DNA from: an uncultured Lachnospiraceae bacterium
GTDB lineage: Bacteria; Bacillota; Clostridia; Lachnospirales; Lachnospiraceae
Direction of reading: 5' to 3'
Assembly: GCA_900317825.1 (NCBI GenBank)
Contig: ONIH01000013.1
Location: forward strand, 6,792 to 47,343
Length of the DNA stretch: 40,552 nt
In this document: one piece after another, positions 1-40,552 of the stretch
Layout of the letters: every line of letters starts with the position of its first letter
Numbering within the stretch: the first letter of the stretch is position 1
Program-made: the position numbers and the translations under genes
Notes under the pieces: model-generated
The model's input: the letters and a program-made list of their open reading frames with translations, nothing else
What the model was told of the DNA's origin: nothing
Databases searched by the model: none

Positions 1-807
1 ATGATCGGCGTCGTAAATATGGACGAAGCCAGGGTCAAAAGAGCCAAGCAGAACGGCGCCAGCTGGGATAAGATAGTCGAGATAGCAAATGAGAAATCAT
101 TCAACGAGTGGGGAGACTTCAGGAGAAGAGTTCTCGAGAGAGCGAAGAAAGAGCTGGCAGAGCAGTGCGATGTGAAGTTTGATTATGATCCGGTAGCGGC
201 CGGAAGAGGCGGAAAGATAGTAGCAGTCAAGTTCATTATCAGCTGGAATAACCCTGGAGAAAAGGTTAGAAAAGCTATAAGCGCAAAGAAAAAGCAGGTT
301 GAAGAAACTAACAACCAGTATGAACAGATGACTCTTACGAATCTATCGGAGCAGATGGAGGCGCTTGTAGGACATAACGGGCTTTCTGAATCAGATATCA
401 GGGCGTTCCTGAAAGAATCACTGCACGATGAGAAAGAAGTCTTAAGAGCTGTGGAAATGGCTGACCGACAGGCTGGTGCACTTGATAACTATACAGGCTG
501 GATCATCTCATGCATCAGAAATCATTATGATGAGCAGATGGTGATCGACGGTTCGAGGGAAAAGGGAGACAGGGTAGTAAAAGCCAAGGAGATAATCGAA
601 GAGAAGACAGACGATGACAGAAATGCCATGTCAGCAGCATACTGGAACAAGGCGATGAAGAAGCACTCAGAGAAATTCCAGGAGTTCGAAGAGTATCTGA
701 AGAGCAGAGGTGTGTCTATGGATATGTTCACGGATGGAAATGAAGACTTTGAGTGCGGTGAGAAGTTCATGCAATGGATAAAGACCGGAGAGACGAAGCT
801 GTTCTGA
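1..807 (+). CDS. Plasmid replication initiator, Rep_3 (RepB/RepA) type, C-terminal part
   Basis: Probably binds origin iterons and starts plasmid or chromid replication. The reading frame is open at base 1, so the ATG there may be an internal Met. Residues about 30-80 match the second winged-helix domain of Rep_3 initiators: an aromatic/Trp followed by DFRRRVLERAKKEL, then a basic GRGGK turn and the beta strand VAVKFII. The first winged helix, normally about 120 residues upstream, is missing and should lie outside the window. The C-terminal half (residues 90-268) is a charged helical region typical of the family's variable tail, including NYTGWIISCIRN. No iterons are visible downstream; origins usually lie on the 5' side. 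It converges with the next gene, 3 bases apart. Family assignment rests on pattern recognition of one domain; moderately sure. Confidence 0.7.
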   Translation: MIGVVNMDEARVKRAKQNGASWDKIVEIANEKSFNEWGDFRRRVLERAKKELAEQCDVKFDYDPVAAGRGGKIVAVKFIISWNNPGEKVRKAISAKKKQVEETNNQYEQMTLTNLSEQMEALVGHNGLSESDIRAFLKESLHDEKEVLRAVEMADRQAGALDNYTGWIISCIRNHYDEQMVIDGSREKGDRVVKAKEIIEEKTDDDRNAMSAAYWNKAMKKHSEKFQEFEEYLKSRGVSMDMFTDGNEDFECGEKFMQWIKTGETKLF

Positions 808-810
808 GTA

Positions 811-1422
811 TCAGATCAGCTCGTCCAGAGTCTTTCCGTAAGAAGGCAGGAATTCGTCGATGAAGTCCTTTAGCTCGGGAAGTTCATCACATAATGAATT
901 TATTTTTGCACCCGTTGACACCTTTGCAGTTTTAAATTCATTATTGCCGGCCTTTTCTTCCTCGATGCATTTGATATAGGCTGAGAGTTTGTCGGCGGCT
1001 TTAACCAGGCGGCGCATGTAGATCTCATCCTGATCGCTTCCAGCAGGAGCTTCCTCACAGACGATGTCGCGGAAAGACTCGCGCAGATCATCAGGCAGTT
1101 TGTTAAGAAGAGTGAGCTCTGCCTGGTGCTCCATTGATTTATAGGCAGTTTTCAGATCGTCATTTGCGTATTTGACCGGAGTAGGCATATCGCCGGTGAT
1201 TATCTCGGATGCATCGTGGTAGATGCCTATAAGAGCAGCTTTTTCAGCATTCAGGTGTTTTCCGTAGCGGGTGTTTCCTATAACGCAAAGGGCATGGGCG
1301 ATGACTGCGACCTCAAGCGAATGTTCACTTAAGGATTCACCACGTGCAGAATGCATCAGAGCCCAGCGCTCTATGTATTTCATCCTGTCTATAGCTGCAA
1401 AAAAAGTGCTTGACTGTTTCAT
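811..1422 (-). CDS. HD-domain hydrolase, YfbR-like 5'-deoxynucleotidase
   Basis: Likely dephosphorylates deoxyribonucleoside 5'-monophosphates in the cytoplasm (YfbR/HDDC2-type HD family). The metal-binding motifs are in order: RxxRW-like MKYIERWALM near residue 15, H in LSEHSLEVAVIAHAL (residue ~33), HD in GIYHDASEIITGD (residue ~68) and a distal Asp in KAADKLSAYIKC. Length (203 aa) fits the family. The start is the ATG at 1422, placed 6 bases after GGAGG; an in-frame ATG four codons earlier overlaps that ribosome site and is unlikely. It is transcribed alone, divergent from the PrsW-like gene, and meets the replication initiator tail to tail. A 7-bp GC hairpin sits directly before its ribosome site. 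Confidence 0.8.
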   Translation of the reverse strand: MKQSSTFFAAIDRMKYIERWALMHSARGESLSEHSLEVAVIAHALCVIGNTRYGKHLNAEKAALIGIYHDASEIITGDMPTPVKYANDDLKTAYKSMEHQAELTLLNKLPDDLRESFRDIVCEEAPAGSDQDEIYMRRLVKAADKLSAYIKCIEEEKAGNNEFKTAKVSTGAKINSLCDELPELKDFIDEFLPSYGKTLDELI

Positions 1423-1434
1423 GATAACCTCCAT

Positions 1435-1452
1435 CCGCCGGTTTTCCGGCGG
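1435..1452 (-). promoter_or_regulatory. GC-rich leader hairpin next to ribosome site
   Basis: Perfect 7-bp stem, CCGCCGG with loop TTTT and CCGGCGG on the plus strand, immediately 5' of the GGAGG of the HD-domain gene on the minus strand. In the mRNA it would form a stable stem abutting the ribosome site. It has no U tract after it, so it is not a terminator. It may modulate translation or stability; no known riboswitch is recognised. Confidence 0.45.
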
Positions 1453-1457
1453 AGATT

Positions 1458-1486
1458 AGATTACACCAGGAACAGACATTTTTCAA
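1458..1486 (-). promoter_or_regulatory. Possible promoter of HD-domain gene
   Basis: On the minus strand TTGAAA (1486-1481) and TAATCT (1463-1458) are separated by 17 bp. The -35 is good and the -10 weak. It would give a leader of about 30 nt containing the GC hairpin. Confidence 0.3.
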
Positions 1487-1487
1487 C

Positions 1488-1517
1488 TGTACAAGCAGCG
1501 GACAAATGCGGTATAAT
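1488..1517 (+). promoter_or_regulatory. Sigma-A promoter for PrsW-like/DUF815 operon
   Basis: TATAAT at 1512-1517 is perfect; TGTACA at 1488-1493 (18-bp spacer) is a partial -35. It lies about 40 bp before the first gene of the four-gene cluster, which has AGGAG at 1547-1551. Confidence 0.55.
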
Positions 1518-1556
1518 AGAACAGATTGTAAAAAAGAGACTTGATCAGGAGTACAT

Positions 1557-2948
1557 ATGACAGACAGAGAAGCGCTGATCCACGATCTTAGCGTGATCGG
1601 CCATCTTTCAGAGAGAATAGATCTAAGAGATAAGGAGCAGATAAGAGCGGTGCTCCTTCTACAAAAAAATGACCAGCTTTTTAAGACAGAATACGGAAAG
1701 CGATTTATCGCAAGGCTGATAGCGTATTTTACAGGGAGAAAAGCACCGGATACCTGTATTTTTACAGGAAAGAAACTGTTCGGATTGTTTCCTGTTTCTG
1801 AAGATGTCCTTGCCATGATAGACCGCTCTCCGGAAGAGGCCGCTGACACCATCATAGGAAAACAGAAGACTAATTCAGCGTATATACTCGATGAATTAAG
1901 GTACAGACAGAGGGAAGAGGCAGCCGAGGAGGCTAATAAGAAGGCGATAAAGGAACAGGAGGAGCTTAGAAAAGCGCAGAAAGCGCTTGAGAAGGAAGAG
2001 GCGCCCTATAAAGCAGTCAGAAAAAAGGCAAAGCAGGCATCTGATGCAGCAAATATTGCAACAGACAGACTCCATGAATTTTCTGGTGCAGAGAAGGGAG
2101 AGTCAAACAGCGTTTTCGATCTCTTCAGGGATATAGAAAAGCCATGGAAATACGCCAAAGTTTACTGGTGGCTCTTTATAGTATTCCTGCTCTGCGGATA
2201 CTGGTTCATCATGACAAGGGGAGCCGGAGCAGTGCCGTTTGAGATGGCACTTGGAGCCGGACTTGCGCCGGCAGCGGTCATTTTATTTTTAAATGAGCTG
2301 TCAGGCATATATGAGACAGAAGTGTCATTTAAGAATACTGCGCTGCTGTGTGGATTCGGGGCACTGCTTTCGATGCTTGTCACCTGGGCGACAAAAGGTA
2401 TCTTTGAAGACGTAAACAGTATTCACGTGTTCCTGAAGTCGCTCGTGGAAGGCGCTGTATCGATGCTGGCGCTTCTTGCCGTAGTCTTGTATCACATAAA
2501 AAAGACCGGAAAGAATGTGACGATGCTTCAGGGAATTTTTTACGGGAGCTGTTTTGGAAGCGGCTTCGCCTTCTATGAAGTCTGTGATATGGCGCTCGGT
2601 GGATATTTTTCGGATCAGAGACCCGGAGTGTTCATGTGGCATCTGATAACGCAGTCGGTCATGGCAGTCGGCGGACGCATAGCCTGGACAGCGGTCATTG
2701 GCGGAGCATTTTCAGTCATCATAAAAAAGGCCGGAGTCATAAAGAGCCAGGAATTCGTAAAGATGTGCCTTCTGGCGTTTATATACCCGTTTGTGATGCA
2801 GGTATGCTGGGAAGCAGGATTTTTAAACGTCGGACTCTACGGAGTTACGATCAAAGATATTTTTCTGATGGTAGTTGCATTTATGGTTTTGAACCTTTTC
2901 CTGCACCGCGGGATCAGGGAAGCCGGAAAGGTAAAGGCAGATGTATAA
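1557..2948 (+). CDS. PrsW-like polytopic membrane protein with cytoplasmic coiled-coil N-terminus
   Basis: Residues 1-195 are soluble and charged, with a Glu/Lys/Ala-rich coiled coil at about 115-170; residues 200-460 hold about seven or eight membrane segments. The membrane part resembles PrsW intramembrane proteases (bacterial anti-sigma cleaving family): a Glu in SLVEGAVSMLALL, then GSGFAFYEVCDMA, then GGRIAWTAVIGGAF. In active PrsW proteins the first motif usually reads EE and the last carries a His (GHxxW); here they read VEG and GRIAW, so protease activity is doubtful. AGGAG lies 5 bases before the ATG. Its last 8 bases overlap the start of the DUF815 ATPase, implying coupled translation and a shared task. 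Family call is moderate; substrate unknown. Confidence 0.55.
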   Translation: MTDREALIHDLSVIGHLSERIDLRDKEQIRAVLLLQKNDQLFKTEYGKRFIARLIAYFTGRKAPDTCIFTGKKLFGLFPVSEDVLAMIDRSPEEAADTIIGKQKTNSAYILDELRYRQREEAAEEANKKAIKEQEELRKAQKALEKEEAPYKAVRKKAKQASDAANIATDRLHEFSGAEKGESNSVFDLFRDIEKPWKYAKVYWWLFIVFLLCGYWFIMTRGAGAVPFEMALGAGLAPAAVILFLNELSGIYETEVSFKNTALLCGFGALLSMLVTWATKGIFEDVNSIHVFLKSLVEGAVSMLALLAVVLYHIKKTGKNVTMLQGIFYGSCFGSGFAFYEVCDMALGGYFSDQRPGVFMWHLITQSVMAVGGRIAWTAVIGGAFSVIIKKAGVIKSQEFVKMCLLAFIYPFVMQVCWEAGFLNVGLYGVTIKDIFLMVVAFMVLNLFLHRGIREAGKVKADV

Positions 2949-4248
2949 AGAGATAGCAAAATTCATTTCATACGGCAATATCCCGGAAGACAGCATCCTC
3001 TACAGGCTGGGGGATATCTTCCGCCAGTTTGACGAGGGTAATGCTTCGGATGCACAGCTTACCAGAGAGATATATGAGCAGGTTCACAGGCTCCTGGCTC
3101 TGGCTACAGATTACGGATTCGACGGAAACCTGTGGCAGAACTATCTGACCTATCTCCTGATCACCGATGAGAATCCGTTCTCCATCACATGTGAGAAGGT
3201 CGGGGCAAACGATGGCTCCGTGAATGAATTTGCAAAAAATGATTTCCGGGCAGCCATGAACCTGTTCCATTTCGACTTTGCTCCGATAGAGAAAGCACTC
3301 GGGATAAATGTATTTACAGTGCTTACGCATTACAAGGCCGTAGTGAAAAAGGACCTGATGTACAACCACGCTGTATCTGCGAAGGTCAGGGCTTTGAGTG
3401 AAAAACTCGCAGCAGCAAAGGATGAGAACGAATTTTTTGACCTGATGACTGATTTTTATAAGGCATACGGAGTCGGAATGTTCGGTCTGAACAAAGCGTT
3501 CAGGATCTCAGATACAGATGATAAGGTTGTCTTCCATCCTATCAACAACATGGAAGTCGTTCATCTCGCTGACCTGGTAGGATATGAGGAGCAGAAGAAG
3601 CAGCTGGTCGAGAATACAGAGGCTTTCGTGGAGGGAAGAGGTTCCAATAACTGTCTGCTCTATGGAGATTCCGGCACAGGAAAGTCTACGAGCATCAAAG
3701 CCATAGTGAATGAATACTATGACCGTGGGCTCCGTATGATAGAGATATACAAGCACCAGATGAAGGATATAAGCACTGTCATCTCGATGATAAAGAACAG
3801 GAATTACCGTTTTATCATTTATATGGATGATCTGTCTTTTGAGAACTTCGAGATAGAGTACAAGTACTTAAAGGCCGTGATCGAAGGCGGAGTCGAGACG
3901 AAGCCGGATAATGTGCTGATATATGCGACAAGCAACAGGCGTCACCTGATAAAGGAAGACTGGTCAGACAGAGATGATATGGAGAGCGGCGCTGGTATCC
4001 ACAGAAGTGATACAGTAGAGGAAAAGCTCTCACTTGTGAATCGTTTCGGCTGCCAGATCAACTACTCGAAGCCGAATCAGAAGGAGTTCTTTACGATAGT
4101 AAAGGAACTGGCACACAGGTCAGATATCCCTATGAGCGACGAAGAGCTCGAGAAGGAAGCAAACATCTGGGAACTGCGTCATAACGGCATGTCCGGACGC
4201 TCAGCCCAGCAGCTGATAAATCATCTCAAAGGACTTTCGGAAAAATAA
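2941..4248 (+). CDS. DUF815-family AAA+ ATPase
   Basis: Cytoplasmic P-loop ATPase of the DUF815 family (PF05673). Residues 1-205 form a helical N-terminal region. The ATPase core begins with the family signature LVGYEEQKKQLVENTEAF, followed by Walker A GDSGTGKST (about residue 242), Walker B IIYMDDLSFE, and the sensor segment YATSNRRHLIKE. A conserved EEKLSLVNRFG follows, with a C-terminal helical lid. The function of DUF815 proteins is not settled; they resemble chaperone-like AAA+ motors. The ATG lies inside the 3' end of the PrsW-like gene (8-bp overlap) without a strong ribosome site of its own, so it is probably made by translational coupling. Family identity is clear; role unknown. Confidence 0.88.
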   Translation: MYKEIAKFISYGNIPEDSILYRLGDIFRQFDEGNASDAQLTREIYEQVHRLLALATDYGFDGNLWQNYLTYLLITDENPFSITCEKVGANDGSVNEFAKNDFRAAMNLFHFDFAPIEKALGINVFTVLTHYKAVVKKDLMYNHAVSAKVRALSEKLAAAKDENEFFDLMTDFYKAYGVGMFGLNKAFRISDTDDKVVFHPINNMEVVHLADLVGYEEQKKQLVENTEAFVEGRGSNNCLLYGDSGTGKSTSIKAIVNEYYDRGLRMIEIYKHQMKDISTVISMIKNRNYRFIIYMDDLSFENFEIEYKYLKAVIEGGVETKPDNVLIYATSNRRHLIKEDWSDRDDMESGAGIHRSDTVEEKLSLVNRFGCQINYSKPNQKEFFTIVKELAHRSDIPMSDEELEKEANIWELRHNGMSGRSAQQLINHLKGLSEK

Positions 4249-4296
4249 AGTTCGTGTTAAACTAAGTACAGGACACAAAAAGAAGGAGTGATTCAG

Positions 4297-4491
4297 ATGA
4301 ACACGGTTACTCTTATATGTCAGGGATGTGGAAGGCCATTTCAGATGGCTCAGATAGACTATGACAGGATTCTTACAGAATCAATGCAGGCCCCGAGATT
4401 CTGCTCGACACAGTGTGCTTTCCACGGCTGGGATCCACAGGCAGTCTGGTTCGGCAGATACAGGCGGAGCGTAGAAAGTCAGAAGCACTGA
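4297..4491 (+). CDS. Small zinc-finger protein (64 aa), unknown function
   Basis: A 64-residue protein with a probable zinc knuckle built from CQGCG (residues ~9-12) and CSTQC (residues ~37-41), separated by about 25 residues; the paired Cys motifs suggest one bound Zn. The start is the ATG at 4297, 8 bases after AAGGAG; a GTG at 4288 overlaps the ribosome site and is rejected. It sits between the DUF815 ATPase (48 bases upstream) and the exonuclease (6 bases downstream) and is almost surely in the same operon. It could be an adaptor for the nuclease or the ATPase, but nothing in the sequence settles that. Confidence 0.65.
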   Translation: MNTVTLICQGCGRPFQMAQIDYDRILTESMQAPRFCSTQCAFHGWDPQAVWFGRYRRSVESQKH

Positions 4492-4497
4492 TCTGCC

Positions 4498-5193
4498 ATG
4501 GAAAAAATAAACGGACAGAGGTATGTCTTTGTGGATTTCGAGATGCAGCCGGTCGACCACAAAGAGCATCCTGACGAGTGGAGCATCGCCAGACACGAGA
4601 TCATAGAATTCGGTGCGGTGATGCTCGACGAAGACCTGAAGGAAGTGGATCAGTTCCAGAGTTATGTAAAGCCGCGCTACTCTGTAGAGATACAGGAGAC
4701 TGTCGAGGCCATGACAGGCATCACGGCGGAGACGGTAAAAGACGCAGCGGATTTTGAGACGGTACTCGGAGACTTCATTAACTGGTGCGCTTCACCTGGG
4801 ACAGAATACGCGGTCTATGCCTGGAGTGGAGCTGATAAAGGTCAGCTTACCCATGAGATAGCCCTGAAGCAGATAAAAAAGACGGATGAGCTTGACTACA
4901 TGCTTTCACACTGGTTTGATTATCAGAAGCTCTTTACCAGGGCGATAGGCAGAAGGCTTGCAGTATCACTTGATAAGGCGGTCGAAGCCTGCGGGATGGA
5001 CTTCGAGGGACAGATGCACGACGCGCTCTGGGACGCGAGGAACACATCGAGGCTTTTCAGGCTCACCTCAGATAAGAAGAACTTCCGGAAGCTGGCTCCG
5101 CGGATAAAGCATGTGCTCGATTCCAAAGAGCACTTTACAGCTTCTCTTGGAGATTTGGTGAATCTGAAGGGTTTTGATCTGCCAAAGGAATGA
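4498..5193 (+). CDS. DEDDh-family 3'-5' exonuclease
   Basis: Likely a 3'-5' exoribonuclease or exodeoxyribonuclease of the RNase T/DnaQ/ERI1 superfamily. The four acidic metal ligands are visible: FVDFEM (D and E, residues ~13 and 15), the Asp in AWSGADKGQ (about residue 120), and HDALWDARNT, which supplies the active-site His and final Asp (about residues 170-180). EIIEFGAVML after motif I is typical of ERI1/KapD-like exonucleases. Residues 195-231 form a short unmatched tail. The start follows the zinc-finger gene by 6 bases with no strong ribosome site, suggesting coupling. It is the last gene of the cluster; a 24-bp palindrome lies 13 bases after its stop. Confidence 0.85.
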   Translation: MEKINGQRYVFVDFEMQPVDHKEHPDEWSIARHEIIEFGAVMLDEDLKEVDQFQSYVKPRYSVEIQETVEAMTGITAETVKDAADFETVLGDFINWCASPGTEYAVYAWSGADKGQLTHEIALKQIKKTDELDYMLSHWFDYQKLFTRAIGRRLAVSLDKAVEACGMDFEGQMHDALWDARNTSRLFRLTSDKKNFRKLAPRIKHVLDSKEHFTASLGDLVNLKGFDLPKE

Positions 5194-5206
5194 AAAATAT
5201 ACACAG

Positions 5207-5260
5207 GAATAAGCATACATTTTATACTAAGCTTTATTAGTATAAAATGTATGCTTATTC
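5207..5260. repeat. Perfect 24-bp inverted repeat (palindrome)
   Basis: Positions 5207-5230 and 5237-5260 are exact reverse complements with a 6-base loop (GCTTTA). The stem is AT-rich, with arms starting GAATAAGCATACA. It lies between the exonuclease stop and the GH94-like gene. It lacks the GC stem and U run of the other terminators here, so it could be a large operator, a cruciform, or a bidirectional transcription barrier. Confidence 0.85.
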
Positions 5261-5299
5261 TATACAAATGACATATACAAATATAAAAGGAGGATTCAA

Positions 5300-7012
5300 A
5301 TGGAATACGGTTATTTTGATGACAGGGCAAAAGAGTATGTGATCACAAACCCTAAGACACCATCAGATTGGAAGAACTATCCGGGGACTGACAGGTACAG
5401 CATGGAGGTTACGAACAATGCCGGAGGCAGGGGATTTATCAGGTCAGAGGATCAGAACGAGGTACTTAAGGACAGATATGTCTATATCCGCGATGATGAT
5501 GACCTGGACTTCTGGTCAGCTTCGTGGCAGCCAGTCGGAAAGGATTTCAAGGACTATCGCAGCATCTGCCGCCATGGTCTTGGCTATACCAAGCTCTACG
5601 CTTCTTACTCAGGTATCCACTCAGAGGTCTTATATTATGTTCCGGTTGATGCGGACTATGAAGTCTGGGCAGTAAATGTCGAGAACCATTCAAAGCGCCC
5701 GAGGAACCTGACAGTCACTGGCTTCTGCTCCTTCCCTTCCAAAAATGCTTCAGACGACAGCCCATATGCTGTCTTTACTACACGGACACTCTATGAGAAT
5801 AACAAGCTCCGCTACCAGATCTTTTCAAATCTGACAGAAGATGCTGAGAGAAGTGATGGAAAGAAACTGATCGAGAGATTCTTAGGGCTTTCTGGCACTG
5901 AAGTGTCATCGTACTGCGGAGATAAAGACACATTTTTCGGGACTTACGGCGACCTCAGGGCTCCGCAGGGAATAGTCAGTGGTGACGCCGGAGATGAGCT
6001 TTCCTATGCGTCTGAGGCAGTCGGAGCACTGTCTTATAAGATAACACTTGAACCGGGTGAGAGCAGCGTGGTATGCTTTATTGCCGGGCTTAAGAGCGAT
6101 GCCGATTCTACAGAGATAATAAGACACTATGAAGTCCACACTAGAGAGACTGTTACAAAAGAACTGAAGGAGCTTAGGGCATTCTGGGCAAAGCGGCTTT
6201 CTGCATTCGAGGTACAGACTCCGTCTGCAGAGTTTAACCGCATGGTAAATGTCTGGAACCCATATACCTGTATAGCAGGTCGGGAGATAAGCGATATATC
6301 ACAGCTCCTTCCGAATCTTGCGGAGCTTCGTGATGACGGATGGTATTCTGAAGCCCTGGATGAGATGCTCGATGGCTATGCAGACGATAGAGGCAAAAAA
6401 GCACTTGATCGGATAAAGGAAAATCGCAATACTGCATTTGGAGCAGTATCTTTAGATCCTCCGTGTGAAGCTGATGATGACAGTGAAGAAGCCTTATATA
6501 ATCCTGGAGTCAGGGGAAACGGCGGGATTTTTTCACAGAGTCAGGGCAGGCTGATCCTGGCGGAAGCACTTCTGGGAAACGGTGACGACGCGTTCATGTT
6601 CTACGAGGAGAGTGCACCAGCTGCACAGAACAGAAAGGCAGATACCAGAAAGACAGAACCTTATGCATACAGTGAGTTCACAGAGGGCAAATACAGCCCG
6701 AACTTCGGAAGAAGCCACGGTTCATGGAACGCGAAGGCTGCCGGAGTCATAGAGACGGCCTGCATCGAGGGAATCTGCGGCATAAGGCCTGACGATAAGG
6801 GCCTTTACATCAGTCCTTCGATCTATTCGGAGTGGACCGAGTTTACCATTCACATGAGTTTTATGGGACACAGCCTCTGCATCCAGGTCAAGAATCCGGG
6901 ACACAGACAGTCAGGCATTGAAAAAATGACCTTAAACGGCAAAGCAGTCGAAGGCTGCTACATTTCTGAAGAAAAAATGACAGAAAACAACGATATTATC
7001 GTTTATTTATAA
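5300..7012 (+). CDS. GH94 phosphorylase paralog lacking the catalytic core (probable pseudoenzyme)
   Basis: A 570-residue relative of the cellobiose phosphorylase at 19522-21942 (806 aa). The N-terminal beta-sandwich (residues ~1-270, with DFWSASWQPVGKD and CRHGLGY shared) and linker are intact up to NVWNPYTC (residue 324). It then rejoins the family at about residue 362 (KENRNTAFGAVSLDPP), keeping the barrel end and C-terminal sheet. About 217 residues net of the (alpha/alpha)6 barrel are missing, including the segment carrying the catalytic Asp (ADWNDCL in the paralog). The phosphate-site HWLTG is also changed to GSWNA. The frame is open throughout, with AAAGGAGG before ATG, so it appears to be translated. 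It cannot be a normal phosphorylase; it could bind sugar as a sensor or partner, or be a decaying gene. Confidence 0.85.
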   Translation: MEYGYFDDRAKEYVITNPKTPSDWKNYPGTDRYSMEVTNNAGGRGFIRSEDQNEVLKDRYVYIRDDDDLDFWSASWQPVGKDFKDYRSICRHGLGYTKLYASYSGIHSEVLYYVPVDADYEVWAVNVENHSKRPRNLTVTGFCSFPSKNASDDSPYAVFTTRTLYENNKLRYQIFSNLTEDAERSDGKKLIERFLGLSGTEVSSYCGDKDTFFGTYGDLRAPQGIVSGDAGDELSYASEAVGALSYKITLEPGESSVVCFIAGLKSDADSTEIIRHYEVHTRETVTKELKELRAFWAKRLSAFEVQTPSAEFNRMVNVWNPYTCIAGREISDISQLLPNLAELRDDGWYSEALDEMLDGYADDRGKKALDRIKENRNTAFGAVSLDPPCEADDDSEEALYNPGVRGNGGIFSQSQGRLILAEALLGNGDDAFMFYEESAPAAQNRKADTRKTEPYAYSEFTEGKYSPNFGRSHGSWNAKAAGVIETACIEGICGIRPDDKGLYISPSIYSEWTEFTIHMSFMGHSLCIQVKNPGHRQSGIEKMTLNGKAVEGCYISEEKMTENNDIIVYL

Positions 7013-7020
7013 GCAAAAGG

Positions 7021-7049
7021 TTGATAAAACTTTTAGAATCTACTATAAT
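7021..7049 (+). promoter_or_regulatory. Sigma-A promoter for PilZ gene
   Basis: TTGATA (7021-7026), 17-bp spacer, TATAAT (7044-7049), starting 8 bp after the GH94-like stop codon. It gives a leader of about 28 nt with AAGGAGG before the PilZ start. Confidence 0.75.
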
Positions 7050-7083
7050 CGTGTTATCTTTATGAGGGCAAAGGAGGAAAGAC

Positions 7084-7674
7084 ATGCTTTCAGATAAGCT
7101 CAAAGAGGGTATGGATGTAATCCTCGATTATAAGACAGCAGATTCTGCAAAAGTATTCAAGACTTCAGTCATAGTGGAAGAGGGCAGTCTGATTGCCTTA
7201 GCACCGTGTACTGATGAAAATGGACAGTTTGAGGAGTTCAAAGACGGAGAAGTCAGTCTTTCGATAAAGGGTTCGAACACGATCATTTCCAAAGCCAGGT
7301 TACTTCCGGTCTATTACCATGGAGACAGGATCTATCTGACATATGGCAAGAGAAATGACGATGATGATATGACCTTCCACCGTGAGTCGGCGAGATACCC
7401 GATAAACGAAGACTGTAAGGCAAATGACCATGATGCGAAACTGATAGATGTATCAGATCACGGATTCGGTTTTATCTTAAATTATAAGTACAAGAGCGGC
7501 CTCTGGGTAGAACTCAAGTACAAGGACATAAAGGTAAACGGCAAGATAATGCAGTCCAAAGAAGTCGGTCCGGACTCATTTTTCTATGGATGCAAGGTCG
7601 ATGAAAGCACAGGGCCATTTGACAGACTCGTAAAAGAAAAAGCAGAAGAATTCAACAGCATGCTCGACGCATGA
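7084..7674 (+). CDS. PilZ-domain (YcgR-like) cyclic-di-GMP receptor
   Basis: A 196-residue cytoplasmic protein with an N-terminal YcgR-N-like beta domain (residues 1-95) and a PilZ domain (about 98-190). The c-di-GMP-binding pair is visible: RESAR (RxxxR, residue ~100) and DVSDHGFGF (D-x-S-x-x-G, residue ~122). Such proteins change conformation on binding c-di-GMP and act on flagellar motors or polysaccharide synthases. AAGGAGG precedes the ATG. It has its own promoter and terminator, so it is a single-gene unit. A diguanylate cyclase/phosphodiesterase, an HD-GYP protein and a GT2 synthase lie within the next 9 kb, suitable sources and targets of the signal. Confidence 0.8.
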   Translation: MLSDKLKEGMDVILDYKTADSAKVFKTSVIVEEGSLIALAPCTDENGQFEEFKDGEVSLSIKGSNTIISKARLLPVYYHGDRIYLTYGKRNDDDDMTFHRESARYPINEDCKANDHDAKLIDVSDHGFGFILNYKYKSGLWVELKYKDIKVNGKIMQSKEVGPDSFFYGCKVDESTGPFDRLVKEKAEEFNSMLDA

Positions 7675-7679
7675 GAATA

Positions 7680-7712
7680 CCCCGGTTTCACTAAGAGACC
7701 GGGGCTTTATTT
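7680..7712 (+). terminator. Rho-independent terminator after PilZ gene
   Basis: Stem CCCCGGTTTC / GAGACCGGGG (one G-U pair), loop ACTAA, followed by CTTTATTT. It begins 5 bases after the PilZ stop. Confidence 0.85.
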
Positions 7713-7739
7713 AGATGAAGCTTAAAAAAGAAATTTATA

Positions 7740-7768
7740 TTGAAAAAATCTGACAGAATATTTATACT
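7740..7768 (+). promoter_or_regulatory. Sigma-A promoter for S1/FEN/GGDEF-EAL operon
   Basis: TTGAAA (7740-7745), 17-bp spacer, TATACT (7763-7768). The start of transcription would be near 7775, with AAGGAGAT before the S1 gene. Confidence 0.75.
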
Positions 7769-7812
7769 GTACTTTAGATAAAAAATTCATTTTTTAAGGA
7801 GATATATAAAAA

Positions 7813-8520
7813 ATGGCTGAAGAAACTATGAAGGATTACGAGAAAGAGATTAACGAATCCTTAGAGAAACACCAGAAGCAGGAAACCGAAGAGGACTTTA
7901 ACTGGGACAAGCTCAGAGCGGAGATGGCTTCATCTACACCTATCGAGGTCGAGATCATCGAGGCGGTAAAGGGCGGATGCGTCGCATATGCAGAGGGCAT
8001 CAGAGGTTTCATCCCGGCTTCAAGACTTTCGGGACATTATGTCGAAGACCTCGACAGCTTCGTAGGAAAGAAGATAAATGTTCTCGTTACTGAGGCAGAC
8101 CAGGAGAATAACAGGCTTATCCTTTCAGCCAGAGAGCTGATCAGGGCACAGGAAGCTGACGAGAGAAACAAGCGTATAGCTTCACTTACACCTGGCAATG
8201 TAGTTGAGGGAACTGTAGAGACCATCATGCCTTACGGCGCTTTCATAAATCTTGGCGATGGCATTTCAGGACTCGTTCATATCTCTGAATTCGTAGAGAG
8301 AAGGATCGCAAGTCCTAGAGAGATAGTAAAAGAAGGCGAGAAGGTAAAGGTAAGAGTAAAGGGCATAAAGGACGGAAAGATCTCACTCTCTATGAAGGGA
8401 CTTGTGGATGACCCGAATGGAGAGCCTGCAGAAGAGGAATCCGAGGAGCACGAGTACTCTTCAGGACAGGAAGCTACTACAAGTCTTGGCAGCCTCCTTT
8501 CCGGAATAAAGCTGAACTGA
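7813..8520 (+). CDS. Protein with two S1 RNA-binding domains
   Basis: A 235-residue cytoplasmic RNA-binding protein related to ribosomal protein S1. After an acidic N-terminus (1-40) come S1 domain 1 (about 40-112, with AYAEGIRGFIPASRL) and S1 domain 2 (about 126-198, with MPYGAFINLGDGISGLVHISE, the canonical GAF-GLVH pattern). An acidic, low-complexity tail (200-235) follows. Full S1 has four or more domains, so this is a short S1-like paralog, as is common in Firmicutes. Its stop codon TGA overlaps the ATG of the exonuclease by one base, so the two are translationally coupled. Confidence 0.85.
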   Translation: MAEETMKDYEKEINESLEKHQKQETEEDFNWDKLRAEMASSTPIEVEIIEAVKGGCVAYAEGIRGFIPASRLSGHYVEDLDSFVGKKINVLVTEADQENNRLILSARELIRAQEADERNKRIASLTPGNVVEGTVETIMPYGAFINLGDGISGLVHISEFVERRIASPREIVKEGEKVKVRVKGIKDGKISLSMKGLVDDPNGEPAEEESEEHEYSSGQEATTSLGSLLSGIKLN

Positions 8521-9533
8521 TGGAAAGGCTTCTTATAGTAGACGGATCTTCGATGCTGGTCACTTCGTACTACGGACTTCTTCCGAAGCAGATACTTTTT
8601 GAAAAGGACGAGGAGAAGAAAAAGCAGTACTATGACCAGATCATGCAGTACAACGGACATTACACTAATGCCATGTACGCGATGACGAAGACCCTGAAGA
8701 AGATAGAAAAAGAGCAGCATATCACTCACATGGTGATCTGCTTTGATACTACGCGCGATACCTTCAGGCGAAAAGAGTACTCTGAGTATAAGGCACAGCG
8801 TTCTGCTACCCCGGAGCCCCTTAAGGACCAGTTCGTCCAGATGGAGGACATGCTGAGGGAGATAGGCTACGCTGTTGAGATGAGTGATGAGTTTGAAGCC
8901 GATGATCTGGCAGGCGGCGCGGCGGCACTTTTTTCAAAGGAGATGCCGACCTATATCATCACCAAGGATCACGATTATCTGCAGCTTATCGATGATAATA
9001 CGACTCTCTGGCTTGTCCAGACACAGCAGGACAAGGCTGATGCGATAAATAAAAAATACTCGGCTATTTTTTCAGATGGGAAAGGATTTTCGCTTCCTGA
9101 TAAGGCAGCTCAGATAAGGCCTGAGATCTGTCTGGCTGAGTACGGAGTGCGTCCGTCTCAGATCCCGGATCTCAAGGGAATTACCGGAGATATCTCTGAT
9201 AATATCCCAGGTGTAAAGGGCGTAAGCTCTGCTGCGGCTCCGCTCCTGCGCGAGTACGGGACGCTTGACGCTATCTATAAAGCGATAGATTCCTGTCCGG
9301 ATGCGAAGACGGAGAAGAAGCTGTCCGCCTTCTGGAAGGAGAAGCTCGGCGTCAAGAGAAGCCCTATCAACGCCATGAAGGAATACAGGGACTCGGCTTA
9401 TATGAGCTCGCATCTGGCGACCATCAGACGTGATGTAGAGCTTTCACACAGCCTGGATCAGATGTCGCTTGAGCGGCTTGGCGATACAAAGAGAAGAGAG
9501 CAGTATGAAAAGTACGGTTTCAGATCGTTATAA
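8520..9533 (+). CDS. FEN/PIN-type 5'-3' exonuclease (DNA polymerase I 5'-nuclease homolog)
   Basis: A stand-alone 5' nuclease related to the N-terminal domain of DNA polymerase I and phage T5 exonuclease. The acidic metal ligands appear in order: LLIVDGSS (residue ~8), CFDTTRDTFR, FEADDLAG, and TKDHDYLQLI. The helix-hairpin-helix DNA-binding signature follows as GITGDISDNIPGVKGV (about residue 220). At 337 residues it is slightly longer than the usual 280-300, with an extra segment near the C-terminus. The ATG shares a base with the S1 stop (TGATG). It probably processes DNA flaps, although coupling to an RNA-binding protein raises the possibility of RNA or RNA-DNA hybrid substrates. Confidence 0.85.
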   Translation: MERLLIVDGSSMLVTSYYGLLPKQILFEKDEEKKKQYYDQIMQYNGHYTNAMYAMTKTLKKIEKEQHITHMVICFDTTRDTFRRKEYSEYKAQRSATPEPLKDQFVQMEDMLREIGYAVEMSDEFEADDLAGGAAALFSKEMPTYIITKDHDYLQLIDDNTTLWLVQTQQDKADAINKKYSAIFSDGKGFSLPDKAAQIRPEICLAEYGVRPSQIPDLKGITGDISDNIPGVKGVSSAAAPLLREYGTLDAIYKAIDSCPDAKTEKKLSAFWKEKLGVKRSPINAMKEYRDSAYMSSHLATIRRDVELSHSLDQMSLERLGDTKRREQYEKYGFRSL

Positions 9534-9545
9534 GGAGTATTGATC

Positions 9546-12215
9546 ATGGAAATAATGCCAGGATTGTTCAGGGACAAAGTCCTTCTGAACAGCCTTTTTT
9601 CAGCTTTTTCATCATCTGATGACGGAAGGTATCTGTTTGTGCTCGATGAGCAGACAGGTGAGATCAGATGGTGCAGGGCTGCTGTTGATTTTTTCGGACT
9701 TCCGGGAGAACAGATAGCTGAGGGAGAGCAGGACTGGCTCCTGCGGATCCATCCGGAGGACAGACCTGAGTTTGAGGACCGCATGGAGGCCATGCGCATC
9801 CAGTCTACCGGGAAAATTCACGTCAAATGTCGTATAAAGGACAAAAATGGCAGTTTTGTAAACTGTGAAGTCTCTGCGTCATACATAAAGGATGAGGGAA
9901 CGTTTCCGGCATACATAGCCGGAACAGTCATAAACTTCGGCATTCAGAACCGCATAGATAATGTCACATCTCTGCCGAACCTCTACGCATTTTTTAATGA
10001 TGTAAAGACGAGCAGACTGAACGGTGAGATCGGGACAGCCCTTCTTATAGGTTCAACTCACTTCGCCGAGGTAAATGATGTCTACGGATACTCGTTCGGA
10101 AACCAGGTACTGATGGAGTTTACAGATATGCTCCGCAGGTATTTCGGAGACGAATGTGACATCTACAGGATGGAGGGCGCGAAGTTCGCGGTAAAGTCGT
10201 CGACAGTCAGCCGTGTAGACCTGGAGGGCATTTATGAGAGGCTACGCCTGGACTGCAAGCAGGGAATAGAGGTCGAGCATTCGAGAATCCATCTGTTCTT
10301 AGCCTGTGGTGCCATGGAGGTAAGCGACAACAAAATAAGCTCGCACACCCTCTACTCCTGCCTTCTGTACGCTTATGGCGATTCTAAGGACAGACACCAG
10401 GGTGAACTGGTACTTTTCCATAACCGTATTTCTGACAAAAATAAACAGTGGCTCGAAGAACTGAATGTGATCCGTGAGAGCGTCATCGACGGCTGCAGGG
10501 GATTTTTCCTGTGCTACCAGCCCATCATCAGGGTGTCAGACGGAACCCTCGCCGGCATGGAGGCGCTGATCCGCTGGAAAAATGACAAGTACGGCGTTGT
10601 AAGCCCGGATGAGTTCATTCCTATCCTGGAGAAAGACACTGTATTTCCGGAGCTGGGCAGCTTTATCCTGCGCCAGTCATGTATCGACGCAAAGGATTTT
10701 GCGAAGAGGAATCCGGATTTCGTCGTGAACGTGAACCTGTCATATGCGCAGATCGAGAAGTCGGACTTTGCGGATTCTGTGATAAATATCCTCGATGAGA
10801 CTGGCTATTCGCCTAAGAACCTCTGTCTCGAGCTTACTGAGAGATGCCGTATCATGGATGAGAATATGCTCCGTGACAAGGTAGTCTCCCTGCGCGCCAG
10901 AGGGATCAGGTTTGCCTTAGACGACTTCGGGACGGGATATTCATCCCTTAATCTCCTTAGAAAAATGCCTATCGACGAGGTAAAGATAGACAGGCAGTTT
11001 ATTAAGGATATCCTTGAGAACAGGATAGACCAGAACATCATAAACGGCCTGACACACTCGGTAACCGACAGTGGAAAATCCATCTGTATCGAGGGTATCG
11101 AAAACGAAGAGCTGCAGGCATTTTTACAGCGGTATCCGGTGACTTATTTCCAGGGATATCTGTATTCAAAGCCGGTTACTATAGATGAGTTCAAGAGACT
11201 TCACTTCGACAAGCTCGCAGGGCTCGGCCCACAGATATCTGAGCAGGATCAGATAGCCATAAATGAGCAGGTGGATAACGTGATCATCCGCTGCGCGAAG
11301 TTCTTACATCAGGGTGACAGCCTCGTAGACGCCGCAGGCAAGATCATGGCTGAGATGGGGACACTCATCCATCCGGAAAGGATCTATTTCGGACTCGTAT
11401 CCGAGGGCAAAATGCACAAGATCCGTGAATGGTGTGCTCCGGGAGTCGAGAAGAGTGAGCACCCTCAGGTCGAGACTATCCACAATGTAAAATGGTGGGA
11501 GAGATATGCAAATGAAGACGATGTGATAATCGTAGCAGATGTCAATGATATAATGAATAAAGCGCCTGAAGGCATCGAACCGCCGATGTGCCAGAACTTC
11601 ATGGAAGTCCTGATGAAGGACGGAAATCAGATAGTAGGCTACATGGGAGTTGAGAACTACGTAAAGGCCGAGGTCTTAAATACCAAGAGCCTTCTGCAGA
11701 CTATAGCTCTGTTCCTCAATGCAGAGGTAAAGAACCAGATGCTTATCGACCAGCTGACAGAGCTCTCACGCAGAGACCAGCTGTCCGGCTGCGATAACCG
11801 GAACGCCTATGAAGAGGATATGATGCACCTTGAGAGAAAACGCACGCCTGTAGGCATCATCTTTGCAGACCTGAACGGGCTTAAGAGCACGAATGACAGC
11901 TTCGGTCACGCTAAGGGCGATCAGCTGATCATAAGGACGGCGCAGCTCTTACAGGAGACATATCCTGACGGACATCTGTACAGGATCGGAGGAGATGAAT
12001 TTATTCTGACCTTCGAGGATCCGGATGAGGATCATTTCTGTCAGGTGATGATCGATAAGAAAAAGATCATAGATGACAATGCGATAACGATCTCCATAGG
12101 CTGGGGATGGACGCATAACTCATCCGGCCGTGAGCGGGCACAGCTTGCCGCCGAGCAGATGATGTATAAGAACAAGACCGAGTATTACAAGACTCACGAC
12201 AGAAGAAAGAAATAA
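9546..12215 (+). CDS. PAS-GGDEF(degenerate)-EAL-GAF-GGDEF cyclic-di-GMP enzyme
   Basis: An 889-residue soluble signalling protein. Domains: PAS (about 20-130), a degenerate GGDEF (about 135-290; RMEGAKFAV replaces the signature), EAL (about 305-550), GAF-like sensor (about 575-720), and a C-terminal GGDEF (about 730-885). The EAL domain keeps MEALIRW (Glu 339), ELTER, DDFGTGYSS and QGYLYSKP, so it should hydrolyse c-di-GMP. The last domain has an intact GGDEF (residues 815-819), so it may make c-di-GMP; no RxxD inhibitory site is seen before it. The start is ATG 9546, 8 bases after AAGGAG; the TTG at 9540 is too close to the ribosome site. It is third in the operon, 12 bases after the FEN gene. 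Confidence 0.88.
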   Translation: MEIMPGLFRDKVLLNSLFSAFSSSDDGRYLFVLDEQTGEIRWCRAAVDFFGLPGEQIAEGEQDWLLRIHPEDRPEFEDRMEAMRIQSTGKIHVKCRIKDKNGSFVNCEVSASYIKDEGTFPAYIAGTVINFGIQNRIDNVTSLPNLYAFFNDVKTSRLNGEIGTALLIGSTHFAEVNDVYGYSFGNQVLMEFTDMLRRYFGDECDIYRMEGAKFAVKSSTVSRVDLEGIYERLRLDCKQGIEVEHSRIHLFLACGAMEVSDNKISSHTLYSCLLYAYGDSKDRHQGELVLFHNRISDKNKQWLEELNVIRESVIDGCRGFFLCYQPIIRVSDGTLAGMEALIRWKNDKYGVVSPDEFIPILEKDTVFPELGSFILRQSCIDAKDFAKRNPDFVVNVNLSYAQIEKSDFADSVINILDETGYSPKNLCLELTERCRIMDENMLRDKVVSLRARGIRFALDDFGTGYSSLNLLRKMPIDEVKIDRQFIKDILENRIDQNIINGLTHSVTDSGKSICIEGIENEELQAFLQRYPVTYFQGYLYSKPVTIDEFKRLHFDKLAGLGPQISEQDQIAINEQVDNVIIRCAKFLHQGDSLVDAAGKIMAEMGTLIHPERIYFGLVSEGKMHKIREWCAPGVEKSEHPQVETIHNVKWWERYANEDDVIIVADVNDIMNKAPEGIEPPMCQNFMEVLMKDGNQIVGYMGVENYVKAEVLNTKSLLQTIALFLNAEVKNQMLIDQLTELSRRDQLSGCDNRNAYEEDMMHLERKRTPVGIIFADLNGLKSTNDSFGHAKGDQLIIRTAQLLQETYPDGHLYRIGGDEFILTFEDPDEDHFCQVMIDKKKIIDDNAITISIGWGWTHNSSGRERAQLAAEQMMYKNKTEYYKTHDRRKK

Positions 12216-12219
12216 CTAT

Positions 12220-12253
12220 AAAAAAGACAGCCACGATCGGAGCTGTCTTTTTT
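12220..12253. terminator. Bidirectional terminator between GGDEF-EAL and GT2 genes
   Basis: Perfect 12-bp stem AAAAAAGACAGC / GCTGTCTTTTTT with a 10-base loop. The A and T runs at both ends let it serve both convergent genes. Confidence 0.9.
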
Positions 12254-12257
12254 GGGT

Positions 12258-13505
12258 CTATTGGGAAGTGTCAAGTGATTCGTGCTGTATCTTTGTCCAC
12301 TTGCGGGTCGGGAAGAAGCAGGTCTTTATGGAGCAGAGCATGTAGACAAAAAGGAACAGCGGAAAAGTCAGGAGCGGAAGTAAGCCTATTTTCCGCATCG
12401 GCAGGTGGTTGTACTTCGCTGTCATAAACACAGCCACGTACATAAAAATAAGGCTGAGTGTCGTAAATCCAGTGGCCGGCAGGAAGTACAGAAGCGGCAG
12501 CTTGAAAAAGATGATAGCGCTGTTTATGTACGAGATGATGGCTGAGATCCAGGAGCACGGTCCCATCAGAAGAAGCATTATCGCGTCGACACGCTGCATT
12601 TTTCTTACTGGCTTGCTATAGTCGAAGGCAAGTGACTTAAAGTCTTTTTTAAGTACCTGGTAGCCGCCGGTACACCATCTGGCGAGCTGATGGAACATGA
12701 CGCCTACCTGATGAGGTTGTTCATCATAGCAGACTGCCTTGATGCAGAAGGCGACTCTCTGTCCGCGCAGGACATTGTCGAGAGAAAACTCCACGTCTTC
12801 TGTTATCGTAGAGGTATGCCAGCCCTCCTGCCTTAAGAGGTCACCGTCTACGGCAAAGCCCGTTCCTGTGAGGAAGGCAGAGAGCCCTACTTTTTCCCTG
12901 GCATATGAGAAGAACATCGAGTAGCACGCCCAGTAGAGGGTATACCATTTCGTTACAAAAGAGCGGTACGGCTGACCGCCGAGTCTGTTTCCCTGGACTA
13001 TGCGGTTTCCGCGGCGCAGCTTGTCGTCTATTTTTTCGAGGAAATCAGGCTTTAATACGTTATCGGCGTCGAATACCGCGAAGGCTGTAAGCTTATTCTC
13101 TTTATCCATCGCAAAAATGCGCGGAAGCGCCCATTTGAGCACTGAGCCTTTACCGTCCTGCGGTCCCTCATTTCGCTCGAGTATAGTGACAAAAGGGTAG
13201 GAGCGGCCTATGTCCGTGGTCCTGTCGGTGCAGTGGTCAGCGACCAGGAAGACGTGTATTTTCTCATGTGGGTAATCGGAGGCCTTAATGCTGTCAAAAA
13301 GGTGGGCTATCGATGCCTCTTCGTTGTGAGCGCATACGATGATGCCGAAATTATTCTGCTCCTGCTTTATGTAGACAGCTTTCGGCCGCCTGTTTTTTAC
13401 AAGACCCCAGAACGCTATGACTCCGATCCACGCCATGACTATCATGGGGATCATCTGAAGCACCAGCAGAAAATTCGTGAGGTCGAGTGTCTGCATCAGA
13501 TTCAT
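12258..13505 (-). CDS. Family 2 glycosyltransferase, membrane polysaccharide synthase-like
   Basis: Likely transfers sugar from a nucleotide-sugar to a growing polysaccharide at the inner face of the membrane. One N-terminal membrane segment (about 10-34) precedes a GT-A catalytic domain with VADHCTDRT, the DxD motif VFDADN, TEDVEFS, and QLARW, matching the D, DxD, TED, QxxRW signature of processive synthases (cellulose, hyaluronan, PNAG). Three or four membrane helices follow (about 310-400). There is no fused PilZ domain, unlike bacterial cellulose synthase, but a separate PilZ protein is encoded 5 kb away. The ATG at 13505 has AAGGAAAG about 10 bases upstream. Polymer identity cannot be told from the sequence. 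Confidence 0.85.
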   Translation of the reverse strand: MNLMQTLDLTNFLLVLQMIPMIVMAWIGVIAFWGLVKNRRPKAVYIKQEQNNFGIIVCAHNEEASIAHLFDSIKASDYPHEKIHVFLVADHCTDRTTDIGRSYPFVTILERNEGPQDGKGSVLKWALPRIFAMDKENKLTAFAVFDADNVLKPDFLEKIDDKLRRGNRIVQGNRLGGQPYRSFVTKWYTLYWACYSMFFSYAREKVGLSAFLTGTGFAVDGDLLRQEGWHTSTITEDVEFSLDNVLRGQRVAFCIKAVCYDEQPHQVGVMFHQLARWCTGGYQVLKKDFKSLAFDYSKPVRKMQRVDAIMLLLMGPCSWISAIISYINSAIIFFKLPLLYFLPATGFTTLSLIFMYVAVFMTAKYNHLPMRKIGLLPLLTFPLFLFVYMLCSIKTCFFPTRKWTKIQHESLDTSQ

Positions 13506-13546
13506 TTCTTACTACTTTCCTTTTCATACTTTTAACAAGCCATCCT

Positions 13547-13575
13547 ATTTTACCGCAGTAGGGGCTATATAGCAA
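13547..13575 (-). promoter_or_regulatory. Promoter of GT2 gene
   Basis: On the minus strand TTGCTA (13575-13570), 17-bp spacer, TAAAAT (13552-13547), about 40 bases before the GT2 start. Confidence 0.6.
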
Positions 13576-13611
13576 TCTCAGATAGGGATTATTAAGAAAT
13601 CTTAAGGCAAT

Positions 13612-13640
13612 AAAAAAGCCACGGATATGAAATCCGTGGC
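13612..13640 (-). terminator. Terminator after metal exporter
   Basis: Stem GCCACGGAT / ATCCGTGGC with a 5-base loop and six T after it in the minus direction. It ends the Fur-exporter transcript before the GT2 promoter. Confidence 0.85.
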
Positions 13641-13769
13641 AAAAAGGGGAGAGTATGAAAAAAAATCGAATAGCATTTCTGCTATCGATATATGTATATT
13701 ACAGGTCACCTGTGAAAATAATGTGTCCAGTTTGTTAAATGAGTATGACTTCGAGATAAGCTCATCTCT

Positions 13770-14636
13770 TTATACCAGTGAGAGAAGGATTCCCCAGAAC
13801 ACTCCGATGCAGTAGAGCAGGATGGTGATCTTTATGTTCTCGCGAGGGTGATGATGGTTTGTCCTGAAAAGTACGAGCAGGCCGACGCCGGCTCCTACCA
13901 GAAGACCTGCCATCATCTGTCCGAATGACATCATACCGGCCAGATACAGCTGGGTGATGGCGACAGAAGCTCCACAGTTCGGGATCAGTCCGATAAGGGC
14001 TGAAAGAAAGACTCCGAGTATCGGAATGGCGTTTAAGAAATGGGCGATATTATTCTGACCGATGGCATCTACCAAAAGCGTCAGGATAAGTGTTATCACA
14101 AAGATAAATATAACGATATTTAAAGTATGTATCAGGGCGGCTCTTATGATGCCGCCCTTTTCTTCGTCCCCATAATCAGCGTGCTCTTCGGCGCAGAGAT
14201 CATGGATACGCTTGTCACCCTTATCCTTCCATCTGGTGCGGCGGAGGAGAGCATCTACGAAAAGACCTGATACGACGCCAAGGACAGCTTTTGTACCCAG
14301 GATAGTGAGGATACGTGATGGTGCTACCTGCTCTGAGATGAATATAGGGAGCATCTCATCGGAAGTAGACAGAAATACAGCGAGCATTGTTCCCAGGGTG
14401 ATGACGCCGCCTGAGTAGAGGCTTGCAGCACTTGCAGAGAATCCGCACTGTGGCACGATGCCGAAGATGCCTCCGAAGACTGGGCCTGCTTTTCCCATCC
14501 GGGCAAGGATGCCGGTAGTCTTCTGGCTGGTATGGTGTTCGAGGTACTCCATCAGGAGATAGGTCACGAACAGGAAGGGTATGAGCTTTACAGTGTCGAC
14601 CAGGGAGTCGACAAGCGCATCAATAAACATAGACAT
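13770..14636 (-). CDS. Putative heavy-metal/manganese exporter (ArsP_2/DUF2899 family)
   Basis: A 288-residue polytopic membrane protein with eight to ten helices arranged as two related halves. Each half carries a signature loop, VPQCGFSAS (about residue 65) and IPNCGASVA (about residue 217), characteristic of the PF11449 family, annotated as 10-TM heavy-metal exporters or putative manganese transporters. A His-rich patch NHHHP lies near the C-terminus and an acidic/His cytoplasmic loop (EEHADYGDEE) at mid-protein, both possible metal sites. The ATG at 14636 follows the regulator stop by 2 bases, with AGAGGA inside the regulator's last codons. Control by the adjacent Fur-type protein is strongly implied; the ion is not determined. 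Confidence 0.75.
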   Translation of the reverse strand: MSMFIDALVDSLVDTVKLIPFLFVTYLLMEYLEHHTSQKTTGILARMGKAGPVFGGIFGIVPQCGFSASAASLYSGGVITLGTMLAVFLSTSDEMLPIFISEQVAPSRILTILGTKAVLGVVSGLFVDALLRRTRWKDKGDKRIHDLCAEEHADYGDEEKGGIIRAALIHTLNIVIFIFVITLILTLLVDAIGQNNIAHFLNAIPILGVFLSALIGLIPNCGASVAITQLYLAGMMSFGQMMAGLLVGAGVGLLVLFRTNHHHPRENIKITILLYCIGVFWGILLSLV

Positions 14637-14638
14637 TT

Positions 14639-15052
14639 TTATATTCCTCTTTTCTTTCTGCAGTCTTCGCACAGTCCTACTAAAACAGAATACCCGCAGT
14701 CCAGCGTAAATCCGTGGTCTTTTAGCAGATGTTCTTCTATGCTGTGCATGAATTCACAGTCTAAGTGTATGACCTTTCCGCAGTCATGGCAGTACAGGTG
14801 CAGATGGTGCGGACAGTCGTGCCCCTCACGCAGATACTGATAGTATTTTTCTCCTTTGTCATCGAGACGGTGGCCCTGGATAAGCCCGGAGGCCTCCAGC
14901 CGGTCGAGATTGCGGTAAACTGTCGCCTGGTTTATCGAAAGGCCGTCATCACGCATTTTTACCAGAAGGTCAGAGGCTGAGATGATCTCATCCTCGTGGC
15001 GTTCAAAATAATCTACGATCCAGCTCTTATACTGTGATTTATAATCTTTCAT
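14639..15052 (-). CDS. Fur-family metal-responsive repressor
   Basis: A 137-residue Fur/Zur/PerR-type regulator. The N-terminal winged helix (about 1-80) includes NQATVYRNLDRLEASGLI, the family's recognition helix. The C-terminal dimerisation/metal domain has HDCPHHLHLYCHDCGKVIHLDC and a final CEDC, giving the structural Zn(Cys)4 site and His ligands. The start is ATG 15052, 8 bases after AGGAG. It is first in an operon with the exporter, and two 7-1-7 operator-like sequences overlap its promoter, as expected for autorepression. Which metal it senses is uncertain; an exporter target suggests derepression by excess metal, which would be unusual for a classical Fur. Confidence 0.88.
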   Translation of the reverse strand: MKDYKSQYKSWIVDYFERHEDEIISASDLLVKMRDDGLSINQATVYRNLDRLEASGLIQGHRLDDKGEKYYQYLREGHDCPHHLHLYCHDCGKVIHLDCEFMHSIEEHLLKDHGFTLDCGYSVLVGLCEDCRKKRGI

Positions 15053-15075
15053 TTTGTTACTCCTGTCGGGTGAAA

Positions 15076-15129
15076 ATGCGAACGATTTGCATCGAGTAAC
15101 TATTATACACATTTGCGAATGATTTGCAA
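15076..15129 (-). promoter_or_regulatory. Two Fur-type 7-1-7 operators with autoregulated promoter
   Basis: Copies TGCGAACGATTTGCA (about 15077-15091) and TGCGAATGATTTGCA (about 15114-15128) are near-palindromic heptads around a single central base. On the minus strand TTGCAA (15129-15124) and TATAAT (15107-15102) form a promoter with a 16-bp spacer. The upstream operator covers the -35 and spacer; the downstream one lies just past the start site. This is the layout of repressor autoregulation. Confidence 0.7.
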
Positions 15130-15164
15130 GTATTTTATTTATGGACAGACGTATAAAAGAGAAA

Positions 15165-15193
15165 TTGACATTATAAGAGTTTTTAACTATACT
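15165..15193 (+). promoter_or_regulatory. Consensus promoter of HD-GYP gene, apparently leaderless
   Basis: TTGACA (15165-15170), 17-bp spacer, TATACT (15188-15193). The expected start of transcription is 15200-15201, at the ATG of the HD-GYP gene itself. Confidence 0.75.
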
Positions 15194-15200
15194 TTAGACA

Positions 15201-16001
15201 ATGTTTATTTTTACCAGGCCATCATATATTGTGGTGGCATCGAATTTTTTTGATATATCGGGTAAGACAGCAGCTATCGTTGTACTGATATGCGTGATAA
15301 GTCTGCTGCTCGTTTATATACTGCTCACAAACAGGCAGAAGAAGACGCAGGCGGATCTGGATCTGGCACGTAGGCAGATAGAGATGGGAAATGAGTCGGT
15401 GCTTATGATGGCAAAGGCGCTTTTCTCAAAGGACAGGCGAACAGGAGAGCACTGCCACAGAGTGGCTTACTATGCTGAAAAGCTCGGAAAGGCCTACGGT
15501 TTTTCTGATGCAGATACCAAGAACCTGAAAAAGGCAGCGCTTCTCCATGACATTGGAAAAATAGCTATCCCGGACGCTGTGCTGAATAAGCCTGCAAAGC
15601 TGACCGGTGAAGAATATGACGTCATGAAGACTCATACGACGGCGGGAGCCGAGATCCTCCGTGGTTTTACGATAGTAGACCATGTGTCTGAGGGAGCCAG
15701 GTATCACCATGAGAGATATGACGGAAAAGGCTACCCATATGGACTTTCTGGAGAAGATATCCCGCTGTACGGGCGGATCATAGCCATCTGCGATACTTTT
15801 GACGCGATGACGGCGAACAGGGTATACCGCGGAGCACTCGATATGGATCAGGTCATGGAAGAGCTGAAAAAAGGCCGGGGCACACAGTTTGACCCGTACT
15901 TGGATGATCTGTTTATGAACCTGATAGAGACCGGAGAGATAAGTCCGCAGAAGACTTTTGAGATGTTCAAGGACAGGGATCTGACCGAGGACATAGAATA
16001 A
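15201..16001 (+). CDS. Membrane-anchored HD-GYP cyclic-di-GMP phosphodiesterase
   Basis: A 266-residue protein predicted to hydrolyse c-di-GMP at the inner face of the membrane. One transmembrane helix (about residues 20-43, GKTAAIVVLICVISLLLVYI) is followed by a short linker helix and the HD-GYP domain (about 65-240). The domain shows HCHRVAYYA, LLHDIGKIAIPD, KTHTTAGAEIL, ARYHHERYDGKGYPYGL (the GYP signature) and CDTFDAMT. No ribosome site precedes the ATG, which falls at the predicted transcription start, so the mRNA may be leaderless; no better downstream start keeps the membrane helix. It is divergent from the Fur-exporter operon, sharing a 100-bp promoter region. Confidence 0.88.
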   Translation: MFIFTRPSYIVVASNFFDISGKTAAIVVLICVISLLLVYILLTNRQKKTQADLDLARRQIEMGNESVLMMAKALFSKDRRTGEHCHRVAYYAEKLGKAYGFSDADTKNLKKAALLHDIGKIAIPDAVLNKPAKLTGEEYDVMKTHTTAGAEILRGFTIVDHVSEGARYHHERYDGKGYPYGLSGEDIPLYGRIIAICDTFDAMTANRVYRGALDMDQVMEELKKGRGTQFDPYLDDLFMNLIETGEISPQKTFEMFKDRDLTEDIE

Positions 16002-16064
16002 TTCTTTTTTTATTTTTGTTGGATACACAACGGAACGACATCTGATTTTCTGATAAAACTATAC

Positions 16065-16086
16065 CTGTCAGGCGGGAAGCCGACAG
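16065..16086 (+). promoter_or_regulatory. Leader hairpin upstream of hcp
   Basis: CTGTC-A-GGC, loop GGGAA, GCC-GACAG: an 8-bp stem with one bulged A, 40 bases before the hcp start. It has no U tract and may be an mRNA stability or regulatory element. A clear -35/-10 pair for hcp was not found; TATACC at 16060-16065 is a weak candidate. Confidence 0.35.
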
Positions 16087-16126
16087 ATGGATACGAATTT
16101 AGGAAAAGTATTTTGGAGGTTTTATC

Positions 16127-17767
16127 ATGGAAAATCAGATGTTTTGTTATCAGTGCCAGGAGACAGCAGGATGCAAAGGCTGTACAGTATCAGGTGTCTG
16201 CGGAAAGAAGCCTGAAGTAGCCAGGATGCAGGATCTGCTTATTTATGTGACTAAGGGGTTAAGCGCTGTCACTACTGCTTTAAGAAAAAATGGAAAGCAG
16301 ATACCTGAAAAAATAAATCATCTCGTTACAGTAAATCTTTTTACGACTATCACAAATGCAAACTTTGACCTCGATGCCATAAAGGCTAAGGTCACAGAGA
16401 CTCTTTCAGAGAAAGCTGCTCTTCTTTCTGAGCTTTCAGATGATGAGAAGGCGAAGCTTCCAGAAGCTGCCAGATGGAGCGGAAATGAGGCTGAGTACGA
16501 CGCTAAGGCCTGGAAAGAGGGCGTTCTTTCTACAAAGGATGAAGACATCAGATCTCTCCGTGAGCTGATCACCTATGGACTCAAAGGACTTTCAGCATAT
16601 ACAAAGCACGCAAACGCACTTTTAAAAGAGGATTCTGAGGTAGACGCTTTCATTCAGGAGGCACTCGCAAAGACTCTCGACGACTCACTTACAGTAGAAG
16701 ACCTCGTGTCTCTTACCCTTGAGACAGGAAAGTATGGCGTTCAGGGAATGGCTGATCTCGATGCTGCAAACACTACTGCATATGGCAATCCTGAGATCAC
16801 AAAGGTAGACATCGGAGTAAGAAAAAATCCTGGAATCCTTATCTCAGGTCACGATCTAAAGGACCTGGAGATGCTCTTAGAGCAGACAAAGGGCACAGGG
16901 ATAGATGTATATACACATTCTGAGATGCTTCCGGCTCACTATTATCCATTTTTCAAAAAATACGATAACTTCGCAGGAAACTACGGAAATGCATGGTGGG
17001 AGCAGAAGGAAGAGTTCGAGAGCTTCAACGGACCTATCCTCATGACGACAAACTGCATCGTACCTCCGAAGGACAGCTACAAGGACAGACTCTGGACTAC
17101 AGGAGCAGCCGGATATCCGGGATGCAAGCACATCGACGCAGCTTACGGCGAGACAAAGGATTTTTCACCTATCATCGAGCAGGCAAAGAAGTGCCAGGCT
17201 CCTACAGAGATAGAAACTGGAACTATCGTCGGCGGTTTCGCACATGAGCAGGTATTTGCGCTCGCTGATCAGGTAGTAGATGCTGTAAAGAGCGGCGCCA
17301 TAAAGAAGTTCGTAGTAATGGCAGGATGTGACGGAAGAGCTAAGTCAAGAAACTACTACACTGACTTTGCAAAGGCACTTCCAAAGGATGCAGTGATCCT
17401 TACAGCTGGCTGCGCCAAGTACAAGTACAATAAGCTGAACTTAGGTGACATCAATGGAATCCCTAGAGTTCTCGACGCCGGACAGTGCAATGACTCCTAC
17501 TCACTGGCACTTATCGCATTAAAGCTCAAGGAGATCTTCGGGCTCGACGATGTAAATGACCTCCCGATCGTCTACAATATCGCCTGGTATGAGCAGAAGG
17601 CTGTGATCGTTCTCTTAGCCCTTCTTTACCTCGGAGTAAAGAACATCCATCTTGGACCGACACTTCCAGCTTTCCTTTCCCCAAATGTGGCTAAGGTACT
17701 GGTAGATAATTTCGGAATAGCCGGGATCGGAACAGTAGAAGACGACATGAAGCTCTTCTTCGAATAA
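16127..17767 (+). CDS. hcp: Hybrid-cluster protein (hydroxylamine/NO-S-nitrosylation related reductase), class I
   Basis: Redox protein of nitrosative-stress defence, reducing hydroxylamine in vitro and linked to NO metabolism. At 546 residues it is full length. The N-terminal Cys motif C7-x2-C10-x8-C19-x5-C25 has the spacing of class I proteins from strict anaerobes, which carry a [4Fe-4S] cluster. Ligands of the hybrid Fe-S-O cluster are all visible: His in SGHDLKDLE, Glu in HSEMLPAHY, and Cys in [26 protein letters not shown] and LDAGQCNDS, with Glu in WYEQKA. GGAGG lies 8 bases before the ATG. No Hcr-type reductase neighbours it. A single-gene unit by spacing. Confidence 0.97.
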
Positions 17768-17849
17768 ACCGCTATTGCACAAAATCCCTTAAACCGCTAA
17801 AATGGTCAGTGTTACGAGAGACAGACCTTATAGCGGAAGGGATACTGGA

Positions 17850-18359
17850 TTGAAAGAGAATATAGTACTGATAGGAATGCCGGGATGCGGAAAAAGCAGT
17901 CTGGGCGTAGTTCTTGCAAAGGCGCTCGGATACAGATTTGTAGACTCGGATCTTCTGATACAGGAAAATGAGGGCCGTCTGCTCAGTGAGATAATCGAGC
18001 AGGACGGTCTTATTGGCTTTAAGAAAATAGAAGAAAAAGTGAATGCTTCCATAGAAACTGTAAGGACAGTCATCGCAACGGGCGGAAGCGTGGTATATGG
18101 TCCGAAAGCTATGGAGCATCTGAAGTCTATAGCAGATGTCATATACCTGAAGCTGCCGCTTGAAGATATAGCGGAAAGGGTCGGAGACTTAAACGAGCGT
18201 GGAGTGGCTTTTGAGCCGGGACAGACGCTGGGAGATCTCTACGATGAGCGTGTACCACTCTATGAAAAATACGCAGATATCACAGTCGACACTCACGACA
18301 TGGATATCCGTACAGCTGTTGGCCAGGTGTTAAGCCAGCTGGGAAAGGAGCGTTTATGA
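17850..18359 (+). CDS. Shikimate-kinase-like P-loop kinase, substrate uncertain
   Basis: Small nucleotide kinase fold. Walker A GMPGCGKSS lies near the start and VDSDLLI follows as the Asp motif. However, the residues that hold shikimate differ: the FR of EGFRxxEE is FK (GFKKIEEKV), the GGG loop is ATGGSVV, and the lid RPLL is replaced by NERGVAFEPGQTL. The end DERVPLYEKYADITVDT is family-like. The TTG start at 17850 is preferred: it follows AAGGG by about 8 bases and matches the usual N-terminus (KENIVLIG), while the ATG at 17802 has no ribosome site. It overlaps the lipase-like gene by ATGA. No other aromatic-pathway gene is nearby, so the true substrate may differ. Confidence 0.7.
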   Translation: MKENIVLIGMPGCGKSSLGVVLAKALGYRFVDSDLLIQENEGRLLSEIIEQDGLIGFKKIEEKVNASIETVRTVIATGGSVVYGPKAMEHLKSIADVIYLKLPLEDIAERVGDLNERGVAFEPGQTLGDLYDERVPLYEKYADITVDTHDMDIRTAVGQVLSQLGKERL

Positions 18360-19396
18360 ACCTGAAAAAAATAATAACTGCTTCTCTTGTGGCAGTGCTT
18401 TCTGTAACTACCGTTTTTTCTGTGGGTGCCTGCCAGGCATCAGCTGAGAGTCCGAAGAAGACAGTGGATTTCTCATATCCGGATGGGGCTTTTGACCATG
18501 AGGAGATGAATGCGTCTGTAGTGTATTCCGATGATTTTTTCAGTAAGAAGGCTACGAAGCGAAATGACTCCCTGGCGCTTCTTTCGGTCGGAGCAGCAGA
18601 CGCTGTATATAACAGGGACGATATCACGGATTTCCTAAAGACCTGCGGGTTTACGAATAAGAGAGACTCGGTGACCGATGAGAACAGCGATGACCTGTCC
18701 TTTAACTTCGGCAAGAAAAAAATAGGCAAAAAGACTGTCGTGGCGGTGATCCTTCAGGGAACTGCGTCGAATGATGAGTGGAAAAGTAACCTTAGGTTGG
18801 GAGATTCTTTGCTGGATTTGCCGACTGTTCATGCAGGCTTTAATGCGACAGAAAAAGCAGTGCACAAGAAACTGAATACCTTCCTGAAGACAAATAAGCT
18901 GAAAAAAGGCTCTGTAGCCTTCTGGGTCACCGGACACAGCAGAGGCGCAGCAGTGGCGAATATCATGGCAAAGCGTCTATCTGATACTTATGGTAAGTCA
19001 AACGTGTATGCTTATACCTTTGCTTCTCCAAAGGTCGTAAAGGTGAGCACTAAGACTACCAAGAAATATTCAAATATCTTTAACTATGTAAATCCTGATG
19101 ATGTGGTAACCCGCATCCCTACAAAAGATACTAAATCTCTTGAGGATGAACTGGACAGAGCCGGAATCTTAAATGAAGAGAAGCTGAAAAGCGGACTAAA
19201 TAAAATAGGACTCAGCATCTCTGTTAATTTTGAACTGGGTACTTACCGCCGTTTCGGGACGGATATAGAGATGTCATCAGAAGACCACAGTACGATGGCA
19301 GAGACCTTCTCGGATATCACCGGAGTGGACTTCGATGAGACGAGCGTGGCGCATAATCATTGTCAGAGCTGTTACCTTTCATGGCTGATGGGGTAA
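18356..19396 (+). CDS. Secreted lipase (class 3)-like alpha/beta hydrolase
   Basis: Exported serine hydrolase of 346 residues. An N-terminal signal sequence (about 1-30, KKIITASLVAVLSVTTVFS) ends at either a signal peptidase I site (ASA) or a weak lipobox (VGAC, Cys 26), so it may be lipid-anchored. The hydrolase domain shows an oxyanion-region ILQGTAS, the nucleophile elbow GHSRG with Ser 195, the Asp in NPDDVV, and a distal His in AHNHCQSC, consistent with a lipase_3 catalytic triad. The start overlaps the kinase gene by 4 bases (ATGA) and has AAAGGAG upstream. The natural ester substrate is unknown; carbohydrate or lipid esters are both possible. Confidence 0.75.
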   Translation: MNLKKIITASLVAVLSVTTVFSVGACQASAESPKKTVDFSYPDGAFDHEEMNASVVYSDDFFSKKATKRNDSLALLSVGAADAVYNRDDITDFLKTCGFTNKRDSVTDENSDDLSFNFGKKKIGKKTVVAVILQGTASNDEWKSNLRLGDSLLDLPTVHAGFNATEKAVHKKLNTFLKTNKLKKGSVAFWVTGHSRGAAVANIMAKRLSDTYGKSNVYAYTFASPKVVKVSTKTTKKYSNIFNYVNPDDVVTRIPTKDTKSLEDELDRAGILNEEKLKSGLNKIGLSISVNFELGTYRRFGTDIEMSSEDHSTMAETFSDITGVDFDETSVAHNHCQSCYLSWLMG

Positions 19397-19408
19397 CAGC
19401 CATTTTTA
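19381..19408 (+). terminator. Terminator overlapping the end of the lipase-like gene
   Basis: Stem ATGGCTG / CAGCCAT with a 9-base loop holding the stop codon, followed by TTTTTAT. Confidence 0.65.
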
Positions 19409-19521
19409 TAATCAGTCATGAATCCGATAAATTTTTCCCTTAGATAATATATTTTCTTGTTCGAAAAGTAGAAAATATGAGCAGCATAAAAACTGACGCC
19501 ATACGAAAGGAACCAGAAAGT

Positions 19522-21942
19522 ATGAGATATGGACATTTCGACGAAAAAGAACGAGAATATGTGATAGAGAGACCGGATACGCCAAAGCCGTGGGCTAACT
19601 ATCTCGGGTCTCCAGAGTACGGGGCTATTATCTCGAATAATGCCGGCGGATACAGCTTTGTAAAGAGCGGAGCGAACGGCAGGATCATCAGATATATTTT
19701 TAACGGGGAGGACAAGCCGGGAAGATATATCTATATCAGAGATAATGACAGCAGGGATTTCTGGTCTGCTTCATGGCAGCCAGTAGGCAAAGACCTTGCC
19801 GCTTATAAAAATATCTGCCGCCACGGACTTGGCTATTCTGTTTTTGAGACTGATTACAGTGATATCCATTCGGAGACACTTTACTATGTCCCGGAGGGAA
19901 AGACTTACGAAGTCTGGAGAATAAAGGTAAGAAACGACGGAAGGTCAGATAGGAAGCTTACAGTTACAGGCTTTGCAGAACTTACGAACCATGATAACTA
20001 CGAGCAGGATATGGTAAACCTTCAGTATTCGCAGTTTATCACCAGCACCGATTTCCGAGGAGACCGTATCAGACAGAAGATTCACGGGAACCTCGATGCC
20101 GAGACAGAAAAAGGCGATGAGGTAGACGGCAAGGGTGTTACCGAGAGATTTTTCGGACTTGCAGGCGCTGAAGTCTCATCACACTGCGGAGACAGAGACG
20201 CTTTCCTTGGCACTTACCGTGGATATGATAACCCGGCAGGTGTAGCAGACGGTGATCTCGGTGATGTAGACGCCTATAACGGCTACTGCTGCGGAGCTCT
20301 TTCATCTGTCATAGAACTAGCACCGGGTGAAGAGAAGACTCTTGCCTTTGTCCTTGGAGAGCACAAAGATAAAAAAGCATCTGAGATAATGGCCCACTAC
20401 AAAGACACAGAGGCGGTCTGTGACAGAGAGTGGAGCGAGACAAAAGAAGTATGGGGTTCGAGACTTAAGACTTTCCAGGTAAAGACACCTTCACCTGAGT
20501 TCAATACGATGATAAATACCTGGAACGCCTACAACTGCTACATGACAGTTATCTGGTCGAGAGCTGCTTCATTTATCTACTGCGGACTCAGAAACGGCTA
20601 CGGCTACAGGGATACAGTTCAGGATATCCAGGGAATCATTCACCTGGATCCGGAACTTGCGCTTGAGAAGATCCGTTTCATGCTGACAGCACAGGTAGAT
20701 AACGGTGCCGGACTTCCACTCGTAAAGTTCACACATAACCCTGGACACGAAGATACACCAGATGATGCTTCATATGTACAGGAGACCGGGCATCCGGCTT
20801 ACAGAGCAGATGATGCACTCTGGCTGTTCCCGACTGTATATAAATACATCGCTGAGACTGGAAACGTAGACTTCTTAAACGAAGTACTTCCATTTGCAAA
20901 TAAGGATGAAGCTACAGTCTATGAGCATCTGAAAAGAACTATCGAATTTTCACTTGATCATCTCGGAAAGCATGGACTTCCGGCAGGCCTCTACGCAGAC
21001 TGGAATGACTGCTTAAGGCTCGGAGCAGACGGAGAATCGGCATTCGTGGCGCTTCAGTTCTACTATGCACTCCGAATCATGAAGATCCTCACGGTATATG
21101 AAAAGGACATGAAGTACGCAGATCATCTGGATCTGACAGAAGCAGAGTATCTGCAGAAGATAAATGAGCTGCTCTGGGACGGAGACAGGTTCATCAGAGG
21201 ATATACGGAAACTGGAGAGACTGTAGGAGATAAAAAGTCACAGGAGGCCAAGCTCTGGCTCAATCCGCAGTCCTGGTCGGTCATCAGCGGACTTGCGACA
21301 GACGAGCAGGCAGACGCAGCGTTAGAGAACGTACATGAGAACCTGAACACCGAGTACGGTGCTATACTCATGGATCCGCCTTATCATAAGCATGCTTTCG
21401 ACGGTGCATTCGCCGTGATCTATAATCAGGGAACCAAAGAGAACTCCGGAGTCTTCTCGCAGACACAGGGTTGGCTGATCCTCGCTGAGGCGCTTCGCGG
21501 ACACGGAGACAGGGCTTTTGAGTACTGGTATGAGAATTCTCCATCCGTACAGAACGATAAGGCAGAGATCAGAAAACTGGAGCCTTACTGCTACGGACAG
21601 TTCACCGAAGGAAAGGCAAGCCCGCACGCAGGAGAGAGCCATGTACACTGGCTTACCGGAACAGCATCTACGATGATGGTAGGCTGTGTCGAGGGTATCC
21701 TCGGTATCAGACCTGACATCGGCGGACTGAAGCTAGCTCCATCGATCCCGAAGAGCTGGGATCACCTCGAGATAGATAAGGATTTCCGCGGAAAGCATCT
21801 GCACATCACGGTAGAAAATCCGGGACACGCAGAGTCGGGATTCAAGTCGATGACTCTTAACGGAAAGAGCCTTTCCGGAAACTATATCGCGGAAAAGCTC
21901 CTGACCGAGGATAATAACGAGATCATTCTTAAAATATCATAA
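19522..21942 (+). CDS. Cellobiose phosphorylase, GH94
   Basis: Cytoplasmic enzyme converting cellobiose and phosphate to glucose and alpha-glucose-1-phosphate. At 806 residues it has the length of characterised cellobiose phosphorylases. The N-terminal beta-sandwich runs to about 300, the (alpha/alpha)6 catalytic barrel from about 320 to 740. The catalytic acid is Asp 496 in YADWNDCLRLG; the phosphate-site loop SHVHWLTGTAS and the segments GYRDTVQD and NQGTKENSGVFSQTQGW are intact. The ATG at 19522 follows AAGGAA and aligns with the start of the truncated paralog; the ATG at 19477 lacks a ribosome site. It stands alone, and its last 6 bases overlap the end of the convergent AraC gene. Confidence 0.9.
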   Translation: MRYGHFDEKEREYVIERPDTPKPWANYLGSPEYGAIISNNAGGYSFVKSGANGRIIRYIFNGEDKPGRYIYIRDNDSRDFWSASWQPVGKDLAAYKNICRHGLGYSVFETDYSDIHSETLYYVPEGKTYEVWRIKVRNDGRSDRKLTVTGFAELTNHDNYEQDMVNLQYSQFITSTDFRGDRIRQKIHGNLDAETEKGDEVDGKGVTERFFGLAGAEVSSHCGDRDAFLGTYRGYDNPAGVADGDLGDVDAYNGYCCGALSSVIELAPGEEKTLAFVLGEHKDKKASEIMAHYKDTEAVCDREWSETKEVWGSRLKTFQVKTPSPEFNTMINTWNAYNCYMTVIWSRAASFIYCGLRNGYGYRDTVQDIQGIIHLDPELALEKIRFMLTAQVDNGAGLPLVKFTHNPGHEDTPDDASYVQETGHPAYRADDALWLFPTVYKYIAETGNVDFLNEVLPFANKDEATVYEHLKRTIEFSLDHLGKHGLPAGLYADWNDCLRLGADGESAFVALQFYYALRIMKILTVYEKDMKYADHLDLTEAEYLQKINELLWDGDRFIRGYTETGETVGDKKSQEAKLWLNPQSWSVISGLATDEQADAALENVHENLNTEYGAILMDPPYHKHAFDGAFAVIYNQGTKENSGVFSQTQGWLILAEALRGHGDRAFEYWYENSPSVQNDKAEIRKLEPYCYGQFTEGKASPHAGESHVHWLTGTASTMMVGCVEGILGIRPDIGGLKLAPSIPKSWDHLEIDKDFRGKHLHITVENPGHAESGFKSMTLNGKSLSGNYIAEKLLTEDNNEIILKIS

Positions 21943-22701
21943 CCAGGCTTTGCCTTCTTCATTTACCGACCACTCTGTCTTACCGTATTTCTCGCGGTAT
22001 TTCAGAGGAGTCGTTCCGATGGCTTTTTTGAAAGTCTGAATGAAATGACTCTGTGAAGAAAATGACAGGCGGTTAGCTATATCGACCATACTATAGGGAC
22101 TGTACTTAAGTAGATTAGTTGCAGTCTCTATTTTTTTCTGCCTTACGTATTCACTTACGGAAACGCCGACCTCTTTTTTAAAGACACGGGACAGATATCC
22201 GGAAGAAACACCTACTGACTCAGCCACGTCTTCGACCGAGACCGGATCATTGCGGTGTATATATATGTAATTTAATGCGTTCTGGACCGGCCCGGACACC
22301 TTGATCTGAGTATCTGTCATTCGCATTTTTGTCGCAAAATCTGTGGCCATAGCGTCGTGCAGTTTTTCGACACCTGATATAGACTTTATATCGTCCAGCT
22401 GCTGGATGTAGTAATCGCTCATCCTAAATCCCTGCTCTTCGATCATGCCTGCACGGATACATACACGGGTAATAAGCGCACAGCTGACAACAAAGTGATA
22501 TTTGATATTTGTCAGCGGGTCGCGCGACAGCTTTCCTACACCGTCAGTGGAGATGAATCTGTGGGCCTCGCAGTTCTGTCTTACTGCTTCGAGGTTTCCT
22601 CTGGCGACCTCTTTGTAAAATGCCTGTTCTTCGGACGCAGGACGGTGTTTTTCGGTTTCATTGTCTTTTGCTATTTCGAAATGTTCAAATCTATTTTCCA
22701 T
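21937..22701 (-). CDS. AraC/XylS-family transcription regulator
   Basis: A 254-residue regulator. The C-terminal AraC domain (about 150-245) has two helix-turn-helix motifs: VEDVAESVGVSSGYLSRVFKK and MVDIANRLSFSSQSHFIQTFKK, followed by the GTTPLKYRE signature. The N-terminal part (about 25-130) is the helical domain found in many Firmicutes YesN-like regulators (RDPLTNIKYHFVVSCALITR, MSDYYIQQLD) and not a sugar-binding cupin. Divergence from the ABC importer and convergence with cellobiose phosphorylase point to control of beta-glucoside use. The -10 TATAAT (22713-22708) ends 6 bases before the ATG, so translation is apparently leaderless, and no ribosome site is present. Confidence 0.9.
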   Translation of the reverse strand: MENRFEHFEIAKDNETEKHRPASEEQAFYKEVARGNLEAVRQNCEAHRFISTDGVGKLSRDPLTNIKYHFVVSCALITRVCIRAGMIEEQGFRMSDYYIQQLDDIKSISGVEKLHDAMATDFATKMRMTDTQIKVSGPVQNALNYIYIHRNDPVSVEDVAESVGVSSGYLSRVFKKEVGVSVSEYVRQKKIETATNLLKYSPYSMVDIANRLSFSSQSHFIQTFKKAIGTTPLKYREKYGKTEWSVNEEGKAWL

Positions 22702-22710
22702 GAATTTATT

Positions 22711-22751
22711 ATATCAGATTTGTGATGAAAATGAGTGCACGAATCTGATAT
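22711..22751. promoter_or_regulatory. 10-bp inverted-repeat operator between AraC and importer genes
   Basis: ATATCAGATT (22711-22720) and AATCTGATAT (22742-22751) are perfect inverted repeats with a 21-bp spacer, about three helical turns centre to centre. The left arm overlaps the -10 of the AraC gene; the right arm overlaps the -35 of the importer operon. It is the best candidate for the AraC protein's binding site. Confidence 0.65.
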
Positions 22752-22774
22752 TTTTTCTTTTCATTTTGTATAAT
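22746..22774 (+). promoter_or_regulatory. Promoter of ABC importer operon
   Basis: TATAAT at 22769-22774 with a poor -35 (TGATAT, 22746-22751, 17-bp spacer) that coincides with an operator arm. A weak -35 replaced by an activator site is typical of AraC-controlled promoters. A second TATAAT at 22792-22797 has no -35. Confidence 0.6.
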
Positions 22775-22843
22775 GATGTACCCATGAAGAATATAATCTA
22801 AGCATAGTTACAAAGAACGGAGATTTCAAAGGAGGAAATCACA

Positions 22844-24226
22844 ATGAAAAAGAAAATCGTAAGTATGGCACTCATCGCAGCGATGACAGCCACAATGTTC
22901 GCAGGATGTGGATCTAATTCCTCATCTTCATCATCAAAGTCTTCAAGTGGTAAAGAGGGAAGAGTCTTAAACATCTGGAGCTGGAATGACGAGTTCGAGA
23001 CCAGATTCAATGACTTCTATCCTGAAGTAGAGTCTGTATCAAAGGACAAGACAGAGACAAAGCTGAAGGATGGTACAGTAGTAAAGTGGACGATCAATCC
23101 TAACCAGGACGGCGTTTACCAGCAGAAGCTCGATGAAGCTCTTCAGAATCAGGCTACGGCCTCAGCTGATGACAAGATCGACATCTTCCTTGCTGAGACA
23201 GATTATCTGGTAAAGTACACAGACGCTGACGCAAACGCATCAATGCCTCTGAAGGACTTAGGTATTGATCCTGACAAAGACTTCGCTGATCAGTATCAGT
23301 ACACAAAGGATGCCGCTACAGATAAGAATGGCGACTTAAGAGCTACCAGCTGGCAGGCTTGTCCGGGACTCTTCGTATACAGAAGAGGAATCGCAAAGAA
23401 TGCTTTCGGAACAGATGATCCGGAAAAGATCCAGGAGAAGGTAAAGGATTGGGATACATTCGAGCAGTCAGCAAAGGAACTCAAGGATAAAGGTTATTAC
23501 ATGCTTTCATCAATGGGCGCTGATACCTACAGAGTATTCGGTAACAATGCAAGCGAGCCATGGGTACAGGGCGATACAGTTACTGTAGACCCTAACCTTA
23601 TGAAGTGGGTAGAGCAGTCAAAGAAGTTCACGGACGAAGGATACAACCACAAAGTATCAGGACAGTGGACAGATGACTGGAACAAAGATCAGGGTGCTGA
23701 TTCAAAGGTATTCGGATGGTTCTTCCCAGCTTGGGGTATCAACTTCACTATCCAGCCTAACGCAGGAGATAAAGGAGCAGGAGACTGGGCTGTATGTAAT
23801 GGACCACAGTCTTATAACTGGGGCGGTTCATTCATCCTTGCAGCGCAGGGAACAGATAACCCGAAGCTCGTTAAAGATATCATGCTGAAGCTTACAGCTG
23901 ATAAGGATACACTCCTTAAGATCACAGATAAGACTCTTGACTATACCAACACAGTTTCAGGTATGGAAGAGTATGCTGCTGATGATAAGAAGGGTGATTC
24001 AGACTTCCTTGGCGGCGAGAACCCATACAAGTACTTCGCTCCAGCTGCTGAGAGCATCAAGATGGATAAGATCACACCTTATGATCAGGGATGCGGCGAG
24101 TGCTTCCAGAACGCATTTGGTGATTACTTCAACGGCAAGGTTTCATTTGACAAGGCAAAGAAGAACTTCGAGACAGCTATCCTCGAGAGATACAGTGACC
24201 TCAAGAAGGTAGAGTGGCCTAAGTAA
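22844..24226 (+). CDS. ABC importer substrate-binding lipoprotein (family 1), sugar
   Basis: Captures an oligosaccharide at the outer face of the membrane. The signal peptide ends in a lipobox FAGC (Cys 22), followed by a Ser-rich linker and the solute-binding fold of family 1 starting VLNIWSWNDEFETRF. Length (460 aa) is typical. AAAGGAGG precedes the ATG by 8 bases. Codon use is strongly biased to the preferred codons of the window, implying high expression. It is first in the operon with two permeases; no ATPase gene is present, so a shared MsmX-type ATPase elsewhere in the genome is probably used. Context suggests cellobiose, gentiobiose, laminaribiose or similar ligands. Confidence 0.92.
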   Translation: MKKKIVSMALIAAMTATMFAGCGSNSSSSSSKSSSGKEGRVLNIWSWNDEFETRFNDFYPEVESVSKDKTETKLKDGTVVKWTINPNQDGVYQQKLDEALQNQATASADDKIDIFLAETDYLVKYTDADANASMPLKDLGIDPDKDFADQYQYTKDAATDKNGDLRATSWQACPGLFVYRRGIAKNAFGTDDPEKIQEKVKDWDTFEQSAKELKDKGYYMLSSMGADTYRVFGNNASEPWVQGDTVTVDPNLMKWVEQSKKFTDEGYNHKVSGQWTDDWNKDQGADSKVFGWFFPAWGINFTIQPNAGDKGAGDWAVCNGPQSYNWGGSFILAAQGTDNPKLVKDIMLKLTADKDTLLKITDKTLDYTNTVSGMEEYAADDKKGDSDFLGGENPYKYFAPAAESIKMDKITPYDQGCGECFQNAFGDYFNGKVSFDKAKKNFETAILERYSDLKKVEWPK

Positions 24227-24268
24227 TAATTACCTGGTCAAAAGGGTTTTTCCTGGAAAGGCTTTACT

Positions 24269-25252
24269 ATGAAGAAGAAAACAAAGAAAGCTAAGAATTA
24301 TTCGAATTACGGATATTTATTTATCGCACCGTTTTTCATCAGTTTCGTGATCTTTTCACTGATACCGCTGGTCGATACGATAAAGAACAGTTTCTATGAG
24401 TACTATACTTCCGGACTCAAAGTAGTGGGACCGAACTTCATAGATCTTCAGAACTACTCACAGATACTGAAGGCAGACCTGCTTAAATACACCGGAAACA
24501 CATTCGTCCTCTGGATTGCCGGTTTCATCCCGCAGATCGTGATAGCGCTTATACTTGCAGCGTGGTTTACAGATCAGCACATGAAGCTTAGAGGAAGAAA
24601 AGTGTACGAAGTCATCATTTACATGCCAAACCTTATCATGGCATCGGCTTTCGCAATGCTCTTCTTCACCCTCTTCTCTAACTCAGGTCCTGTGAACTCA
24701 CTTTTACAGCAGCTTCACATCACCAAAGAGCCGATAAGGTTCCTGGCCTCAGTGTCAGGAACCAGAGGCCTGATAGCACTGATGAACTTCCTGATGTGGT
24801 TCGGAAACACGACTATCATGCTGATGTCGGCTATAAACGGCGTAAACCCAGAGCTTTTTGAAGCAGCGAACCTGGATGGCTGCACACATACGCAGATATT
24901 CTTCAGGATCACGCTTCCTATGATAAGACCAATACTTACCTACACTCTTATCACCTCTCTTATCGGTGGTATCCAGATGTTCGATGTACCTCAGATCCTT
25001 ACCAACGGTAATGGTTCTCCGGACAGAAGCTCGATGACACTTATCATGCTCCTCAACAACTATCTGAAGACCAAGAACTATGGTATGGCAGGTGCACTTT
25101 CGGTTTACCTGTTTATCATCAGTGGTATCCTCTGCTTCATCGTTTACCGTTTCATCAATACTGACAGTTCGGATAACGAAGCAAAGGCAAAGGCTAAGAG
25201 AGAAAAACGTCAGAAAAAGATCGCCACAGTGGAAGGAGGAATCACAGTATGA
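24269..25252 (+). CDS. ABC sugar importer permease (MalF/UgpA type)
   Basis: A 327-residue inner-membrane permease with six helices. The EAA loop that docks the ATPase reads EAANLDGCTHTQIFFRITLP (about residues 196-215). The first helix (YLFIAPFFISFVIFSLIPL) and the FYEYYTSG segment are typical of MalF-like subunits. The Lys/Arg-rich tail (KAKAKREKRQKK) is cytoplasmic. The start has GGAAAGG about 9 bases upstream. Its stop overlaps the second permease by ATGA, as usual for heterodimer partners. Confidence 0.93.
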   Translation: MKKKTKKAKNYSNYGYLFIAPFFISFVIFSLIPLVDTIKNSFYEYYTSGLKVVGPNFIDLQNYSQILKADLLKYTGNTFVLWIAGFIPQIVIALILAAWFTDQHMKLRGRKVYEVIIYMPNLIMASAFAMLFFTLFSNSGPVNSLLQQLHITKEPIRFLASVSGTRGLIALMNFLMWFGNTTIMLMSAINGVNPELFEAANLDGCTHTQIFFRITLPMIRPILTYTLITSLIGGIQMFDVPQILTNGNGSPDRSSMTLIMLLNNYLKTKNYGMAGALSVYLFIISGILCFIVYRFINTDSSDNEAKAKAKREKRQKKIATVEGGITV

Positions 25253-26091
25253 AAAGCCATTCAGAAAGAACAAGAGTAGTAATAGCACAGATAGTGCTCG
25301 TGATCCTCTCATTCATGTGTATGTTCTTCTTCTACATCCTGATCATCAACTCGACCAGGTCTCATGTAGAACTACAGAAAGGATTCTCATTCCTTCCGAG
25401 CACACATTTTGCGAAGAACCTGACAAACGTATTAAACGATGGAACTCTTCCAGTCGTAAACGGTATCATCAACAGCCTTATAGTGGCAGCCTGCAGTGCG
25501 GCTCTGTCGACTTACTTTTCAGCGATGACTGCATTCGGACTTTACGTGTATGATTTCAAGCTGAGAAAAGCAGCGTTTACATTTATCATGGCAATCATGG
25601 TAATGCCTACACAGGTTACCGCACTTGGTTTCTTAAGACTCATCACGAACATGGGAATGTATGATACGGTTCTTCCGCTGATCATCCCTTCGATAGCTTC
25701 ACCGGCAGTATTCTACTTCATGTACAGCTACATGGAGTCATCACTTCCGGCAGCTCTCGTTGAAGCAGCCAGAATAGATGGTGCAAGTGAGTTCAGGATC
25801 TTTAACCAGATAGTCATTCCTATCATGAAGCCGGCTATCGCAGTACAGGCCATCTTCACCTTCGTAGGTTCCTGGAATAACTACTTCATTCCAGCCCTTG
25901 TTCTTCAGACAAAGAAGAAGATGACTCTTCCTATACTTATCGCAACCCTTCGTGGTGCTGATTACATGAACTTCGATATGGGTAAGATCTACATGATGAT
26001 CATGGTAGCTATCGTTCCTATCATCATCGTATATCTCTTCCTTTCGAGATTCATCATCGCCGGTATTACCCTTGGTGGTGTTAAGGAGTAA
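25249..26091 (+). CDS. ABC sugar importer permease (MalG/UgpE type)
   Basis: A 280-residue inner-membrane permease with six helices, partner of the preceding MalF-type subunit. The EAA loop is EAARIDGASEFRIFNQIVIP (about residues 179-198). GGAGG lies inside the preceding gene, 9 bases before the ATG. The stop codon overlaps the ribosome site of the GH3 gene, which begins 3 bases later, so importer and glucosidase are co-translated. Confidence 0.93.
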   Translation: MKSHSERTRVVIAQIVLVILSFMCMFFFYILIINSTRSHVELQKGFSFLPSTHFAKNLTNVLNDGTLPVVNGIINSLIVAACSAALSTYFSAMTAFGLYVYDFKLRKAAFTFIMAIMVMPTQVTALGFLRLITNMGMYDTVLPLIIPSIASPAVFYFMYSYMESSLPAALVEAARIDGASEFRIFNQIVIPIMKPAIAVQAIFTFVGSWNNYFIPALVLQTKKKMTLPILIATLRGADYMNFDMGKIYMMIMVAIVPIIIVYLFLSRFIIAGITLGGVKE

Positions 26092-26094
26092 TTT

Positions 26095-28341
26095 ATGAGT
26101 GAGGCTGGTCTCAGCCCTCTTGCGCAGGGCATATCATTACCCGTCGAAGGAGAAAAGTACAATTCACCAGGCTCGATAGATGTGATCCGTCGGGCCGGTG
26201 ATGAAGCCATAGTTCTTCTAAAAAACGACGATGAAGTCCTACCGATAAAGGACGAGCGTGTCGCAGTTTTCGGCAGATGCCAGATCAATACATTTTTCGT
26301 AGGATATGGAAGTGGAGGCGACGTCAAGCCGACCAGAAAAGTATCTATCCTCGATGGCATAAAAAGTGCCGGCATAAACTACGACACAGAACTGGCCAGA
26401 GCCTATAAAGCATGGTGTCCTGATCATATACCTGACGAAGGCACCTGGGGTAAATGGCCTTTCAGTTTTCCTGAAATGCCTGTCTCTGACGAGCTGATGC
26501 AGGCGGCTTCCGACAGCTGTGAAAAAGCAGTAGTCGTGATAGGCAGGGCGGCAGGCGAAGACAGAGATAACACTCTTACAAAGGGCAGCTTCTTCCTCAC
26601 AGATGAGGAGGAAGCCCTCCTTGAAAAAGTAGACAAAGCATTTGAAAATGTCATAGTTCTTTTAAATATCGGTGGTCCTATAGATTTCACCTGGCTTAAA
26701 AAATACAGTAACCTGAAAGGCCTTCTGATCGTCTGGCAGCTGGGACAGGAAATGGGTCATGCGGTAGCAGATGTACTTACCGGCAGAGTCTCTCCTTCAG
26801 GGCATTTAACCCAGACTATAGCTGAAAAGTACGATGACTATCCGTCAGCCGCCCATTTCGGAGATCCGGACTCTAACGAGTACAAAGAAGGCGTCCGTGT
26901 AGGTTACAGAGGGCTTAAAGAAGCTCTGTTCCCATTCGGATACGGTCTGTCTTATACGACCTTCGATACACAGGTGCTGGACTATAAAGAGACAGCTCAT
27001 ACCTTTGAGTTCAGGACAGAGATCAAGAATACCGGAAAGCGTTCAGGAAAAGGGTTAGTCCAGCTGTATGCCACTATTCCGGGATATGATTTCAGGACTC
27101 TTGTAGGATATGGGAAGTCTGATGAGCTCGCACCTGGTGAGAGTGAAGTCATTCTCCTCTCGGTTAAAAAAGTCCAGGTTTCGATCTACGACACCGATTC
27201 CGAAAGTTTCGTGATACAGAAAGGCTTCTATGAATTTTTCATAGGAGACACGCCATATGATACTATTGTAAAAGCTGGTCAGGCGACTGTCACAGATGAT
27301 ATAGTCGTTCAGAAATGCGAGAGTATCACAGAAGGCTCTGAGAAGCTAAAAGAGAGGATACATGACAGACTTCCTGCTCCTGTAGAGACTATAGTCCAAG
27401 AGCAGATCAGCTTTGATGATGTAAGAGCTGGAAAGTATTCCCTGGATGACTTCATAGCGCAGATGACTCCGGCAGAGCTTTCGGATCTGTCGCGCGGCGA
27501 AGGTGATATGGATTCACCTAATGCCATCAAAGGAAACGCAGGTGTATTCGGTGGAATCACACCCGCCTTAAAGAAAAAAGATATTCCGATAATAAATACT
27601 TCGGATGGTCCTTCGGGACTCCGTGTATGCAGATACAGTTCACTTCTTCCTATAGGCACAGCTGTTGCCAGCACCTGGAACAGGCGCCTGACAGAAGAGT
27701 TGTATTCGTCGGAAGCGGACGACATGAAGCACTACGGAGTTGATGTATTGCTCGGCCCTGGAATGAACATCCAGAGAAATCCGCTCTGCGGCAGGAATTT
27801 CGAATACTATTCGGAAGACCCGTACCTGTCAGGAATGACAGCCGGTGCCGCCGTAAGAGGCATCCAGAGCAAAGGAGCTGCAGCCTGCATAAAGCACTTT
27901 GCCTGCAACAACCAGGAGACAAACCGGTACAGGAATTCAAGCGATGTAGATGAAAAGACTCTTAGAGAGATCTATCTGAAGCCTTTTGAGATCGCCATCC
28001 GTGAATCCTCACCGAAGTGCATTATGACAAGCTATAACCAGATAAACGGTGTCTGGGCACATTACAATTACGACCTGGTAAAGACAGTGCTCAGAAAAGA
28101 ATGGGGCTACAAGGGCCTGGTCATGACAGACTGGTGGATGCAGCTGGCTGACAGTCCTGAATTCCCTGGAGTGAAAAATAACGCGTACCGTATCCGCGCA
28201 GGTGTAAACCTCTTGATGCCTGGCGCACTGATACGAGGCGATGTAGGGTTTGTACATGACTCCGACCCGGAGAACTACCTGACCCTTGGAGAACTTCAGG
28301 AAAACGCCCGCTACATTCTAAACTTCATTTTACTTAGGTAA
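26095..28341 (+). CDS. GH3 beta-glucosidase with reversed domain order, cytoplasmic
   Basis: Hydrolyses beta-glucosides taken up by the importer. No signal peptide. The domain order is inverted relative to most GH3 enzymes: the alpha/beta sandwich domain comes first (residues ~25-280, DEAIVLLKND, GYGSGGD), then a fibronectin-III-like domain (about 295-375), and last the TIM-barrel domain (about 450-748). The barrel has the sugar-binding KHFACNNQE and the nucleophile Asp 679 in GLVMTDWWM. This layout is known from Butyrivibrio fibrisolvens and Ruminococcus albus beta-glucosidases and supports the taxonomic guess. It follows the second permease by 3 bases with GGAG overlapping the upstream stop, and is the last gene before a strong hairpin. 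Confidence 0.92.
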   Translation: MSEAGLSPLAQGISLPVEGEKYNSPGSIDVIRRAGDEAIVLLKNDDEVLPIKDERVAVFGRCQINTFFVGYGSGGDVKPTRKVSILDGIKSAGINYDTELARAYKAWCPDHIPDEGTWGKWPFSFPEMPVSDELMQAASDSCEKAVVVIGRAAGEDRDNTLTKGSFFLTDEEEALLEKVDKAFENVIVLLNIGGPIDFTWLKKYSNLKGLLIVWQLGQEMGHAVADVLTGRVSPSGHLTQTIAEKYDDYPSAAHFGDPDSNEYKEGVRVGYRGLKEALFPFGYGLSYTTFDTQVLDYKETAHTFEFRTEIKNTGKRSGKGLVQLYATIPGYDFRTLVGYGKSDELAPGESEVILLSVKKVQVSIYDTDSESFVIQKGFYEFFIGDTPYDTIVKAGQATVTDDIVVQKCESITEGSEKLKERIHDRLPAPVETIVQEQISFDDVRAGKYSLDDFIAQMTPAELSDLSRGEGDMDSPNAIKGNAGVFGGITPALKKKDIPIINTSDGPSGLRVCRYSSLLPIGTAVASTWNRRLTEELYSSEADDMKHYGVDVLLGPGMNIQRNPLCGRNFEYYSEDPYLSGMTAGAAVRGIQSKGAAACIKHFACNNQETNRYRNSSDVDEKTLREIYLKPFEIAIRESSPKCIMTSYNQINGVWAHYNYDLVKTVLRKEWGYKGLVMTDWWMQLADSPEFPGVKNNAYRIRAGVNLLMPGALIRGDVGFVHDSDPENYLTLGELQENARYILNFILLR

Positions 28342-28356
28342 CTTCTTCATTATAAT
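28329..28356 (+). promoter_or_regulatory. Possible promoter between GH3 and second GH94 gene
   Basis: TTTACT (28329-28334), 16-bp spacer, TATAAT (28351-28356). If real, the hairpin at 28371-28399 lies within the leader of the GH94 gene and would act as an attenuator. Confidence 0.35.
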
Positions 28357-28370
28357 AAATTCCTCTTCAT

Positions 28371-28399
28371 AAAAAGCTGCGGCATGTCCGCAGCTTTTT
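28371..28399. terminator. Strong terminator after GH3 gene
   Basis: Perfect 12-bp stem AAAAAGCTGCGG / CCGCAGCTTTTT with loop CATGT. It ends only 32 bases before the next GH94 gene, which then needs its own promoter or partial read-through. Confidence 0.88.
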
Positions 28400-28431
28400 A
28401 AAACTAAAGCTTTATAAGCAGAAAGGAATAT

Positions 28432-31125
28432 ATGGACGGAATACAATTTTTAGATAACGATGGGACCTTTGAACTGGATCGTCCGGAAGATTACAGCTAT
28501 CTGTATTTTCCGCTTGCCAGTGAAAAAGGCTTAAAGAGCAGTATCACTCCGAATCTCGGCGGTGATATAAAAATAGATCAGACGTCTTTTTTACTTGAGC
28601 CTGTAAGTGCTGAGAATCTGCACAACAACAGGAGCACCAGGAATTTCTGGGCCAAGTTCGATAATGGTGATGTATGGTCAGCAGCCGGAAGCTCTGCTGA
28701 GGCTGAAAATGACAAGTTCACGAAGGCTCAGGACAACTCAAAGATCACTGCCGGTTTTATGTGGCAGAATATAGAGCGCGAGTCAAAAAAATATGGTATC
28801 AGTGCCGAGATCACATCATTCGTACCTAGAGACTTAAACGCCGAGGTCATGTCGGTAAAGCTAAAAAATACTTCCGATAAGACAGAGAAGTTCACGCCGG
28901 TTGCCGCAGTTCCTATATATGGCAGAAGTGCTGATAATATCCGTGACCACAGGAACGTGACCTCGATGCTCCATCGAATCCACACTGATAAGTACGGTAT
29001 CATCGTGACTCCTACGATGTCATTTGATGAGAGAGGACATAAGAAAAATCATACGTCGTATTTTGTCTATGGAGAGTCAGGTGAAGGTAAGGCTCCGGAA
29101 GTATTTTACCCTACAGTTGATCTGTTCCTGGGAGAAGGAGGAACCTTCACTCATCCGGGAGCTGTCTACAGAGACCTGAAAGGCGCAAAGGCAGGAGAAT
29201 ATTTTGCCGGTAGAGAAGCCGTCGGTGCGCTTCAGTTTGCTGAGATAACGCTTGCCCCTGGAGAAGAGGTAAGCTACACTGTTCTTTTGGGAATCACGCC
29301 GGTGGGAACAGATCTGGCACCTGTCATCGACAGATTCAGCAGTACAGAAAAGACAGAAAGCGAGCTTAAAGAGGTAAAGGATTACTGGAAAAAGGAAGTC
29401 AGCATCAGCTACCATACCGGGAACCATTCATTTGATGAACTGATGAAGTGGGTTACCTTCCAGCCATTTTTACGCAGGATCTTCGGATGTTCGTTCCTTC
29501 CTCATCATGATTACGGCAGAGGCGGCAGAGGCTGGAGAGACCTTTGGCAGGATTCGCTTTCTCTTCTGATGATGAACCCGAAGGAAGTCAGAGATGATCT
29601 GGTAAGCTATTTCGGCGGAGTCAGGATCGATGGAACGAATGCTACGATCATAGGTGACAAGCCGGGAGAATTCAAGGCTGACAGAAACGGTATTGCCCGT
29701 GTCTGGATGGATCATGGCATGTGGCCTTTCCTTACGATAGAGCTCTATCTGAACCAGACAGGAGACTATTCCATCCTGAGCGAAGAGGCCCCGTATTTCC
29801 AGGACCGCCAGATTTTCAGAGGAACTGATACTGACAGCAACTGGAATGAAAAGGACGGCACTATACTGAAGGACAAGGGTGGAAAAACCATAAATGGAAC
29901 AGTCCTTGAACATATACTCATCGAGACACTGACCGAATTCTACGAGGTCGGCCAGCATAATATCATCCGTCTCCGTGGAGCCGACTGGAACGATGCTCTC
30001 GATATGTCTGATGAAAATGGTGAGAGTGTAGCATTTACCTATGCTTATGCAGGAAATCTGAAGCGTCTGTCGAAGCTCCTTAGTCTGCTCGATCAGAAGG
30101 AAGGCATCCATGAGGTGACACTTAACAGAGCTCTTGAAGTACTGCTTGAGAACGGCACCGACAGATACGAGTCTGTCGAAGAAAAGACAAAGGCCCTGAA
30201 AAAATATTTTTCAAAGGTACAGCCAGAGACTGACGGCGCAAAGGCAGATTTCGACGTAAAGACGCTTGCTGATAATCTGGAAGAAAAAGCCGACTGGCTT
30301 ATGGATTTTCTGAGAAAGCAGGAGTGGATCGAGACTCCGTCTGACTCATGGTTTAACAGCTACTATGATAATTCTGGAAACAGAGTCGAAGGAGTACAGG
30401 AGGACGGCAGTGTCAGGATGATGCTTACCGGACAGGTCTTTGCTATCATGAGCGGTACGGCGAGTGACGATGAAGTCGCAAGCATTGCCAAAGCTGCCGA
30501 TCATTATCTCTACAGGGAAGACATAGGCGGATACCGTCTGAACACAGACTTCCATGAGCTGAAAATGGACCTTGGCCGAATGTTCGGATTTGCCTACGGT
30601 GAAAAAGAGAACGGCGCTGTATTCTCACACATGGCAGTCATGTACGCGAATGCGCTCTATGGCAGAGGCTTCGCAAAAGAAGGTTGTAAGGCTGTTAAGG
30701 CACTGACAGATGCCTGCATGAACTTTGATAAGAGCCGCATCTATCCGGGCATCCCTGAGTATTTCAGGACCGATGGACGTGGAATGTATCACTATCTGAC
30801 AGGTGCAGCCAGCTGGCTGATGATGACTGTCGTACAGGAGATGTACGGGGTAAAGGGTGTATCAGGTGATCTGGTCATCACACCGCGTCTTACAGCAGAA
30901 CAGTTTGACGCTGACGGAAAAGCCAGTATCAGTCTGCCGTTTGCGGGAAGCCGCATTCACGTCACGATCGAAAATCCTGCTAAGAAGGAAACTGGAGCTT
31001 ACACTGTCGAAAGTGCCTTCCTTAACGGCACAGAAATATCTCACGGCGCTGACTTTGTCTCGATAGACAGAGATCAGATAGCAGACAAAGAAAAAGAACA
31101 GGAAATCCGTATTGTACTCGGATAA
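28432..31125 (+). CDS. GH94 phosphorylase, divergent subfamily (laminaribiose/cellodextrin type possible)
   Basis: An 897-residue cytoplasmic inverting phosphorylase of beta-linked gluco-oligosaccharides. The N-terminal beta-sandwich (about 1-300) is followed by the (alpha/alpha)6 barrel with HHDYGRGGRGWRDLWQD (about 365-380), ARVWMDHGMWPF, and the catalytic Asp 521 in RGADWNDALDM. The phosphate loop appears as YHYLTGAASWLM. It is only distantly related to the cellobiose phosphorylase upstream and has an insertion at about 565-640. Length and the GRGGRGWRDLWQD motif recall laminaribiose phosphorylases and related Lachnospiraceae enzymes, but specificity is not readable from the sequence. AAAGGA lies before the ATG; it is separated from the importer operon by a terminator. 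Confidence 0.85.
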   Translation: MDGIQFLDNDGTFELDRPEDYSYLYFPLASEKGLKSSITPNLGGDIKIDQTSFLLEPVSAENLHNNRSTRNFWAKFDNGDVWSAAGSSAEAENDKFTKAQDNSKITAGFMWQNIERESKKYGISAEITSFVPRDLNAEVMSVKLKNTSDKTEKFTPVAAVPIYGRSADNIRDHRNVTSMLHRIHTDKYGIIVTPTMSFDERGHKKNHTSYFVYGESGEGKAPEVFYPTVDLFLGEGGTFTHPGAVYRDLKGAKAGEYFAGREAVGALQFAEITLAPGEEVSYTVLLGITPVGTDLAPVIDRFSSTEKTESELKEVKDYWKKEVSISYHTGNHSFDELMKWVTFQPFLRRIFGCSFLPHHDYGRGGRGWRDLWQDSLSLLMMNPKEVRDDLVSYFGGVRIDGTNATIIGDKPGEFKADRNGIARVWMDHGMWPFLTIELYLNQTGDYSILSEEAPYFQDRQIFRGTDTDSNWNEKDGTILKDKGGKTINGTVLEHILIETLTEFYEVGQHNIIRLRGADWNDALDMSDENGESVAFTYAYAGNLKRLSKLLSLLDQKEGIHEVTLNRALEVLLENGTDRYESVEEKTKALKKYFSKVQPETDGAKADFDVKTLADNLEEKADWLMDFLRKQEWIETPSDSWFNSYYDNSGNRVEGVQEDGSVRMMLTGQVFAIMSGTASDDEVASIAKAADHYLYREDIGGYRLNTDFHELKMDLGRMFGFAYGEKENGAVFSHMAVMYANALYGRGFAKEGCKAVKALTDACMNFDKSRIYPGIPEYFRTDGRGMYHYLTGAASWLMMTVVQEMYGVKGVSGDLVITPRLTAEQFDADGKASISLPFAGSRIHVTIENPAKKETGAYTVESAFLNGTEISHGADFVSIDRDQIADKEKEQEIRIVLG

Positions 31126-31132
31126 GCCTGAT

Positions 31133-31212
31133 CGGAAAAAATCCACATGTATTGACACTTTTACTCAGAAAGCGTAAAATAGTCTTAGAAAACTTTTTGT
31201 GGATTTTTTCCG
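31133..31212. repeat. 15-bp perfect inverted repeats flanking a promoter (possible invertible switch)
   Basis: CGGAAAAAATCCACA (31133-31147) and TGTGGATTTTTTCCG (31198-31212) are exact reverse complements separated by 50 bp. The spacer holds one complete sigma-A promoter pointing at the MATE gene. No recombinase is present in the window. Alternatively it is a long-stem transcript structure. Confidence 0.75.
31152..31180 (+). promoter_or_regulatory. Consensus promoter of MATE gene
   Basis: TTGACA (31152-31157), 17-bp spacer, TAAAAT (31175-31180). The start would be near 31187, giving a leader of about 120 nt. Confidence 0.8.
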
Positions 31213-31253
31213 GATTTTTATATCACCTTTTCGCCACACAGTATGACCGATCT

Positions 31254-31282
31254 CAGCTGCGTGGCATTTTTATGCGCAGCTG
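31254..31282 (+). promoter_or_regulatory. Leader hairpin upstream of MATE gene
   Basis: CAGCTGCG / CGCAGCTG, 8 bp, with a 13-base loop that can pair further (CAT / ATG). It sits 25 bases before the start codon and has no U run after it. Confidence 0.4.
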
Positions 31283-31307
31283 CTGACTCTATGAAAGGGT
31301 ATTTTTT

Positions 31308-32645
31308 ATGCAGCAGACGTATATGAAGGAGAAGAAGATTCTCCCACTTGTTCTTTCCATGTCAATCCCAATGGCGCTTTCGATGCTTGTCAATGCGCTC
31401 TACAATATAGTGGACAGCTATTTTGTAGCGCAGATCAGCGAAAAGGCCATGACAGCTTTATCTCTTGTTTTCCCATTGCAGAATGTATCCGGAGCTGTGG
31501 CTATAGGCTTCGGAGTCGGCGCAAATGCGGTCACGGCATTTTTTATGGGACAGAATGATAAGAAGGCAGCAGATGGGGCAGCATCGCTTAGCCTGCTCCT
31601 CTCATTTGTTCATTCAGTAATTCTTACAGCAGTTCTTCTTCTGATCCAGAGGCCGTTTCTGGCATCATTTACGAATGATTCCGAGACTTTATCGTATGGA
31701 GTTCAGTACGGGCTTATAGTATTCTCAGGGTTAGTTATCTCACAGGTGTCACTTATCTACGAGAAGCTGTTTCAGGCTGTAGGTAAAATGAAGATAAGTA
31801 TGATCAGTATGATAGCAGGCTGTGTTACGAACATAGTCTTAGATCCTGTAATGATCTTCGGAGTCGGACCTTTCCCAGTGATGGGGATAAGCGGTGCGGC
31901 TGCGGCGACACTGATAGGGCAGACTGTGACACTTGTCATATATCTGTACTGCTGGAAGAAAAAAATGCTTGGCATAAGACTTTCCATAACTGAGGGTTGG
32001 CATTACAGACATCTGGCCGGAAGGCTTTACGGGATAGGAATACCTGCTATCTTAAACCAGGCGCTTCCGTCAGTGCTCATAACACTTCTGAACGGGATCC
32101 TCTCTGCTTTTTCAGCGACAGACGTCCTGATCCTTGGTATCTACTATAAACTCCAGACATTTATCTATCTGACCTCGAGCGGTATAGTCCAGGGAATCCG
32201 TCCTCTTGTGGCATATAACTATGGAGCTGGCGACCTGAAAAGAGTCAAAGGTATAGTCAGGTGCGCGCTTATACTTGCGATAATAGTAATGGGTGTGGGA
32301 ATGGCGATATGTATGATAGCTCCGGGAAGCCTTATAGGACTCTTTACTACAAATCCTGCGACCATTAAGGCTGGTGGAACTGCACTTCGTATCATAAGCT
32401 GCGGCTTTGTGGTCTCATCGATATCTGTTATCGTATGCGGGACCATGGAAGCGCTTGGTTCGGGAACTCTCTCCTTTATCATCTCATTGATGAGATATGT
32501 AGTGATCATAGTTCCGGTGGCATTTGTACTCAGCCGTTTTATAGGAGCCACCGGAGTCTGGAACGCATTCTGGGTAGCAGAAGCAGTCACAGCGGTCATC
32601 GCTGCACTTATATACAGAAAGAAAATGCATGCGATCTCGAAGTAA
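31308..32645 (+). CDS. MATE-family multidrug/metabolite exporter
   Basis: A 445-residue membrane protein with twelve predicted helices in two homologous halves, exporting cationic drugs or metabolites by Na+ or H+ antiport. The family start ILPLVLSMSIPMALSMLVNALYNIVDSYFV and the second-half segment GIPAILNQALPSVLITLLNG are clear. RPLVAYNYGAGD is typical of the DinF/NorM-like group. AAAGGG lies 9 bases before the ATG. It is a single gene. Its promoter sits between 15-bp inverted repeats, suggesting either phase variation or structured control. The substrate cannot be predicted. Confidence 0.93.
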   Translation: MQQTYMKEKKILPLVLSMSIPMALSMLVNALYNIVDSYFVAQISEKAMTALSLVFPLQNVSGAVAIGFGVGANAVTAFFMGQNDKKAADGAASLSLLLSFVHSVILTAVLLLIQRPFLASFTNDSETLSYGVQYGLIVFSGLVISQVSLIYEKLFQAVGKMKISMISMIAGCVTNIVLDPVMIFGVGPFPVMGISGAAAATLIGQTVTLVIYLYCWKKKMLGIRLSITEGWHYRHLAGRLYGIGIPAILNQALPSVLITLLNGILSAFSATDVLILGIYYKLQTFIYLTSSGIVQGIRPLVAYNYGAGDLKRVKGIVRCALILAIIVMGVGMAICMIAPGSLIGLFTTNPATIKAGGTALRIISCGFVVSSISVIVCGTMEALGSGTLSFIISLMRYVVIIVPVAFVLSRFIGATGVWNAFWVAEAVTAVIAALIYRKKMHAISK

Positions 32646-32664
32646 CTGATAACTTAATACATTA

Positions 32665-32694
32665 TTGCATTCACTCAGATACATCGTATATAAT
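32665..32694 (+). promoter_or_regulatory. Promoter of FMN-dependent oxidase-like gene
   Basis: TTGCAT (32665-32670), 18-bp spacer, TATAAT (32689-32694), giving a leader of about 18 nt with GGAGG. Confidence 0.6.
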
Positions 32695-32717
32695 GGAGAC
32701 AAATGGAGGTGCACATT

Positions 32718-33689
32718 ATGAGTGAAGGAAAGGAAAAAGAAGCTGTATGGCCGGGCCCGGAGGGGTTGATACCGGCTCTGCCAAAAGACGCGTCAAATGC
32801 CAGCTGGCATACGAGAAGATATCTGGATGATATCCTTATCGAGGAGAGGATCCTGGGAACTCAGCCTGCAGATATCTCGATGGAGTTATGGGGAAAGAAT
32901 TTTTCTTCGCCTATAATGATGCCGGCTTTTTCACATCTGAATAAAGCGGGTCTTGATCATAAGCCAATGGAAGAGTACGCCGAAGCCGCAAAGGATCTGA
33001 ACCTGGTGAACTGGGTCGGAATGGAGTCTGATGAAGACTACGCTGAGATAGCTGCTGTCGGAGCGGAGACTATCCGCATTATCAAACCTTTCGCAGATCA
33101 TGAAAAAATAAAAGACCAGATGGACTTTGCTAAGGATCACAATGCTTTTGCAGTAGGTGTAGATATAGACCACAGCATAGGAACTGACGGAGAGTTCGAT
33201 GTAGTAGACGGCGAGACTATGGGCTCGCTTTCGGACGCAGAACTGAAGGATCTGATCAGCCATGCGCACGATCTCGGGCTTCCGTTCGTGGCAAAGGGAG
33301 TGCTCAGTGCCAGGGACGCTTCTATCTGTCAGAGAGCAGGAGCGGATGCCATAGTCGTAAGCCACCATCATGGAAGGCTGCCGTTTGCAGTGCCGCCTGC
33401 TATGGTGATCCCTGAGATAAAGCGGGTATCCGGTCAGATGCTCGTCTTTGCGGACTGCTCAGTAGATGACGGTCGGGATGCGTACAAGCTGATGGCGATC
33501 GGCGCAGACGCAGTCTCGGTAGGTCGTGCCATACTTCCGGGACTGTTAAAGGGAGGAAAGGCTCCGGTTGAGAAAAAGATCCAGGAGATGGATCAGCAGC
33601 TTAAGGAAGTCATGGGTTATACAGGAGTTGCTACTGTGCGGGATTTTGACCCGTCAGTGCTCTGGTATCATGGCAGACATCTGCTCTGA
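32718..33689 (+). CDS. FMN-dependent alpha-hydroxyacid oxidase-like protein, divergent active site
   Basis: A 323-residue TIM-barrel flavoprotein of the lactate oxidase/glycolate oxidase family. The fold is recognisable from RRYLDDILIEE, SSPIMMPAFSH, LPFVAKGVLSARDA, GADAIVVSHHHGR and GADAVSVGRAIL. The active-site motif usually reads SNHGxRQ; here it is SHHHGRLPF, keeping the catalytic His and Arg but replacing neighbours. The FMN-phosphate motif DSGVRRG is altered to DCSVDDGRD, losing the Arg. Substrate and even catalysis may differ from classical members. The ATG at 32718 follows GGAGG by 8 bases; an upstream ATG overlaps that site. Single gene with its own promoter. Confidence 0.75.
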   Translation: MSEGKEKEAVWPGPEGLIPALPKDASNASWHTRRYLDDILIEERILGTQPADISMELWGKNFSSPIMMPAFSHLNKAGLDHKPMEEYAEAAKDLNLVNWVGMESDEDYAEIAAVGAETIRIIKPFADHEKIKDQMDFAKDHNAFAVGVDIDHSIGTDGEFDVVDGETMGSLSDAELKDLISHAHDLGLPFVAKGVLSARDASICQRAGADAIVVSHHHGRLPFAVPPAMVIPEIKRVSGQMLVFADCSVDDGRDAYKLMAIGADAVSVGRAILPGLLKGGKAPVEKKIQEMDQQLKEVMGYTGVATVRDFDPSVLWYHGRHLL

Positions 33690-33698
33690 TAAATAAAT

Positions 33699-33773
33699 TT
33701 TAATACTAGCTCCACAGATTTTTCACAGATGGATTGTATAGTATTAAACATCAAAGGGAACAAAACCCTTTGA
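33699..33773 (+). ncRNA. Structured non-coding stretch, candidate small RNA or leader
   Basis: Within a 350-bp gene-free region. TTTAATACTA (33699-33708) and TAGTATTAAA (33739-33748) form a 10-bp inverted repeat around two direct CACAGAT copies 11 bp apart. A second stem TCAAAGGG / CCCTTTGA follows (33751-33773), then the terminator at 33811-33842. TATAGT at 33737-33742 could be a -10 for a roughly 95-nt transcript, though no -35 is clear. No known RNA family is recognised. Confidence 0.35.
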
Positions 33774-33810
33774 CGGAAATTGTTTTCGTTTTTCATACTC
33801 CCCCTCATTA

Positions 33811-33842
33811 GGACCGTGAGATTTTCTCACGGCCCTTTTTTT
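33811..33842 (+). terminator. Rho-independent terminator
   Basis: Stem CCGTGAGA / TCTCACGG, extended by GG/CC beyond one mismatch, loop TTT, then eight T. It ends the oxidase transcript or a small RNA before the feo promoter. Confidence 0.9.
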
Positions 33843-33939
33843 GACCAAAAATCCACTTGACAGATCACAAAGACAAAAAGGCTGTATAACGGTAGTCATT
33901 CGCTTAAAAGATCCTATTACCTTTCATGTCATGATGATA

Positions 33940-33968
33940 TTGACAAATAAAACATATCAGAATATAGT
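33940..33968 (+). promoter_or_regulatory. Promoter of feoAB
   Basis: TTGACA (33940-33945), 17-bp spacer, TATAGT (33963-33968); start near 33975. Confidence 0.7.
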
Positions 33969-33980
33969 ACTGATACAGCA

Positions 33981-33997
33981 GACTCATTGTATGAGTC
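33981..33997. promoter_or_regulatory. 7-3-7 palindromic operator upstream of feoAB
   Basis: GACTCAT-TGT-ATGAGTC, perfect heptad inverted repeat just downstream of the predicted feoAB start site. Its position suits a roadblock repressor. It does not match the classical Fur box or the heptads before the Fur-type gene at 15 kb, so a different iron regulator may bind it. Confidence 0.5.
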
Positions 33998-34041
33998 AAG
34001 AAATAAGTTTGTCTGAACTAACTTTTGCGATGGAGATATAT

Positions 34042-36441
34042 ATGACATTAAAGGACCTTAAAATCGGCGAGAGCGCCGTGATCACCAATGTAGGTGGAGA
34101 GGGAGAACTCAGGCAGCATTTTCTCGACATGGGAGTGATTCCTGGTGCAGAAGTGACTCTTGTGAAATACGCTCCGATGGGCGACCCTATGGAGCTTCGT
34201 ATCCATGGATATGAGCTGACTCTGAGGCTCGATGACGCAGAGCAGATCGGGATAGATAAGGACGCATATAAAAAGAGAAGAGAGGAAGAAAAGTCAGGCA
34301 GTACCGAAGCAGCAAAGCCAGACCATATTGAGAGTCCGTACCTGGATGCCACGAATCATCGTCATGATGCGCATCCGGGACTTGGTGAGGGAGGACGTTT
34401 CCACGACAGAAAAAGTGAGCATCCGCTCCCTAAGGGCACGACTTTGACCTTTGCCCTTGCGGGAAACCAGAACTCTGGAAAGACGACTCTTTTCAACCAG
34501 CTGACAGGCTCCAATCAGCATGTCGGGAACTTTCCCGGTGTGACAGTAGATCGGAAGAGCGGTGTGATAAAAGGCCATCCGGAGACAGAAGTCACTGACC
34601 TGCCGGGCATCTATTCGATGTCACCGTATTCCGAGGAGGAGATCGTATCCAGGCAGTATATCCTGGATGAAAAGCCGACCGGCATTATAAATATCGTCGA
34701 TGCGACTAATATAGAGAGAAATCTGTATCTTACAATGCAGCTTATCGAGCTTGATGTCCCGATGGTCGTGGCTTTAAATATGATGGATGAAGTACAGGGA
34801 AACGGAGGCTCTGTAAAGGTGAACCGTATGGAGTCTCTGCTCGGGGTTCCTGTCATTCCGATCTCTGCCGCCAAGGGCGAAGGTATCGAAGAGCTCATTG
34901 ATCATGCCATTCATGTGGCGAAGTATCAGGAGAAGCCGAAGAGGCTTGACTTCTGTGACGAAAATGACCATGGCGGTGCTGTCCACAGGTGCCTTCACGG
35001 TATCATGCATCTGATACAGGATCACGCGACGAGAGCAGAGATACCACTTCGTTTCGCGGCTACAAAGCTCATAGAAGGTGATGAACAGATCACACAGGCT
35101 CTTGATCTCGAGCAGAATGAGAAGGACATGATAGAGCATATCATCGTGCAGATGGAAGAGGAGAGAGGTCTCGACCGTTCTGCCGCCATAGCTGATATGC
35201 GTTTTGCCTTTATTGAAAAACTGGTATCACAGACTGTCATAAAGCCGAAGGAATCAAAGGAGCATGAGAGAAGCCGGAAGATCGATAAGATCCTGACTGG
35301 CAAATACACGGCTATACCTGCATTTATCGGTATTATGGCGCTTGTATTCTGGCTTACTTTTAATGTGATCGGAGCATTTTTTCAGAATCTGATACAGATG
35401 GGAATAGACGCGCTGGCAGGTGCGCTTGACAAGGGAATGACTGCCTGGAATGTAAGCCCTGTCCTGCATTCACTCGTGATAGACGGTGTATTCGCAGGTG
35501 TAGGTTCAGTAATCAGCTTCCTGCCTATCATCGTGGTACTTTTCTTTTTCCTGTCGCTGCTCGAAGACACAGGATATATGGCGCGAATCGCCTTTGTGAT
35601 GGATAAGCCTCTTCGAAAAATAGGACTTTCCGGGCGGTCTATTGTTCCAATGCTTGTCGGATTCGGATGCTCTGTACCAGCTGTAATGTCGTCGAGAACT
35701 CTTCCGTCTGACCGTGACAGAAAAATGACTATCATGCTGATCCCGTTCATGAGCTGTACTGCAAAGCTGCCGATATACGGATTTTTTGTGGCGGCATTTT
35801 TCCCTGGAAAGGGCGGACTCATAATGGTACTTCTGTATCTTCTGGGAATCGCAGTCGGGATACTGACAGCTGTGATTTCCAAGAATACGTATTTCAAGGG
35901 TGAGGCTGTTCCATTCGTCATGGAGCTTCCAAACTACAGGATGCCTTCAGCAAAAAATGTTCTGCAGCTCATGTGGGACAAGGCGAGGGATTTCCTGCAG
36001 AGAGCGTTTACGATCATATTCATCGCTTCGATCGTGGTATGGTTCCTGGAGACCTTCAGCCCACACTTTGCTATGGTCATAGACTCATCGGAATCAATCC
36101 TTGCTATTGTCGCAGGATTTATAGCACCTATATTCAGACCTCTTGGCTTTGGCAACTGGAGGGTGACAACCGCTCTGATCAGCGGCTTCATGGCAAAGGA
36201 ATCAGTCGTGGCCACACTGAACGTGCTCTATGGCACTATGGCTGCCCTCAGATCATCTATAACTACAGGTGCAGCCGCAGCGCTTATGGTATTCTGCCTG
36301 CTCTACACGCCTTGTGTCGCAGCGATCGCTTCGATCCGTCGTGAGCTCGGCGTCAGATGGGCAGCATTCATCGTAGTCTTCCAGTGCGTGGTAGCGTGGA
36401 TCTGCGCCTTTATCGTGCATGGGATCTCGCTGCTGTTGTAA
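34042..36441 (+). CDS. feoB: Fused FeoA-FeoB ferrous iron transporter
   Basis: GTP-dependent Fe(II) uptake in the inner membrane. Residues 1-78 are a FeoA SH3-like domain (LKDLKIGESAVI, HFLDMGVIPGAEV). A His/Asp-rich linker (about 95-132, NHRHDAHPG, RFHDRKSEH) leads to the FeoB G domain, with G1 GNQNSGKTTLF (about 140), G3 DLPGIYS, G4 NMMD. The regulatory helical domain (about 300-400) and the membrane domain (about 415-799) follow, with gate motifs GFGCSVPAVMSSRTL and CTAKLPIYGFF. The ATG at 34042 follows GGAG by 7 bases; upstream in-frame codons reach into the promoter and are not translated. Fusion of FeoA to FeoB occurs in some Clostridia; the His-rich linker is a possible metal sink. Confidence 0.95.
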   Translation: MTLKDLKIGESAVITNVGGEGELRQHFLDMGVIPGAEVTLVKYAPMGDPMELRIHGYELTLRLDDAEQIGIDKDAYKKRREEEKSGSTEAAKPDHIESPYLDATNHRHDAHPGLGEGGRFHDRKSEHPLPKGTTLTFALAGNQNSGKTTLFNQLTGSNQHVGNFPGVTVDRKSGVIKGHPETEVTDLPGIYSMSPYSEEEIVSRQYILDEKPTGIINIVDATNIERNLYLTMQLIELDVPMVVALNMMDEVQGNGGSVKVNRMESLLGVPVIPISAAKGEGIEELIDHAIHVAKYQEKPKRLDFCDENDHGGAVHRCLHGIMHLIQDHATRAEIPLRFAATKLIEGDEQITQALDLEQNEKDMIEHIIVQMEEERGLDRSAAIADMRFAFIEKLVSQTVIKPKESKEHERSRKIDKILTGKYTAIPAFIGIMALVFWLTFNVIGAFFQNLIQMGIDALAGALDKGMTAWNVSPVLHSLVIDGVFAGVGSVISFLPIIVVLFFFLSLLEDTGYMARIAFVMDKPLRKIGLSGRSIVPMLVGFGCSVPAVMSSRTLPSDRDRKMTIMLIPFMSCTAKLPIYGFFVAAFFPGKGGLIMVLLYLLGIAVGILTAVISKNTYFKGEAVPFVMELPNYRMPSAKNVLQLMWDKARDFLQRAFTIIFIASIVVWFLETFSPHFAMVIDSSESILAIVAGFIAPIFRPLGFGNWRVTTALISGFMAKESVVATLNVLYGTMAALRSSITTGAAAALMVFCLLYTPCVAAIASIRRELGVRWAAFIVVFQCVVAWICAFIVHGISLLL

Positions 36442-36561
36442 AGAAGATCTTAGAAATCTGGCCAAACAATAAAGAACCAGCCAAGGTTGATCGGATGTTT
36501 ATAGACTTTGATTAACCTGAATGTAGCCATGCTTTCATGGGTCTCGTGCGCGATCATGTGT

Positions 36562-36592
36562 AAAAAGTGCCTGCAAAAGCGGGCATTTTTTG
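36562..36592 (+). terminator. Terminator downstream of feoAB
   Basis: Stem TGCCTGC / GCGGGCA (one G-U) with loop AAAA, flanked by five A and six T, about 120 bp after the feoAB stop. Confidence 0.8.
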
Positions 36593-36600
36593 TTGTAAAT

Positions 36601-36640
36601 GTGACACTGGGGACGCGTTCAGCTGTCACATGTGTCACTT
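36601..36640. repeat. REP-like element (GTGACACTGGGGACG motif)
   Basis: GTGACACTGGGGACGCGTTC followed by TGTCAC twice, which pairs with the first GTGACA. Similar TGACACTGGGGACGGTTC sequences occur dispersed in many bacterial genomes, often near Y1 (IS200-like) transposase genes. Only one degenerate copy is seen in this window. Confidence 0.4.
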
Positions 36641-36647
36641 GAAAAAT

Positions 36648-36735
36648 GAAAAAGTTACATTTTATCAAACAAGAACCCTTGAAAAGTTACAGAAAAAGTA
36701 TCATAATTAACCTCAAGAACTGAGAAAAAGTTACA
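36648..36735 (+). repeat. Three direct repeats of AAAAGTTACA upstream of ATPase gene
   Basis: Copies at 36648-36659, 36681-36691 and 36724-36735, GTTAC cores spaced 32 and 44 bp. They flank and overlap the promoter TTGAAA/CATAAT (36679-36707), as operator sites might. Confidence 0.6.
36679..36707 (+). promoter_or_regulatory. Promoter of DUF4143 ATPase gene
   Basis: TTGAAA (36679-36684), 17-bp spacer, CATAAT (36702-36707). The -35 shares bases with the second AAAAGTTACA repeat. Confidence 0.55.
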
Positions 36736-36747
36736 AGAGGCTATATT

Positions 36748-38097
36748 ATGCTACGAAGAACTGCTGAAAATGACATAAAAAAATGGTTAAAGGATGACAA
36801 TCGCGCACTTCTATTAACGGGAGCCAGGCAGACAGGGAAAACATATCTGATCAGGCAGGTATTGAGAGAAACAGATACTCCATATGCAGAGATCAATTTT
36901 ATTGAGCACCCTGACTATGTGCAGGCCTTTGACAACGCATCTGGAGCAGAGGAGATTATCCCGAGGCTTTCTGTGATGACGGATCAGGAGCTTATACCTG
37001 GTAAGACAGTTATATTCCTCGATGAGATACAGGAGTGCAGGGAAATGGTCACGCAGATCAAATTCCTTGTGGATGATGGAAGGTTTAAATATGTGCTCAG
37101 TGGGTCACTGCTAGGTGTTGAGCTCAAGGGACTTCGGTCAGTGCCTGTGGGGTATCTGAAATCTGTTACCTTATATCCGTTGTCGATAGAGGAATTTTTT
37201 AGTAATATTGGTGTTCATCAGAAGACTTTTGATGCAATAGAACATTCATTTAAAGACAAGGTTCCTGTAGATGATTTTATACACAGGCAGCTGATGAAGG
37301 TCTTTTATCTGTATCTCGTGGTTGGCGGTATGCCGGCAGCTGTGCAGAAGTACATTGATACAGAAAATCTTTCAGATGTATCTGATATTCAGCGTGAGAT
37401 AATAAGGCTGTATCGCAGGGATTTTTCAAAATATGCGGCAGGTAAAGGTCCCGAACTTTGGGATATATATGATGCGGTACCTGCTGAACTGGAGGAAAAT
37501 AATAAGCGGTTTTTTATTTCTCATGTTGCAGGGAAGGTGAATTTTGACAGGGTGAAAGACAGATTCCTATGGTTATCAGATGCTGGCGTTGTTCTGCCTG
37601 TTTATAATGTGACAGAACCTAAAGCACCTCTGAAGATCAGTGAAAAGAGGAATCTCTTCAAGCTTTTTATGTCGGATGTAGGACTTCTGACCTCGTTTTA
37701 TTCAGACTCTGTCAGGCTTGGGATACTTTCAAATGATCCTTCTATTAATAACGGTGGCCTTTATGAGAATGTTGTGGCTCAGGAACTTTATTCTCATGGA
37801 TTCAATAATCTCTGGTATTACAACAGTAAATCGCAGGGGGAACTGGATTTTTTGATTGAAAAAGATGGCGCTGTCCTTCCAATAGAAGTAAAATCAGGAA
37901 AAAGTTACTCCATTCACTCCGCATTGAGCAACATACTTACATCCACTGAGTATAATATAGAGCAGGCAGTTGTATTATGTAATGACAACTTGAGTGTTGA
38001 TGACAGGATAACCTATATGCCAATCTACATGCTTATGTTTTTTCAAAAAGAACTGACGGAGGATGTCAGATACCATCTGGACTTGAGTGGCATATAA
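36748..38097 (+). CDS. AAA ATPase with DUF4143 nuclease-like C-terminus
   Basis: A 449-residue protein of a large prokaryotic AAA_14/DUF4143 group of unknown role, often found on mobile or genomic-island DNA. The ATPase part (about 1-200) has Walker A GARQTGKT, Walker B VIFLDEIQ and sensor VLSGSLLG. The C-terminal domain (about 210-449) ends in a PD-(D/E)xK-like core: GELDFLIEKDGAVLPIEVKSGKS, with the Asp, Glu and Lys in place. The start has AGAGG 8 bases upstream. The gene is AT-richer, with rarer codons, than its neighbours, and is bordered by repeats, which suggests acquisition. It may act in defence or in toxin-like nucleolytic processes, but no partner gene is present. Confidence 0.85.
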   Translation: MLRRTAENDIKKWLKDDNRALLLTGARQTGKTYLIRQVLRETDTPYAEINFIEHPDYVQAFDNASGAEEIIPRLSVMTDQELIPGKTVIFLDEIQECREMVTQIKFLVDDGRFKYVLSGSLLGVELKGLRSVPVGYLKSVTLYPLSIEEFFSNIGVHQKTFDAIEHSFKDKVPVDDFIHRQLMKVFYLYLVVGGMPAAVQKYIDTENLSDVSDIQREIIRLYRRDFSKYAAGKGPELWDIYDAVPAELEENNKRFFISHVAGKVNFDRVKDRFLWLSDAGVVLPVYNVTEPKAPLKISEKRNLFKLFMSDVGLLTSFYSDSVRLGILSNDPSINNGGLYENVVAQELYSHGFNNLWYYNSKSQGELDFLIEKDGAVLPIEVKSGKSYSIHSALSNILTSTEYNIEQAVVLCNDNLSVDDRITYMPIYMLMFFQKELTEDVRYHLDLSGI

Positions 38098-38181
38098 AAA
38101 TTATCCTTCATTACAGCGGCTCCTACCCTCATAGTCTTGTCAAAGTGGTTGCTGAAGAAAAATAAATCAAAAACTTTTGTG

Positions 38182-38228
38182 AAACCTCTTTATTTTTTCA
38201 TGCGTATGTGAGAGAATACAAGAGGTTT
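38182..38228. promoter_or_regulatory. 9-bp inverted repeat upstream of NifU-like gene
   Basis: AAACCTCTT (38182-38190) and AAGAGGTTT (38220-38228), 29 bp apart. The right arm abuts the -35 box of the next promoter, so it is an operator candidate. Confidence 0.45.
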
Positions 38229-38256
38229 TTGACATAAGTCAGACTAAAAGTATATA
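38229..38256 (+). promoter_or_regulatory. Promoter of NifU-like/GGGtGRT operon
   Basis: TTGACA (38229-38234), 16-bp spacer, TATATA (38251-38256). The leader would be only about 11 nt, just enough to include AAGGAG. Confidence 0.65.
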
Positions 38257-38273
38257 TGTGGAAGGAGATCGTA

Positions 38274-38966
38274 ATGATTTACACAACCGAAGTGGAGAAC
38301 ATGTGCCCGGTTGCTAAGGGCGCAAAGCATGAGCCGGCTCCAATCCCTGAAGAGGGTAAGTGGGTCCATGCCAAGAAGATTGAGGATATCTCAGGCTTTA
38401 CTCATGGAGTAGGCTGGTGTGCTCCTCAGCAGGGATGCTGCAAGCTTTCTCTGAATATCAAGAATGGCATTATTGAGGAAGCTCTTATCGAGACAGTAGG
38501 ATGCTCAGGAATGACTCATTCAGCAGCGATGGCAGCAGAAATCCTTCAGGGCAAGACAATTCTTGAGGCTCTGAATACAGACCTTGTATGTGATGCCATC
38601 AATACAGCTATGAGAGAGCTCTTCCTTCAGATCGTGTATGGCCGTTCACAGTCAGCATTTTCAGATAACGGACTTTCAGTTGGCGCAGGTCTTGAGGACC
38701 TTGGTAAGGGACTTCGTTCACAGGTCGGCACAATGTACGGCACCAAGGCAAAGGGTGTTCGTTACCTTGAGATGACAGAGGGCTATGTCACAGAGATGGC
38801 ACTCGATGAGAACGACGAAGTAATCGGATACAAGTATGTCAACCTCGGTAAGATGACCGACTTCATTAAGAAGGGTGATGATCCTAATACAGCCTGGGAG
38901 AAGGCTAAGGGTCAGTATGGCCGTATTGATGATGCAGTGAAGTTTATCGATCCACGTAAAGAGTGA
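38274..38966 (+). CDS. NifU/IscU-like iron-sulfur scaffold protein, partner of GGGtGRT
   Basis: A 230-residue IscU-type protein. Conserved Cys lie at ENMCPV, GWCAPQQGCCKL, TVGCSGMTHS and DLVCD; GCSGMTHSAAMAAEIL is the usual scaffold motif around the second cluster ligand. Compared with typical IscU (about 125 aa) it has an N-terminal extension and a C-terminal domain of about 80 residues with no recognisable motif. The start is ATG 38274, 6 bases after AAGGAG. It is 30 bases from the GGGtGRT gene; this pairing recurs in Clostridia (family knowledge). Codons are strongly biased to the preferred set, so both are probably abundant. The cluster recipient is unknown. Confidence 0.82.
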   Translation: MIYTTEVENMCPVAKGAKHEPAPIPEEGKWVHAKKIEDISGFTHGVGWCAPQQGCCKLSLNIKNGIIEEALIETVGCSGMTHSAAMAAEILQGKTILEALNTDLVCDAINTAMRELFLQIVYGRSQSAFSDNGLSVGAGLEDLGKGLRSQVGTMYGTKAKGVRYLEMTEGYVTEMALDENDEVIGYKYVNLGKMTDFIKKGDDPNTAWEKAKGQYGRIDDAVKFIDPRKE

Positions 38967-38996
38967 TCATTTTTAGAATAAAGAAAGGAGACTATA

Positions 38997-40007
38997 ATGG
39001 CTTTATTCGAAAATTATGAGGCCAGGATCGATCAGATCAATGCCACATTAAATAAATACGGAATCAAGGATATAAAGGAAGCAGAGAAGGTTACTAAGGA
39101 TGCCGGACTTGATGTATATCATCAGGTAGAGGGAATCCAGGGTATCTGCTTCGAGAATGCAAAGTGGGCATACACAGTTGGCGCAGCCATCGCCATCAAG
39201 AAGGGATGCCGTCGTGCAGCAGATGCAGCAGCAGCTATCGGAGAAGGACTTCAGTCATTCTGTATTCCTGGATCAGTTGCTGACCACCGTAAGGTAGGTC
39301 TTGGACATGGTAATCTCGGCAAGATGCTCCTCGAGGAGGAGACAGAGTGCTTCTGTTTCCTTGCCGGACATGAGTCATTCGCAGCAGCAGAGGGTGCCAT
39401 CGGTATCGCAAATAATGCCAATAAGGTACGTAAAAAGCCTCTTCGTGTAATCCTCAACGGACTCGGCAAGGATGCAGCTCAGATCATCAGCCGTATCAAC
39501 GGATTCACATTCGTAGAGACTCAGTACGACTACAAGAACGCCAAGCTCAATATCGTAAGCGAGACTGCTTATTCAAAGGGCGACCGCGCCAAGGTAAGAT
39601 GCTATGGCGCTGATGATGTTCAGGAAGGTGTTGCTATCATGTGGCATGAGAACGTTGGAGTATCAATCACTGGTAACTCAACGAACCCTACACGTTTCCA
39701 GCATCCGGTAGCAGGTACATACAAGAAGGAGCGTATTGAGGCTGGCAAGCCATACTTCTCAGTAGCATCAGGCGGCGGCACAGGACGTACACTCCATCCT
39801 GATAATATGGCAGCAGGTCCGGCTTCATATGGTATGACAGATACTATGGGACGTATGCATTCAGATGCTCAGTTCGCTGGATCTTCATCAGTTCCTGCAC
39901 ATGTAGAGATGATGGGACTTATCGGAATGGGCAACAACCCTATGGTTGGTGCTACAGTAGCAGTAGCTGTATCCGTAGAGGAAGCAGCAAAGGCTGGCAA
40001 GTTCTGA
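38997..40007 (+). CDS. GGGtGRT-family protein (PF14057), unknown function
   Basis: A 336-residue soluble protein of the family named for its motif, here GGGTGRT at residues 259-265, followed by HPDNMAAGPASYGMTDTMGRMHSD. Other notable stretches are GKMLLEEETECFCFLAGHESF with two Cys, ICFENAKWAYTVG, and Gly/Ala-rich repeats. There is no signal peptide or membrane helix. Biochemical function has not been established as far as I know; constant linkage to an iron-sulfur scaffold suggests a cluster-dependent or cluster-delivering role. AAGGAG precedes the ATG by 7 bases. Codon bias points to high expression. A strong terminator follows. Confidence 0.93.
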   Translation: MALFENYEARIDQINATLNKYGIKDIKEAEKVTKDAGLDVYHQVEGIQGICFENAKWAYTVGAAIAIKKGCRRAADAAAAIGEGLQSFCIPGSVADHRKVGLGHGNLGKMLLEEETECFCFLAGHESFAAAEGAIGIANNANKVRKKPLRVILNGLGKDAAQIISRINGFTFVETQYDYKNAKLNIVSETAYSKGDRAKVRCYGADDVQEGVAIMWHENVGVSITGNSTNPTRFQHPVAGTYKKERIEAGKPYFSVASGGGTGRTLHPDNMAAGPASYGMTDTMGRMHSDAQFAGSSSVPAHVEMMGLIGMGNNPMVGATVAVAVSVEEAAKAGKF

Positions 40008-40032
40008 TAATTTTTTAAAATAATAAGAGACG

Positions 40033-40066
40033 CCACTCACCTTGTTATGAGGTGGGTGGTTTTTTG
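40033..40066 (+). terminator. Terminator after GGGtGRT gene
   Basis: Stem CCACTCACCT / AGGTGGGTGG (one G-U), 7-base loop, then six or more T. Confidence 0.9.
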
Positions 40067-40552
40067 TTGTAAGAATTCATAAGAAATGATATATTAGTGT
40101 CTGCTCAATAAATAAACCTTTTGAAAATATTGCATTTCCAGCCGACTTTCTCTCGTCGGTAAGTTCCATGACAGTGGGTATAAATTTGGCAGGTGGTATG
40201 ATATGATCTGGATGGAAAAGATGATCGGAGAGCATTCTGATGATCCAGCACCTGTTATTCCGTACAGGAGATAACAGTACAAAATGAACTCCATGCAGAG
40301 TGATAAGAGAAATAACTGATGAAGAACGCCGTTACTGGAGAGAACAGTATAATGACTATACTCATGGACTGAAATCTTCTGACTGAAACTGGTTATGTCA
40401 GCGTCATTAAAATGATAAATCGATGATCAAAATATTCAATTTGACTATCACTGGTCAACTACGCCCCGACTAAAGTCGGGGGCTTGTGGGGTGTGACTCA
40501 AGTACTTAAGATACATGATCACATACCACAACTTATCCAGATACAGCAGACT
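40067..40552. other. Gene-poor end of window with small ORF remnants
   Basis: No full gene. A 23-codon ORF at 40202-40273 (starts MIWMEKMIGEHSDD) has AGGTGG before it. A second short frame at about 40301-40387 encodes ITDEERRYWREQYNDYTHG, which looks like genuine protein sequence but lacks a start. These may be small proteins or remnants of a lost gene. A CCGAC/GTCGG hairpin lies at 40142-40159. Confidence 0.4.
40464..40481. mobile_element. Possible IS200/IS605-type end hairpin
   Basis: CCCCGAC-TAAA-GTCGGGG, a tight 7-bp stem with tetraloop, followed by GGCTTGTGGGG. Subterminal hairpins of this look mark the ends of IS200/IS605 and related palindrome-associated elements. No tnpA or tnpB is in the window, so this could be an end of an element lying beyond it or a relic. 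Confidence 0.35.

Follow-up and report, generated by a model that had tools for sequence, protein, structure and literature searches.

The window analysed here is a stretch of 40,552 nucleotides from an uncultured Lachnospiraceae bacterium (assembly GCA_900317825.1, contig ONIH01000013.1, positions 6,792 to 47,343 of the forward strand). It contains a gene that reads as a GH94 phosphorylase from which the middle has been removed. This raises the question whether the gutted gene is decaying or encodes a protein that is kept for a non-catalytic role, and which role that might be. Positions below are those of the window.

The short GH94 gene and its missing core

The gene starts with ATG and runs uninterrupted from position 5300 to 7012 on the plus strand, resulting in a product of 570 aa. 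Both the open frame of 570 codons and the ribosome-binding site noticed in the original prediction are confirmed: AAAGGAGG is present at 5286-5293, and its AAAGGAG is retained in the short genes of two congeneric genomes (G010 and G003; the genome of the window is G000). The features discussed in the text are the following:

4498..5193, plus strand: exonuclease of the RNase_T family, upstream neighbour (Pfam, locus comparison)
5208..5259, no strand assigned: long palindrome 3' of the exonuclease gene (pattern scan, locus comparison)
5286..5293, plus strand: ribosome-binding site (read from the sequence)
5300..7012, plus strand: short GH94 pseudo-phosphorylase gene, 570 aa (translation, Pfam, alignment, codon model)
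5360..6088, plus strand: supersandwich domain PF06165, residues 21-263, profile-complete with trimmed loops (Pfam, alignment)
within 5360..6088, plus strand: presumed opposing loop, residues about 146-156, inside the supersandwich, trimmed (motif)
6089..6223, plus strand: helical linker, residues 264-308 (model, omega by region)
6224..6274, plus strand: first barrel helix, residues 309-325 (alignment, model)
6275..6424, plus strand: junction, residues 326-375, in place of the 263-268 residues of full-length enzymes that contain the catalytic Asp segment (alignment, model)
6425..6778, plus strand: segment between the junction and the C-terminal domain (Pfam, model, omega by region)
6515..6517, plus strand: codon 406, the -1 subsite Glu of GH94 (motif KENGGIF), mapped to LpSOGP E917 by motif spacing
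6716..6739, plus strand: former phosphate loop, HWLTGT in full-length enzymes and here HGSWNAKA, residues 473-480 (alignment)
6779..7009, plus strand: C-terminal domain, residues 494-570 (Pfam, model)
7021..7049, plus strand: promoter-like TTGATA-17-TATAAT between the short GH94 and PilZ genes (sequence)
7084..7674, plus strand: PilZ-domain protein, a weak match of 23.1 bits against a cut-off of 22.5 (Pfam, locus comparison)
19522..21942 (ORF from 19477), plus strand: full-length GH94 paralogue, 806 aa, BpGH94MLG-like, a possible partner (Pfam, PDB search)

Pfam detects the PF06165 supersandwich over its entire profile (positions 1-251 of 251, E 3e-50). The PF17167 catalytic domain is matched only at positions 1-38 and 284-420 of 420; positions 39-283 are absent and the (alpha/alpha)6 catalytic barrel is thus incomplete. 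Sandwich, linker and C-terminal domain are present, in agreement with the claim that both ends are shared with the 806-aa protein. In the short protein, the motifs NPYTC and RNTAFG are separated by 51 residues (325-375) versus 268 in the 806-aa paralogue, which matches the predicted net loss of about 217 residues; the orthologues of two further congeners (G009 and G007) have 263. The predicted removal of the catalytic Asp segment also holds: the ADWND segment (general acid and platform Trp), assigned by motif to D515 of BpGH94MLG and the platform Trp, is absent from all three short proteins and present in 11 of 11 full-length proteins.

The barrel may have been lost in more than one deletion, with at least two blocks removed, because a stretch of the junction aligns to residues C-terminal of the catalytic segment. 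For G000, the alignment to these post-catalytic residues of G009 and G007 scores 50, which is reached by none of 200 shuffles, and for G010 it scores 43 (reached by 1 of 200); for G003 it is not significant (p 0.145). Taken separately, the two halves of the junction give p-values of 0.14 and 0.08 (G000), 0.9 and 0.11 (G010), and 0.26 and 0.015 (G003), and MAFFT places the stretch elsewhere than the shuffle-tested alignment does. At least two further, shorter losses are located in sandwich loops according to the alignment.

The roles of an Arg-Asp pair and a Glu in the -1 subsite, as well as the phosphate contacts, are described for LpSOGP (excerpts of PMC5309861), and residues of this enzyme and of R. 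thermocellum CDP were mapped onto the short protein by motif and spacing. The GYRDTVQD segment with the Arg-Asp pair is missing from the short proteins and the Trp-Asp of the -1 site is gone as well, while the Glu at residue 406 is replaced by G in G000, D in G010 and Q in G003. The alteration of the phosphate loop that had been predicted is present (HWLTGT to SWNAKA): over the three short proteins His is replaced by S, S and K, and Thr by A and Gly by K in all three. Residues matching the LpSOGP phosphate contacts Y922 and H924 are retained as F411 (three of three) and Q413 (two of three), with the identities found in full-length enzymes of the same lineage. In GH94 dimers an opposing loop reaches into the neighbour's pocket, where its Gln contacts the neighbour's substrate (excerpts of the R. 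thermocellum CDP paper, PMC5667895). This Gln, invariant in the 11 full-length proteins, is P, D or S in the three short proteins. Phosphorolysis of the known type by the short protein is very unlikely, because the mapped sugar contacts of the -1 subsite are either missing or substituted, and the phosphate and partner-reaching loops are changed.

Over the alignment as a whole, 351 columns are invariant in the 11 full-length proteins, and 135 of these are retained in all three short proteins. In 176 columns the residue occurs in none of the three (54 ungapped, 122 with at least one gap). Conversely, 44 residues are fixed in the short clade and found in none of the 11 aligned full-length proteins. 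The hydropathy shift of the barrel remnant is small (-0.10), which leaves a general re-surfacing unsupported. A split enzyme, with the missing middle encoded elsewhere, was rejected for the own genome, which (90% complete) contains seven PF17167 matches in four genes and no lone middle piece.

AlphaFold, supplied with 18 relatives and two window proteins, returns a model with a pLDDT of 86, in which residues 338-361 fall under 50; with the three short sequences alone, the pLDDT is 31 and the model uninformative. The best PDB matches of the model are 8bou, 1v7v and cellobiose phosphorylases. Foldseek ranks two 8bou chains first and second (TM 0.90 by query length), and 8bou is also the closest solved relative of the short protein in sequence (521 bits). 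The model is no independent proof of the fold, since the pLDDT of 86 rests on full-length homologues. The model speaks for the compatibility of the short sequence with a GH94 scaffold, which would still fold around the beta-sandwich and linker, but not for the stability of the half-barrel.

Conservation of the gene and its locus in the genus

The short gene occurs in three of the 13 genus genomes, the own genome included. The search for homologues of about 570 aa with the same deletion thus returned two congeners, G010 and G003, in which the protein is interrupted at the same place. Their products are 75% (G010, over 570 residues) and 65% (G003) identical to that of G000 and free of stops. The genes of the three assemblies are 66-72% identical in DNA, have the same junction at the protein level, differ in length by whole codons and are located between the same exonuclease and PilZ genes. 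G007 and G009 encode an intact 800-aa GH94 upstream of the same PilZ gene and the same run of S1, 5'-3' exonuclease and GGDEF-EAL genes, and these enzymes are 60-61% identical to the short protein over its first part. In G012, the exonuclease and PilZ genes are adjacent, with both flanks recognisable and the GH94 gene absent between them; this genome (100% complete) has neither a match to the short protein nor a PF06165 match. One locus in the genus therefore displays the GH94 gene as intact (G007, G009), gutted but conserved (G000, G010, G003) and lost (G012).

Phylogenetically, the three short proteins and the G007/G009 orthologues split from the other full-length enzymes with a support of 100. 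The branching order inside the short clade has a support of only 48 in the gene tree, and neighbouring genes give the order ((G000,G010),G003) with a support of 89. G012 is placed beside G003 with a weak support of 64, so that either the intact or the short form may have been lost there. Since the junction is shared and the short proteins form one branch in the tree, we infer a single origin of the gutted gene. In the common ancestor of the three species, in-frame deletion would have removed most of the catalytic barrel from a GH94 beta-1,4-gluco-oligosaccharide phosphorylase gene beside a PilZ gene, after which selection would have kept the remaining protein.

Broader searches covered sampled groups of the family, the order and relatives. 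A search of 397 family genomes with the protein at E 1e-60 gave a whole-length match in one short frame only in the own genome; the matches include a frame of 417 aa in G076. Several frames of 160-555 aa in the genus match one half only, and one of G010 (contig C42) and some others lie at contig ends. Among the matches listed for 392 order genomes searched with PF06165 are about nine frames of 284-749 aa. In 32 relatives, a short frame spanning both halves was detected only in L038 and L039, with partial matches in L067 and L069. Plasmid records matching the short protein number 151, with none at ≥ 60% among the ten matches listed.

Selection was assessed with a purpose-written codon model (559 columns, 7 of 14 sequences, tree ((G000,G010),G003)), in which omega is 0.106 for the short clade and 0.051 for the full-length branches. 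The synonymous branches are long, making omega values uncertain, and the rejection of omega = 1 for the short clade is nevertheless not close (2dlnL 545); the full-length value is rejected with a 2dlnL of 18.7. Taken singly, the tips of the short clade have omegas of 0.081, 0.075 and 0.151; on the short internal branch leading to G000 and G010, omega is 0.65. The gene shows no stops and no frameshifts, while neutral simulation at the G000-G010 divergence yields a mean of 16 stops and a minimum of 6 in 200 runs. An omega of about 0.1, far from 1, and the same junction in two further genomes led us to reject recent decay. The short gene very probably encodes a maintained pseudoenzyme, which has lost its catalytic core and is kept by purifying selection.

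With branch lengths held fixed, the ratio of omega in the short clade to that in full-length enzymes differs by region. The linker, at 0.9, is the sole region that is not above the full-length enzymes. The C-terminal domain follows with 1.4, the junction with 1.9 and the sandwich with 2.2 (2dlnL 38.8), and the highest ratios are those of the barrel remnant (4.3, 2dlnL 62.9) and the first barrel helix (6.0, 2dlnL 15.2). By these ratios little is left of the special constraint on the catalytic domain, about half of that on the sandwich and all of that on the linker.

A conspicuous palindrome upstream of the gene, part of the original prediction, exists at 5208-5259 (arms of 23 bp, AATAAGCATACATTTTATACTAA, loop of 6), but its tie to the short gene does not hold. 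The exact pattern occurs once per genome in five of the 13 genus genomes, with a slightly different sixth copy in G003, and lies directly after the exonuclease gene in all six. The next gene in G007, G009 and G012 is not a GH94 gene, and a role as operator of the short gene was therefore rejected; the palindrome goes with the exonuclease gene. G003 and G012 carry a paired change that keeps the arms complementary with one G-U each. The window has no Rfam match. In the sample of 397 family genomes, the palindrome matches in only two, both belonging to this genus, and it resembles a conserved 3' hairpin or operator.

The PilZ gene directly follows the short gene in three genomes. In G007 and G009, it follows a small ORF of about 66-81 aa behind the full-length gene (L121 12324-12569 and L120 6903-7118, respectively). 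This ORF resembles a ribbon-helix-helix DNA-binding protein, with Pfam matches below the cut-offs in both genomes (in G007, RHH_1 scores 19.9 bits and the cut-off is 20.5). An EAL-type gene lies directly upstream of the intact GH94 (L121 7943-9856 in G007 and L120 9626-11539 in G009, assigned by Pfam for G007 only), by which the intact enzyme is flanked by c-di-GMP genes (EAL-type, PilZ). Between PilZ and S1, G010 carries two further genes (L118 5716-8395): a polysaccharide-deacetylase gene that includes an Ig-like domain, and an ORF of 490 aa for which Pfam gives no match at E 1e-4. Homologues of Rep3-type replication initiators occur near the GH94 locus (window 1-807; L118-L124 and L128), namely also in G010, G003, G009, G007, G001, G005, G004 and G012, with Pfam confirmation for the window, L118 and L121. 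A ParA-type gene near the locus is confirmed in G007 and G010. The locus may lie beside the replication genes of a chromid or megaplasmid, i.e. of a secondary replicon.

Full-length paralogues and possible roles

The 806-aa paralogue had been taken for a cellobiose phosphorylase. Its closest match is instead BpGH94MLG of Blautia producta (8bou, 1308 bits), and it resembles the mixed-linkage-glucan (MLG) phosphorylase type rather than a cellobiose phosphorylase. BpGH94MLG is described as acting on cellotriose and mixed-linkage oligosaccharides and as not accepting cellobiose (excerpts of PMC10318527); the PDB molecule name of 8bou, 'N,N'-diacetylchitobiose phosphorylase', mismatches the biochemistry given there. 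The 806-aa gene has an AraC regulator, two ABC permeases and a GH3 as neighbours, an arrangement similar to part of the mixed-linkage-glucan locus of B. producta. The region 19477-31125, comprising these genes and a second, laminaribiose-phosphorylase-like GH94 (897 aa, 918 bits to 6ggy), is a probable mixed-linkage-glucan/cellodextrin utilisation locus. A 460-aa protein in the position of a binding protein has no Pfam match at E 1e-4, and no GH16 was found among the proteins searched.

A cellobiose-phosphorylase-like gene of G000 is located on contig C42 (811 aa, 1239 bits to 3qde). This enzyme coexists with the short gene in all three genomes, the G003 and G010 copies being 87% identical to that of G000. 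The MLG-type paralogue is present in two of the three: in G010 as a piece at a contig end (90% identical over 538 residues), and it was not found in G003 (MAG, 91% complete).

The original prediction derived a non-catalytic role from the maintained frame and named a sugar sensor, an assembly partner and an inhibitor. The maintained derivative is upheld by the shared deletion and an omega of about 0.1. The loss of the mapped -1 contacts speaks against a sensor that would use the old sugar site, and a role as assembly partner or inhibitor is possible as judged from sequence.

We tentatively favour, at somewhat less than even chances, a role as non-catalytic dimer partner. The short protein would dimerise with itself or with an active GH94, either the cellobiose phosphorylase (three of three genomes) or the MLG/cellodextrin-type paralogue (two of three), and could set the amount, stability or acceptor access of the active enzyme, as trypanosome prozymes do. 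This reading is favoured because sandwiches make up most of the GH94 dimer interface (excerpts of PMC5667895) and an extra sandwich replaces a subunit in LpSOGP; moreover, the region that would correspond to this interface is relaxed less than the barrel, judging by the ratios of 0.9 and 2.2 for linker and sandwich versus 4.3 and 6.0 for the barrel parts. Against it stand the presence of the short gene in G003 without a close MLG-type paralogue, the loss in all three short proteins of the opposing-loop Gln, and a constraint weaker than in full-length enzymes, both overall and in the sandwich. The omega of 0.65 on the short internal branch, a G000-G010 identity below that of the matched neighbours and the dependence of the confident structure model on full-length homologues count against it as well. 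The trimmed loop would not complete the partner's site, which argues against a simple version of the partner role. As this presumed loop is trimmed, a mixed dimer may instead give the active subunit an acceptor pocket that is incomplete and more open. The most specific form, a GH94 'prozyme' whose trimmed loop opens the acceptor site in mixed dimers from disaccharides to longer beta-glucan oligosaccharides, is quite improbable; if true, cells would tune chain-length specificity via the amount of a dead GH94 subunit.

It is possible, if rather doubtful, that the short protein is a self-standing binding or structural protein, i.e. a sandwich homodimer for a glucan, another ligand or a partner, with no need for an active GH94 and possibly linked to the neighbouring PilZ (c-di-GMP) gene. 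The 44 residues fixed in the short clade and the missing close paralogue in G003 point in this direction, as does the GH94-like domain of Cgs, which has a non-catalytic role and whose surface binds glucan (excerpts of PMC10901819). A link to c-di-GMP is suggested by the position of the PilZ gene, downstream of the short gene in three genomes and of the intact orthologue in two, and by the EAL-type gene upstream of GH94 in G007 and G009. However, the PilZ gene has a promoter-like site of its own and is retained in G012 without a GH94 gene, and no candidate ligand site can be proposed. As the conserved cellobiose phosphorylase speaks for a dimer partner and Cgs for this rival, the odds between the two stay as given.

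An inhibitory role, in which dead or half-dead dimers lower GH94 activity in a dominant-negative manner, is unlikely. It is consistent with a protein that has kept sandwich and linker but has lost the active site as well as what it would contribute to the pocket of a partner. Against it, no close paralogue was found in G003.

Slow decay of a still-translated pseudogene heading for loss is strongly disfavoured. In its favour, G012 keeps both flanks but not the gene, constraint is relaxed about twofold overall and more in the barrel, and omega is high on the stem, at 0.36-0.60 in the three models with a free short clade. In addition, the G000-G010 identity of the short protein (75%) is below that of each matched neighbour from Rep3 to the GGDEF-EAL gene (77-97%). 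In contrast, neutrality is firmly rejected, stops are absent, gaps are whole codons, and the G000-G003 identity of 65% is close to the values for PilZ (67%) and the 463-aa gene (65%). An assembly artefact or mis-joined reads can practically be dismissed: the three genomes are draft assemblies, with 53, about 140 and about 120 contigs, but the junction is common to three separate assemblies whose short genes differ as much in DNA as given above.

If a dimer partner is indeed what the short protein has become, it would matter because the GH94 acceptor pocket is built at the dimer interface, where a selected dead subunit could act as a natural regulator or retuner. The series of intact, gutted-conserved and lost forms at one locus offers a test of how an enzyme becomes a non-enzyme and of what role a half-barrel can have.

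Comparison with known systems

A free-standing, naturally dead GH94 under selection was not found in the portions of the open-licence literature searched. Dead paralogues as a kind and a non-catalytic role of the GH94-like domain in Cgs are already known. The closest structural relative, BpGH94MLG (8bou), shares the sandwich, linker and C-terminal domain with the short protein; it is described as an intact dimeric phosphorylase with Asp515 as general acid (excerpts of PMC10318527), whereas the short protein is without that segment. In LpSOGP, a 1,2-beta-oligoglucan phosphorylase, an extra domain (Ndom1) replaces the sandwich of the second subunit (excerpts of PMC5309861). This extra sandwich is fused to an active enzyme, unlike the short protein, which is separate and has a gutted barrel.

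The cyclic beta-1,2-glucan synthase Cgs resembles the short protein in that a GH94-type fold has a role beyond catalysis. As described for this enzyme, the phosphorylase active site is dispensable for glucan synthesis, domain truncations have a strong effect and the domain binds glucan (PMC10901819). The Cgs domain, however, belongs to a large membrane enzyme and was experimentally inactivated in that study, whereas the short protein is free and lost its barrel naturally. The nearest precedents for a dimer partner in terms of mode of action are the trypanosome AdoMetDC prozyme, a catalytically dead paralogue that joins and activates the live enzyme (excerpts of PMC5201418), and a dead deoxyhypusine synthase paralogue that does the same (excerpts of PMC3663545). 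These prozymes come from unrelated enzymes and organisms; in the short GH94 protein the loss takes the form of a large deletion, and the GH94 partners named above are candidates.
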